From Candidatus Omnitrophota bacterium (GTDB taxonomy: Bacteria > Omnitrophota > Gorgyraeia > Zapsychrales > Fredricksoniimonadaceae): DNA of 48,734 nt. Both the position numbers and the translations under genes were made by a program. The stretch spans positions 1 to 48,734 of the forward strand of contig JADFYF010000007.1 of assembly GCA_015233165.1 (NCBI GenBank), written 5' to 3'. The stretch's first letter is position 1; each line of letters begins with the position of its first letter. A model generated the notes under the pieces. It had not been told where the DNA came from. It worked only from the letters and a program-made list of their open reading frames with translations, and did no database searches. Below are positions 1 through 48,734 of the stretch, piece by piece.

Positions 1-1
1 C

Positions 2-1900
2 AAGGACGGTAAGCTAGACCCTGTGATCGGACGTAAGAATGAAATTGAACGGGTGATTCAGATCTTGTCTCGTCGCACCAAGAATAATCCTGTCCTGTTA
101 GGGGAAGCAGGTATTGGTAAGACAGCCATTGTTGAGGGTTTGGCTCAGCTTATTGTCGCCGGAGATGTTCCTGAGATTCTACGGGAGAAGACGATTGTGG
201 TTCTGGATTTAGCGATGATGATTGCTGGAACGAAATACCGTGGTCAGTTTGAAGAACGCATCAAGGCGGTGATGGATGAGTTGAAACGTTCAGGAAAACT
301 TGTTTTGTTTATTGATGAAATCCATACTCTTGTCGGTGCTGGTGCTGCCGAAGGAGCTATTGATGCGGCTAATATTTTAAAGCCAGCCTTGGCTCGCGGT
401 GAGATTCAGTGTATTGGGGCAACAACTTTAGATGAGTATCGAAAGAATATTGAGAAGGATGCTGCTTTAGAGCGTCGTTTTCAAACCATCCTTGTCGATC
501 CTCCATCGGTGGAAGAGACTATTTTGATTTTAAAGGGGCTGCGCGATAAGTATGAAGCTCACCATAGAGTAAAGTTTTCTGATGAGGCGTTAGATGCGGC
601 GGCTCGCTTGTCAGATCGTTATATTTCTAATCGTTTTCTTCCGGATAAGGCCGTGGATATTCTCGATGAAGCAGGCGCTAAAGCCCGTTTGCAGGCGATG
701 GTTGTTCCTGACGATATTAAAGCCTTAGAAGAACAGATTGAACAGTCTCGTAAGGAAAAAGAAGGTTTTATCAAGTCTCAGGACTTTGAACGCGCTGCTA
801 AAATGCGCGATCAAGAGAGAGATGTCCGGGATCAATTGGATCGTAAGCGTGCGGAATGGATTCAGAAACGGGATGATATTTCTTTAACTATCACCGACGA
901 TGATATTGCTAAGGTAGTCTCCCAATGGACTAAGATTCCTTTGATTCGTTTAGAGCAGAAGGAAAGCGAACGTCTTTTAAAGATGGAAGATCAGATGAAA
1001 AAATCCATCGTCGGTCAGGATGAGGCGATTACAGCGATTGCCCGTGCTGTGCGTCGTTCTAGAGCCGGGATTAAGAATCCTCTTAGACCTATCGGTTCTT
1101 TTATATTTTTAGGCCCCACGGGTGTGGGTAAGACTTTGTTGGCCCGAATTCTGGCTGAGTTTATTTTTGGAGATGAGAAGTCTTTAATTCAGATTGATAT
1201 GTCAGAGTACATGGATAAGTTTAATGTTTCTCGTTTAATCGGAGCTCCTCCAGGATATGTCGGCTATGAAGAAGGTGGACAGTTAACCGAGAAGGTTCGT
1301 CGTCGACCTTATTCTGTTATTCTTTTAGATGAAATAGAAAAAGCTCATCCAGATGTTTTTAATTTACTTCTTCAGGTCTTTGAAGAAGGTCGATTAACAG
1401 ATAGTCTGGGTCGTGTGGTCGATTTTAGAAATACGATTATTCTCATGACATCTAATGTCGGGGCAGAGGCTGTTCGTAGCGCTTCAACCTTGGGGTTTGT
1501 GGCTCAGAAGGAAGACTCTTCTTATCTAGCTCTTCGTGAACGATTACTCGGTGAGGTCAAGAAGGCGTTTAAACCGGAATTCTTAAATCGCATCGACGAT
1601 ATTATTGTCTTTAGACCTTTGACCAAGGTGGATCTTCATGGCATTGTCATTATGGAAATTCAGCATGTCGCCGATCGTCTCAAGGGCAGAGGGATTGAGA
1701 TTACCTTAAGTCCTGAAGCCTTAGAGTTCTTAATTGAAAAAGGGTATGACCCTCTTTACGGGGCTCGTCCTTTAAAGAGAACGATTCAGCGTTATATTGA
1801 AGATACCCTTTCTGAAGAAATTATTGCCGGCAAGTTTAAAGAGGGTAGTAAGCTTAAAGTCGTTCGTACAGGGGATGCGCTGGTCTTTGAACAACTCTAA
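2..1900 (+). CDS. clpC: ClpC-type AAA+ Clp protease ATPase subunit (5' partial)
   Basis: The reading frame is open from base 2, and the in-frame residues before the first GTG (base 23) are KDGKLDP, which fits the linker before the first ATPase domain of ClpC. The gene therefore enters from the left and its N-terminal Clp repeat domain lies outside the window. Visible in order: first AAA domain with Walker A GEAGIGKT and Walker [11 protein letters not shown], a UVR-like coiled middle segment ([16 protein letters not shown]) that marks ClpC rather than ClpA, a second AAA domain with Walker A GPTGVGKT and Walker [14 protein letters not shown], and the C-terminal D2-small domain. By family knowledge it unfolds substrates for ClpP in the cytoplasm. 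The mlaE start follows two bases after the stop, so the two are probably co-transcribed. Confidence 0.95.
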
Positions 1901-1902
1901 AC

Positions 1903-2688
1903 ATGCTTAATCTCGTCTTAAGAACAGGTTCTGCGACCAACGGGATCATTCGTTACGTAGGCCAATTAACTATTCTTTTTTCTCAGACAGTTATATTGTC
2001 TTTGACCCCTTCATTTAAGGGGGCTCGTTCTTTGATACAAGCCAATCGTATTGGTCCGGGTAGTTGTGTTATCTCCTCGCTGGTAGCGTTTTTTGTAGGG
2101 ATGATTATTGCCCTACAGATGGCCTATCAGATGGTGCAGATGTCGGCGGAGATGTTGATCCCTAAGATTGTTTCCGTGGCTTTAACCCGGGAGCTGGCTC
2201 CTGTGTTGACAGCCTTGATTGTCGCTGGACGGGTGGGGGCAGGGATCGCCGCTGAAATTGGCTCTATGAAGGTCACCGAGCAGGTGGATGCCCTTAAAGC
2301 TTTTGCTGTGAATCCTGTTAAGTATTTAGTCGTCCCTCGTTTTCTAGGTTTGATCTTGATGTTGCCCGTTTTGGCCATGCTTTCGGATGTTATTGGTATC
2401 TGGGGTGGCTATCTAATTTGTGTGTATAAATTGCACATCAGCCACGAGATGTTTTGGAAGATGGTTTTTTCAGCGCTGGCGATTAAGGATATTGTCACGG
2501 GTTTAGTTAAAACATTCTTCTTCGGGGCCATCATCGCCATCGTTGGCTGTCATCAGGGATTAAACGTCCGGGGTGGGGCTGAAGGGGTAGGAAAGGCAAC
2601 AACAGCAGCTGTAGTTCGTTCATTTATCCTGATTATCATGACGGATTGTCTCATTACGTTTATCTTTTATTTCTTATTAAATGTGTAG
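1903..2688 (+). CDS. mlaE: MlaE-family ABC transporter permease
   Basis: A 261-residue hydrophobic protein of the MlaE/YrbE permease family. It has several membrane segments and the conserved cytoplasmic stretch around ALTRELAPVLTALIVAGRVGAGIAAEIGSM (read in two parts: LTRELAPVLTALIVAGR, then VGAGIAAEIGSMKV), followed by TEQVDALKAFAVNP, which is diagnostic of the family. MlaE forms the inner-membrane channel of the phospholipid transport complex with the ATPase MlaF and the MCE protein MlaD, both of which follow directly (mlaF, mlaD). The start ATG lies two bases after the clpC stop. The N-terminal 40 residues are poorly conserved, so a later start cannot be excluded. No MlaB or MlaC is visible in the window. 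Confidence 0.92.
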   Translation: MLNLVLRTGSATNGIIRYVGQLTILFSQTVILSLTPSFKGARSLIQANRIGPGSCVISSLVAFFVGMIIALQMAYQMVQMSAEMLIPKIVSVALTRELAPVLTALIVAGRVGAGIAAEIGSMKVTEQVDALKAFAVNPVKYLVVPRFLGLILMLPVLAMLSDVIGIWGGYLICVYKLHISHEMFWKMVFSALAIKDIVTGLVKTFFFGAIIAIVGCHQGLNVRGGAEGVGKATTAAVVRSFILIIMTDCLITFIFYFLLNV

Positions 2689-2695
2689 TTTTAAG

Positions 2696-2775
2696 GTCAT
2701 CCCCGAATGTTTCTGTCGGGGATCCAGGGTTTACTAAACGGCTAGATGCCCGATTAAAACATTCGGGCATGACAA
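2696..2775 (+). repeat. Palindromic element copy A (C-arm first), mlaE-mlaF gap
   Basis: About 80 bp starting GTCATCCCCGAATG and ending CATTCGGGCATGACA. It holds two small hairpins: left stem ATCCCCGA/TCGGGGAT and right stem ATGCCCGA/TCGGGCAT. It fills the whole mlaE-mlaF gap and ends about two bases before the mlaF ATG. It carries no stop codon in the mlaF frame, where it would read SPNVSVGDP...LDARLKHSGMT. Confidence 0.95.
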
Positions 2776-2777
2776 AT

Positions 2778-3551
2778 ATGATTGAAATTCACAATCTCTA
2801 TAAGTCCTTTGGTTCTCAGATGATTCTTAATAACTTGAATCTGACGGTTCGTCGAGGAGAAACTAAGGCAATTATTGGCCGCTCTGGTGTTGGGAAAAGC
2901 GTTCTTTTAAAGAATATTGTGGGTTTGATTAAACCGGATAGTGGTTCGATTAAGATCAATGGTGTGGAAGTGACCGATCTTAAGGAGAAGGAATACAATA
3001 AACTTCGAATGGAAATCGGCATGGTTTTTCAAGGCGGGGCGTTGTTTGATTCCATGAGCGTCGGTGAGAATGTGGCGTTTGTTCTTAATGAGTTTATGAA
3101 TTTGGACAAGAAAACCGTTTTGGATCGTGTGGCAGACTCCTTAGCTTTAGTTGGTCTTAAGGATGTTGAGCAGCTGATGCCGGCTCAATTATCCGGTGGT
3201 ATGAAAAAGCGTGTGAGTCTAGCTCGTGTTTTATGTATGGAACCTCAGATTATTCTTTACGATGAGCCGACGAGTGAAGTTGACCCTATTACTGCTGCCG
3301 CTATTAATCATTTGATTATTGATTTGCGTGATAAGTTAAAGGTGACCTCTATTGTGGTCACCCATGATATGAATTCTGCCTATCAGGTGGCGGATTCGAT
3401 TGCCATGTTTTATCGAGGGCAGGTGATTGCGGATGGTAAGCCTGATGATATCAGGAATTCCAAACATCCTGTTGTTCAGCAGTTTATTACCGGTGAGGCG
3501 CAGGGTCCGATTACGGAAGATGAGAATTTAATTTTTGGGCATGTGAAGTAG
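2778..3551 (+). CDS. mlaF: MlaF-family ABC transporter ATPase
   Basis: An ABC ATPase of 257 residues from the ATG at 2778 (MIEIHNLYKSFG). Walker A is GRSGVGKSVLLK, the signature is LSGGMKKRVSLAR, Walker B is IILYDEPTSEVDP, and the H-loop is VVTHDMNSA. The E-V-D-P form after the Walker B motif and the GVGKS P-loop are typical of MlaF/Mkl-type ATPases, which energise retrograde or anterograde phospholipid transport with MlaE. The frame is open upstream to 2646, but that stretch is only the end of mlaE plus the palindromic element, so I place the start at 2778. GCATGACA at 2769 offers another ATG inside the element. No clear Shine-Dalgarno sequence precedes 2778 other than element sequence. Confidence 0.93.
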   Translation: MIEIHNLYKSFGSQMILNNLNLTVRRGETKAIIGRSGVGKSVLLKNIVGLIKPDSGSIKINGVEVTDLKEKEYNKLRMEIGMVFQGGALFDSMSVGENVAFVLNEFMNLDKKTVLDRVADSLALVGLKDVEQLMPAQLSGGMKKRVSLARVLCMEPQIILYDEPTSEVDPITAAAINHLIIDLRDKLKVTSIVVTHDMNSAYQVADSIAMFYRGQVIADGKPDDIRNSKHPVVQQFITGEAQGPITEDENLIFGHVK

Positions 3552-3587
3552 GGGCACGGCATCCTGCCTGCCGGCAGGGCCGTGCCC
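3552..3587. repeat. Nested hairpin repeat between mlaF and mlaD
   Basis: GGGCACGGC (3552-3560) pairs perfectly with GCCGTGCCC (3579-3587). Inside it, CCTGCC (3563-3568) pairs with GGCAGG (3573-3578). The inner GCCTGCCGGCAGG core also appears in the centre of two palindromic-element copies (19001 and 22364). It has no T-run, so it is more likely a dispersed hairpin repeat than an intrinsic terminator. A good ribosome-binding site (AAGGAG, 3595-3600) for mlaD follows it. Confidence 0.85.
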
Positions 3588-3605
3588 GTACAATAAGGAG
3601 AGAAT

Positions 3606-4292
3606 ATGTCCCGTGAAGGTCAATTAGAGCTTAAGGTCGGTGGGTTTGTTTTATTAGCGGTGCTGAGCTTATCATTTTTTGTGGTTTCGGTTTGCGATCT
3701 TTCGTTTATTAAAAAAGGGCATGGTCTATCGGTTATTTTTGGATTTGCGAACGGATTGCGTGAAGCCGCTCCCGTGCGTTTAGCAGGCGTTGAAGCGGGG
3801 ATTGTTAAGAAGATTAGGGTTTTTGTTGACGAGAAAGATAATAAAAAGACCAAGGTTCATATTGATCTATGGATTCAAGAAGGGGTAGAGATCCCCGTGG
3901 ATTCAAAAATTACGATTAATCAATTGGGGCTTTTAGGTGAGAAATATATTGAGATTGTCCCTGGGGTTGCTACGGAGGATTATAAGAGCGACTCGTTGAT
4001 TGTTGGGGCGGATCCTCTACCTATTGAAAAGATTACGGAACAAGTCGCTATTTTGACTAATAAATTAGAGATGACGGTCGACAGTATTAACAATGGGATA
4101 TTGACGGACCAAAACAAGAAGTCCTTAGCGGATATGTTGCAGGCTTTTGATAGAGTGGCTAATGACATTAAAAACGGGCATGGTACGGTGGGTCGCTTAT
4201 TTACCGATGAGTCCATATATAATAACCTCGATGAACTCACTGCTGATTTGAAAGTCAATCCCTGGAAACTGCTGTATCGTCCTAAAAAGTAG
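3606..4292 (+). CDS. mlaD: MlaD/MCE-domain lipid-transport protein
   Basis: A 228-residue protein with one N-terminal membrane anchor (about residues 13-31, GFVLLAVLSLSFFVVSV) and a single MCE domain (about residues 38-120). The MCE signature is visible in FANGLREAAPVRLAGVEAG and in the strand pattern around QLGLLGEKYIEIVPG. By family knowledge, MlaD forms a hexameric ring on the periplasmic face of MlaE and passes phospholipid through its centre. The C-terminal 90 residues include a NGHGTVGRLFTDES motif, common in MCE proteins of this type. It follows mlaE and mlaF, giving a minimal mlaEFD transporter. The ATG at 3606 has AAGGAG six bases upstream. radA starts four bases after the stop. Confidence 0.93.
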   Translation: MSREGQLELKVGGFVLLAVLSLSFFVVSVCDLSFIKKGHGLSVIFGFANGLREAAPVRLAGVEAGIVKKIRVFVDEKDNKKTKVHIDLWIQEGVEIPVDSKITINQLGLLGEKYIEIVPGVATEDYKSDSLIVGADPLPIEKITEQVAILTNKLEMTVDSINNGILTDQNKKSLADMLQAFDRVANDIKNGHGTVGRLFTDESIYNNLDELTADLKVNPWKLLYRPKK

Positions 4293-4296
4293 GAAA

Positions 4297-5667
4297 ATGA
4301 AAACTAAAATAATTTTTGCATGTCAGACGTGTGGAGCTTCATCTCCTCGCTGGATAGGGAAATGTCCGAGTTGTGAGAGCTGGAATTCCTATGTGGAAGA
4401 GTCTACGGTTATTCATCCTCCTTCTGAGAAGTTAAGGACTCAGATTGCGTCGGTGGGAAGTTTTGCGCCTGTCCTTCTAAAGGAAGTCTCCATTCATGAA
4501 GAGAACCGGTTTTTGACGGGGATTGGTGAGTTTGATCGGGTGGTTGGAGGAGGGCTTGTTCCTGCGTCTGTGACCTTGATTGGCGGAGACCCCGGGATTG
4601 GTAAGTCGACGATTGTCCTGCAGGCGGCTTGTGCTCTTTGTCGGACAGGTCTTAAAGTTCTTTATGTCAGCGGGGAAGAGTCGATCAAACAGGCTAAGAT
4701 GCGGGCGGATAGAGTTGCGCAATCAGCCAATGAAAATTTCTTTATTGTTAATGATATCGACGTTCAGTCGATTATCAGTCATATCCATGAATTGCAGCCT
4801 CAGCTGGTCATCATTGATTCCATTCAGGTTGTTTTTATGTCGGAAATCACCTCGGCTCCAGGGAGCGTGTCTCAGGTGCGTGAAAGCGCAGCTGTCTTGA
4901 CGCAATTAGCCAAGCAGCGAGGATTTATGCTTTTTATGGTGGGGCATGTGACCAAGGAAGGGATGATCGCGGGGCCTCGTGTCTTGGAGCATATGGTGGA
5001 TACGGTTTTGTATTTTGAAGGAGAGAGATATTCCTCCTATCGGGTACTGCGTGCGAATAAAAATCGATTTGGCTCCACCAATGAGATTGGTTTGTTTGAA
5101 ATGGCGGCGAATGGTTTGCAGGAAGTGTTAAATCCTTCCGAGATTTTCTTGGCCGAACGACCACAAAATACCTGCGGTTCCGTCGTGGTTCCCATTCTAG
5201 AGGGAACAAGGCCTTTTCTGGTTGAAATTCAGGGATTGGTAGCTCGCAGTGCTTTTGGGATGGTGCGTCAAAAGGCGCAAGGGTTTGATCAGAATCGCTT
5301 AGCCCTCTTAGCAGCTGTTTTGGAAAAGAGGCTGGGTTTAAACCTGGGGGATAAAGATATCTTCCTAAATGTCGTCGGTGGTGTTAAAATTATTGACCCT
5401 GCGGCAGATTTGGCTGTGACCTTGGCGGTAGCCTCCGCATTGTTGGATAAGCCTGTTCCGTCAGATACAGTGATCTTAGGTGAGGTGGGGTTGGCTGCGG
5501 AAGTGCGTTCCGTAGCTCAATTGACAAGCAGGATTAATGAAGCGGAGAAATTAGGTTTTACTCGTTGTTTATTGCCGGGGAATAATATTAAGAAAAAGTT
5601 TGATAAGCCTAAGAAGATTCAATTGATTCCTGTAGCAACAGTCAAAGAAGCATTAGATAAATTATAA
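4297..5667 (+). CDS. radA: DNA repair protein RadA (Sms)
   Basis: 456 residues, the usual length for RadA. An N-terminal zinc finger is formed by C9, C12, C23 and C26. A RecA-like ATPase follows, with Walker A GGDPGIGKST and Walker B LVIIDSIQ. The RadA-specific motif KNRFGS lies in RANKNRFGSTNEIG. The C-terminal part (from about residue 275) is the Lon-protease-like domain. By family knowledge RadA is a hexameric helicase that drives branch migration in recombination. It starts four bases after mlaD, which suggests transcriptional read-through rather than a functional link. Confidence 0.97.
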   Translation: MKTKIIFACQTCGASSPRWIGKCPSCESWNSYVEESTVIHPPSEKLRTQIASVGSFAPVLLKEVSIHEENRFLTGIGEFDRVVGGGLVPASVTLIGGDPGIGKSTIVLQAACALCRTGLKVLYVSGEESIKQAKMRADRVAQSANENFFIVNDIDVQSIISHIHELQPQLVIIDSIQVVFMSEITSAPGSVSQVRESAAVLTQLAKQRGFMLFMVGHVTKEGMIAGPRVLEHMVDTVLYFEGERYSSYRVLRANKNRFGSTNEIGLFEMAANGLQEVLNPSEIFLAERPQNTCGSVVVPILEGTRPFLVEIQGLVARSAFGMVRQKAQGFDQNRLALLAAVLEKRLGLNLGDKDIFLNVVGGVKIIDPAADLAVTLAVASALLDKPVPSDTVILGEVGLAAEVRSVAQLTSRINEAEKLGFTRCLLPGNNIKKKFDKPKKIQLIPVATVKEALDKL

Positions 5668-5685
5668 AATCATTCTGGAGGTCTC

Positions 5686-6669
5686 ATGACGACGTTATTA
5701 TTCTTACGATTATTTTTCTTTATTAGCGCAGGGATTGTCGGCTATCAAGTCGGAAGCATTCATGATGTTGCTCTTCAGGGGATGATGGGTGGTTTTTTAG
5801 TGGGTTTATTTATTATATTTGCTGAATCTATGTGCAAGCAAGCGTCGGTGCGCGGTTTATCATCGATGGTCTTTGGCCTCTTGTTGGGTATTTTTATGGC
5901 CAAGTTGATTTCAGATATCTTATTATTATTGCCATTAGAAGTCCAGATACAGTCGATTCTTAAAGTTGTTTTAACCATCGTTTTCTCCTATTTTGGCGCA
6001 GTGATGGCTTTGCGAGGTAAGGATGAATTTAATCTGATTATCCCCTATGTCCGCTTTAAACGTCAGGATTTAAAAGACGGCGTTGTGCTTTTAGACACGA
6101 GTGCCATCATCGATGGTCGCGTGGGGGATATCTTTAAGACCGGATTTATCGGCGGACGATTGGTTGCTCCTCGTTTTATTTTGCAGGAGTTGCAGCGTTT
6201 GGCGGATTCTGATGAAGAAAACAAGCGTCAGAAGGGGCGTCGGGGGCTGGATATTCTTAAAAACTGGCAAAAGGATGTAGCGGCGGATGTGAAGATTCAT
6301 GAAGATGAATTGACGGGGCCTGAGCCTGTGGATTTGAAATTGGTCAAGTTGGCCAAGATTATGGATGCCCGTATTTGTACGACGGATTTCAATTTAAGCC
6401 GGATGGCTTCTTTGCAAAATGTAGAGATGCTTAATATTAATGATCTGGTCAATTCTGTTAAGCCTATGGTATTCAATGGAGAAGAATTAGAAATCCGTTT
6501 ACTTAAAGAGGGTAAGGATCCTAATCAGGCCGTGGGATATTTAGAAGATGGGACCATGGTTGTTGTTATTGACGGTAAGAAGATGATTGGCCAACAGGTA
6601 AAGGTCTATGTCACAAGCGCCCTGCAGACACAGGCTGGTCGTATGGTCTTTGCAAAATTAGAGGTGTAG
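5686..6669 (+). CDS. PIN-TRAM domain membrane protein (YacL family)
   Basis: 327 residues. The N-terminus has about four membrane segments (residues 5-115). It is followed by a PIN nuclease domain starting at LLDTSAIIDGRVGDI, with further acidic residues in ADSDEENKRQKGRRGLDIL and CTTDFNLSRMA. A C-terminal TRAM domain (GYLEDGTMVVVIDGKKMIG) completes the YacL layout. The family is widespread and usually lies next to radA and ispD, as here. Family knowledge suggests a membrane-tethered RNase, but the substrate is not known. The ATG has GGAGG seven bases upstream. Confidence 0.93.
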   Translation: MTTLLFLRLFFFISAGIVGYQVGSIHDVALQGMMGGFLVGLFIIFAESMCKQASVRGLSSMVFGLLLGIFMAKLISDILLLLPLEVQIQSILKVVLTIVFSYFGAVMALRGKDEFNLIIPYVRFKRQDLKDGVVLLDTSAIIDGRVGDIFKTGFIGGRLVAPRFILQELQRLADSDEENKRQKGRRGLDILKNWQKDVAADVKIHEDELTGPEPVDLKLVKLAKIMDARICTTDFNLSRMASLQNVEMLNINDLVNSVKPMVFNGEELEIRLLKEGKDPNQAVGYLEDGTMVVVIDGKKMIGQQVKVYVTSALQTQAGRMVFAKLEV

Positions 6670-6670
6670 T

Positions 6671-7336
6671 CTGAAAACTCAGGTCATTATCGTGGCTGCC
6701 GGAACAGGTAGCCGTTTAAAAGCAAAACTTCCTAAGGCGTTGGTTCTTCTGAAGCGTAAACCTCTCGTCTGGTGGTCCTTAAGTGTTTTTCAAAAGTGTT
6801 CTTTGATTGATGGAGTTGTGTTGGTGGCCAATAAGCGGTATATGGCGGAGTTTTTGAAAATAGCTTCCGGTTTTTCCAAGGTAAAGGCTGTTGTCCCTGG
6901 AGGTGCTAAGCGTGCGGATTCGGTGCGTTTAGGGCTAGATTCCGTGGACGAGAACACAGCAACGGTTCTTGTTCATGATGCGGCTCGGCCTCTCATTGAT
7001 GAGGCTTCTGTCAAAAGGCTTTTGCAGGTGCTTAAGACCTATAAGGCTGCGATTTTAGCTGTGCCGGTGAAGCCAACCATCAAGAAGGTCAATGTGAAGA
7101 ATATGTGCGTCGAGGAAACTCTTCCTCGCCATCTGTTGTGGGAGGTCCAAACTCCTCAGGGGTTTGACCGTAAGACTCTGATCAAGGCTCATCAGCAGGT
7201 CATTAAAGAAGAAGCCACTGATGATGCTATGCTCGTTGAGAAAATGGGAGAGTTTGTGAAGGTTGTGATGGGGCATGAACGTAATATGAAGGTGACCACG
7301 GCCGAAGATTTAAAAATAGCGGAGGGATGGTTATGA
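6671..7336 (+). CDS. ispD: IspD, MEP cytidylyltransferase, probable CTG start
   Basis: 2-C-methyl-D-erythritol 4-phosphate cytidylyltransferase of the non-mevalonate isoprenoid pathway. Visible motifs are the nucleotide-binding loop VAAGTGSRLKAKLPKAL, VHDAARPLI, and TPQGF near the C-terminus. The first ATG/GTG/TTG start in this frame is the GTG at 6692, but starting there would remove the first beta-strand. The sequence upstream reads L-KTQVIIVAAGTG from a CTG at 6671, with GAGGTG at 6661-6666 placed as a ribosome-binding site across the upstream stop. I therefore favour CTG as the start, giving 221 residues, close to family length. The 3' end overlaps ispF by four bases. Confidence 0.9.
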   Translation: MKTQVIIVAAGTGSRLKAKLPKALVLLKRKPLVWWSLSVFQKCSLIDGVVLVANKRYMAEFLKIASGFSKVKAVVPGGAKRADSVRLGLDSVDENTATVLVHDAARPLIDEASVKRLLQVLKTYKAAILAVPVKPTIKKVNVKNMCVEETLPRHLLWEVQTPQGFDRKTLIKAHQQVIKEEATDDAMLVEKMGEFVKVVMGHERNMKVTTAEDLKIAEGWL

Positions 7337-7812
7337 ACTTTCGAACTGGAATCGGTTTTGATGTTCATCGCTTAGTTTCAGGGCGCAAGCTATTTTTAGG
7401 CGGTATTGAGATTCCGTATCACCTGGGATTAGACGGACATTCGGATGCAGATGTGGTGATGCATGCCCTGTGTGATGCTATATTGGGAGCTTCCGGTAAG
7501 GGGGATATCGGGGAGCACTTTCCGAACACCGATCCTAGGTATAAGAATATCTCCAGTTCTCTGTTGCTGAAGAGGGTTAATGAGCTGGCGAATGACGACG
7601 GATACAAGGTTTCAAATGTGGATGTGATGATTCTAGCTGAGAATCCCAAGTTGGCAGAATTTAAGGCGAAGATGAAATTTCATATTGCCTTTGAATTAGC
7701 GATTGATGAAACCCAGGTAAATATTAAAGCAGGAACGAATGAGGGGTTAGGGTTTATTGGAAAGGGCGAAGCTATTGCCTGTTATGCGACGGTATTATTA
7801 AAAAAGGATTAA
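7333..7812 (+). CDS. ispF: IspF, MECDP synthase
   Basis: 2-C-methyl-D-erythritol 2,4-cyclodiphosphate synthase, 159 residues from the ATG at 7333, whose ATGA overlaps the ispD stop. An ATG at 7327 lies too close to the ribosome-binding site GGAGGG (7322-7327), so 7333 is preferred. Metal and active-site motifs are clear: GFDVHRL (Asp and His ligands), [19 protein letters not shown], and [11 protein letters not shown]. The C-terminal part contains [18 protein letters not shown], typical of the trimer interface. IspD and IspF catalyse separate steps of the same pathway and are translationally coupled here. Confidence 0.97.
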
Positions 7813-7816
7813 AGAA

Positions 7817-8521
7817 ATGATTTCAATAGTGTTGGTTCTTATATTTCTTATAGCCATTTACATTATCTTCGCTGAGGATATTAATTCTGTTAAGGAGAGG
7901 GATCCGGCGGCTAAGAGTCCTTTGGAAATCTTTTTGTTGTACCCTGGCCTGCATGCTCTTATTGCTTATCGCATTGCTCACAAGCTTTGGCAATGGGGTG
8001 TTCCTATTATTCCCCGATGGATGTCCCAGTTAGCCCGGTTCTTTACCGGCGTTGAAATTCATCCTGGTGCTCAGATTGGTCGTAAGTTTTTTATCGATCA
8101 TGGGATGGGTGTTGTCGTTGGAGAGACGGCGATTGTAGGGGACAATGTGCTTTTGTATCAGGGAGTGACCTTAGGCGGGACAGGTAAGGAAACAGGTAAG
8201 AGGCATCCGACCTTAGGGAGCAATATTGTTATCGGTGCCGGTGCTAAGATTCTAGGAAATATTACCGTGGGAGATAATTCCTATATCGGAGCAAATGCTG
8301 TTGTTATTAAGAATGTTCCTTCTAATTCTACCGTCGTTGGTATTCCTGGACGCATCACCAAGCAGGAAGGTCAGAAGATTGATAGTCAGTTGGATCATGC
8401 ACACGTCAATGATCCGGTCATGGAGAATATTACCAAGCTTCTAGGACGCATTAAAACCTTAGAACATAAAACAGGTTGTGAAGCGCCTCAGGGCGATAAT
8501 GATATTGATTATATGATTTAA
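7817..8521 (+). CDS. cysE: Serine O-acetyltransferase CysE
   Basis: 234 residues. An N-terminal hydrophobic segment (residues 1-19) is followed by a short alpha-helical domain ([21 protein letters not shown]) and then a left-handed beta-helix of hexapeptide repeats. Family motifs include [18 protein letters not shown] and [19 protein letters not shown], with the catalytic-site His and Asp in IDHG. CysE makes O-acetylserine, the precursor of cysteine, and it stands directly before cysS, which charges cysteine to tRNA. The leading hydrophobic stretch is unusual for CysE and may be a membrane-association helix. No signal cleavage site is obvious. Confidence 0.95.
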
Positions 8522-8524
8522 CAT

Positions 8525-8604
8525 TGTCATGCCCGAATGTTTTTGTCGGGCATCTAGAAGTTTAGCAAACCCTGGATCCCCGATAAAAGCATTCGGGGAT
8601 GACA
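8525..8604 (-). repeat. Palindromic element copy B, cysE-cysS gap
   Basis: TGTCATGCCCGAATG to CATTCGGGGATGACA, 80 bp. Left stem ATGCCCGA/TCGGGCAT, right stem ATCCCCGA/TCGGGGAT. Minus orientation is given because the C-type arm is on the right. It begins four bases after the cysE stop and ends 23 bases before the cysS start. Confidence 0.95.
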
Positions 8605-8627
8605 TTACGACAATGAAAGGTTTTAGC

Positions 8628-10031
8628 ATGCCAGTTCAGATTTACAATTCGTTAACAAAGAAAAAAGAAGAGTTTATTCCGATCCATGGCAAGGACGTTA
8701 AGATGTATACCTGCGGCGTCACCGTCTACGATCAATGTCATATTGGTCATGCTCGAAGCTTGTATGTCTTTGATATGATCCGTAGTTATTTGCAGTTTCG
8801 CGGGTTTAAGGTGGATTTTGTTCGTAACATTACCGACGTGGATGACAAGATTATTCAAAAGGCCATTGAGCTAAAGAAGACAAGCAAGGAAGTGAGCGAG
8901 GAGCAGATTCGTCTGTATTATGAAGATATGGCTGCTTTAGGAGTCTCTAAAGCGGATATTGAGCCTAAGGCCACCGAGAATATTCCTGAGATGATTGCTC
9001 ATATCCTGGTGTTGATTGACAAGGGTTTTGCTTACGCGGTCAAAGGGGATGTTTACTTTAATGTTCGCAAATTCAGCGACTATGGCAAACTTTCGGGGCA
9101 GAGTATTGAGAAAATGCAAGAAGCGGTGCGGATCGAGAAGGATTCTGATAAGAAGGATCCTTTAGATTTCGCTCTCTGGAAGAGTTCCAAGCCTGGTGAA
9201 CCGACGTGGGAGAGTCCCTGGGGACCTGGTCGTCCAGGTTGGCATATTGAATGCTCCTGCATGAGTATGAAACATTTGCAAACTCAGACGTTGGATATTC
9301 ATGCCGGCGGTCGTGATCTGATATTTCCTCATCATGAGAATGAAGTGGCTCAGTCAGAAGCCTACACAGGAAAACCATTTGCAAAGTATTGGATTCATCA
9401 CGGTTTGTTGACGATCAACGGACAGAAGATGTCTAAGTCCTTGGGGAATTTTATTACCATCAAGGATGCTTTGCTTAAATACACGCCCGACGAAGTGAAG
9501 ATGTTTTTCTTGTTCTCGCATTACACCAGCGCGATTGATTTTAGCGAGGAGAAAATGCTAGAAGCTCGTAAGGCATTGGCCAAGTTTGATGTACTATTCT
9601 GGAAATCTTCAGAACTGCTTAAGGATCAGGATGTGGAACCCTTCCAGGCGGATTTCATCACCAAGCATAAGCAGGAGTTCTTAGATTCCATGGATGATGA
9701 TTTTAATACGCCCAAGGCGCTGGCGGCTTTGTTTAATTTAATCAACGATACCAATAAGTATATCGACGAGAACAAAGCGGACTCGCATTACCTGGGTGTG
9801 ATTTATCATGCGGTAGATATTTTAGAGAATCTAGGACGACAGGTGTTAGGTTTATTCCGTCAGGAAAAAGAACAGGAATTAACCTCTGAGCTGCAGGGGT
9901 TGATTGATGAACGTATCGCTGCTCGAGCTGCTAAGAATTTTAAACGTTCAGATGAGTTAAGAGACTTGCTGAAATCCAAGGGTATTGCTGTGGAAGATAC
10001 CAAATCAGGACAGACATGGCGATGGGTTTAA
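8628..10031 (+). CDS. cysS: Cysteinyl-tRNA synthetase
   Basis: Class I aminoacyl-tRNA synthetase of 467 residues. The HIGH motif is in CHIGHARS and the KMSKS motif is in GQKMSKSLGN. Zinc-binding cysteines are visible in YTCGVTVYD and WHIECSCMS, with the HHENE motif after FP. The start is placed at the ATG at 8628 (MPVQIYNSLTKKKEEF), which matches the family N-terminus and has AAAGG upstream at 8616-8620. The frame is open back to 8529, but that part is the translated palindromic element, so it is not taken as coding. The 3' end overlaps tmk by 16 bases. Confidence 0.97.
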   Translation: MPVQIYNSLTKKKEEFIPIHGKDVKMYTCGVTVYDQCHIGHARSLYVFDMIRSYLQFRGFKVDFVRNITDVDDKIIQKAIELKKTSKEVSEEQIRLYYEDMAALGVSKADIEPKATENIPEMIAHILVLIDKGFAYAVKGDVYFNVRKFSDYGKLSGQSIEKMQEAVRIEKDSDKKDPLDFALWKSSKPGEPTWESPWGPGRPGWHIECSCMSMKHLQTQTLDIHAGGRDLIFPHHENEVAQSEAYTGKPFAKYWIHHGLLTINGQKMSKSLGNFITIKDALLKYTPDEVKMFFLFSHYTSAIDFSEEKMLEARKALAKFDVLFWKSSELLKDQDVEPFQADFITKHKQEFLDSMDDDFNTPKALAALFNLINDTNKYIDENKADSHYLGVIYHAVDILENLGRQVLGLFRQEKEQELTSELQGLIDERIAARAAKNFKRSDELRDLLKSKGIAVEDTKSGQTWRWV

Positions 10032-10639
10032 AAGGTAAATTTATTACATTCGAAGGATCAGAAGGGTCTGGGAAAAGTACTCAGTCGGCCCTTGTCGTCG
10101 AGTATTTGAAGGCTAAGAAGCTGCCGGTGATGCTGTTGCGAGAACCGGGTGGGGTTAAGATTAGCGAGAAGATTCGTGAGATGCTTTTGGATGTTAAGAA
10201 TACGTTGATGGCAGATGAATGTGAGACGCTGTTGTATATGGCTGCCCGCGCCCAGTTGGTGAAAGAAGTTTTAAAGCCAGCGTTGGAGGAAGGGAAGATT
10301 GTTATTTGTGATCGTTTTTTAGATTCCACCATCGCCTATCAGGGTTGGGGAAATAAGGTTGATGTTGGGGCTATTGAAGCGATTGGTAATTTTGCGGTCG
10401 CTGGTTTGAAACCGGATTTAACCTTACTGTTTGATATTGATACCAAGGAAGGTCTTTCAAGAACCAATGCCAAGAAGGACAGAATTGAACTACGTTCGTT
10501 AGATTATCATACCCGTGTGCGTCAGGGATATTTGGATATTGCCAAGAAGGAACCTAAGCGCGTTAAGGTTATCAGCGTCGATGCGTCTAAAGAAGTTATT
10601 TTTGAAAGGGTTAAGAGGCATATAGATAAAGTTTTATAA
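10016..10639 (+). CDS. tmk: Thymidylate kinase
   Basis: 207 residues. The P-loop is EGSEGSGKST at the N-terminus, the DR motif is in CDRFLDSTIAYQG, and the lid region is around SRTNAKKDRIE. Tmk phosphorylates dTMP to dTDP. The start ATG at 10016 lies inside the cysS 3' end; an ATG at 10022 is an alternative. tmk-holB is a common gene pair, and here the two are separated by a second type of dispersed repeat (10646-10717). Confidence 0.96.
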   Translation: MAMGLKGKFITFEGSEGSGKSTQSALVVEYLKAKKLPVMLLREPGGVKISEKIREMLLDVKNTLMADECETLLYMAARAQLVKEVLKPALEEGKIVICDRFLDSTIAYQGWGNKVDVGAIEAIGNFAVAGLKPDLTLLFDIDTKEGLSRTNAKKDRIELRSLDYHTRVRQGYLDIAKKEPKRVKVISVDASKEVIFERVKRHIDKVL

Positions 10640-10645
10640 TTAAGG

Positions 10646-10717
10646 TGTCATTCTGAGCGTAGCGAAGAATCTATAAAGAAATATTGATTAAGATCCTTCA
10701 CTTCGCTCAGGATGACA
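10646..10717. repeat. Two-hairpin repeat of a second family, TGTCAT...ATGACA ends
   Basis: TGTCATTCTGAGCG to CGCTCAGGATGACA, 72 bp, in the tmk-holB gap. It has the same terminal bases as the main palindromic family and also two hairpins (ATTCT...AGAAT and ATCCT...AGGAT), but different stem sequences. Repeats of the TCATTCTGAGCG...CGCTCAGGATGA kind are, to my knowledge, scattered in many unrelated bacterial genomes. It ends ten bases before the holB start. Confidence 0.9.
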
Positions 10718-10727
10718 AGAAATTTAA

Positions 10728-11666
10728 ATGAATACTGTCAGTGTTGATCCTAGAATTCTAGAGCGTTTCAAGAGACTTGTGGCTTCTTCACGCATGGGGC
10801 ATGCGTATCTGTTTGTGGGACCGAAGGAAACAGGAAAGACCCAGACAGCCTTGGGTGTAGCGCAACTGGTGAACTGTGAATCTTCGGAGGCAGCTCCTTG
10901 CGGGATTTGTCCTTCGTGTCAGAAGATTGCCAGTAGGAACCATCCTGATGTTATGGTCGTGAATCAGAATGAGGGAAGTATTAAGATTGATCAGATTCGA
11001 TCTCTGTTAGGGCGTCTGCAGTTAAAGGCGTATGAAGCCAAAACTAAGGTTTTTATTATTCGGGACGTCGAGAATATGACGTTGGAGGCGGCGAATAGTT
11101 TATTAAAAACGCTCGAGGAGCCAGCTTCTAACACTTTGATGATTTTAACGACGGCAACACCTGAGTCTAATTTGGATACCATCCGTTCCCGTTGTCATGT
11201 GGTGAAATTCTTTCCGGTCTCCAAGAATCGTCTACAAGAAACGTTGAATGTTTCACCAGACGTAGCCCGATTGCTGACAGTTTATACCGATGGATGTTTG
11301 GGGCAGTCGAGGATTCTTTTGGAGGAGGATTTTATTAGTCGTAAGAATAAGATTCTAGATGCGTTTTTAAAAAGTTCCAATGAGGATGCATTAAAGAAGT
11401 TGTCCTCGGAGAAAGAAGAAGCCAGGGAAGCGTTACATGTGTTTTTAAGTATGGTGCGTGATGCGATTTTATTTAAAAGTGGAGTTGCCGCAATCGAGCT
11501 TATGCATGTCGATAGGCTTTTAGATGTACAATCATTGGCCGGGCGACCCTATGAAGAGTTGGCGGCTATTTACAATCAAGTGATTAAGACCAAGCAACTC
11601 TTGGACGAAAATCTCAATGCTAAGATGGGATTTAGCATATTAAGGCAGAGAATATGGCAAAATTAA
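10728..11666 (+). CDS. holB: DNA polymerase III delta' subunit
   Basis: 312 residues with a clamp-loader AAA+ fold. A Walker A-like loop (GPKETGKTQ) is followed by a zinc-binding group CGICPSCQK with an upstream Cys in VNCESSEAAPC. The sensor region VENMTLEAANSLLKTLEEP is the most diagnostic stretch, and the SRC motif is in IRSRCHVVKFF. It acts in the clamp-loader complex of the replisome. It lies between tmk and a RicT/PSP1 protein, a common bacterial order. The 3' end overlaps the next gene by 13 bases. No strong ribosome-binding site precedes the ATG, which is ten bases after a hairpin repeat. Confidence 0.93.
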   Translation: MNTVSVDPRILERFKRLVASSRMGHAYLFVGPKETGKTQTALGVAQLVNCESSEAAPCGICPSCQKIASRNHPDVMVVNQNEGSIKIDQIRSLLGRLQLKAYEAKTKVFIIRDVENMTLEAANSLLKTLEEPASNTLMILTTATPESNLDTIRSRCHVVKFFPVSKNRLQETLNVSPDVARLLTVYTDGCLGQSRILLEEDFISRKNKILDAFLKSSNEDALKKLSSEKEEAREALHVFLSMVRDAILFKSGVAAIELMHVDRLLDVQSLAGRPYEELAAIYNQVIKTKQLLDENLNAKMGFSILRQRIWQN

Positions 11667-12454
11667 TACAGGTGAAGATCGGTGAATACCGCTCGGTCGC
11701 TTTGTTTGACCAGCTTAATGTGGTATGCAAGCGCGGCGATGTGGTGGTGTTGGATTTTGAAAAAGGTTTTGAATATGGGGAGATTGTTTCAGACCCTGCT
11801 AAGGTTTGCGCAACGGCTACGGATAAAGCGGTTGGCAAGATTGTCCGCTTATCCACCGACGGGGACCTGAGGCAGATTGTCAATAATCAAATTAAGGCTA
11901 AGGAAGCCTTGGTGGCGTGTAAACGCAAGGTAGGGGATGCAAAGTTAGATATGCAGCTCGTTAAAGCCGAATATTCTTTTGATGGGAGTAAGATTTTATT
12001 TTTCTTTACTGCCGAGGGCCGTGTTGATTTTCGCAATTTAGTTAAAGATTTAGCGAAGATGTTTCGTGTGCGTATTGAGCTTAAGCAGATAGGTGTTCGT
12101 GATAAAGCTAAGATTGTCGGAGGCTATGGCGTTTGTGGTCGTGAGCTGTGTTGCTCTTCCTATATGAAGGATTTTCATCCGTTGTCGATTAAGATGGCCA
12201 AGGATCAGGGGTTGCCTCTGAATCCTTCAAAGATTTCGGGTGTCTGTGGACGTGTGAAATGTTGTATGGCCTATGAGTATCAGGTGTACCGTGAAATGTC
12301 CAAGACCCTGCCTAAGATGGGGGCGAAGGTGTCCTCAGAAACAGGTGAAAAGGGAAGGGTTATCAATATCGATATCTTAAAGCGTTCCGTGGTTGTTGAA
12401 TTCGCAGAAGGTAAGATTCAGAAGATCACCTATCCACCGGCTAATCCACACTAG
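11654..12454 (+). CDS. PSP1-domain protein, RicT/YaaT-like
   Basis: 266 residues, PSP1 family. The cysteine-rich signature is clear: GGYGVCGRELCCSSYM and, 30 residues later, SGVCGRVKCCMAYEY. In Bacillus, RicT (YaaT) joins two partners in an iron-sulfur-containing complex that promotes mRNA maturation. No partners are visible here, so that role is an inference from the family. The start overlaps the end of holB, with GGCAGAG upstream. Gene order holB-ricT-metG is common in bacteria. Confidence 0.9.
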   Translation: MAKLIQVKIGEYRSVALFDQLNVVCKRGDVVVLDFEKGFEYGEIVSDPAKVCATATDKAVGKIVRLSTDGDLRQIVNNQIKAKEALVACKRKVGDAKLDMQLVKAEYSFDGSKILFFFTAEGRVDFRNLVKDLAKMFRVRIELKQIGVRDKAKIVGGYGVCGRELCCSSYMKDFHPLSIKMAKDQGLPLNPSKISGVCGRVKCCMAYEYQVYREMSKTLPKMGAKVSSETGEKGRVINIDILKRSVVVEFAEGKIQKITYPPANPH

Positions 12455-12462
12455 GACATGTT

Positions 12463-12813
12463 ATGAAAAAAGAACGTCAGGATCCTCGTTATAAAAAGCA
12501 GTACACTGTTAATTTTTCTTTAAAGGATCATCCGGATAAGACGGAAACTTTGTCAGGATTGCTGGATATTAGCAAGGGGGGATTGAAGTTTGGTTCTTAT
12601 GAGAAATATGATGTCGGAATGGGTGTTGTCTTTCGTATTCAGTTTCCTTTTCTTTATCCGCAGGCCATCAAACTTCAGGGAACCATTGTCGGTGTTCAGC
12701 AGGTGCCAATGGGGAAGCTTTATCGGATCAGTGTCAAATTTGTTGATTTAGACGAGGCGTCTAAATCTGCTTTGGAGCAGATGGAAAAGATTAATCAGAA
12801 AAGTGCTTTATGA
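12463..12813 (+). CDS. PilZ-domain protein
   Basis: 116 residues that match a single PilZ domain. The N-terminal RQDPRYKKQYTV is the likely RxxxR c-di-GMP contact, and GLLDISKGGLKFGS is the D/NxSxxG motif. It is therefore a candidate c-di-GMP receptor without an effector domain. It stands between the ricT-like gene and metG, with the metG ATG overlapping its end by four bases. No diguanylate cyclase is seen in the window. Confidence 0.87.
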   Translation: MKKERQDPRYKKQYTVNFSLKDHPDKTETLSGLLDISKGGLKFGSYEKYDVGMGVVFRIQFPFLYPQAIKLQGTIVGVQQVPMGKLYRISVKFVDLDEASKSALEQMEKINQKSAL

Positions 12814-14315
12814 AATCAAAATTCTTTGTCACAACGCCTATTTATTACGTCAACGATGCTCCGCATATCGGTCATGCTTACACGACGATCTTAGCCGATG
12901 TTTTAGCTCGGTTTCATCGTGTGGCAGGGGATGAGGTTTTTTTCTTAACAGGTTTAGATGAGCATGGGCAGAAGGTTAAACAGGCGGCGGAGAAACGCAA
13001 TATGTCGGCGCAGGCGCATTGTGATGATCTGGCTCCTAGATTTTTGAATCTTTGGCAGAAGCTGGATATTCGTTACGATGATTTTGTCCGTACGACTCAG
13101 GAGAGACATAAAAGAATTGTTCAGATGGTTCTTCAGAAGGTTTACGAAGCTGGAGATATCTACGTCGATGAATATGAAGGTTGGTATTCTGTGGCCGAAG
13201 AGCGTTTTATTACAGAAACTGAATATGCCACGGGTCAGTTTCGTGATGTGAAGAAGATTCAGGAGAAGAATTACTTTTTTAAGATGAGCAAGTATCAGAA
13301 GAAGCTTGTCGAGTATATTGAAACTAATCCCGGATTTATCCAGCCGGAGCACCGCAAGAATGAGATGTTGGGTTTTCTGCGTCAGCCGCTTGGTGATCTG
13401 TGCATTTCTCGTCCTAAAGCCCGGATGGACTGGGGGATTGAAATTCCGTTTGATCGCGATTATGTTACCTATGTCTGGTTTGATGCCTTGGTGAACTATA
13501 TTTCCATCCCTGGCTATGGCAGCGACGATGTTAAGTTTAAGAAGTGGTGGCCGGCGGATGTCCATCTGATTGGTAAGGATATCTTAACGACCCATTGCGT
13601 TTATTGGACGACGATGCTCTTTGCTTTGGACTTGCCTTTACCAAAGACGATTTTCGCCCACGGCTGGTGGCTGATTGGTCAGACGAAGATGAGCAAGTCC
13701 TTAGGCAATGTGGTCAATCCCTTAGATTTGATTGAACAGCATGGCACAGATGCGGTGCGTTATTATTTGATGAGAGAAATGGTGCTGGGGATGGATGCTA
13801 ATTTTACCCAGGATTCTTTTAATAAATGTTATAACAGCGACCTGGCTAACGATTTTGGAAATTTACTTAATCGTGTCAGCGGATTAATAACCAAGAATCA
13901 CGAAGGCAAGATTCCTGATCCTGGTGTCTTGACACCGGCGGAAGAAGAGATTAAAGCGCAAGCCAATGCTTTGCAAGGTAAGGTGACGGCGTTGATCAAT
14001 GCCTTTCAGGTTCAGGAAGCTGTGTCCTTGATTATTGAATTTGTGCGTGTGCTCAATAAGTATATGGAATTGCAGGCTCCGTGGAAGTTGGCCAAGACGG
14101 ATATGAAGGCGGCAGAGCGCGTGCTTTATACCGCCGCTGAAAGCCTCCGTATTGTCTCTGTGATGCTCTCACCCGTGATGCCTGAAAAAACAAAGACGGT
14201 GCTGGATGTTCTAGGTTCTCTGGGAACAACAGCATCCTGGGGGCAGATTCCCGTCGGAACAATCTTAAAGTCTCACCCTGCGTTGTTTCCTAGGATTGAG
14301 GTTGAAAAGAAATAG
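12810..14315 (+). CDS. metG: Methionyl-tRNA synthetase
   Basis: Class I synthetase of 501 residues. The HIGH motif is in DAPHIGHAYTT and the KMSKS motif is in TKMSKSLGNVVNP. The connective region WYSVAEERFITETEYATG has no cysteine pairs, so this is a zinc-free type of MetG. It lacks the C-terminal tRNA-binding (Trbp111-like) domain found in some MetG proteins. Start ATG overlaps the PilZ gene (ATGA). The palindromic element copy C follows five bases after the stop. Confidence 0.96.
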   Translation: MKSKFFVTTPIYYVNDAPHIGHAYTTILADVLARFHRVAGDEVFFLTGLDEHGQKVKQAAEKRNMSAQAHCDDLAPRFLNLWQKLDIRYDDFVRTTQERHKRIVQMVLQKVYEAGDIYVDEYEGWYSVAEERFITETEYATGQFRDVKKIQEKNYFFKMSKYQKKLVEYIETNPGFIQPEHRKNEMLGFLRQPLGDLCISRPKARMDWGIEIPFDRDYVTYVWFDALVNYISIPGYGSDDVKFKKWWPADVHLIGKDILTTHCVYWTTMLFALDLPLPKTIFAHGWWLIGQTKMSKSLGNVVNPLDLIEQHGTDAVRYYLMREMVLGMDANFTQDSFNKCYNSDLANDFGNLLNRVSGLITKNHEGKIPDPGVLTPAEEEIKAQANALQGKVTALINAFQVQEAVSLIIEFVRVLNKYMELQAPWKLAKTDMKAAERVLYTAAESLRIVSVMLSPVMPEKTKTVLDVLGSLGTTASWGQIPVGTILKSHPALFPRIEVEKK

Positions 14316-14319
14316 ATTC

Positions 14320-14399
14320 TGTCACCCCCGAATGTTTTTGTCGGGGGTCCAGAGATTAGCTAAGAACTAGATGCCCGACTAATACATTCGGGCATGACA
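14320..14399 (+). repeat. Palindromic element copy C, metG-mtnA gap
   Basis: TGTCACCCCCGAATG to CATTCGGGCATGACA, 80 bp. Left stem ACCCCCGA/TCGGGGGT, right stem ATGCCCGA/TCGGGCAT. C-type arm first. It ends 18 bases before the mtnA ATG. Confidence 0.95.
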
Positions 14400-14417
14400 T
14401 TGGACGAAAGATAGATT

Positions 14418-15455
14418 ATGGCGATTGAAACGATTAAATGGGTTAAGGGGACAGCTCGGATGATTGACCAGACGAAGCTGCCGACGAAGTTGGAATATAT
14501 TAACTGCCGCGACGTGAAGAGGATGTGGAGTGCGATCAAGCGTCTGGAAGTGCGTGGTGCTCCAGCGATTGGAGTGGCTGGTGCCTTTGGCGTTCTTTTG
14601 GGAGTGCAGAAGTTTAAGGGGACAGATCGTCCGGCTTTCTTAAAGCTGCTTCATCAAACCTGTGATTATCTATCTACTTCTCGTCCGACAGCAGTGAATT
14701 TATTTCATATGATCGAGGAAATGCGCTCGGTGGCTTTGAATAATTCCGAGGCGGATGTCAAGACTTTGAAGACACAGCTTTTTGATAAGGCGATGACTAT
14801 TTTTCAAGAAGATCGTCAGGTTTGTCGTCGGATGGGGGATCATGGGGCTGTCTTGATTAAGAACGGCATGCGCGCCTTAACTGTCTGTAATGCCGGGGCC
14901 TTGGCGACCGTCGACTACGGAACAGCTTTGGGGGTTTTCTACAGTGCCAAGACCAAGGGGAGAAAGTTTAGTGTCTATTCTTGTGAAACGCGCCCGCTAT
15001 TGCAGGGGGCAAGACTGACCTGCTGGGAGCTGACGAGAGAAAAGATTGATACGACTCTGATCTGTGACAATATGGCTGCCACCCTGATGGCTCAGGGCAA
15101 GGTGGATATTATCTTCGCCGGAGCCGATCGTATTGCCGCCAACGGCGATACGGCCAATAAAATTGGCACCTACATGCTCGCTGTTCTGGCCAAGTATCAC
15201 AAGGTTCCTTTTTATATCGTAGCTCCTAAATCCACCTTTGATTTGAAAATTACGTCGGGCAAACAGATTCCGATTGAAGAACGCAAGTCCGAAGAAGTAA
15301 CCGGTTTTGGCGGTGTGACAACAGCTCCTAAGGGTGTGAAGGTATATAATCCTGCCTTTGATGTGACGCCAGCAAGTTTGATTAGCGGGATTGTGACGGA
15401 GTATGGGATTATTAAGAGTCCGAATGTAAGAAATATTAAATCGACATTAAAATAA
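14418..15455 (+). CDS. mtnA: S-methyl-5-thioribose-1-phosphate isomerase
   Basis: 345 residues, close to the family length. The motifs RGAPAIGVAGAFGV, the catalytic Cys in TVCNAGALATVDYGTALG, the catalytic Asp in IFAGADRIAANGDTANKIGTY (read to AANGDTANK) and the C-terminal NPAFDVTPA are all present. MtnA converts methylthioribose-1-phosphate to methylthioribulose-1-phosphate in methionine salvage. It shares the fold of eIF2B-like isomerases, and the C and D residues favour MtnA over ribose-1,5-bisphosphate isomerase. No other salvage genes are visible nearby. It is flanked on both sides by palindromic elements. Confidence 0.92.
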   Translation: MAIETIKWVKGTARMIDQTKLPTKLEYINCRDVKRMWSAIKRLEVRGAPAIGVAGAFGVLLGVQKFKGTDRPAFLKLLHQTCDYLSTSRPTAVNLFHMIEEMRSVALNNSEADVKTLKTQLFDKAMTIFQEDRQVCRRMGDHGAVLIKNGMRALTVCNAGALATVDYGTALGVFYSAKTKGRKFSVYSCETRPLLQGARLTCWELTREKIDTTLICDNMAATLMAQGKVDIIFAGADRIAANGDTANKIGTYMLAVLAKYHKVPFYIVAPKSTFDLKITSGKQIPIEERKSEEVTGFGGVTTAPKGVKVYNPAFDVTPASLISGIVTEYGIIKSPNVRNIKSTLK

Positions 15456-15460
15456 ATATT

Positions 15461-15540
15461 TGTCACCCCCGAATGTTTTTATCGGGGGTCCAGAGATGGC
15501 TAAAGTTCTGGATTCCCGACAAAAGCATTCGGGAATGACA
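15461..15540 (+). repeat. Palindromic element copy D, mtnA-thiL gap
   Basis: TGTCACCCCCGAATG to CATTCGGGAATGACA, 80 bp. Left stem ACCCCCGA/TCGGGGGT, right stem ATTCCCGA/TCGGGAAT, the only T-type arm. It ends ten bases before the thiL ATG. The AAAGG ribosome-binding site (15542-15546) is immediately outside it. Confidence 0.95.
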
Positions 15541-15550
15541 CAAAGGTTCT

Positions 15551-16426
15551 ATGAAGCTATCCCAACTCGGTGAATTCGGATTAATCGACCTGATCCGTAA
15601 ACAATTAAAGGTTGATTCTAGGGTGATCCGGGGTATTGGCGACGATACAGCGGTTCTTCCGTATTCTAAGGATAAATACCTGCTTCTGACAACGGATATG
15701 CTTGCCGAAGATATTCATTTTACCCGTCGGATGTCGGCTGTGGATGTGGGGCATAAAGCCTTGGCTTGTAACATCAGCGACATTGCGGCTATGGGAGGAG
15801 AACCAACCTTTGCCGTTGTTTCTCTGGCAGTTCCGTCCGATCTACCTACCAGCTACGTGAGTGATCTATATCAGGGGATGCAAAAGGTCGCCAGTCAGTT
15901 TGGAGTCAGCATTGTCGGCGGGGATACCATTAAGTCGGATAAGATCACGATAAATGTCGCCTTGCTGGGAGAAGTCAAGAGGAAGCATCTGGTGACCAGA
16001 GACGGCGCTTGCCCGGGGGATTGGATTTTTGTGACAGGAGCTTTGGGAGGATCACTCAAGTCCCATAAACATCTGCGTTTTACTCCGTGCGTCGAGCAAG
16101 CCAGATTTCTGGTTAAGAATTTTAAACCATCCGCGATGATGGATATCTCAGACGGCTTAGCCGGAGATTTGAATCATATTCTTAAAGCCTCAGGCGTGGG
16201 AGCAGAATTGTGGAACGATGAGATTCCTAAGACCCAAGGTTGCAGTGTCCGGCAGGCGTTAAGCGACGGTGAAGACTTTGAATTGTTGTTTACCTTATCC
16301 GAGAAGAAGGTTAAGAAATTGCTAGTCTGGCAAGAGAAGAATAAGCAGTGGTATTTTTATCCTATAGGAGTTATAACGGGGAACAAGAAACAATTGGTAC
16401 CAGGTAAGGGGTATATACATTTTTGA
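15551..16426 (+). CDS. thiL: Thiamine-monophosphate kinase
   Basis: 291 residues, somewhat shorter than the roughly 320 residues of typical ThiL. Motifs: GIGDDTAVLPYS, LLTTDMLAEDIHF, CNISDIAAMGGEP, VGGDTIKSDKI and MMDISDGLAGDLNHI. The order and spacing fit ThiL of the PurM/ThiL ATP-binding fold, which makes thiamine pyrophosphate. The C-terminal region is short, as if trimmed. The stop codon (16424-16426) abuts a minus-strand terminator hairpin. The start has AAAGG upstream, seven bases from the ATG. Confidence 0.93.
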   Translation: MKLSQLGEFGLIDLIRKQLKVDSRVIRGIGDDTAVLPYSKDKYLLLTTDMLAEDIHFTRRMSAVDVGHKALACNISDIAAMGGEPTFAVVSLAVPSDLPTSYVSDLYQGMQKVASQFGVSIVGGDTIKSDKITINVALLGEVKRKHLVTRDGACPGDWIFVTGALGGSLKSHKHLRFTPCVEQARFLVKNFKPSAMMDISDGLAGDLNHILKASGVGAELWNDEIPKTQGCSVRQALSDGEDFELLFTLSEKKVKKLLVWQEKNKQWYFYPIGVITGNKKQLVPGKGYIHF

Positions 16427-16429
16427 AAT

Positions 16430-16456
16430 AAAAAGGCCGCAAGTAAACTTGCGGCC
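16430..16456 (-). terminator. Rho-independent terminator for the minus-strand tRNA unit
   Basis: On the minus strand, GGCCGCAAGT pairs with ACTTGCGGCC (10 bp, plus 16435-16444 and 16447-16456) and is followed by TTTTTATTTC. The T-run is on the minus side only, so it terminates transcripts coming from the tRNA rather than from thiL. Confidence 0.85.
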
Positions 16457-16463
16457 CAGTAAC

Positions 16464-16486
16464 AATGCTCCTTCCTGACGAAAAGG
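16464..16486 (+). repeat. Inverted near-copy of the tRNA anticodon arm
   Basis: The bases AATGCTCCTTCCTGACGAAAAGG match the minus-strand tRNA segment AATGTTCCTTCCGACGAAAAGG (plus 16605-16626) with one substitution and one extra base, in opposite orientation. The two arms, about 118 bp apart, could pair with each other in DNA or RNA. Confidence 0.75.
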
Positions 16487-16533
16487 TAATAAAAATATAG
16501 CATATAGATAAAGATTTTCAATAATAAATTTTG

Positions 16534-16569
16534 GGCTTTAAGAAGTCTTCCCGGGCCATTCTTAAAGCC
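16534..16569. repeat. Perfect 11-bp hairpin downstream of the tRNA
   Basis: GGCTTTAAGAA (16534-16544) pairs perfectly with TTCTTAAAGCC (16559-16569) around a 14-base loop containing CCCGGG. It lies between the tRNA 3' end and the terminator, starting five bases after the tRNA. It could guide 3' processing of the precursor. Confidence 0.75.
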
Positions 16570-16574
16570 TTTAA

Positions 16575-16647
16575 CGCCCCCGGCGAGATTCGAACTCGCA
16601 TCGCCCTTTTCGTCGGAAGGAACATTATCCAATTATGCTACAGGGGT
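16575..16647 (-). tRNA. tRNA-Arg-like gene (anticodon ACG by the best fold), atypical
   Basis: The minus strand folds as a 73-base cloverleaf. Acceptor ACCCCTG pairs with CGGGGGC except for an A1-C72 mismatch. D stem GCAT/ATGT encloses a loop with GG. The T arm is perfect: GCGAG-TTCGAAT-CTCGC. The variable loop is CGAT, and G73 is the discriminator. No CCA is encoded. The anticodon arm CCTTC-CGACGAA-AAGGG gives anticodon ACG but has a G where U33 is expected and a C31-A39 mismatch. A shifted reading would give CCG, also Arg. A20 and C35, Arg identity elements, are present. These oddities could mean a decayed or specialised tRNA. It has its own terminator downstream. Confidence 0.65.
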
Positions 16648-16679
16648 GTTAAATATTGATAAATGATAAATATAAATTG

Positions 16680-17111
16680 ATGAAAAGTAAAATAAAAAAG
16701 ATAACTTACAGTTCAGAAGAAACGATTCAGGCGGCCTGTGATTTTGCCAAGACATTAAAAGCTGGTGATGTGCTGTTGCTCGAGGGAGATTTGGGAGCAG
16801 GCAAGACTACCTTTGTAAAAGGCCTGGCGAAGGGATTGAAGGCCAAGGTGAAGGACGTGGTCAGTCCAACCTTTGTTCTGATGAATATTTATCAGGGTCA
16901 GATGCCGATCTATCATTTTGATTTGTACCGACTAGAAAAGCCCGAGGAGATAGCATCGCTTAATGTCGATGAATATCTGCAGTCAGACGGCATTGCGGTG
17001 ATTGAATGGCCTAAACGCTTAGGAGCGGATATGCCCCGGGATTGTTATTGGATTGAGTTTAAGCATATATCAGAAACAGAAAGAGAGATTAATATAAGCG
17101 TCATGCAATGA
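16680..17111 (+). CDS. tsaE: TsaE, t6A-synthesis ATPase
   Basis: 143 residues from the ATG at 16680 (MKSKIKKITYSSEET); an ATG at 16656 adds eight residues. The Walker A motif is LEGDLGAGKTTFVKGLAKGL (read GDLGAGKTT), followed by SPTFVLMNIYQG and HFDLYRLEKPEEI, all typical of TsaE. TsaE is the ATPase that assists TsaB, TsaC and TsaD in making the t6A modification on ANN-decoding tRNAs. It lies ten bases before tsaB. The AT-rich leader shows no clear ribosome-binding site. Confidence 0.95.
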   Translation: MKSKIKKITYSSEETIQAACDFAKTLKAGDVLLLEGDLGAGKTTFVKGLAKGLKAKVKDVVSPTFVLMNIYQGQMPIYHFDLYRLEKPEEIASLNVDEYLQSDGIAVIEWPKRLGADMPRDCYWIEFKHISETEREINISVMQ

Positions 17112-17121
17112 CAGAGCTATT

Positions 17122-17817
17122 ATGTATATCCTATCCTTAGAAACATCAACGAAGAATTTTTCATTAGCGGTCTCTCACGACGAGAAGTTGCTGCGATTTC
17201 GCAATGTCCGTACGGATCGAATTCTTGAGTCTTCGATGCTCAGCTCGATCGACAAGCTTTTATCGTCCTGCGATCTGACCTTTGATCAGGTGGATGCGTT
17301 AGCTGTTGGTCTTGGCCCAGGTTCCTTTACGAGCTTGCGGGTGGGTTTATCGACGGTGAAGGCCTTTGGTTTAGCCACGGATAAGAAGATTGTGGGTATT
17401 TGTAGTCTCGATGTGTTGGCGTCAGCGGTTTCCAAGCAAAAGGTAGATGAGATTTGTGTTGTGGTGGATGCGAGGCGAGGGAATGTGTATGCAGCGATTT
17501 ACAATATGGATTTATCGTTGAAAACAGAGTATCTGCTGACGAAGATTGAGGATGTCTTAACACGTGTTAAGGGAAAGACCTTGTTTGTGGGAGACGGAGC
17601 AACGTTATATCAAAAACAGATTGAAGAGGCCTATAAGGCGCAGGGTAAAATTTCATCTTGCAGGGCTGTTTTTGCCGATGAAAAATTTTCATACCCACAG
17701 GCCAGGGAATTAGCTAAACTGGCTTTGAAACGTCTGGAGCAAAAGAAGTATGATGATCCAGCGACCATTGTTCCTATTTATCTTTACCCACAAGATTGTC
17801 AGGTGGACCGTCGATGA
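17122..17817 (+). CDS. tsaB: TsaB, t6A-synthesis scaffold subunit
   Basis: 231 residues. The N-terminal YILSLETSTKNFSLAV and the motif AVGLGPGSFTSLRVGLSTVK are diagnostic of TsaB. The protein has the ASKHA fold without metal-binding residues and forms the heterodimer with TsaD during tRNA t6A synthesis. It follows tsaE directly and overlaps alr by four bases (ATGA). TsaD is not in the window. Confidence 0.94.
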   Translation: MYILSLETSTKNFSLAVSHDEKLLRFRNVRTDRILESSMLSSIDKLLSSCDLTFDQVDALAVGLGPGSFTSLRVGLSTVKAFGLATDKKIVGICSLDVLASAVSKQKVDEICVVVDARRGNVYAAIYNMDLSLKTEYLLTKIEDVLTRVKGKTLFVGDGATLYQKQIEEAYKAQGKISSCRAVFADEKFSYPQARELAKLALKRLEQKKYDDPATIVPIYLYPQDCQVDRR

Positions 17818-18992
17818 GTACTACCGCTAAGAATCCAGAACAAAAAATTCTTCCTGAACCGCTCACGTGGATTGATATTGATTTAAAAGCTCTTGTCCAT
17901 AATTGGAATCAATTAAATAAGTTAGCAGCTTCAAATATGTCTCACAACGCCGGCATCATGCCTGTCATTAAAGCGGATGCTTATGGGCATGGCATGATTC
18001 CTGTTGCTCAAGCTTTGTCTGATAATGGTTGTAAGTTTTTTGGCGTTTCTAACGTGCATGAGGGGATCGCTCTTCGTGACGCAGGATTTAAGCAAAAAAT
18101 ACTGCTTTTTGAAAGCACCTTGCCGCAAGATGCAGCTGCTATTATTGAACATCAATTGATTCCTACCGTCTGTAATCTGGATTTAGCACACAAGCTAGAC
18201 GATATTGCCAAGAGTCGTAATGAAGAAATACCTATTCATATTAAGGTGGATACAGGGATGGGGCGTTTAGGGATTGCTGAAGGGGATGTTGTAAGTTTTG
18301 TTAAAGATGTCCAGAGTCAATATAAGAATATTAAGCTTGACGGTATTTATACGCATTTTCCCGTCGCTGATACGGATCGTGATTTCACCTTTGCCCAGAT
18401 GCGCCGTTTTCGGGATCTTGTTTTTACTTTGGAAAATCAATTCATTACGTTTACCTATGTGCATGCCGGCAACAGCATGGGATTAGGAGATTATAAAAGT
18501 GAACTGTTTAATCTGGCCCGTCCTGGTCTTATGCTTTATGGGCTTTATCCGTCTGTAGAACTTAAGATGAGGATTCATTTAAAACCCGTGATGAGTGTGA
18601 AGAGTAAGATTATTTTTGTGAAGGCCATTAAGAAGGGGCAGGGGGTCAGCTACGGCCATACCTTTAAGGCCAAGGAAGACATGACGATTGCTGTCTTGCC
18701 CATTGGCTATAGTAATGGATATTTGCGAGCCCTATCTAATAAGTCTTTTGTGTTGATTCATGGAGTTCGCTGTCCTTTAATAGGACGAGTGACGATGGAT
18801 CAGACCATTATCGATATTTCCGCCTTAGCTCTTTCTGCCAAGGTTCCTCATGTGGGTGAAGAGGTTGTTTTGATTGGGCATCAGAAGGATCAAATGATTT
18901 CCTGCGATGACGTTGCTCATTGGGCAGGGACGATCAGCTACGAGATTGTCTGTTCCCTAGGCAGCCGCCTACCTAGAATCTTTTCGAATTGA
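17814..18992 (+). CDS. alr: Alanine racemase
   Basis: 392 residues from the ATG at 17814, which overlaps the tsaB stop and has AGGTGG upstream. The PLP-lysine motif is MPVIKADAYGHGM. The VDTGMGRLGI motif and the second-subunit tyrosine region GVSYGHTF are present, with TMDQTIIDI near the C-terminus. Alr makes D-alanine for peptidoglycan. The frame is open another 18 bases upstream, but those residues are only tsaB overlap. The gene ends eight bases before palindromic element copy E and is the last gene of a plus-strand run. Confidence 0.96.
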   Translation: MSTTAKNPEQKILPEPLTWIDIDLKALVHNWNQLNKLAASNMSHNAGIMPVIKADAYGHGMIPVAQALSDNGCKFFGVSNVHEGIALRDAGFKQKILLFESTLPQDAAAIIEHQLIPTVCNLDLAHKLDDIAKSRNEEIPIHIKVDTGMGRLGIAEGDVVSFVKDVQSQYKNIKLDGIYTHFPVADTDRDFTFAQMRRFRDLVFTLENQFITFTYVHAGNSMGLGDYKSELFNLARPGLMLYGLYPSVELKMRIHLKPVMSVKSKIIFVKAIKKGQGVSYGHTFKAKEDMTIAVLPIGYSNGYLRALSNKSFVLIHGVRCPLIGRVTMDQTIIDISALALSAKVPHVGEEVVLIGHQKDQMISCDDVAHWAGTISYEIVCSLGSRLPRIFSN

Positions 18993-19000
18993 TAAAAACA

Positions 19001-19101
19001 TGTCATGCCCGAATGTTCTTGTCGGGCATCTAGAAGTTTTAGCCAACCCTGCCTACCGGCAGGCAGGTCTGGACCCCCGATAAAGACATTCGGGGGTGAC
19101 A
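19001..19101 (-). repeat. Palindromic element copy E, alr-lptG convergent gap
   Basis: TGTCATGCCCGAATG to CATTCGGGGGTGACA, 101 bp. Left stem ATGCCCGA/TCGGGCAT, right stem ACCCCCGA/TCGGGGGT. The extra length is a third hairpin in the centre (CCTGCCTACCGGCAGGCAGG), related to the 3552 hairpin. C-type arm is on the right. The only copy between converging genes. Confidence 0.95.
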
Positions 19102-19109
19102 AAGTTTTC

Positions 19110-20219
19110 TTAATATTTAGACTTAATGGCTGTCAGGCCGATGGTTAGAAAGATGACGGGAGCAACGAAGGCGCAGCTCCAGGGAGGAAGACCGCCGCCT
19201 TTACCTAAGGCTAATCCCACCGCATCAAGCACGTAATACAAAAATCCAATGATTAGGGCTAGACCGATGGAAGTGAATGTGGCTGCTTTTCTTTTGCCGG
19301 CGCTGGTCAGAACAAAGGGAAGACCTGCTAAGACGATGACAATATTTCTTAAGGGTAAGGCAATTTTCTCAAACAGATCCACACGAAGGTTATTGACCGT
19401 TCTAATGGCCCCACTGTCCGAGAAGCGGCCGATATAATCGTTGAGCTGACGAATGTTCATGGCCGTGACATCCAGACGCTGTCTTAAGAAGTCTTTAGGT
19501 GTTTCCTTGATATCCATTAATTTTTCAGGATAAACCTTAACTTCACCGGGCATATTGGGTAAGGCGGAGTTGTAGGCGGTGATCTGACAATTGTGGAATT
19601 TCCAGGCAATCCCTGTCCATTCTCCTTTAAGAGCGACGATTTTTTCAATAAGGTTCTGATTTCTGTCATGGCCAATGATGGAAATGCCGACGATGGTATT
19701 GGTATTGGGGTCAAAGGTATCAATAAAATAAAGTCTATTCTTGAGTCCGTAGAGGGTGAAATTCTTAATGATCGGGATACCTTTCTTTTTTTCTGAAACA
19801 GTGACCTTAATTTGATTTTCACGAATCTGTTGATTGACGAGTGAAGACTGGGGAACAAAACATTCATTGACTAATAATACAGCGGCAGAAACGACCAGGG
19901 AGAAGATAAGCGCTGGTCTTGTGACCTGCCAGAAATTCATGCCGCTGGTGCGGATAGCGACGATTTCATTATGGCTGGAAAGATTGCTGTAGGTAAATAG
20001 GGTTGCCATAAGGCAGGCCATGGTCGAGGTATTGACAATAATCATCGGCAAAAAGGAAAGGTAGTACTGACCAATGACGGTCCAGGGAACATGCTTCTCA
20101 ATGAAGTCCTGAATATTACCGAACGTGTCGATGAGAATAAATAGAAAGGCAAAGGTGATCACCATCCCAAAAAAGATGGAGAGAATGGACTTAAGGATGT
20201 AACGGTCTATGATGCGCAT
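19110..20219 (-). CDS. lptG: LptG, LPS export permease
   Basis: 369 residues of the YjgP/YjgQ family. It has the N-terminal IIDRYILKSILSIFFGM, about six membrane helices (three near each end) and the middle beta-jellyroll region. C-terminal VLAGLPFVLTSAGKRKAATF is typical of LptG/LptF. The protein forms the transmembrane part of the LptB2FG transporter that extracts lipopolysaccharide to the LptC-LptA bridge. Its start overlaps lptF by 13 bases. The residual LPS pathway (lptB, lptC) is not in the window. I call this copy LptG by order and by its similarity to YjgQ; the F/G assignment could be swapped. Confidence 0.87.
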   Translation of the reverse strand: MRIIDRYILKSILSIFFGMVITFAFLFILIDTFGNIQDFIEKHVPWTVIGQYYLSFLPMIIVNTSTMACLMATLFTYSNLSSHNEIVAIRTSGMNFWQVTRPALIFSLVVSAAVLLVNECFVPQSSLVNQQIRENQIKVTVSEKKKGIPIIKNFTLYGLKNRLYFIDTFDPNTNTIVGISIIGHDRNQNLIEKIVALKGEWTGIAWKFHNCQITAYNSALPNMPGEVKVYPEKLMDIKETPKDFLRQRLDVTAMNIRQLNDYIGRFSDSGAIRTVNNLRVDLFEKIALPLRNIVIVLAGLPFVLTSAGKRKAATFTSIGLALIIGFLYYVLDAVGLALGKGGGLPPWSCAFVAPVIFLTIGLTAIKSKY

Positions 20220-21295
20220 AATTTCCAGTTAAAGATAATAACGATGATACCACCGATGATGTCAGGAATCCACATTAAGAAGGCTGGATTCATAACATTC
20301 TGAGTGGCCATGCCCTGACAGGCTAGGGACAATATGTAGTAAGGAGCGGCAAACAGCACTGCGTAAAGAATGTTGGCGGATTTGGCCCGTTTGTGAGTAA
20401 TGACGGCAAACGGAAACCCCAGGAAAATAAAAAGCAGGGGAGTCAGCGACCAGGCCAGACGACGGTGATATTCAGTGATTAAAGGGGAGACATCAATAGA
20501 AAGCTTTTTTAATTTAGCGGTTTCATGTTCAATTTCTTTGAGGGTCATGGATTTGGCTTTTTTATCCATCTTGATTTGCTTCTTGGATAGGTCCATGGTC
20601 ATGAAAGAATTTTGGAAGTTAAGTTTATAGAAATTGTTCGGATTCTTCAGGTCAGGTTCGTCGGAGGTTCCGTTTATCAGCTTTAGCATCAACTTATCCT
20701 GGCCGGGAACCTTAACGAACTCACCCTCTTGAGCGATGATGGTACGTGTGGGTTTATTAACTTGAGGCTGATAAATCCTTACCCCATAGAGATGGTCGTT
20801 ATCAATGCGGTAGATAAAGACGATGTATTTATCAAAGGCATTGATAAAGGATCCCGCCTCTAATAGGGCGGTGGGATTTTGCACACCTGTTTCCTGTAAG
20901 ACGTGGGTTTGTGCTTCATAGGCCGCCGGAATGAGGCGGTCGTTAAGGATATGAACCATCAGCGATAACATAATACCGACGACAAAAAGAGGAGTTAAGA
21001 GTTTGCGTAAATAGACTCCACTGGCGCGCATGGCCAAGATTTCATTTTCAGCGGACAGACGCCCGAAGGTTAAGATGACGGTAATCAAACAGGCGATGGG
21101 GAGGGTGTAGCCTAAGAGAATAGGAATGTAGTAAAGAAAGACCTTGCTGATAGCCAGCAAGGAGACTCCTTTGTTAATGACCTTGTTGGCCAGTTGAGGC
21201 AGGTAACCTAAAAGAAAAACAGATGTCAGGACGCTAATGGATATCGTAAAGGGTAAAAGGCATTCCTGAAGGACATAGTTACGAAGAATTCTCAT
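20207..21295 (-). CDS. lptF: LptF, LPS export permease
   Basis: 362 residues of the YjgP/YjgQ family. It begins MRILRNYVLQECLLPFTISI, with helices at residues 13-35, 55-80 and 100-118, a periplasmic beta-rich region, then three C-terminal helices around WSLTPLLFIFLGFPFAVITH. It pairs with lptG in the same operon. Family-typical phrases are RLSAENEILAMRASGV and HVLQETGVQ. The ATG overlaps the comF stop by four bases. The F/G designation rests on order rather than clear residues. Confidence 0.87.
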   Translation of the reverse strand: MRILRNYVLQECLLPFTISISVLTSVFLLGYLPQLANKVINKGVSLLAISKVFLYYIPILLGYTLPIACLITVILTFGRLSAENEILAMRASGVYLRKLLTPLFVVGIMLSLMVHILNDRLIPAAYEAQTHVLQETGVQNPTALLEAGSFINAFDKYIVFIYRIDNDHLYGVRIYQPQVNKPTRTIIAQEGEFVKVPGQDKLMLKLINGTSDEPDLKNPNNFYKLNFQNSFMTMDLSKKQIKMDKKAKSMTLKEIEHETAKLKKLSIDVSPLITEYHRRLAWSLTPLLFIFLGFPFAVITHKRAKSANILYAVLFAAPYYILSLACQGMATQNVMNPAFLMWIPDIIGGIIVIIFNWKLCAS

Positions 21296-22017
21296 GGGGT
21301 AATAGCTAAACTGAATACTCCTACATAGGCGGCCCCGGCATTCTTTAAGGCTTCTGAGGCGGCATTGGCCGTGGCAGCGGTTGTCAATAAATCGTCGACG
21401 ATCAAGATGCTTTTGTCGGCGATGCTCGAAGAATGGTCTATTCTAAAAGCGTCATGTACGTTTGTCCAGCGTTGTTTTGCTTCCATCGTCGTTTGGCTGG
21501 GGGTCAGTTTGTGGCGTCTTAGAATATCTGTTCTTTGGGGCAGATCGTAGTGTTTAGTCAGGAGGCGGCTCAACAATTCAGCCTGATTAAATCCACGTTC
21601 CCTTAAGCGAACCGGATGAAGAGGGATGGGCAGGATCAGATCAAAGTTTTCTAAGGGGATATGATAGGTTTCAATATAGTTGATCATCAGTTCAGAGAAG
21701 GTTTTTCTTAAGGCTGTTTTGTCATGGTATTTGAACGCATGAAGAAGTTGAGGTAAAGGATCAACATAGATACAGGCGCTAAAGGCGCGATCGAAGGAAT
21801 AATCATTCTTTAAACAGGACAAACAGAGTCCGTGGTCATTAAAGAGGGTCAGATGCCTTGAGCATTTCAAACAAAAAGGAGGTAGATTGAGTGGGAGTAA
21901 GGACAAACAGGCGGGGCACAATTGTTTTTGGTGATAGCTACGGAGGTATTTTCGGCAGAGGAAGCAATTGTCAGGAAAAATCAGTTCTTTGATGCCTTGC
22001 AAAACATCTTGAAGCAT
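21292..22017 (-). CDS. ComF-family phosphoribosyltransferase-like protein
   Basis: 241 residues from the ATG at 22017; an ATG at 22032 adds five. N-terminal cysteine pairs CFLCRKYL, CPACL and CLKC look like a zinc ribbon. The C-terminal half is a type I phosphoribosyltransferase fold, with GFNQAELLSR and the PRPP loop ILIVDDLLTTAATANAA. ComF is needed for DNA uptake in some bacteria. Here it heads an operon with lptF and lptG, with ATGA overlap to lptF. A likely minus-strand promoter (extended -10 TGCTATCAT) overlaps the upstream ATG, which favours the 22017 start and a nearly leaderless message. Confidence 0.88.
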   Translation of the reverse strand: MLQDVLQGIKELIFPDNCFLCRKYLRSYHQKQLCPACLSLLPLNLPPFCLKCSRHLTLFNDHGLCLSCLKNDYSFDRAFSACIYVDPLPQLLHAFKYHDKTALRKTFSELMINYIETYHIPLENFDLILPIPLHPVRLRERGFNQAELLSRLLTKHYDLPQRTDILRRHKLTPSQTTMEAKQRWTNVHDAFRIDHSSSIADKSILIVDDLLTTAATANAASEALKNAGAAYVGVFSLAITP

Positions 22018-22020
22018 AGA

Positions 22021-22060
22021 GTATGATAGCATATAAATTATTTTTGAAATTAATATTTTT
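22021..22060 (-). promoter_or_regulatory. Putative promoter for comF-lptF-lptG
   Basis: On the minus strand, TTTCAA is followed by an extended -10 TGCTATCAT about 15 bases later. It ends six bases upstream of ATG 22017. The spacing is a little short, and the assignment is by eye only. Confidence 0.4.
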
Positions 22061-22103
22061 TCTCGCCCGAAACAGGTTTAAGATAACGGTTTCTCAAAAC
22101 ACC

Positions 22104-22131
22104 TTTCCACGCCTTGATTTTATGCTATAAA
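22104..22131 (+). promoter_or_regulatory. Putative promoter for the 798-residue secreted protein
   Basis: TTTCCA (22104-22109) and an extended -10 TGCTATAAA (TATAAA at 22126-22131) with a 16-base spacer lie just upstream of ATG 22150. The intergenic region 22033-22149 holds nothing else that I recognise, but the comF promoter fires the other way. Confidence 0.45.
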
Positions 22132-22149
22132 TAGGACATATTTATAGTA

Positions 22150-24546
22150 ATGAGAGCCCCGTTGACTATCTTTATTCTTGTCGCATTCTTATTTAACACA
22201 ATATCTCCTGTAAGTGTTCATGCTCAGGAATTATCCTTGCCTAAACCTGGAGTTATGGTTCATTTAAGCCCTGAATTTAATCCGCCGATTCTTAAAGGCA
22301 TCAAGGTTCATCCGGATAATCCGTTTCGGTTTGAGTTCATTTTGGATAAGGGAGATTCATCCATGTCATCCCCGAATGCTGTAGTCGGGGATCTAGGCCT
22401 GCCTGCCGGACAGGCAGGGTTAGCTAGTGTTCTAGATGCCCGACAGAAACATTCGGGTATGACAGATGAGCAATTAAAGCAAGAATCCACCAAGCTCATC
22501 AAATATTTCCTCGCCTCAATCACCACCCCCGAGAAAGATATGTGGGTCAATTTGTCTCCGTATGAAAAAGACAGAATCGTCCCTGAATCTTTTGGTCAAA
22601 CGGAAATGGGCAGAGATCTTTTGGCTCAGGATTATATGCTCAAACAGGTCACAGCGTCTTTGATTTATCCTGAGGATGAGGTGGGAAAGAAATTTTGGAA
22701 GCGCGTTTACGAAGAAGCCGCTAAAAAATATGGGACAACCAATATTCCAGTGAATACGTTTAACAAGGTGTGGATTGTACCGGAAAAAGCGGTGGTGTTT
22801 GAAAACACAGAGTTGGGGGCGGCGTATGTGGTAGAGTCGAGGTTGAAGGTGATGTTGGAGGAGGACTATTTGTCGATGACAAAACATGATTCCCCTCCCC
22901 ACAAGGGGGAGGAAATAAACCTTCTCGGTTCTCAGATTGTCCGCGAAATCGTCATCCCCGAACTCACCAAGGAAATCAACGAAGGTAAAAACTTCGCCCA
23001 GCTGCGTCAGGTCTACGACTCTCTTATTCTGGCAACATGGTATAAAAAAAGGATCAGGGACAGTGTTTTATCCAAGGTTTATGCGGATAAAAGTAAGATG
23101 GCGGGGCTTAATATTGATGACTTCCAAGACAAAGAGAAAATTTATAAGCAGTACCTTAAGGCGTTTAAGAAGGGAGTTTACAATTTTATTAAAGAAGATA
23201 TCGATCCTGTGACTCGAGAGAGTATCCCTAGAAAATATTTTTCAGGTGGAATGTCTTTTGATAAAGCCATGAACGTAACGTTAGATGTTGTAAAAACGGT
23301 TGATTCTGCACAGTTAGGAAAAAATGAGAATTTATATGTGGTTTCTTCTGGAGCCAATCAGGTTTTTAATAATAAAACAAATGATGGTAGCTCTCAATTA
23401 GAACGCGATAAGGCTATGATAAGTTTGAAGGGGCTTCTTGAAGGAATACAAAAGAAAATCGGAGCTCTCACTGGAAAGAATCCTCTGTCTTCTATATTTC
23501 TGACCTATGTGTATATGGGATTGGTACATGGAAGGTCGGTGGTTCTTGCGAGTGCGATTGCGGATACCTTTGGACTTCTTGGTTTTGGTAATTATTTTGA
23601 TCCAACAATATCAGAGGAACAACTGAAGCCCTTATTGCCGGATTATAAGGTGTTTAGGAATAGGAATATTTTGAAGGAAATAGCAGAAGAGGGGATTGAA
23701 AAATTCAAGTTTTTTGGGATCGACTCGATTAGAGACACGATCTTAGATCCAAACAATAAAAATGGTATTTGGGAAGTTTCTCAAACAAAGGTGCGTTTAA
23801 AGCCGAATACTAACTTAAAAGAAGAGGATGTTCGGAAAATTGTAAAAGGTGATTTTGATAAAATTTGGGCCATTTTGGAAAAGGCCCAAGAGTTGGCTAT
23901 CCTGGAGGAGGTTTATTCATCCCATGGAAAGACTTATCGTTTCCAAGTGGGGAAGGGGCCTATGGATATTCCAGAGATATTTAAAGACTATCCCAGGGGA
24001 AGCATAAGAAAAGCCGTTGAAAAAGCTTTCGCAGCATCCAAAACAAGGCAACTTTACCAAGATTTTATAAAGTTGGGAGCAGCCGCGATTGGTTTGGCGT
24101 TTACTTCGTATGGTCTAGGTGATAGGGGATCTTTCATGAATATGGCTCAGGGAACGTTAGGTAATTTTTCTTACTTTTTTTCTTATTCACTACTCTTTGG
24201 TGCCTTTGGTTTTAATGATATTCCTAGTTTAAGAGGTTTATTAGCGAAGACATTTACCAGTAGTGGAGTTTCTTCTTCACAACCATCTAATCCAGCTATG
24301 ATAACGTCTGTTGCTAAAACGCCTGTTGCTAATGTGAAGAGCGTGATCGATTCACAGAAAAACGGAGGTATCGATTTAACATCGGCTTCGATGGACGTAC
24401 AAACGAAGAATAGCGGCAAAGCTATTGTCTTTCAACTTGATCCTGCCCAGCTTGCAGAGTTACAAAATTCTTTAGGATTTGTCCCTGTCATCTATACTAT
24501 TGAGCCGATGAGGGATCTTAATGGATTTCTTGGCGTGCCCCAATAG
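22150..24546 (+). CDS. Large secreted orphan protein with in-frame repeat insertions
   Basis: 798 residues. Residues 1-25 are a signal peptide (hydrophobic core FILVAFLFNTISPV, Ala-X-Ala-type site VHA-Q). The mature part is largely charged helical (KQESTKLIKYFLASITTPEKD, YEEAAKKYGTTNIPV). Two hydrophobic stretches lie near the C-terminus (about residues 638-660 and 670-690). I do not recognise a catalytic motif. From memory similar proteins occur in Omnitrophota genomes, but I could not search. Residues 72-105 are the translated palindromic element F, with an extra LPAGQAG hairpin peptide, and residues 248-254 (PPHKGEE) are a second small hairpin repeat. The rest has no repeats. No operon partner is evident. 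Confidence 0.7.
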   Translation: MRAPLTIFILVAFLFNTISPVSVHAQELSLPKPGVMVHLSPEFNPPILKGIKVHPDNPFRFEFILDKGDSSMSSPNAVVGDLGLPAGQAGLASVLDARQKHSGMTDEQLKQESTKLIKYFLASITTPEKDMWVNLSPYEKDRIVPESFGQTEMGRDLLAQDYMLKQVTASLIYPEDEVGKKFWKRVYEEAAKKYGTTNIPVNTFNKVWIVPEKAVVFENTELGAAYVVESRLKVMLEEDYLSMTKHDSPPHKGEEINLLGSQIVREIVIPELTKEINEGKNFAQLRQVYDSLILATWYKKRIRDSVLSKVYADKSKMAGLNIDDFQDKEKIYKQYLKAFKKGVYNFIKEDIDPVTRESIPRKYFSGGMSFDKAMNVTLDVVKTVDSAQLGKNENLYVVSSGANQVFNNKTNDGSSQLERDKAMISLKGLLEGIQKKIGALTGKNPLSSIFLTYVYMGLVHGRSVVLASAIADTFGLLGFGNYFDPTISEEQLKPLLPDYKVFRNRNILKEIAEEGIEKFKFFGIDSIRDTILDPNNKNGIWEVSQTKVRLKPNTNLKEEDVRKIVKGDFDKIWAILEKAQELAILEEVYSSHGKTYRFQVGKGPMDIPEIFKDYPRGSIRKAVEKAFAASKTRQLYQDFIKLGAAAIGLAFTSYGLGDRGSFMNMAQGTLGNFSYFFSYSLLFGAFGFNDIPSLRGLLAKTFTSSGVSSSQPSNPAMITSVAKTPVANVKSVIDSQKNGGIDLTSASMDVQTKNSGKAIVFQLDPAQLAELQNSLGFVPVIYTIEPMRDLNGFLGVPQ
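22364..22464 (+). repeat. Palindromic element copy F, in frame within the secreted orphan
   Basis: TGTCATCCCCGAATG to CATTCGGGTATGACA, 101 bp, residues 72-105 of the protein. Left stem ATCCCCGA/TCGGGGAT; right stem ATGCCCGA/TCGGGTAT with one G-T wobble. The centre holds an added hairpin CCTGCCTGCCGGACAGGCAGG. Read as SPNAVVGDL...LDARQKHSGMT. Confidence 0.95.
22894..22912. repeat. Small hairpin repeat in the secreted orphan
   Basis: CCTCCCC (22894-22900) pairs with GGGGAGG (22906-22912) around ACAAG. The codons read PPHKGEE, a peptide I know from dispersed hairpin repeats in other genomes. It is in frame. Confidence 0.7.
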
Positions 24547-24590
24547 ACCTATTTGAATATTGAATCTAATCGAGAAACCTAAAGAATTTT

Positions 24591-24618
24591 TTGGAAATCC
24601 CCTCAGGAGTGTTAAAAT
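24591..24618 (+). promoter_or_regulatory. Putative sigma70-type promoter before the 100-residue secreted protein
   Basis: TTGGAA (24591-24596) and TAAAAT (24613-24618) with a 16-base spacer, about 37 bases upstream of the ATG, which also has GGGAGGG at 24642-24648. Assigned by eye. Confidence 0.5.
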
Positions 24619-24654
24619 AACCCCACTCATTGAATATATTGGGAGGGAAAAATT

Positions 24655-24957
24655 ATGAAAGCTTTAATATTGTCTTTGGCATTACTATGTGTACCTCTGT
24701 CTGGAGCTTGGGCCAGTTATACGTCGACCCTGACGGTCTTAGAAAAGAAGGATATTGCGAAGTTAACCGATGAGCAGTTAACGGATGCCTATATGAATGC
24801 CTTGGTGGATGTGGAGGCCCGTAAAGATTTCTTTAATCGTTTTGGTCTCGTCGGTAAGGATTTGGATGATTACAAGGCTGTTTTAAAATACCGTCTGGTT
24901 CTTTTAATGGAAATCCATGGCCGCAATTTGGACATTCCGCAGTTTGAACGCTATTAA
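24655..24957 (+). CDS. Small secreted protein of unknown function
   Basis: 100 residues, with a signal peptide (MKALILSLALLCVPLSGAWA, likely cleaved after AWA). The mature part of about 80 residues is charged and helical, with no Cys or recognisable motif. It contains DEQLTDAYMNALVDVEARKD and DDYKAVLKYRLVLLMEIHGR. A strong ribosome-binding site GGGAGGG and a candidate promoter precede it. It may start a unit with pyrE, maf and the DUF192 gene, which follow within short distances. I do not recognise the family. Confidence 0.75.
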   Translation: MKALILSLALLCVPLSGAWASYTSTLTVLEKKDIAKLTDEQLTDAYMNALVDVEARKDFFNRFGLVGKDLDDYKAVLKYRLVLLMEIHGRNLDIPQFERY

Positions 24958-24991
24958 TGAAACTCTTCAATAACGAGAAAGAAAATACATT

Positions 24992-25549
24992 ATGAATACA
25001 ACGATTGCGCAGGATAAAGCTCAACTTTTGGATATTTTAAAGAAGGAGGCTTTCTTTAAGGGGAAGTTTATTCTTTCTTCGGGAAAGGAAAGTAATTTCT
25101 ATTTAGATGCCCGATTGGTGTCTTTAAGCGCTGCCGGAGCCTATTTAACGGGACGCATTATGCTCGATATGGTTAAGAATGATAAGATCGACGCTATTGG
25201 AGGGCCAACCCTCGGAGCTGATCCCATGGTGGGAGCCATTGCCTCTTTAAGTTATCAATCCCAAAAACCTATTCCCACCTTCATCATTCGTAAGACGCCT
25301 AAAGCTCACGGTAAAGGGCAGCAAGTTGAGGGACCGGCATTAAAAGAAGGCTCTACGGTGGTGATTATCGACGATGTGGCAACGACCGGTAAGGCGTTTC
25401 TGGAATCCATTGAAGTTCTACAAAAAATGAATGTCAATATTAAGAAGGCAATTTGCATCATCGATCGTGGTGAAGGGGCCAGAGAAGCTTTAGCGAAACA
25501 CAACGTCCCGATGGAACCGATATTTACAATCGACCAATTCCTATCATGA
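24992..25549 (+). CDS. pyrE: Orotate phosphoribosyltransferase
   Basis: 185 residues. The PRPP loop is STVVIIDDVATTGKAFLES (VVIIDDVATTGKA), preceded by GGPTLGADPMVGAIA, KAHGKGQQVEGP and an N-terminal KFILSSGKESNFYLDAR. The order fits OPRTase, which makes OMP from orotate in pyrimidine synthesis. maf starts inside its stop. The upstream region has a weak ribosome-binding site (GAGAAAG). Confidence 0.93.
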   Translation: MNTTIAQDKAQLLDILKKEAFFKGKFILSSGKESNFYLDARLVSLSAAGAYLTGRIMLDMVKNDKIDAIGGPTLGADPMVGAIASLSYQSQKPIPTFIIRKTPKAHGKGQQVEGPALKEGSTVVIIDDVATTGKAFLESIEVLQKMNVNIKKAICIIDRGEGAREALAKHNVPMEPIFTIDQFLS

Positions 25550-26124
25550 CCCAATTGATTTTGGCATCAGCTTCCCCTCAAAGACGAGATCTGATTAAGA
25601 TTTTAGGTCTTCCGTTTATCGTTTCTCCCAGCCAGGCTCAAGAGCAATCTACTTTAAGTCGTGGGGTTGTTCATCTGGTTAAACACAATGCGTTTATTAA
25701 GGCGTCGGATGTGGCCAGTCGTTTTAAATCCGGGTTTGTTATCGGCTGTGACACCGTCGTGTTCTCTCACAAAAAACGTTTGATTCTAAAACCTAGGGAT
25801 TATAAAGAGGCTAAAAAGAATCTATTAGAGTTGATGGAGAAACCCCATTGGGTCTACTCAGGAATCGTTGTTATTGATGCGAAAACCAAGAAGGCTGTGG
25901 TGGATTATGAAAAGACCAAGGTTTTCATGAAGCCATTATCGTCGCAGGAGATTGATCGTTATCACAAGAAGGTTTACCCCATGGATAAGGCCGGCGGATT
26001 TGATATCGAGGGTAAGGGAGCCATGTTTATTTATCGTATTGAAGGTTGTTATTTTAATGTCGTCGGTTTGCCCCTGGCTAAATTAAGTCAGATGTTAAAG
26101 AAGTTTCACGTTGAGGTGATATGA
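25546..26124 (+). CDS. maf: Maf family nucleoside triphosphate pyrophosphatase
   Basis: 192 residues. The family signature ASASPQRRDLIKILG opens the protein, and the active-site region GCDTVVFSHKK and YEKTKVFMKPL are present. Maf hydrolyses non-canonical nucleotides and dTTP/UTP, and is linked to septum control in Bacillus. It overlaps pyrE by four bases and the DUF192 gene by four bases (ATGA), so the three are translationally coupled. Confidence 0.92.
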   Translation: MTQLILASASPQRRDLIKILGLPFIVSPSQAQEQSTLSRGVVHLVKHNAFIKASDVASRFKSGFVIGCDTVVFSHKKRLILKPRDYKEAKKNLLELMEKPHWVYSGIVVIDAKTKKAVVDYEKTKVFMKPLSSQEIDRYHKKVYPMDKAGGFDIEGKGAMFIYRIEGCYFNVVGLPLAKLSQMLKKFHVEVI

Positions 26125-26570
26125 AAAGAATCGTTGGGTTTTTTTTGTTCTGGATTCCCGCCTTCGCGGGAATGATATTCTTGACGAGTCCCTTGGCTTA
26201 TGCAGCATCTGCTTGTGTGAAAGATGTTTGTGTGAAGGTGGAGGTTGTCAGATCGTCGGAGGATATGAGACGAGGGTTGCAGGGAAGGGAAGGGTTGGCG
26301 GATCATCAAGGGATGCTCTTTGTTTTTGAATCGGAGGATATTCAGCGATTTTGGATGAAGGATATGAAGTTTGCGATTGATATGCTTTGGATCGATGCTT
26401 CGAATCGTATTGTCAGCATTGCCTCTTCTGTTGCCCCTTGCCAAAAGGATCCTTGTGAGGTGTATGCATCGTCACAGAAAGCTCTTTATGTGTTGGAAAT
26501 ACCTGCTGGTTTTTCGTTGAAGAATAACCTTAGAATGGGTGATGTATTTCAATTTAAGGATATAAATTAA
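26121..26570 (+). CDS. DUF192 family secreted protein
   Basis: 149 residues. Residues 1-31 are a signal peptide whose core (FFLFWIPAFAGMIFL) is partly encoded by a hairpin repeat at 26154-26173. The mature part has the DUF192 signature RGLQGREGL, GMLFVFESEDIQRFWMKDM and DMLWIDASNRIV. Function of the family is not known to me. Four Cys in the mature part (CVKDVC, CQKDPC) could form disulphides. It overlaps maf and the histidine kinase at both ends. Confidence 0.85.
   Translation: MKRIVGFFLFWIPAFAGMIFLTSPLAYAASACVKDVCVKVEVVRSSEDMRRGLQGREGLADHQGMLFVFESEDIQRFWMKDMKFAIDMLWIDASNRIVSIASSVAPCQKDPCEVYASSQKALYVLEIPAGFSLKNNLRMGDVFQFKDIN
26154..26173. repeat. Hairpin repeat ATTCCCGC...GCGGGAAT inside the signal peptide
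   Basis: ATTCCCGC (26154-26161) and GCGGGAAT (26166-26173) around CTTC, translated as part of WIPAFAG. Its sequence resembles the T-type arm of palindromic copy D (CTGGATTCCCG...CGGGAATGACA), so it may be a solitary half-element. Confidence 0.8.
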
Positions 26571-27418
26571 TGACCTTTCTTGTTGCTGTAGGAATTATGG
26601 CTCTTTTTGCCTGTGTGGTTCAGCTCTTGAAGGAGAATCGTCGGCTTTATAAGGATAATCTACAAAAGACTCAGAAATTAGAAGCCACTATCAAGGAACT
26701 TAAGGCGGCTCAGATTAAGCTTTTAGAAAGCGGGAAGACCTCAGCCTTGGCCTCATTGAGCGCCGGTATTCTGCATCAGATCAGTCAGCCGATCACAGCG
26801 ATTCATGGGTTTATCCGATTCATGAAGAAGGAAATGAAGCCTGAGGATGTGTTTTATAAACCTGTCATGATGATGGATGAGCAATCGACCTATATTCGAG
26901 ATATGCTTGAGAATTTAATGGAGTTGGTTCGCCATCGGAAGATTCAGAAAGACGCGGTGGATGTCAATAGTGTTCTGGCTAAGGCGATGAATTTGTTGAG
27001 TGATGAATTGCGTATTCGTCGAGTAGGGTGGGATATGCAGATGGAAGAGGAACTTCCTGAAGTGTTTGCCGATCCGTTGCATCTGCAACAGGTCTTTATG
27101 AATATGACGGTCAATGCCATGGAAGCGTTAAGTGAAAAAGCGGCAGGCCTCACGAGAACGCTGGAAGTATCCACCGAGTGGGATAAAGAAAAAAAAATGG
27201 TTATCGTCCGTTTTAAAGATAACGGTTCTGGTATTGATCCTGAGGAACAAAAAAGAATCTTTGATCCTTTTTTCTCGACGAAGGAGAAGGGCTCTGGTGT
27301 GGGATTGGCTCTGTGTCATGATTTGATTGTTGAGCATGGAGGAAGAATTGAAGTGGCTAGTAGTCCAGAGGGAACGGTCTTTAGTATTTACCTGCCTTGT
27401 TTGGTGAAGGCGGTTTAA
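26570..27418 (+). CDS. Membrane-anchored sensor histidine kinase
   Basis: 282 residues with one N-terminal membrane helix (residues 2-20), a coiled linker (30-60), a HisKA dimer domain with phosphoacceptor His 69 in GILHQISQPITAI, then a HATPase domain with N box MNMTVNAMEAL, G1 DNGSGIDPE and F/G2 FDPFFSTKEKGSGVGL. The H box is of the FixL/DctB HQ/EISQPL kind. There is no periplasmic sensor, so it probably senses from the cytoplasm or membrane. It overlaps the DUF192 gene (TAATG) and precedes a single receiver protein, the likely cognate partner. Confidence 0.92.
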   Translation: MTFLVAVGIMALFACVVQLLKENRRLYKDNLQKTQKLEATIKELKAAQIKLLESGKTSALASLSAGILHQISQPITAIHGFIRFMKKEMKPEDVFYKPVMMMDEQSTYIRDMLENLMELVRHRKIQKDAVDVNSVLAKAMNLLSDELRIRRVGWDMQMEEELPEVFADPLHLQQVFMNMTVNAMEALSEKAAGLTRTLEVSTEWDKEKKMVIVRFKDNGSGIDPEEQKRIFDPFFSTKEKGSGVGLALCHDLIVEHGGRIEVASSPEGTVFSIYLPCLVKAV

Positions 27419-27432
27419 TCGAAGGAGGGGGC

Positions 27433-27822
27433 ATGAGTTCAACTACAACAAACCCTATTAAGATTCTTGTTGTTGACGATAAAAAGGTTATTCAGGATTT
27501 TTTTGATTTCACCTTAGGATATTACGGCCATCAGATTACCGTGGTGCATAATCCCAAGGAGGTTGTCGGACTGATTAAGGAAAAAACTTTTGATATCGTC
27601 TTTCTGGATATGGTGATGCCCGAGAGAAGTGGAATAGAGGTTCTTAAAGATATTAAGTCTGAGTCCCCTCATCTGCCTGTTGTGATGATGAGTGGATATT
27701 CTGTTCAAGAACAAAAGGATGAAGCTGTTCGTTTAGGAGCTCAGGGCTGCTTGAAGAAACCTTTTGAATTAGAAGATATCAGATTGGTGATTAAGCAGGT
27801 TATTAATAGGGATGTTTCTTAA
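27433..27822 (+). CDS. Single-domain response regulator receiver
   Basis: 129 residues from the ATG at 27433, with GAAGGAGG ten bases upstream. Receiver acidic pair D15-D16 in ILVVDDKK, phosphoacceptor D59 in IVFLDMVMP, Ser in MMSGYS and Lys in LKKPFE. There is no DNA-binding or catalytic domain, so it acts by protein contact, CheY-like. The frame is open 36 bases upstream, but that is kinase sequence. The following membrane protein gene starts around its stop. Confidence 0.93.
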   Translation: MSSTTTNPIKILVVDDKKVIQDFFDFTLGYYGHQITVVHNPKEVVGLIKEKTFDIVFLDMVMPERSGIEVLKDIKSESPHLPVVMMSGYSVQEQKDEAVRLGAQGCLKKPFELEDIRLVIKQVINRDVS

Positions 27823-27832
27823 AAGGATTTTC

Positions 27833-29314
27833 ATGCCTTGGATTTCTTTGGTTGTTCTGTTGTCTATTGTTTCTCGCCTACCGCAGTTACTATCTCCTTA
27901 TTTGCATTTAGATGGTGATGAATGCGTCTTGGGTTTGATGGCTCAGCATATGGCTGCAGGTAAAGATTTTCCTTTTTATTACTGGGGACAAGGTTACGGT
28001 TTTTCATGGCTTACCAGCGGTGCTATAGCGATAGCTTTAAAGACTTTTGGAGTAAGCGTGCTTTCTGTCAAAATTCCTATGTTCTTATTATGGACTTTAG
28101 GTTGTGTGTTTTTCTATTGTGCCTTGGCTCAATGGACTGCTGCCGTTTATGCCTTCTGGATAACATGTCTTTTAGTGTTTTCTTCCTCTTGGATGGTTTG
28201 GTCTACCATGGCCTATATATATACCAGCGGCTTTATCTTTTCTTGTCTTTTATTTCTATTATTGTCCAAGCTTAACAGTTTTAAGGGAAAACAAATTTAT
28301 ATTTGGATAGGCGTTGTTCTGGGAGCTCTTTTCTTTTCTCAACCTTTGTTCTTAATCATTATTGTTGCGTTAATAGCATACACATTTAAGAAGCATGCAG
28401 GATTAAAAGATGTTTTTATGGGCGTTCTTGGTTTTACAGGAGTATTTATTCTGGCTAAGATCATGGCGCTCATTCAGGGGAACACAGATTTCTGGAAACC
28501 TGTTGTTTTTAAGCCAGATAATGTTTTTCATTCTTTTTCTATTTTATGGCAGAGAGTTTACGGGGGGGTATCTCAAATTTCTGACAATATTGATTGGGCT
28601 GCGGGTTGGGCCACAAAACTTTGGTGTCTGGTGTTTGTTGTTTGTTTGGTGGGATATTGTGTTGATTTACTAAAAGGCAGAGTTAATAAGCTATCGACGG
28701 TGTTTCTCGTTAGTATTATTTTTGTTTTGGGAGTTACATTTATCCTTAACAAAGACATTTATGGAGACAGATACTTTCTTCCTTTGAGTTTGGTTTTGAT
28801 TATGTGGGTTGGTATCCAAGGTTTTGATTGGTTAAAGAGATATTCTTTTTTAAAACCCATTTTAGGTCTTGTTATTGGTGTTTTTATTGTTTTAGGATTT
28901 TTTACAAGCCTTAATGCCAGACTCTTCTATCGCAGTGATCCAAAATCATCTACCGAAGTTCCGGAAATGCAGAAGATTTCCAAGGTCATAGAGTTCTTGG
29001 ACTCGTATGGCATAAAGCACGTATTTTCTATTGATGACGATTTGTCTTGGAAGGTTTTGTTTTTTAGTCGAGAACGGATTATTGTGCGATGGATGAACAT
29101 GAAAGCCCGTCAGCCCCTCTATCCTTTGATGGTAGATCAAGCCTATCTGAACGGTGAACGGACAGCCTTGGCAGGGAATGCCATCGACGAGAAAGCCGCC
29201 TTGATGATCGTTGCCCCCGAAGGAAGAACGGTGATTCTAGCAGACCAGTATTTTGTCCAGCTAGCGCCTACTCAAGAAATGGTTGTCGATAAGATGGGAT
29301 TTCAGTTTAACTAA
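27833..29314 (+). CDS. GT39-like polytopic membrane glycosyltransferase
   Basis: 493 residues from ATG 27833 (MPWISLVVLLSIVSRL), with AAAGGA upstream; an ATG at 27812 inside the receiver gene is the alternative. About ten or more membrane helices. The loop after the first helix reads LHLDGDECVLGLMAQHMAAG, the acidic motif (DGDE) at the place of the catalytic Asp of ArnT/PMT-type GT-C enzymes. It probably transfers sugar from polyprenyl phosphate. A C-terminal periplasmic part (from about residue 390) contains EGRTVILADQYF. Substrate is unknown. First gene of the glycan locus. Confidence 0.8.
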   Translation: MPWISLVVLLSIVSRLPQLLSPYLHLDGDECVLGLMAQHMAAGKDFPFYYWGQGYGFSWLTSGAIAIALKTFGVSVLSVKIPMFLLWTLGCVFFYCALAQWTAAVYAFWITCLLVFSSSWMVWSTMAYIYTSGFIFSCLLFLLLSKLNSFKGKQIYIWIGVVLGALFFSQPLFLIIIVALIAYTFKKHAGLKDVFMGVLGFTGVFILAKIMALIQGNTDFWKPVVFKPDNVFHSFSILWQRVYGGVSQISDNIDWAAGWATKLWCLVFVVCLVGYCVDLLKGRVNKLSTVFLVSIIFVLGVTFILNKDIYGDRYFLPLSLVLIMWVGIQGFDWLKRYSFLKPILGLVIGVFIVLGFFTSLNARLFYRSDPKSSTEVPEMQKISKVIEFLDSYGIKHVFSIDDDLSWKVLFFSRERIIVRWMNMKARQPLYPLMVDQAYLNGERTALAGNAIDEKAALMIVAPEGRTVILADQYFVQLAPTQEMVVDKMGFQFN

Positions 29315-29333
29315 TACCTATGAGGTTTCTTTA

Positions 29334-30587
29334 ATGATATTTAGAAAGTTTTGTATTTCTCAACGACCATATCCGTGGGTGATTACAGTATCAATGATTT
29401 TAGGATTTTTATTAGCGCCAGTAATATTTTCTAATATTAAAAATATTTCGAATGCATTTATCTCCCGTGTAGACAGAAAGACAACCCCTGAACCTTTGTA
29501 TGGATTCTTGCAACCGTTTAGTTATAATAGTGCTTTCTGGGATATGAGTTTTGCCTTAGATTTTGCAGGAGTCTATTACAGAGCTAAGAATTTTGATAGA
29601 GGGGATATTTATACGAATAGGAATTATGATATCTTAGGAAGACCTCTTTTGTATTCGCCCATCATATGCTATTTGTATAGTAAAACCTTCTGTAAGCTTC
29701 CTTATTCAACAGCCGTTTTATTTCATATATTCTTTCAATGCATTCTTTTGTTAATAGCAACTTACCTGGTTTTGAGGTACTACAAATTAGAGTTATTGAT
29801 TATTCCTTTTATATTAATTTATTCTATTCTTTTGTTTTTAACTCCCGTTGGTCTTTCTTGGTTTGAACGAGGACAATTTGAAATATATCCAGCTTTAGCT
29901 ATTTTGTTTTTCATGTTTGCTGTCCAAGAATCCAAGGGCTATGCTTTTGTAATCTCAGCCATCTTTGCATCCCTTAAATGGACCTTAGCCCCATTTTTTA
30001 TTCAGGCCTTTGTGATTTATTTCTTTTTATCCAGGGATAAGGATAAAATAAAATTTTGTCTCATGTTCGCCGCTGTTATTGTGTTGACCTTGGTATTCTT
30101 CCCTTATTATTTAAAAGATTACCTAACGATCCTTACCCAAGCCCAATCTTTTTCAGCTGAAGGAATTTCCTTGGTTAGTAGAATGCCTTCCTATGTCATA
30201 TCCTTGATTCCTTTGATCACCTTAGGCGTTTATTTAATACCTCTTTGTTTGAATTATAAACGAATAAAATCTCATAATACTTTCTTACCTTATATGACGA
30301 GTTTAGTTACTATTAATATGTTGTTACCTTCCATTACCTATGAATATAGAATTGTTTGTTTAATTGGATTTCTTCCAATGACTATTCCTTGGGTTATTAA
30401 ATATAAAGAGGATAGGCTGTTTCAAATTGAATTTATAAGTTTATTGACAATATTTATGTTTGTTGCTTTCCACGGATTTTGGATGATTAGTGAAAGTTTT
30501 CCACCAATGGAATATATGATTTCTGCTTATTTTGCCTTTTATCTGGCTATCTCCACAATTTGTATTCCACGTTTAATGCCTAATTAG
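29334..30587 (+). CDS. Polytopic membrane glycosyltransferase-like protein (DUF2029/GT87-like)
   Basis: 417 residues from ATG 29334, with GAGG nine bases upstream. About nine to ten membrane helices. The extracellular loop FYNSAFWDMSFALDFAGVYYRAKN (part: DFAGVYYRAKNFDRG) and WFERGQFEIYPALAILFF resemble mannosyltransferase-type GT87/DUF2029 proteins (D in the first loop, GQ motif). The assignment is a structural guess. The gene is more AT-rich than the flanks and runs tail-to-tail, two bases from the epimerase. Confidence 0.65.
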   Translation: MIFRKFCISQRPYPWVITVSMILGFLLAPVIFSNIKNISNAFISRVDRKTTPEPLYGFLQPFSYNSAFWDMSFALDFAGVYYRAKNFDRGDIYTNRNYDILGRPLLYSPIICYLYSKTFCKLPYSTAVLFHIFFQCILLLIATYLVLRYYKLELLIIPFILIYSILLFLTPVGLSWFERGQFEIYPALAILFFMFAVQESKGYAFVISAIFASLKWTLAPFFIQAFVIYFFLSRDKDKIKFCLMFAAVIVLTLVFFPYYLKDYLTILTQAQSFSAEGISLVSRMPSYVISLIPLITLGVYLIPLCLNYKRIKSHNTFLPYMTSLVTINMLLPSITYEYRIVCLIGFLPMTIPWVIKYKEDRLFQIEFISLLTIFMFVAFHGFWMISESFPPMEYMISAYFAFYLAISTICIPRLMPN

Positions 30588-30589
30588 AT

Positions 30590-31606
30590 TTAATGACTTG
30601 GAGATTTGATCCAGGAGGGGGGGAGGAGTTTATGAATTTCAATGGCTTCAAACTCTGAGCTTTTTCTAGCCCCAACTTTTTTAGCCCACGACGCCATTGA
30701 AGAAACACCTTCTTCAAGGGGAACAGATTGCTGAGGATTAAAAAATTTCTTAACCTTGCTATGATCTGCATAAGCATGTTTGACTTCATTTCTTTCTTCA
30801 ACATGGCGTATTTTTGTTTTTGATTTCATAACTTTGTTGACAGTTTGAGCAAGTTGATTAACCGTATAAGGTTGATCAGCCCCTACGTTAAAGGTTTCAC
30901 CATAGCAAGCAGGAGATTCAATGGATTTGGCGATCAGTGGAGCAACATCAGAAATATAGCTAAAGGCTCTTGTTTGTTCTCCATCGCCAAAGATGACCAA
31001 GGGCTTATTCTGCATAATATTATTCATAAAAATACCAATGACGTTGCGATATTTATCCCCAATATTCTGATTCTCACCATAAACATTATGTGGGCGAAAG
31101 ATAATATAATTAAGGCCAAACATTTTATGACTAGCTTTGAGTTCTAACTCGACAGCAAATTTAGCAATTCCATAGGAATCTTCAGGACTGGGAACAAGAT
31201 CTTCCTTCATAGGTGTCTGATTCTCTCCATAAACAGCAATAGAAGAGGTGAAGACGAAACATTTAACGTTGTTTTTGACAGATTCATTAATGAGATTGAC
31301 GGAGCCAATCACATTATTCGTATAATTAAATCGTTTGATAAAATGACTTAAACCCTCAGCCGCATAGGCTGCTAGGTGAAAGACGTAGTCAAATTGGTGT
31401 TTCTTGAACAGTTCCGAAAGTAAGGGGGCATCAGTGATGCTGCCGTGTACAAATTCAGCCTTGGGAGGAATATTATCCTTAAATCCACCGCTTAAATCGT
31501 CGAGAATGACGACAGTGTAACCGATATTAAGTAATTCTTGAGCTACGTGAGAGCCGATAAATCCAGCTCCTCCAGTAACTAAGATATTTCCTTTAGATGC
31601 GCTCAT
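30590..31606 (-). CDS. NAD-dependent sugar-nucleotide epimerase
   Basis: 338 residues, short-chain dehydrogenase/epimerase fold. The Rossmann motif is ILVTGGAGFIGSHVAQELL. Catalytic residues are S-S in VFTSSIAVYGENQ and YxxxK in DSYGIAKFAVE. FRPHNVYGENQN and the domain after GETFNVGADQPYT match UDP-glucose or UDP-GlcNAc 4-epimerase-type proteins (GalE/WbpP). The exact substrate cannot be told. It overlaps the next GT2 gene (minus strand) by four bases, an operon that supplies sugars for the glycan locus. Confidence 0.88.
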   Translation of the reverse strand: MSASKGNILVTGGAGFIGSHVAQELLNIGYTVVILDDLSGGFKDNIPPKAEFVHGSITDAPLLSELFKKHQFDYVFHLAAYAAEGLSHFIKRFNYTNNVIGSVNLINESVKNNVKCFVFTSSIAVYGENQTPMKEDLVPSPEDSYGIAKFAVELELKASHKMFGLNYIIFRPHNVYGENQNIGDKYRNVIGIFMNNIMQNKPLVIFGDGEQTRAFSYISDVAPLIAKSIESPACYGETFNVGADQPYTVNQLAQTVNKVMKSKTKIRHVEERNEVKHAYADHSKVKKFFNPQQSVPLEEGVSSMASWAKKVGARKSSEFEAIEIHKLLPPSWIKSPSH

Positions 31607-32355
31607 AGATTATTGTTTTTAACAATGTAGATTTTTTGTCGGTAGATTCCAACCTTGTGCAGAATGTAAAGACCAACCGTACGTAAGATACTTAACCCAT
31701 AGACAACACCTTTGCTAAAAGGCATTTGAGAATTTTCTTCATTATAACGGGTAGGATGCGGAACTTCTCCAATTTTATATTTTCGGATAGCTCCTTGAAT
31801 GATGATATCCGTATCAAAATCAAATTTCTCAGATAATAAATCTAATGGGATTTCACTTAAGAATTTAGCAGAATAAGCCCTAAAGCCATTGTGGTAGTCG
31901 GTAATGTGGCTTTCAAAAACAGTATTCTCAAGCCAGGTCAGGAATCGATTAGGAATAAACTTCCAGATAGGCATTCCTTGCTTGAGAACATCTCCTAAGA
32001 TCATTCGAGTTCCTGTAACAAGGTCACACTTTTCTTGAACGATTTTATCAACAAAGGCAGAGACGAGAGAAGGATCGTATTGATTATCTCCATGAACCAA
32101 GACAACAAGATCGGCGTTTCTTTTCAAAGCTTCTTGATAACCCGTTTTTTGAGCGCCACCATACCCTCGATTTTGAGGATGGACAATAACGGTGCAACCT
32201 AATTCGCGTCCAACTTGCGCGGTAGTATCTTTACTTCCATCATCAACAACAATAATTTCATCGTAGGAATGAGGGGTAATGGCAGCAACTGTCTTTTTTA
32301 AGACGGGAGCTACATTGTACGCGGGCATGATAATAATAACTTTAGCCTTACTCAT
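31603..32355 (-). CDS. GT2 family, polyprenyl-phosphate glycosyltransferase
   Basis: 250 residues, dolichol-phosphate-mannose-synthase type. GT-A motifs are IIMPAYNVAPVLKKT, IIVVDDGSKDTT, LVVLVHGDNQYDP (the metal DXD is replaced by HGDNQ) and DYHNGFRAYS. There is no C-terminal membrane domain beyond a possible amphipathic end (LSILRTVGLYILHKVGIY). Such enzymes make polyprenyl-P-sugar donors for GT-C enzymes, many of which lie beside it. It overlaps the epimerase gene. Confidence 0.87.
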   Translation of the reverse strand: MSKAKVIIIMPAYNVAPVLKKTVAAITPHSYDEIIVVDDGSKDTTAQVGRELGCTVIVHPQNRGYGGAQKTGYQEALKRNADLVVLVHGDNQYDPSLVSAFVDKIVQEKCDLVTGTRMILGDVLKQGMPIWKFIPNRFLTWLENTVFESHITDYHNGFRAYSAKFLSEIPLDLLSEKFDFDTDIIIQGAIRKYKIGEVPHPTRYNEENSQMPFSKGVVYGLSILRTVGLYILHKVGIYRQKIYIVKNNNL

Positions 32356-32468
32356 GATTTTCTTTCAATTTTTCTGGGGATATTGATTTCTAACCTAAAC
32401 ATACAACCCAGTGCGAGAGTATAATTTGTCATCTTTAAACTTACAAGGATTTTTGATGAAAAAAGTCT

Positions 32469-34220
32469 TTATTGATTATGCTGAAGATGGTTATAAAGAA
32501 ATTGTAAGTAATATTCAATCTTTTCTTTAGGTTCAAAATTTAAATCCTTACTTCTAAGGGCTAAGGCGAAAGCTTCAGGGTATTTCCCTTGTTTTAAGTC
32601 ATTATCCGCAGCAAGAAAGTAAGCATCGGCCTCTTTTTCCGTTGAACCAATTAAAAGATAGGCGCTGGCATAGAAGGATCGTTGTATTAATTGGACATGT
32701 AAAGCTGAGTCTGGAAAATCAGTTCCAAGTTTAATAAAAATGATGGGTTGATGAAGGGGTAAAAGGTCGTCAGCAAAAATTCGTTTTCCAAAAGCATCTC
32801 TGATGCCATACCCATCTTCTCGGGCACGAGTTTCACTGTGTTCCGTATCAAAATAGACATCCTGGGGATAAAGAGAAGATAATTCGTTATTTTCATAATG
32901 TAAACCGGCATAGTTTCCGAACAGCAGAGCATGTTTTTGATTCAAATAGATATTCGTAGCAATGGAAGAGGTGGGGATGATGTTTGAATGAGGATATTTT
33001 AAAGATACGTCATTTTGGAGTTTAATAATATCTTGACTTAAGGCTGCTACTTTAGGAAGGTACAGGATATGTTGGAGCATACAGAAAGAAGTAAAGGCAA
33101 TAATAAAAATGATCGCTGTTGGCTTGTATCGGGGAGAGTGATGGATTGTTTTAAGATAAAATAAAAGAAAAATAGAACTAAATAGGCTTAGGCCGGGAAG
33201 CAGATAGTGAAGGGAAAAATGTTTGGCTGTGGCGGCATATTGCAACAGCGTTCCTAAACAGGCTGTCCACAAGAAAAGTGTCAGACGGTCTTTGTGATTT
33301 TTAATGAGTTGTTTTGAGGACCAGATAAATAGTCCTATTGAAAGCAAAACGAAGAACCAGTAGTGAGAGGAGATTTCTAGAATATTAGGAAAAAATTCGG
33401 ACCAGTTAATAAAACCAAGAGGGCCGGAACCGTAATGTCCCGTGTGAACAGAGTAGTCCTTAATAGATTGGAGTAAAACAGGATATTGGTGGATGACTGG
33501 GAAGGTTCCCAGGACAAAGGCTGTTATAAATCCGGCTAGAAACAAGATTTTTGTTTTCCAGGGAGTAATCAATAAGCCGCAAAGAACTAGAGGGAGAAAG
33601 GTTAATTTGGTAGCAAATCCAAGTCCACAAACTAACCCTAGAGATAGAATGGCTGAAAGTCTTTTTTTAGGTGTATCGGCAAAGTAAAGCTTAAGAAAAT
33701 ATAAATTATAAAGACATGAAATAACAACAAGCACGCATTCGGCGCCAATATTGGTGATGACAGGAATCACAGGAAGCTGTGTCTCAAAGCCTCGTAGAAA
33801 GAAGAAACTTAAGAAAGGTAATTGTGTCAAAATAGCTGCTATTTTATCTTGAGACTGACGATATACATAAACGGCAAGGTAGATGGAAGCAATCGTGAAG
33901 AAAAGAATGAGCACAAGGTAGGTGGTATAGAGATAGAATTCGGGATGTAATAGCACCTCATGGATTGTCTGGGAGCTGTTGTGTCCTATATTCAGAAGAC
34001 GAATGATCCATAAAATTAGAATTTGAAGAGGAGTTCCTGGATTGTCGAGAAAGGTAGGTGTAAGACCCTTAACCATATGAAGAGCATTAAATAGGTAAAG
34101 ATACGAGGGATCACAATTGAGCCAAAAAGGACCTGCTGCAAACCTTGATAAAAGAAAGACAATCCCTGTTAGTAGGGGAATGATGAATAAAATACTATAA
34201 GGAAGAAGGTTGGAAAACAT
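32469..34220 (-). CDS. Polytopic GT-C-like membrane protein with helical C-terminal tail (paralogue 1)
   Basis: 583 residues. About ten to twelve membrane helices (residues 8-390), with conserved loop CDPSYLYLFNALHMVKGLTPTFLDNPGTPLQ (key CDP, NALHMVKG and NPGTPLQ), a possible GT-C acidic site. A periplasmic segment (400-510) includes TSSIATNIYLNQKHALLFGN. The tail (from about 520) has EADAYFLAADNDLKQGKYPEAF, a TPR-like helix pair. It is a paralogue of the next gene upstream. Substrate is unknown. 32356-32468 between this gene and the GT2 holds no feature I can support beyond a short open frame (32456-32530). Confidence 0.7.
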   Translation of the reverse strand: MFSNLLPYSILFIIPLLTGIVFLLSRFAAGPFWLNCDPSYLYLFNALHMVKGLTPTFLDNPGTPLQILILWIIRLLNIGHNSSQTIHEVLLHPEFYLYTTYLVLILFFTIASIYLAVYVYRQSQDKIAAILTQLPFLSFFFLRGFETQLPVIPVITNIGAECVLVVISCLYNLYFLKLYFADTPKKRLSAILSLGLVCGLGFATKLTFLPLVLCGLLITPWKTKILFLAGFITAFVLGTFPVIHQYPVLLQSIKDYSVHTGHYGSGPLGFINWSEFFPNILEISSHYWFFVLLSIGLFIWSSKQLIKNHKDRLTLFLWTACLGTLLQYAATAKHFSLHYLLPGLSLFSSIFLLFYLKTIHHSPRYKPTAIIFIIAFTSFCMLQHILYLPKVAALSQDIIKLQNDVSLKYPHSNIIPTSSIATNIYLNQKHALLFGNYAGLHYENNELSSLYPQDVYFDTEHSETRAREDGYGIRDAFGKRIFADDLLPLHQPIIFIKLGTDFPDSALHVQLIQRSFYASAYLLIGSTEKEADAYFLAADNDLKQGKYPEAFALALRSKDLNFEPKEKIEYYLQFLYNHLQHNQ

Positions 34221-34266
34221 TGGCGGTTTCTCGGTAATGCTGAATTATGACGGTTTTTAAATTTAA

Positions 34267-36006
34267 TTATTTTTTTATTTTGTGATAAATGATGGTCATC
34301 AGAAGTTCTACTTTATTTCTGGGTTGATAGTTTAGTTCTCTGCTTTTTAATGCTAAGGCAAAGGCGGTAGGGTAGTTACCTTTGTTTAAGAAATCTTCTG
34401 CTTTAGAGAATAATTCATTGGCTTCTTTTTCCGTTGAACCAAGCAACAGGTAGGCATTGGCATAGGTTGAGGTTTCAATCTGACGCAATAAAAAGGGAGA
34501 TTGGGTAAAATCATGACCGGCAATAAATATCGTACAAGCTGAAGAGGATAGGAGATCGTCTGCAAAGACCCTGTTGTTTGAATTCCATATTCCGTAGCTG
34601 TCGGTGTCAGAATCCACTAGATCCGGATTAAAGTAGTAACTATGGGGATGTGTTTCTAAGATTTCTTGATTTTCCCTATGGGAACTATATCGGTTACCAA
34701 AAAATAAAGCGTAATTTTGACTTAAATATAGGCTCATTGTTTTTGAGTGAGAGGCGATGATGGTACAAGCGGGATATTTTGAATATATTCGTTCCTGAAA
34801 GCTATGGATGTCGTTGGTTAGCATGAAGTATTTGTTGGAACATACTATGCTTTCTCGGATGTTTTCAAGAATAAATAGCACAATAAAGAGGGTAATCATA
34901 ATTTTTAGTCTTTTATTTCCCATCATCTTATCAATATAAAATAGAAAAAAGACGGAACCGCATAGGCCGATTCCTGGGACAAGGTAGTGTAAGGAAAAAT
35001 GTTTTGCGACTATCGTTATTTGTAATAGGACTCCTAGTGCGGCCGCCCATTGGAAACGAATGGTTCGATTAGACCTGTTTTTGATCATTTGAATAGAACT
35101 GTAGATAAAAATTCCTCCAATAGAAAGTACATAGAGCCAGCAGTTATTGAAGATATCTTTAAAAAGATGGGCGAAGAATTCGTGCCAATCAATAATACCT
35201 TGGCTCCCCATACCATAGGCTCCTGTATGGTTGAGGATACCGAGGAGCCACTGTCCCATGACAGGATATTTATAAAGGATCGGCAGGGTCCATAAAATAA
35301 AGGATAGGGAACAGGTTAGGATAAATATAGGCCATCTCTGCCAGGAGAGACAAATTAAAACGGGAAGCAAGAGAGGAAAGAAGTTTATTTTAGTGGCTAA
35401 ACCCAATCCACATATAAATCCTATTAATACAGTAGAGCGGGTTTCTGTTTTTTGTGTCTTTGAAAAGAATAGCCTTAAGAAGGTTAAATTAAAAAGGCTG
35501 GTGATGCCAATTAACAGGAGCTCCGGATTAACGTTGGCAACGATGGGAGGAAAGGGGTCAGGATAACCATAACTTTGAAGGATGGGAAAACTAAGTCCTG
35601 GTAACTGTGTTAGAAAAACAGCAGTCAGGTCTTGGGTCTTATGATAAATATAGGCGCCTAAACAGACAGAAATTAGAAAGGAAAATAAAATCAAGATAAT
35701 ATTAACAACAGATAGATAGAATTCCGGGGTAATAAGCACGTTATTAAGGGTTTGTGCAGAAGAATGGCCAATATTAAGAATTTTGATGATAAAGAAAATT
35801 AAAAGGTGCAGAGGGGTCCCGGGGTGGTCAATGTAGGTTGGAGACATCCCTTTAACCATATGAAGAGCGTTAAAAAGATATTGGTAGCAAGGATCGCAAT
35901 ATTGCCACAAAGGTCCGGCTGTCAATTTAAGGATCACGGAAAGGATTAGTATAATTGCGGGAATTATAAGAATAAAGATTCGACGAGAAAATGTTGGAAA
36001 TGGCAA
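34267..36006 (-). CDS. Polytopic GT-C-like membrane protein with helical tail (paralogue 2), TTG start
   Basis: 579 residues from a TTG at 36006, preceded by AAAAAGGA at good spacing. The frame is open to a TTG at 36120, but the extra 38 residues do not match the paralogue, whereas the 36006 start matches it to within one residue. The same landmarks as the first paralogue: CDPCYQYLFNALHMVKGMSPTYIDHPGTPLH (key CDP, NALHMVKG, HPGTPL), membrane helices, then a TPR-like tail with KEANELFSKAEDFLNKG. The two lie in tandem 46 bases apart, an old duplication. Confidence 0.7.
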   Translation of the reverse strand: MPFPTFSRRIFILIIPAIILILSVILKLTAGPLWQYCDPCYQYLFNALHMVKGMSPTYIDHPGTPLHLLIFFIIKILNIGHSSAQTLNNVLITPEFYLSVVNIILILFSFLISVCLGAYIYHKTQDLTAVFLTQLPGLSFPILQSYGYPDPFPPIVANVNPELLLIGITSLFNLTFLRLFFSKTQKTETRSTVLIGFICGLGLATKINFFPLLLPVLICLSWQRWPIFILTCSLSFILWTLPILYKYPVMGQWLLGILNHTGAYGMGSQGIIDWHEFFAHLFKDIFNNCWLYVLSIGGIFIYSSIQMIKNRSNRTIRFQWAAALGVLLQITIVAKHFSLHYLVPGIGLCGSVFFLFYIDKMMGNKRLKIMITLFIVLFILENIRESIVCSNKYFMLTNDIHSFQERIYSKYPACTIIASHSKTMSLYLSQNYALFFGNRYSSHRENQEILETHPHSYYFNPDLVDSDTDSYGIWNSNNRVFADDLLSSSACTIFIAGHDFTQSPFLLRQIETSTYANAYLLLGSTEKEANELFSKAEDFLNKGNYPTAFALALKSRELNYQPRNKVELLMTIIYHKIKK

Positions 36007-36024
36007 AACAAATTTCCTTTTTGT

Positions 36025-36053
36025 TTGATATGTTTCTAAGTTTGAAATAGTAT
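36025..36053 (+). promoter_or_regulatory. Putative promoter in the divergent region
   Basis: TTGATA (36025-36030) and TAGTAT (36048-36053), 17-base spacer, upstream of the gene at 36124. A TATAAT also occurs at 36051. This AT-rich 117-bp stretch (36007-36123) separates the two divergent genes. Assigned by eye. Confidence 0.35.
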
Positions 36054-36123
36054 AATAAGAAAATTTTATATTTGCATTAACTTTAAATCCAGTTATTCTT
36101 ACCAACCTTGTAGGTTCCAATAC

Positions 36124-37557
36124 ATGGCCATTTCTTTATCTCGGATCAAATTCATCGAACTCTGTTCGTTTATTTTTTTGATTATCCTAGCTTTCTGTTT
36201 TCGAATCCTTCAGATGAATAGGGGTTTTTTCTATGATGAGCTTTTCTTGGTCAATCACGGCTTGCTTTCTCCAGAGGTCTTTCGTTCATATTTCTTAGAG
36301 GACTACTCTACAGCTAATCATATCGGATATACTGTCTTGTCTTTTGGAGTATGCCATTTCTTGGGAATTAAAGAGTGGACGGTACGTTTACCTGCCCTTA
36401 TTTTTGGATTAGGAAGTGTCGTTGTTTTTTGGTTCTGGTTAAAAGAGTACTTTGGAAGATGGACGGCATTTTTAGGAACGCTCTTAATGACCCTATCTCC
36501 AGTATGTGTTATTTGGAGCGCCTCTGGTCGAGGTTATTCTGCCTTCATATTCTTTACGATTCTTTCGACTTCTTTATATTTTCGACTTCTTGAGTATCCA
36601 TCGAAGAAAAAAGCTCTTTCCTTAGGGGTGGTGAATACTATAGGGATTGCGTTTCATTTATTCTTTCTTCCTGTTATATTCGCACAGCTTTGTCATGTCA
36701 TTGTATTGAGTCTTCAGAAAAGAATCCTTCATAAACCTAGGATGGAACATCAATCATTGATTTATGGTTTTTTTTCAGTCCTGGTATCGTTTCTTTTATC
36801 GGCATGTGTCTACATTCCTATTGCTGGAAAATATGTTTTTTCTCAGAGCGGAATTAAAGGGGAGTTTATTTCCAATTTTCCTCTGATGGTTTTAACGGAT
36901 TTTTTATCGTTGGCGTTGATTCCCTTGGGAGTGGTTTGTCTGATATTGATGATCATAGGATTAATGAAGGCTAATGTGCGATTGGCGGGGTGGAGGGTGT
37001 ATGTTTTGTTTTTATTTCTTATACCCATTCCTTTTTGGTTGGCTAATCCTCAATTTTTATCGACACGTTTTTTCGCATTTTTGATTCCTTTTATTTTTTT
37101 AGGGGTAGCCAATGGGATGAGCGTCCTTCCCAGATTAATTCCTGAGAAGTTTCCAAAAGTATTTAAGATTTTATGTGTTGTCGGTGTGTTTGTTACATTA
37201 TGTTCGATAGGGTGGAGTTGGAAAACGAAACCTTCGGATATTGTTGAAGAATATCAAAACACTTATAAGGAATCGGTAACGTTTGCTAAAGAGAATTTTA
37301 ATGGGACGGCGAACTTTTGTTCTATTGGATTAGGAGATAAGTTTTTTCAGTTTTATTCTGACCGGCCAATGAGGAGTTTTAGTACCTTTGGTGATTTCAT
37401 CGCTTTGTATAGTCAGGGTAAAGAAATGGTTTGTTTCGCCTTAATGGGGCCGCCGATGAGTGATGAACATAAGAAGATTTTCTTATTTATGTGGAATAAC
37501 GCTCAAATTAAGACTTTTAATAAGATTTATTTGTTTTACCTTAAAGGGAAATCATAA
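36124..37557 (+). CDS. GT39-like polytopic membrane glycosyltransferase
   Basis: 477 residues, about ten to twelve membrane helices. The first loop has NRGFFYDELFLVNHGLLSPE, with the YDE acid pair at the catalytic position of PMT/ArnT-like enzymes, and later WTVRLPALIFGLGSVVVFW and GRWTAFLGTLLMTLSPVCVIWSASGRGYS (key SPVCVIWSASGRGYS), a common GT39 pattern. The C-terminal 100 residues are periplasmic. Acceptor and donor are unknown. Starts a plus-strand run of five genes (36124-43301). Confidence 0.8.
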   Translation: MAISLSRIKFIELCSFIFLIILAFCFRILQMNRGFFYDELFLVNHGLLSPEVFRSYFLEDYSTANHIGYTVLSFGVCHFLGIKEWTVRLPALIFGLGSVVVFWFWLKEYFGRWTAFLGTLLMTLSPVCVIWSASGRGYSAFIFFTILSTSLYFRLLEYPSKKKALSLGVVNTIGIAFHLFFLPVIFAQLCHVIVLSLQKRILHKPRMEHQSLIYGFFSVLVSFLLSACVYIPIAGKYVFSQSGIKGEFISNFPLMVLTDFLSLALIPLGVVCLILMIIGLMKANVRLAGWRVYVLFLFLIPIPFWLANPQFLSTRFFAFLIPFIFLGVANGMSVLPRLIPEKFPKVFKILCVVGVFVTLCSIGWSWKTKPSDIVEEYQNTYKESVTFAKENFNGTANFCSIGLGDKFFQFYSDRPMRSFSTFGDFIALYSQGKEMVCFALMGPPMSDEHKKIFLFMWNNAQIKTFNKIYLFYLKGKS

Positions 37558-37563
37558 GGATTT

Positions 37564-39255
37564 ATGAAACGAGCGTTGATTATTTGGTCTTTGTTTGTTC
37601 TTTTGATGATTCCCTTGTCTTTTAGTTTATTCCAGGGGGGCTTAATTAGAGGACATGATGCCATGTCGGGATTGATTAGGGTCTTATGTATGGATAAGCA
37701 TTTGATGACCGATGGGCAACTTTTCCCTCGGTGGTTTTCAGAGGTAAACTACGGATATGGTTCTCCCATGTTTAACTTTTACCCTCCTTTCTTCTATCTT
37801 GTTGGGGACCTGTTTCTTAAGGTTTTCCATAATGCCACATTTGCTATCAATATGACCTGTGTTCTATTTTGGGCTGTTTCTGGAATAGGGATGTATTTTT
37901 TTGCCAGAGAGTTTTTTAATTCTAGAAGGGGAGGTCTTTTATCAGCCATCGCGTATATGTATGCGCCTTATCATATTCAGGATTTGTATGATCGAGGAGC
38001 TTTTGCGGAATTCTCCGCTTTTGCCTTCTTTCCGTTGATTCTTTTGTCCTTCTTAAAACTTAGTCAGAAATTTCAAATGCGTTATGTTGTCTTAGGAGTC
38101 CTTGGCGTTTGTGGCTTAAGTCTTACTCATAACGTCATGACGATGATTTTTTTCCCGATAGCTGTGTTTTATATTGTTTTCTTATCATTGCTCAGGAAGA
38201 ATGTCCATCTCCTTTGGGTATCGGCCGCTATGATTGTCCTAGGCTTGATGATGTCTGCTTTTTTCTGGCTTCCAGCCTTCTCTGAGAAGACCTTCTTGAA
38301 TATAATATTTCTATTCTTTTTGCATTATGAATTTCATCAAAGTTTTCTGACGTTAGGACACTTATTGAATACACCCTGGGGCGTGCATCCGACGGATATG
38401 ACAACGTTACCCTATCACATTGGGTTATTTACAGTGATTTTAGCCTTAATGCCTTTGTTTTTTATCGCTAGGGATTTTCAGAAAAGAAGTTCCTTCTATT
38501 GCCAGTATTTGTTCTTTTTTGTGGTGACCCTGATGCTGAGTTTCTTAACCTTGCCTTTATCGCAATCTATTTGGCAAAGCATTATTGCGCTGAGATTTAT
38601 CCAATTTCCTTGGCGATTCCTTGCTGTGATTAGTTTTACAGTATCCTTGATGGCTGGTGGAGCAATGACGGTGATTCAATCTAAGAAGTTAAGCAATGGT
38701 ATTCTTGCAATATCTATCCTTCTCATAATGATCTCGTCGATTAAGTTGCTATATCCTGTAGCGCATGGAGAAATTAATGATAAATCCCTGTATGACAATA
38801 TTTCAGATGTCACCTTCTTAGGAGAGGGGGAGTATACACCTAAATGGATTTATTATCCTCCGACTAAAAGACCTTCTCAGAAATTTCAATTTGTTCAAGG
38901 AATAGGCGAATTCCTAGAGTACAAACAAAACACATCTGTTAATCATTCGGTTAAGGTTATGGCTTTCCAGCCATCCTTAATATGTTTTCATTCGTTTTAT
39001 TTCCCTGGTTGGCGAGCTTTTGTTGATGGTAAGGAAGTGGCTATTGATTCGAGTAATAAATTTGGTTTGATTCTTTTTAGTGTTCCACAAGGAGAGCATC
39101 TGATTAATGTGGTCTTTTCTTCGACTCCTGTTCGTAAGATAGCTGGGATCTTCTCTTGGGCGGGTTTATGTGTATTTATTTCTGGAATAATTATTTATAT
39201 TTTAAGGAAGAGGTTTAAGTATTCAAGCTCACCTCTTAACGAGGTAAAGGCTTAA
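37564..39255 (+). CDS. YfhO/PTPS-related polytopic membrane protein, tandem copy 1
   Basis: 563 residues, about twelve membrane helices. Loop motifs RGHDAMSGLIRVL, NYGYGSPMFNFYPPFFYL and YMYAPYHIQDLYDRGAFAEF resemble the membrane protein family sometimes named 6-pyruvoyl-tetrahydropterin-synthase-related, which is GT-C-like and probably transfers sugars. The C-terminus has a periplasmic beta-rich part with FYFPGWRAFVDGKEV. The name of the family does not imply pterin chemistry. The gene is the first of two tandem paralogues. It follows its neighbour by six bases. Confidence 0.78.
   Translation: MKRALIIWSLFVLLMIPLSFSLFQGGLIRGHDAMSGLIRVLCMDKHLMTDGQLFPRWFSEVNYGYGSPMFNFYPPFFYLVGDLFLKVFHNATFAINMTCVLFWAVSGIGMYFFAREFFNSRRGGLLSAIAYMYAPYHIQDLYDRGAFAEFSAFAFFPLILLSFLKLSQKFQMRYVVLGVLGVCGLSLTHNVMTMIFFPIAVFYIVFLSLLRKNVHLLWVSAAMIVLGLMMSAFFWLPAFSEKTFLNIIFLFFLHYEFHQSFLTLGHLLNTPWGVHPTDMTTLPYHIGLFTVILALMPLFFIARDFQKRSSFYCQYLFFFVVTLMLSFLTLPLSQSIWQSIIALRFIQFPWRFLAVISFTVSLMAGGAMTVIQSKKLSNGILAISILLIMISSIKLLYPVAHGEINDKSLYDNISDVTFLGEGEYTPKWIYYPPTKRPSQKFQFVQGIGEFLEYKQNTSVNHSVKVMAFQPSLICFHSFYFPGWRAFVDGKEVAIDSSNKFGLILFSVPQGEHLINVVFSSTPVRKIAGIFSWAGLCVFISGIIIYILRKRFKYSSSPLNEVKA
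38983..39111 (+). repeat. 129-bp direct-repeat patch, copy 1
   Basis: About 95% identical (six differences) to 40723-40851 in the next gene, encoding the FYFPGWRAFVDGKEVAIDSS segment. The rest of the two genes is much more divergent, which suggests recent conversion. Confidence 0.9.
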
Positions 39256-39297
39256 AAGTGTTTACAGGCGGCTTGTCTTTTAAGAAGAAAGTTTATT

Positions 39298-40977
39298 GTG
39301 TATAGAAAAAATATAATTCAGACTTGGATAGCGGTAGGTATTTTAATAGTTTTGGTATTACCCTTGTGTCATGGTTTGATAGCGAATCATTATTTGATTA
39401 AGGGTCACGATGCTGAAGCTGGTCTGCTAAGGGCGTTGTATGTTAATCAATTTGTCGGAGATGGTCAAATATTGATTCGATGGGCTTCGGACATGAATTG
39501 GGGATATGGCTCTCCAGTTTTTAATTTCTACCCACCATTCTTTTCTGTTATCGCAGTCGTTGTTTCTAAGATAACTCAGAATATGATTGTGGCTATCAAT
39601 TTGGTATGTGTTGCCTTTTGGTTATTTTCAGCTATAGGAATGTATCTTTTCGCAAGAGAACTTTGGGGGCATAGGGGGGGTGTTTTATCTGCGGTAGCTT
39701 ATGTGTATGCACCTTATTTTATCCAGGATCTTTATGTTCGAGGAGCTTTTGCAGAGTTTAGTATTCATGCGTTTTTCCCTTGGATCCTTCTTTCTCTTTA
39801 TAAAATTAATCATAGGGTTCAGAAGCGGTATTTAATCTTAGGGGCAGTGGGTGTGTTTTTGTCTATTTTAACTCACTTTATGAGTATGTTTTTTGTTATC
39901 TTGTTGCTTTTTTATATTGTATTTTTATTCATCTTAAGCAGAAATTCAAAAGGGTTATTTTTAAATTGTTTTATCGTAGGATCGGGGTTAATAATGGCTT
40001 CTTTTTTTTGGCTTCCGGCTACTGTTGAAAGTGTATATTTAAATCTTAACTTCTTAATTACTAAGAGGTATGACGTTCATAACAATTTTATTTCTTTGAT
40101 TCAATTGTTTCGATTCCCTTGGGATAGGAGGACAGATATGGAAGGTGTGTGTCTTCAAATAGGTCTCATTCCTATCTTATTAATAGGGGGGGGCTTTGTA
40201 GGGATGTTTAGAATTTATAAAGAAAATCGGTGGCTAGTTCTTCATTATGTATTCTTTTTAGTTATAGCTTGTGGTGTTTTTTTTCTTACGTTGCCATTTT
40301 CACAAGTGATTTGGGATAGGGTAAGTTTTTTAAAGTTTATTCAATTCCCATGGAGACTTTTGACGATAGGAGTTTTTCTTGTGGCTTTACTATCTGGAAG
40401 CATCATGGTGTGTGTAAAGAATAATTATAAATCTAATTTTATTTTAGTTATTGCTATTGCCTTTATATTCTTATCATCCATGAGATTTTTTTGGGTTGTG
40501 AATTATCAAACACTTGATGAAATTGCTTTTCAAAGAAATCCATTGAATTATATTTTCCTGGGAGAGGGGGAAAGAACGCCTAAATGGGTTGCCATTCCTC
40601 CAACAGTAGCCCCCAGGTATAAATTTCAAATTCTTCAAGGAGGAGGAGAAATCCTTGATTATCATAGGGAAAATGCAATTAGTCATACAGTTCAATTGAT
40701 AGCATATTCAAGATTATTGGTTTGTTTTCATTCATTTTATTTCCCTGGTTGGCGAGCTTTTGTTGATGGTAAGGAAGTAGCTATTGATTCGAGCAATATA
40801 TTTGGTTTGATTTTTTTTAGTGTTCCACAAGGAAAGCATCTGATTAATGTGATTTTTGGTTCTACATGGATTCGTCAAATAGCGAGGGTTATTTCCTGGG
40901 TAGGTTTTGGGATATTCCTGGTTGGAATTTTTCTTAGCCAAAGGATTAAATATCATGAGGGTACAGGGCATGGTTAG
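39298..40977 (+). CDS. YfhO/PTPS-related polytopic membrane protein, tandem copy 2, GTG start
   Basis: 559 residues from a GTG at 39298 with AAGAAG upstream. Same layout as copy 1: IKGHDAEAGLLRALY, NWGYGSPVFNFYPPFFSV, YVYAPYFIQDLYVRGAFAEF, and the periplasmic FYFPGWRAFVDGKEV segment. The upstream stretch 39256-39297 is a 42-base gap without further features. The gene is AT-rich. The two paralogues probably act on the same type of glycan. The 3' end overlaps the GT2 gene. Confidence 0.78.
   Translation: MYRKNIIQTWIAVGILIVLVLPLCHGLIANHYLIKGHDAEAGLLRALYVNQFVGDGQILIRWASDMNWGYGSPVFNFYPPFFSVIAVVVSKITQNMIVAINLVCVAFWLFSAIGMYLFARELWGHRGGVLSAVAYVYAPYFIQDLYVRGAFAEFSIHAFFPWILLSLYKINHRVQKRYLILGAVGVFLSILTHFMSMFFVILLLFYIVFLFILSRNSKGLFLNCFIVGSGLIMASFFWLPATVESVYLNLNFLITKRYDVHNNFISLIQLFRFPWDRRTDMEGVCLQIGLIPILLIGGGFVGMFRIYKENRWLVLHYVFFLVIACGVFFLTLPFSQVIWDRVSFLKFIQFPWRLLTIGVFLVALLSGSIMVCVKNNYKSNFILVIAIAFIFLSSMRFFWVVNYQTLDEIAFQRNPLNYIFLGEGERTPKWVAIPPTVAPRYKFQILQGGGEILDYHRENAISHTVQLIAYSRLLVCFHSFYFPGWRAFVDGKEVAIDSSNIFGLIFFSVPQGKHLINVIFGSTWIRQIARVISWVGFGIFLVGIFLSQRIKYHEGTGHG
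40723..40851 (+). repeat. 129-bp direct-repeat patch, copy 2
   Basis: Partner of 38983-39111: six differences over 129 bases, no gaps. Confidence 0.9.
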
Positions 40978-41698
40978 TATTTCGATCATTATTCCAGCCA
41001 AGGACGAAGAACAGCGTCTACCCGTTTTTCTAACGAAGGTGGTTACGTATTGTAAGAATTCTTCTAATAGTTATGAAATTATTGTTGTGGATGATGGCAG
41101 TAAGGACAAAACGGCTCAGGTGGCTCTTGAATTTCAGAAACAGTTCACATCTTTGAGTGTCCATTCGTTAGAGCGCAATCATGGTAAGGGGTATGCTGTT
41201 AAGCAGGGGTTTTTGCAGGCAGAAGGAGATATTGTTTTGTTTCTTGATGCGGATGGTTCGACGGGGCCTGAGGAAATTGAGAGGTATCTACCTTTATTTG
41301 AACAGGGCAGTGATGTCATTATTGGTTCTAGAGTATTGACGGATGAGAAATCTCAGGTCAAAGCTTTGGCTTATCGTAAATGGATGGGGAATGTTTTTAA
41401 TTTCTTAGTTTCAAGCTTATTAATTAAAGGAATCAGGGATACACAATGCGGTTTTAAAATGTTCCGTAGAGAAGTTGCTAGAAATATCTTTGAAAGGGTG
41501 CATTTGGAAGGTTTTGGCTTTGATCTAGAAGTTTTGTATTTGGCACAGAGACAGGGGTATTCTATCAAGGAAGTTTCTGTTAACTGGACGCATGTCGATG
41601 GTAGTAAGGTTCATATCATCAAAGATTCTCTAAGAATGTTTTATAACATTATTGAAATTAAACGCTGGCATGAACAAGGTTCCAATGAGAATATTTAA
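40970..41698 (+). CDS. GT2 family, DPM1-like glycosyltransferase
   Basis: 242 residues from ATG 40970 (MVSISIIIPAKDEEQRLP); ATG 40955 with AAAGGA upstream is about as plausible. Motifs: IIIPAKDEEQRLPVF, IIVVDDGSKDKTAQVA, HGKGYAVKQGFLQAEG, FLDADGSTGPEEIE (DAD metal site), QCGFKMFRREVA. There is no C-terminal membrane domain. It belongs to the family that makes polyprenyl-phosphate sugars, the likely donor for the GT-C proteins around it. It overlaps both neighbours by a few bases. Confidence 0.88.
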   Translation: MVSISIIIPAKDEEQRLPVFLTKVVTYCKNSSNSYEIIVVDDGSKDKTAQVALEFQKQFTSLSVHSLERNHGKGYAVKQGFLQAEGDIVLFLDADGSTGPEEIERYLPLFEQGSDVIIGSRVLTDEKSQVKALAYRKWMGNVFNFLVSSLLIKGIRDTQCGFKMFRREVARNIFERVHLEGFGFDLEVLYLAQRQGYSIKEVSVNWTHVDGSKVHIIKDSLRMFYNIIEIKRWHEQGSNENI

Positions 41699-43301
41699 TC
41701 AAAAACTTTGGGGAGATGTTTTCTTTTATTTGACCATAGCTTTTGGGGTATATGTTTTTTTACCTCAATTAGACACGTATGGACTCGTGGCCAGCGGTGA
41801 TCAGGGTATTTGTTTATATGCCTTTGATCGAACCTTGCATGGAGAAATGCCCTATAAGGATTATTTGTGGATTTATGGACCACTGTTGCCATTCTATTAT
41901 GCTTTTTTCTTAAAGATCTTTGGCATTAATATGCTCAGTATTTTAAAAGGGCAGGTATTGTTTAAATTTTTGTCAGGGATATTTATTTTCTTAACCTTGC
42001 GTACGTTGTCGTTTTCTTTTATTGGATTTGCAGGGGCTCTTTGGTTCTATGTTTTTAGGCACAATTTCTTTTATACATATAATCACGACGGTGGAATTTT
42101 TGTTCTTACGATATTTCTTTGGATGATAGCTAGTTATATTCGCTATCAAAGAAACGGATATCTTTGGCTAGCGCTTTTTTGTGCCTTTATTTTAGCGTTA
42201 ATTAAGATTAATATCGGCGCAGTCGCTGGGGGTGTTCTTCTTCTTACAGTTATCCTTACAGATTTTCTTCAGGGGATTAAGTGGGCCCCTGGCAAAAAGA
42301 AATTCTATATTGCCGCCATTGGGATTCTGCCTATAACTGTTGCGGCTATTTATAGTTTTCTTTTAAGAGGGCTCTCGTGGGTAGAAATTAACCAGTGTTT
42401 GCCTTATTTCGGAGCCTATCAGCCTTACCATATCAGTCTTTTTGCGGCTGTTGTGAATCGATTCCTACGTCTATTAAGAGATGTTTTGACTGATCCCAGG
42501 CAATTGTTTTTTACAATGACCGTTATCTTTTCTTTTGTTCGCACTATTCAAATGATAAGAAACAAACAATCTTCACTTAAAGAGCGTAATATGGCTATCT
42601 TGATAGTGGTTATTTTTGGTGTCTATTATGCCCTTAATTTGCATGAATACTTAATGAGTGGAGTATGGTATCGAGGGTATTGGACAGAACCCGTGGGTAT
42701 TGTATGGATGTTTTCTGTGATTGCCATGGGTTTAAAGAGGTTTAATGGGATCATAAGAGGGGTAATTGTTGGTATCATAGTGCTTATTGCTGTTGTGTCT
42801 CAAGGGGCTAATACCAAGGAGGTTAAAGATATCCATAGAACCGAACATTATATGGATGACCCCAGGGCAAAGATTTTTATTCAGAATGATGCGGATTGGA
42901 TAAAAACCGTCCAGGATACGACCGGATTTCTTAACCTGATTTTGGCTCCTAATGAAACTTTTTTTGCCTTCCCCTACGATCCTCTATATTACTATTTGGC
43001 AAATCGTAAGAGTCCGACGAGATTATTAAACTTTATTGAGATGAATCATGTTACTTCCCAGCAAGAGGTCGGAATTATTCAGGACCTTGAAAGAAATCAT
43101 GTTAACTTTATTCTTTTGACCAATCGTATTCGTTCTCATGCCTCTGACATCGGTTATTTTGGAGTGACGTATTCTCGGATTTTAGCAAAATATATGGCAG
43201 AGAAATTTGTTCCTGTTAAGTCATTTGGAAATTGGGACAATGAAGGAGGGTATCAGGCTAGTCATGCCACTTTAATATTAAGAAGAAAGGAACCGTTATA
43301 A
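41685..43301 (+). CDS. Polytopic GT39-like membrane glycosyltransferase
   Basis: 538 residues from ATG 41685, with AAGG upstream; ATG 41670 or 41652 would add 5 or 11 residues. About ten to twelve membrane helices. The first loop (ASGDQGICLYAFDRTLHGEM, then PYKDYLWIYGPLLPF) fits GT39-type proteins, with an Asp in GDQG and in YKDY. A C-terminal soluble part includes DPRAKIFIQNDADWIKTVQD. Nineteen bases separate its stop from the converging minus-strand gene. No terminator hairpin is obvious between them. Confidence 0.78.
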   Translation: MRIFNQKLWGDVFFYLTIAFGVYVFLPQLDTYGLVASGDQGICLYAFDRTLHGEMPYKDYLWIYGPLLPFYYAFFLKIFGINMLSILKGQVLFKFLSGIFIFLTLRTLSFSFIGFAGALWFYVFRHNFFYTYNHDGGIFVLTIFLWMIASYIRYQRNGYLWLALFCAFILALIKINIGAVAGGVLLLTVILTDFLQGIKWAPGKKKFYIAAIGILPITVAAIYSFLLRGLSWVEINQCLPYFGAYQPYHISLFAAVVNRFLRLLRDVLTDPRQLFFTMTVIFSFVRTIQMIRNKQSSLKERNMAILIVVIFGVYYALNLHEYLMSGVWYRGYWTEPVGIVWMFSVIAMGLKRFNGIIRGVIVGIIVLIAVVSQGANTKEVKDIHRTEHYMDDPRAKIFIQNDADWIKTVQDTTGFLNLILAPNETFFAFPYDPLYYYLANRKSPTRLLNFIEMNHVTSQQEVGIIQDLERNHVNFILLTNRIRSHASDIGYFGVTYSRILAKYMAEKFVPVKSFGNWDNEGGYQASHATLILRRKEPL

Positions 43302-43321
43302 AGTAATAATGAAAAAGGATT

Positions 43322-44731
43322 CTAGTAAGCTTTAGGCAGGCCCAGCATTTCCCGCATTTTGATCCATCTCGCCCGTGAAGAAGAGCAGCTATCTGCGCGG
43401 TAATTCATCAGGTAATATCGAAAGTGATAGTCCTGTTCTCTGTAATTCACCATAAATTTAAGCCAATCTTCGTCTGTTTTGGCATTTAAAGCTTCTTCCT
43501 TGGTCCAGTAGCCAAACCAACCTTTACTGGCCTGAGGGTAGACTGTAAAGTAGACTTTTAAAGAAGCGAAAGCAAAAATCATACTCAAGACGATAATGAC
43601 GGGAAGAAATATCTTTAAGCGTTGAGTCAGTAGCCATAGGCCATAACCGGCTAATAGGAAAAGGAAGGGGGAAGAGCCTATGGTGCGCAGGGAGCTTGGC
43701 AATCCTGAATTTGTCAGACAGGCCGGTATAATTCCGATGAAGAAGTTAACCCCTAGAAACACCAGCCACCAGCCTTGAGGTTTAATGTCTTTAAAGCGAA
43801 AAAGGAGAAAGAAGATGAGGGCTAATATCCCAAGAATATCTAGCCAACTCAATAAGCCGAAATGCTGGGTGGAATGTTCCCATGAAGGGTCTCCGGTGGT
43901 GAATAGATAGTAAGGTGAAAAGTGCAGGAGATAGTTATTCGTAAAGATCTGGGCCAGATCGTTAAGATTTTGTGTTTTACCCATAGATTTCAGGTAGCTG
44001 GTATTAAAGATGGATATATCATTAAATCGCTGCTGCAGCCCTCCCCACAATGTTCCTTGAACTAAAGGGATGCAGATAATAACCATTGTAAGAAGTAGGG
44101 CGGCCCAATAGCGTTTACGCAGTGTTTGTCGTGTGAGATCAAAAATAAATAAGGTCCCAAGAATTATGGGTGTTTGAAGTCTCGCCGGTGGGTAGACATA
44201 GATGGCACAGGCAAAGAGGATGGCGGCTGCAATTTTATCCATCCATTGTTTTGATCGCAAAAAGAAATAAATTCCCCAAATAAAGAAGGTGACACAGAAG
44301 GTGGATTCATAACCAATGCGTGATAGGGGCCACACCCAAGGAGAGATACTTGCCAACAGGGTAACTAATAGTCCGTAGGAAGTCCCTAGTATTAATCTTG
44401 CTAGAAAGAACAAGCCTACGATTGTCCATACATTGGCAAAGGCGGTATAGGCACGAATACTAGGAACCTTATGGCCGAAAGTTTTTGTCCAAATAACACC
44501 AGGATAGATGTAAACAGGAGGTTTAGGTGTTCCGTAATGCTGTTCAAAAAATACGGGATGGGGGGTAAGATGAGCGTCAGTACCTTCAGTTTCAATACAG
44601 GCGGCAGTAACAGCGCCGCTTAGTTCATCCACATTAAATCCGTAGGGGACATTGTCTAATTGCCAGAAACGCAAAGCATTGACAACGATGATTGTAAGAA
44701 TTATCAGTACGACGGAAAGATTTTTAAGCAT
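43322..44731 (-). CDS. GT39-like polytopic membrane glycosyltransferase
   Basis: 469 residues. First helix residues 5-22, then the loop VPYGFNVDELSGAVTAACIE with the acidic VDE at the GT-C catalytic position, and PVYIYPGVIWTKTFG. About ten membrane helices follow. The C-terminus is short and soluble (TDEDWLKFMVNYREQ). It is the last gene of the minus-strand operon with lpdA (five-base gap), so its transcription may follow that of the pyruvate dehydrogenase genes. It completes the glycan cluster at 27.8-44.7 kb. Confidence 0.8.
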   Translation of the reverse strand: MLKNLSVVLIILTIIVVNALRFWQLDNVPYGFNVDELSGAVTAACIETEGTDAHLTPHPVFFEQHYGTPKPPVYIYPGVIWTKTFGHKVPSIRAYTAFANVWTIVGLFFLARLILGTSYGLLVTLLASISPWVWPLSRIGYESTFCVTFFIWGIYFFLRSKQWMDKIAAAILFACAIYVYPPARLQTPIILGTLFIFDLTRQTLRKRYWAALLLTMVIICIPLVQGTLWGGLQQRFNDISIFNTSYLKSMGKTQNLNDLAQIFTNNYLLHFSPYYLFTTGDPSWEHSTQHFGLLSWLDILGILALIFFLLFRFKDIKPQGWWLVFLGVNFFIGIIPACLTNSGLPSSLRTIGSSPFLFLLAGYGLWLLTQRLKIFLPVIIVLSMIFAFASLKVYFTVYPQASKGWFGYWTKEEALNAKTDEDWLKFMVNYREQDYHFRYYLMNYRADSCSSSRARWIKMREMLGLPKAY

Positions 44732-44736
44732 GTCTA

Positions 44737-46149
44737 TTATTTTTTAGGACGATAAACGTGAGTCGAGGTTCCGAAGAACATCTCTGCTGTTTCCATGACG
44801 GTTTCTGACATGGTTGGGTGGGCATGGATCGTTAGTTTTAAATCATTCGCCACACAGCCCATTTCAACAGCCAGCACACCTTCAGCAATCATTTCTCCAG
44901 CGCCCACACCCACGATACCAACTCCCAGGATTCGTTCTGTCTTGGGATCGATGATGAGTTTTGTTAATCCATCTTGACGATCTAGTGTTAAAGCACGACC
45001 AGAAGCGGCCCAGGGAAATTTCACCACACGGACATCCTTGCCTTGTTTTTGAGCGTCACCTTCGGTGATCCCACACCAGGCGATTTCAGGGTCGGTAAAA
45101 ACGACGGCAGGGATCGCCTGAGGTTCAAAGGCTACCTTATGACCTGCGATGGATTCCACCGCCACACGACCTTCGTGGGAAGCCTTGTGAGCGAGCATAG
45201 GATCGCCAGCGATATCTCCGATAGCATAAATATTGTCATCATTCGTACGACGCTGATCATTGACTTGAACAAAGCCTCTGGGAAGAACCTTAACCTTGGT
45301 ATTCTCAAGGCCTAAATTTTCAGAGTTGGGTTTACGTCCGATAGAGATCAGAACCTTACTGAATTCGTGTTTAAACTCTTTACCGTCCTTATCTGCAAAG
45401 GTGACGGTGATTCCGTTGGAGGATTCATCCATCTTTAAGACCTTGGTTTCTAAGAAGATATTGGCAAACATGCCCTTGACCCGTTTATTAAGAACGTCAG
45501 CCAGGTCAGGATCTGCTCCGGGAAGCAGGGAAGAAAGCATTTCAACAACGGACACCTTGGTCCCAAGTTCATGATAAACGGTTCCTAGTTCCATCCCAAT
45601 ATAACCACCACCAATGACCAGCAAGGATTCAGGGATATGATCTGTGTCTAATGCTGCTGTCGAATCCCAGATATGAGGTGATTTGGGAGCGTGAGGTAAG
45701 GTGGAAGGACGAGAACCTGTTGCTAGAATGGCTTTATCAAAGACAACCTCTTCGCTTGTTCCGTCGGTTTTCTTGACGGTTAATGATTGAGAATTAACAA
45801 AAGACGCTGATCCTTGGATATAGCGAATCTTGCGGGCTTTGGTTAATTGGCCAAGACCTCCGGTGAGTTTACTAACAATACCTTTCTTCCAATCTAATAA
45901 TTTCTTGATATCAATCTTGGGAGCACTGTAGTCGATACCGAACTTCGTGGCATGTTTGGCTTCAGAAATAATTTTAGCGACGTGTAGGAAGGCTTTAGAG
46001 GGAATACAGCCACGGTAAAGGCAGACACCACCAGGATTGATTTCTTTTTCAACGATGGTGACATCCAGTCCAAGATCAGCGGCTAAGAAAGCAGCAGCAT
46101 AACCGCCGGGACCTGCGCCGATGACGACGAGTTTAATGGGAGCAGACAT
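44737..46149 (-). CDS. lpdA: Dihydrolipoyl dehydrogenase
   Basis: 470 residues. FAD-binding VVIGAGPGGYAAA, the redox disulphide C43-C48 in GGVCLYRGCIPSK, the NAD domain VIGGGYIGMELG, AIGDIAGDPMLAHKA, and the catalytic His-Glu region HAHPTMSETVMET near the C-terminus. It is the E3 subunit of the pyruvate dehydrogenase complex, reoxidising lipoamide. The start overlaps the aceF stop by one base. It follows aceE and aceF in the same operon. Confidence 0.97.
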   Translation of the reverse strand: MSAPIKLVVIGAGPGGYAAAFLAADLGLDVTIVEKEINPGGVCLYRGCIPSKAFLHVAKIISEAKHATKFGIDYSAPKIDIKKLLDWKKGIVSKLTGGLGQLTKARKIRYIQGSASFVNSQSLTVKKTDGTSEEVVFDKAILATGSRPSTLPHAPKSPHIWDSTAALDTDHIPESLLVIGGGYIGMELGTVYHELGTKVSVVEMLSSLLPGADPDLADVLNKRVKGMFANIFLETKVLKMDESSNGITVTFADKDGKEFKHEFSKVLISIGRKPNSENLGLENTKVKVLPRGFVQVNDQRRTNDDNIYAIGDIAGDPMLAHKASHEGRVAVESIAGHKVAFEPQAIPAVVFTDPEIAWCGITEGDAQKQGKDVRVVKFPWAASGRALTLDRQDGLTKLIIDPKTERILGVGIVGVGAGEMIAEGVLAVEMGCVANDLKLTIHAHPTMSETVMETAEMFFGTSTHVYRPKK

Positions 46150-47825
46150 TATAACCCCTCCACAGAAGAAGGATTCTCAAGAGCAGAGGCAATCCAGCGG
46201 ATAAAACGGGCCCCATCAGCACCGTCGATGAGACGATGATCATAGGATAGAGAAATAGGAAGCATCAGCTTGGGGAGGAACATTCCATCTACATAGACAG
46301 GTTCCATCACACCGCGGGAAACACCAAGGATAGCCACTTCTGGCCAATTAACGATGGGTGTAAAGAAGCTGCCGCCAATACCACCTAAATTGGAAATGGT
46401 AAAGGTTCCACCTTGCAGTTCTTCAATCCCTGTCTTACGTGTGCGGGCGCGTTCAGCGACGGCGACTAATTCATCCGAGATCTGAGGAACTGTTAAACGA
46501 TCCACATTTTTAAGAACAGGAACCAATAGGCCTCGGTCTGTATCAACAGCGACGCCAATATTGATGAAATCTTTAAAGACAATCTCGTTGGTGGCCATGT
46601 CTACAGAGGCGTTGAATTGAGGGAATTTCTGTAAGCCAATAGCCATGATTTTAATTAAGTAGGCGGTAATCGAAAGTTTTTTATGTGTGGAAGAAAGTTT
46701 ACGTAATTTTTCAATCTCCGTGATGTCGACCTTTTCAAATTGGGTGACGTGGGGAATAGCGTTCCAGGCAAAGGAAAGATGTTCGGCTGTCTTTTTACGG
46801 ACATTGCTCATCGCCTCACGTTTGAAGTTACCCCATTTGGAGAAATCAGGTAAGGATTTTGTCGTCGCTGCTGCTGGATATGGAATGCGACCAGTATTTA
46901 AAGCTTTGGAATATTTTTTAACGTCATCAACAGAAATGCGTCCACCAGGACCGCTACCGAGAACTTGTCCGATATCAATGCCAATTTCACGAGCGAACAT
47001 ACGAACAGAGGGAGCGGCAGAAATGTCTTTACGAACAGGAGCAGGGCCTGCGCTAATAGCGGGGGTAGTGGTTGTTGTATTTTCTGTCATACCCGAATGT
47101 TGTCCCCTCATGTCGGGGACTTCCGTTGGTCGTTGTCGGGTATCTAGAGGTTTGCTAACTTCTAGGTCCCCGACTAAAGCTTTCGGGGACGACGATGGTT
47201 GATTAGTTACAGGAGCAGCTACTGCGCCAGATAAGATCTTAAAGACGGGTTGGCCGACCTTAATGACGGTTCCGGATTTAATGAGAATTTCTTTAACAAC
47301 TCCTTGAACAGGTGAAGGGACTTCCAGAACAGCTTTATCGGTTTCCAGCTCAAGAATGTTTTGCCCCTTCTTAATGGCATCGCCTTCCTTGACGAGAATC
47401 TTGGTGACAGTTCCTTTTTCTAAATTTTCACCTAAGGGAGGAAGGGCTAGATCTTGAATCGTATTGCCGACAGCTCTTGGAGTAGTGGGTTCGAAATTTT
47501 CTGTCATACCCGAATGCTTGTGTCGGGTATCTAGAGGTTGGCTAATTTCTGGACCCCCGACAGAAACATTCGGGGGTGACAAAGGTTTGTTGGTTGATCC
47601 GCTTAAGATAAAAACGGGTTGGCCGATTTTAACAACGCTTCCGGCTTTCACCAGGATTTCGCTGATGGTTCCATCCATGTTGGAGGGAATTTCCACCACC
47701 GCTTTATCTGTTTCAAGTTCGAGAATGTTCTGACCCTTTTTAAGGGAGTCACCGACCTTGACCAAGACCTTGGTGACTGTTCCCTGAGTGATGTTTTCGC
47801 CGATTTCGGGCAGTTTTAATTCCAT
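46149..47825 (-). CDS. aceF: Dihydrolipoamide acetyltransferase E2 with two lipoyl domains and two element insertions
   Basis: 558 residues from ATG 47825 (MELKLPEIGENI). Lipoyl domain 1 is about residues 1-76 (lipoyl Lys 41 in LETDKAVVEI). A linker follows in which residues 82-108 are element copy H. Lipoyl domain 2 is about 119-195 (LETDKAVLEV), then a second linker with element copy G at residues 211-247. The peripheral-subunit-binding domain is about 272-307 (PSVRMFAREIG). The acetyltransferase core ends with the DHRxxDG motif (His 530). Upstream the frame is open, but it is the translation of copy I. The protein forms the core of the pyruvate dehydrogenase complex. Confidence 0.95.
   Translation of the reverse strand: MELKLPEIGENITQGTVTKVLVKVGDSLKKGQNILELETDKAVVEIPSNMDGTISEILVKAGSVVKIGQPVFILSGSTNKPLSPPNVSVGGPEISQPLDTRHKHSGMTENFEPTTPRAVGNTIQDLALPPLGENLEKGTVTKILVKEGDAIKKGQNILELETDKAVLEVPSPVQGVVKEILIKSGTVIKVGQPVFKILSGAVAAPVTNQPSSSPKALVGDLEVSKPLDTRQRPTEVPDMRGQHSGMTENTTTTTPAISAGPAPVRKDISAAPSVRMFAREIGIDIGQVLGSGPGGRISVDDVKKYSKALNTGRIPYPAAATTKSLPDFSKWGNFKREAMSNVRKKTAEHLSFAWNAIPHVTQFEKVDITEIEKLRKLSSTHKKLSITAYLIKIMAIGLQKFPQFNASVDMATNEIVFKDFINIGVAVDTDRGLLVPVLKNVDRLTVPQISDELVAVAERARTRKTGIEELQGGTFTISNLGGIGGSFFTPIVNWPEVAILGVSRGVMEPVYVDGMFLPKLMLPISLSYDHRLIDGADGARFIRWIASALENPSSVEGL
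47085..47194 (-). repeat. Palindromic element copy G, in frame within aceF, with nested insert
   Basis: TGTCATACCCGAATG to TTTCGGGGACGAC on the plus strand, 110 bp, residues 211-247 of AceF. A 33-base insert in the left arm (about 47100-47133) includes a hairpin GTCCCC (47102-47107)/GGGGAC (47115-47120) and encodes QRPTEVPDMRG. Left stem A-type, right stem C-type. One end is degenerate (GACGAC). Confidence 0.93.
47502..47581 (-). repeat. Palindromic element copy H, in frame within aceF
   Basis: TGTCATACCCGAATG to CATTCGGGGGTGACA on the plus strand, 80 bp, residues 82-108 of AceF. Left stem ATACCCGA/TCGGGTAT, right stem ACCCCCGA/TCGGGGGT. On the coding strand the C-type arm comes first. Read as SPPNVSVGGPE...LDTRHKHSGMT. 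Confidence 0.95.
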
Positions 47826-47849
47826 ACCAATCCTTTGTTGTGCCACATT

Positions 47850-47927
47850 TGTCATGCCCGAATGTTTTAGTCGGGCATCTAGTTCACGAACGTTCTGGAT
47901 CCCCGACAAAAGCATTCGGGGATGACA
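47850..47927 (-). repeat. Palindromic element copy I, aceE-aceF gap
   Basis: TGTCATGCCCGAATG to CATTCGGGGATGACA on the plus strand, 78 bp. Left stem ATGCCCGA/TCGGGCAT, right stem ATCCCCGA/TCGGGGAT. It lies between the aceE stop and the aceF start, ending 24 bases upstream of the aceF ATG. C-type arm first on the coding strand. Confidence 0.95.
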
Positions 47928-47935
47928 GATTTATA

Positions 47936-48734
47936 TTAGGACACCATCGGATTTAATTTATCCGGATTAATTTTTAACTCCATCTTAGCTTTAGCTAATA
48001 CATCAGAAGACAACTTCTTCTGGTCAACCAAGGTGACCAAGGTAGCCCAGACGATGTGTTTGGCATCCACTTCAAAGAAATCACGCAGGCGTTCGCGGCT
48101 TTCAGAGCGTCCGAAACCATCTGTTCCAAGAACCGTATAGGTGCCAGGAATCCATTGACGAATAGAATCCGGCAAGGCTTTAATGTAATCAGAGGCGGCT
48201 ACAAAGATGTCGTCTTCATTCTTCAGGAGGTTTGTGACGTAAGGAGTTTTAGCGTTTTTGCTGCCATGTAACAGATTGTCACGTTCAACGTTTAAAGCCT
48301 CACGGCGTAATTCGTTGTAGCTGGTGACCGACCAGATATCGGTTGCGACATCGTATTTGTTCTCAAGAATCTTTTGGGCTTCGATGACTTGATTCATGAT
48401 AGAACCACTACCAAACAGATGAGCGCGAACAGTCGATTGTTTATCAGATCGGATGAAACGATACATTCCCTTGATGATACCGTCTTTGACTCCTTCGGGC
48501 ATGGCAGGCATCGGATAGTTTTCGTTGCCGATACTTAAATAATAAAAGACACTTTCTTGCTTTTCATACATACGATAGATCCCGTCACGAATCAGAACGG
48601 CGATCTCGTAGGCAAAGGTAGGGTCATAGGAAACAACGTTGGGAACGGTGGAGAGAAGGATGTGGGTATGACCATCCTGATGTTGAAGTCCTTCACCGTT
48701 TAAGGTGGTACGGCCTGACGTTGCTCCGACTAAG
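47936..48734 (-). CDS. aceE: Pyruvate dehydrogenase E1, homodimeric type, C-terminal part (5' partial)
   Basis: The frame is open to the end of the window; about 265 residues are visible. The reading from the right edge is LVGATSGRTTLNGEGLQHQDGH (key GRTTLNGEGLQH), then ENYPMPAMPEGVKDGI, GSGSIMNQVIEAQ, SVTSYNELRREAL and VLGTDGFGRSESRERLRDFFEVD. These match the C-terminal third of homodimeric AceE. The thiamine-binding part lies outside the window. AceE, AceF and LpdA in this order form a complete pyruvate dehydrogenase operon. Element copy I and the aceF gene follow. Confidence 0.96.
   Translation of the reverse strand, partial: LVGATSGRTTLNGEGLQHQDGHTHILLSTVPNVVSYDPTFAYEIAVLIRDGIYRMYEKQESVFYYLSIGNENYPMPAMPEGVKDGIIKGMYRFIRSDKQSTVRAHLFGSGSIMNQVIEAQKILENKYDVATDIWSVTSYNELRREALNVERDNLLHGSKNAKTPYVTNLLKNEDDIFVAASDYIKALPDSIRQWIPGTYTVLGTDGFGRSESRERLRDFFEVDAKHIVWATLVTLVDQKKLSSDVLAKAKMELKINPDKLNPMVS

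Follow-up and report, generated by a model that had tools for sequence, protein, structure and literature searches.

Two copies of a palindromic repeat lie in frame within aceF

The window, i.e. the whole stretch of 48,734 nucleotides analysed here, is contig 165 of a metagenome assembly (G000; 2.29 Mb, 187 contigs, 78% complete) of a Candidatus Omnitrophota bacterium. Its aceF gene (46149..47825, (-) strand, ATG start at 47825) encodes pyruvate dehydrogenase E2 with two lipoyl domains, an E3-binding domain and a catalytic domain, seen by Pfam as two Biotin_lipoyl stretches, E3_binding and 2-oxoacid_dh; Candidatus Omnitrophota MAGs are among the sources of the nearest public AceF sequences. 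An initial annotation of the window had placed two element copies, G and H, after lipoyl domains 2 and 1, respectively, in the same orientation and reading frame, and our analysis bears this out. Copy H (47502..47581, (-) strand) is an 80-nt head-to-head REP heterodimer read in frame as LSPPNVSVGGPEISQPLDTRHKHSGMT, residues 82-108 of AceF, in the linker after lipoyl domain 1. Copy G (47085..47194, (-) strand) comprises 110 nt, the second arm of this REP heterodimer enclosing a nested hairpin, and is read in frame as SSSPKALVGDLEVSKPLDTRQRPTEVPDMRGQHSGMT, residues 211-247, in the linker after lipoyl domain 2. The first base of both copies is codon base 2, resulting in a single shared phase. On the coding strand each opens with a C-rich arm, which reads CGTCGTCCCC in G and TGTCACCCCC in H, and closes with the rare ATACCC arm (...CATTCGGGTATGACA). 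Copy G carries CGTC as its tag, the minority form among the arms, and the extra hairpin within one of its arms comprises ~32 nt; similar arm inserts occur elsewhere in the genome (L108, L121, L063, L089, L112).

In linker 1 the element contributes 27 of 45 residues, in linker 2 it contributes 37 of 67. In an AlphaFold prediction based on an alignment of only 19 sequences the lipoyl domains reached a pLDDT of ~90, with residues 77-120 and 203-265 below 50 and the linkers at ~30-40, low pLDDT being taken as a proxy for disorder. The predicted disorder of the linkers and the intact domains are consistent with the initial proposal that these linkers tolerate insertions without harm to the folds. 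The two copies, if translated, would be marked by tryptic peptides that cover HKHSGMTENFEPTTPR and GQHSGMTENTTTTTPAISAGPAPVR.

A further element, copy I (47850..47927, no strand assigned), separates aceE and aceF. G002, a genome of the same genus, has an element at the equivalent place (L179:1666-1745), with an arm order that fits an in-place inversion, and G001, also of this genus, has none. A long ORF running through copy I was rejected as an artefact of upstream start choice.

Six more copies lie in the window. Five of these are intergenic and were not assigned a strand: upstream of an ABC transporter ATPase gene (2695..2774), upstream of cysS (8525..8604), in the metG/mtnA gap (14320..14399), in the mtnA/thiL gap (15461..15540), and at 19001..19101, the latter having a CCTACCGGCAGGCAGG palindrome nested within the spacer. 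The sixth (22364..22464, (+) strand) is in frame within ORF 22150-24546, which encodes a large protein predicted to be secreted; in its paralogues copies occupy this site as well as others.

The element is a dispersed and strictly heterodimeric REP

A search of the host genome yielded 120 exact arm matches (59 forward, 61 reverse), and the same pattern read backwards gave 0. The genome holds ~90 elements. Parsing gave 60 dimers, and another 28 units were unpaired or degenerate; copy G was entered into the dimer set by hand. The arm has the layout TGTC-ATCCCCGA-(9 nt)-TCGGGGAT-CCAG, with the variants ACCCCC, ATGCCC, ATTCCC, GTTCCC, GTCCCC and, rarely, ATACCC. Paired arms are arranged head-to-head with their tags pointing outward and are most commonly separated by a spacer of 20 nt; both spacers and arms may harbor nested hairpins. 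As a single DNA strand copy H folds strongly (z -5.9), and in the folds of whole dimers the arms pair with each other rather than each forming its own stem. Hybrid dimers, in which an element arm is joined to a canonical CGTC-1-type arm (GATTCCCGCCTTCGCGGGAATGAC), were found as well.

Pairs of identical arms are missing altogether, with 0 of 62 in G000 and 0 of 48 in G002, where 10.7 and 10.3, respectively, were expected, i.e. 0 of 110 in total, and zero homodimers were never reached in 20,000 shuffles per genome. The element is thus a dispersed palindromic REP that is strictly heterodimeric, and the absence of homodimers is possibly caused by the instability of perfect long palindromes.

The arm is present in 18 of 111 relatives and 40 of 285 genomes of the phylum, and exact arms are unevenly distributed, with 120 in G000, 100 in G002, 39 in G006, 35 in G017 and 0 in G001. 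The arm core CCCGAATG differs from the GTCATTGCGAG-type repeat of relatives.

In G002 the same dimer is also nested in a ~160-bp MITE with the ends GTATTTGTTTAGCT/AGCTAAACATTTAC, which is present in nine copies (L178, L205, L210, L212, L223, L231, L235, L236), several of them with an apparent 8-bp target duplication. At 26150-26177 of the window a canonical CGTC-1-type arm (CTGGATTCCCGCCTTCGCGGGAATGATA) encodes WIPAFAGMI within the N-terminal hydrophobic stretch of ORF 26121-26570, presumably a DUF192-type protein, and may be part of its signal peptide.

In-frame copies occur in many unrelated genes

Within G000 the element is also in frame in MurE, ValS, MnmE, MutL (as a hybrid), an ABC-type fusion and an aldolase-SCP2 fusion, and many in-frame sites are found in the family of large predicted secreted proteins. 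Several genes of G002, G006, G017 and G022 carry in-frame copies, too; from our own reading of the sequences we take the hosts to include SMC, MenD, an acetolactate-synthase-like enzyme and TsaB in G002, MobA and aldolase-SCP2 in G006, and MutL, at another site, in G022. As the same element is in frame in all these proteins, AceF is not special, and we dropped this idea.

The secreted family has copies at L083:11625 and L084:3404 and in further paralogues (L063, L064, L066, L075, L097, L107). Sites recur among its members, one site being occupied in opposite orientation in different paralogues, and one member contains kinase-like repeats.

In-frame copies are absent from orthologues, as judged from the orthologous genes for AceF, MurE and ValS and from solved structures for MnmE and MutL. 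MurE residues 1-75 and 106-516 are contiguous in G002, with 3 nt in between in G001, and ValS residues 209 and 234 are contiguous in G012, with 9 nt in between in G001. Alignments to PDB entries likewise place extra residues between aligned segments of ValS (1gax), MnmE (1xzp, residues 86/87), MurE (7b6o) and the MutL with the hybrid copy (1b63). DNA alignments of MurE and ValS to relatives gave no readable exact insertion junction or target duplication, as the flanks of the relatives are too diverged. The linker of the aldolase-SCP2 fusion contains the element in G000, G006 and G017 and lacks it in G001, G002, G012 and G020; the spacer is nearly alike in G006 and G017, and G017 has two further in-frame hairpins.

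We then compared the reading frames of the in-gene copies of G000 and G002. Of these, 22 used phase c, which gives S-P-N readings, and 6 used phase b, figures that are rough because paralogues are counted repeatedly (one-sided binomial, p 0.002 against 0.5 and p 0.005 against 0.53). Over all copies the two phases are open about equally (c/b 0.45/0.43 in G000, 0.72/0.59 in G002). The loci comprised the G000 copies detected by DNA pattern and almost every place so detected in G002, a few of the G002 loci having first been spotted by peptide search; loci of relatives chosen by peptide search were left out, as that selection favors one frame. In-gene copies came from an ORF-based scan, which is blind to frame-shifted (dead) insertions. 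The phase b reading, VIPECFCR, contains two cysteines, which may explain the bias against it. A bolder idea is that the element is shaped to be readable: its arms would keep a soluble Ser/Pro/Asn/Gly-rich reading, allowing it to persist in essential genes and to be reused as a ready-made inter-domain linker at the same positions across species. We consider this unlikely.

AceF linkers of relatives lack the element

Aligning AceF with relatives, a check proposed in the initial annotation, revealed linkers without element peptides: these are absent from AceF of G001, G011, G012, G020, G022, G025 and G031 and of order-level relatives, which have ordinary Ala/Pro linkers of similar length. Linker 1 comprises 45 residues here. 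Among seven AceF proteins of the family that also have two lipoyl domains it ranges over 37-50 residues, and it has 39 in one member of the same order; linker 2 comprises 67 residues as compared to 42-61 in orthologues. Since linker 1 shows no excess length, a simple insertion would require that the ancestral linker was short or that the linker was trimmed afterwards. In G031 a different CGTC-type REP (GTCACTGCGAGC...CTCGCAATGACA), which has 22 exact arm matches in that genome, lies in AceF linker 1 (L034) and encodes VTASEAKQSDKKIASSPSAPRND.

The same peptides in orthologues of distant lineages had been named as the finding that would speak for ancestral protein sequence, i.e. for an old AceF linker resembling the repeat by coincidence. 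None of the AceF relatives examined carries them, so this test fails to refute an insertion. Together with the 120 arms against 0 in the control and the near-identity to dozens of intergenic copies at the DNA level, palindromic arms included, this rules out an ancestral linker, whose probability we regard as negligible.

The copies had further been described as domesticated, meaning that the peptides would have been recruited as linker modules for lipoyl-arm spacing, solubility or swinging. Such recruitment would fit the large share of both linkers contributed by the element, the 22 to 6 bias towards a Ser/Pro/Asn/Gly-rich reading, and the repeated hits at linker-like sites, AceF being entered by different repeats in G000 and in G031 and the aldolase-SCP2 linker being hit in G000 and in G006/G017. 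Relatives, however, manage with Ala/Pro linkers of about this length, linker 1 is not longer here than in orthologues free of the element, proteins that are unrelated and have no common function contain the same peptide, and the AceF copies are found in no other species. We see no sign of selection for function and do not retain the term, recruitment being highly improbable.

One insertion or two

The flanks of G and H are 19/30 identical when anchored, ranking 4 among 3420 pairs, and three of the top four pairs are copies of one paralogous gene family. Both copies have the rare ATACCC arm, which accounts for only 2 of the 120 parsed dimer arms plus copy G, and 17 of their 20 spacer bases are identical. 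Because the flanks are unusually alike, two copies need not be two insertions; the initial claim of two element copies holds as a count and does not imply two events. Leaning on these similarities, we propose that G and H may derive from a single insertion that was later copied from one linker to the other by conversion. A fully independent origin of the two insertions would account for the differing first arms, for the nested hairpin being present in G only and for the whole-element comparison, in which G and H are each nearer to other genome copies than to one another, and linkers are used recurrently elsewhere (aldolase-SCP2). Against this stand the likeness of the flanks on both sides and the common rare arm and spacer, and we regard independent insertion as possible, though the less probable history.

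A mobile repeat probably tolerated in linkers

The copies in AceF very probably belong to a mobile REP heterodimer family, non-coding by origin, that was tolerated in the linkers after blind insertion. The element would insert irrespective of genes, and selection would remove insertions that shift the frame, add a stop or hit a folded core, so that in-gene survivors would be confined to linkers and loops and read in a stop-free frame. The long disordered inter-domain linkers of AceF would be such landing places, and the element peptide, about half of each linker, would be tolerated filler rather than a demonstrated adaptation; the route of mobility and the neutrality are steps that we infer. 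A point against this reading is that the single Y1_Tnp gene detected in the genome is flanked by a GTAG-type repeat and is not linked to the element.

This provides a well-populated case from a candidate phylum with empty sites, repeated linker use and a measurable frame bias, and a natural experiment on where essential enzymes tolerate 23-37 foreign residues. For annotation, HSGMT and TFGGD peptides in Omnitrophota proteins should be read as marks of the repeat, and N-terminal extensions running through them as artefacts.

Comparison with known repeat families

The famous precedent for in-frame palindromic repeats is Rickettsia, whose RPE-1 is a longer element. Rickettsia palindromic elements (RPEs) are, like the element described here, palindromic repeats that have entered a large number of unrelated and probably functional genes without breaking the frame (PMC10969869). 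They differ in arm sequence and host; in vivo expression has been reported for RPE-1 (PMC10969869). The analogy to Rickettsia drawn in the initial annotation is apt, since RPE-4 (CGTC-4) and RPE-6 (CGTC-1) belong to the CGTC-tagged REP superfamily (Di Nocera et al. 2013, PMC3733652), into which, judged by its sequence features, our element fits. In common with this superfamily it has an unpaired end tag, which in the superfamily is CGTC, or TGTC or CCTC, and here is TGTC in nearly all arms and CGTC in a minority, a stem of 8-9 bp with complementary AT first (read here as ATCCCCGA...TCGGGGAT and variants), and an unpaired CCA-type tail, with CCAG or CTAG following each stem. Superfamily members, too, form mostly head-to-head dimers, heterodimers being common, and have some copies in frame within genes; they lack a dedicated transposase, in line with our search for Y1_Tnp genes, which linked none to the element. 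The element departs from them in its host phylum, in being exclusively heterodimeric and in its loop of 9 nt (AATG-type) as compared to 4-5 nt in most described families; the canonical CGTC-1-type arm has an 8-bp stem and a loop of 4. As loops of other length are listed for Bradyrhizobium CGTC-1 and for K. olearia and M. prima CGTC-3 (PMC3733652), the 9-nt loop separates families but is no bar to the superfamily.

With the GTAG-tagged REPs of the REPIN/RAYT system the element shares paired inverted REP units, high copy number and dispersal, but its tag is not GTAG and it flanks no RAYT gene. A profile search of the genome for the Y1_Tnp class (PF01797) returned one gene, which is RAYT-like (L001:1456-1944) and flanked by GTAGGGGC-type GTAG repeats unrelated to the element. 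Rfam gave no meaningful match (best E 0.52, under the gathering score), and our literature search found no paper on such repeats in Omnitrophota. What is new is a long-loop CGTC-type family in Omnitrophota that combines a frame bias (22 to 6) with a no-homodimer rule (0/110).
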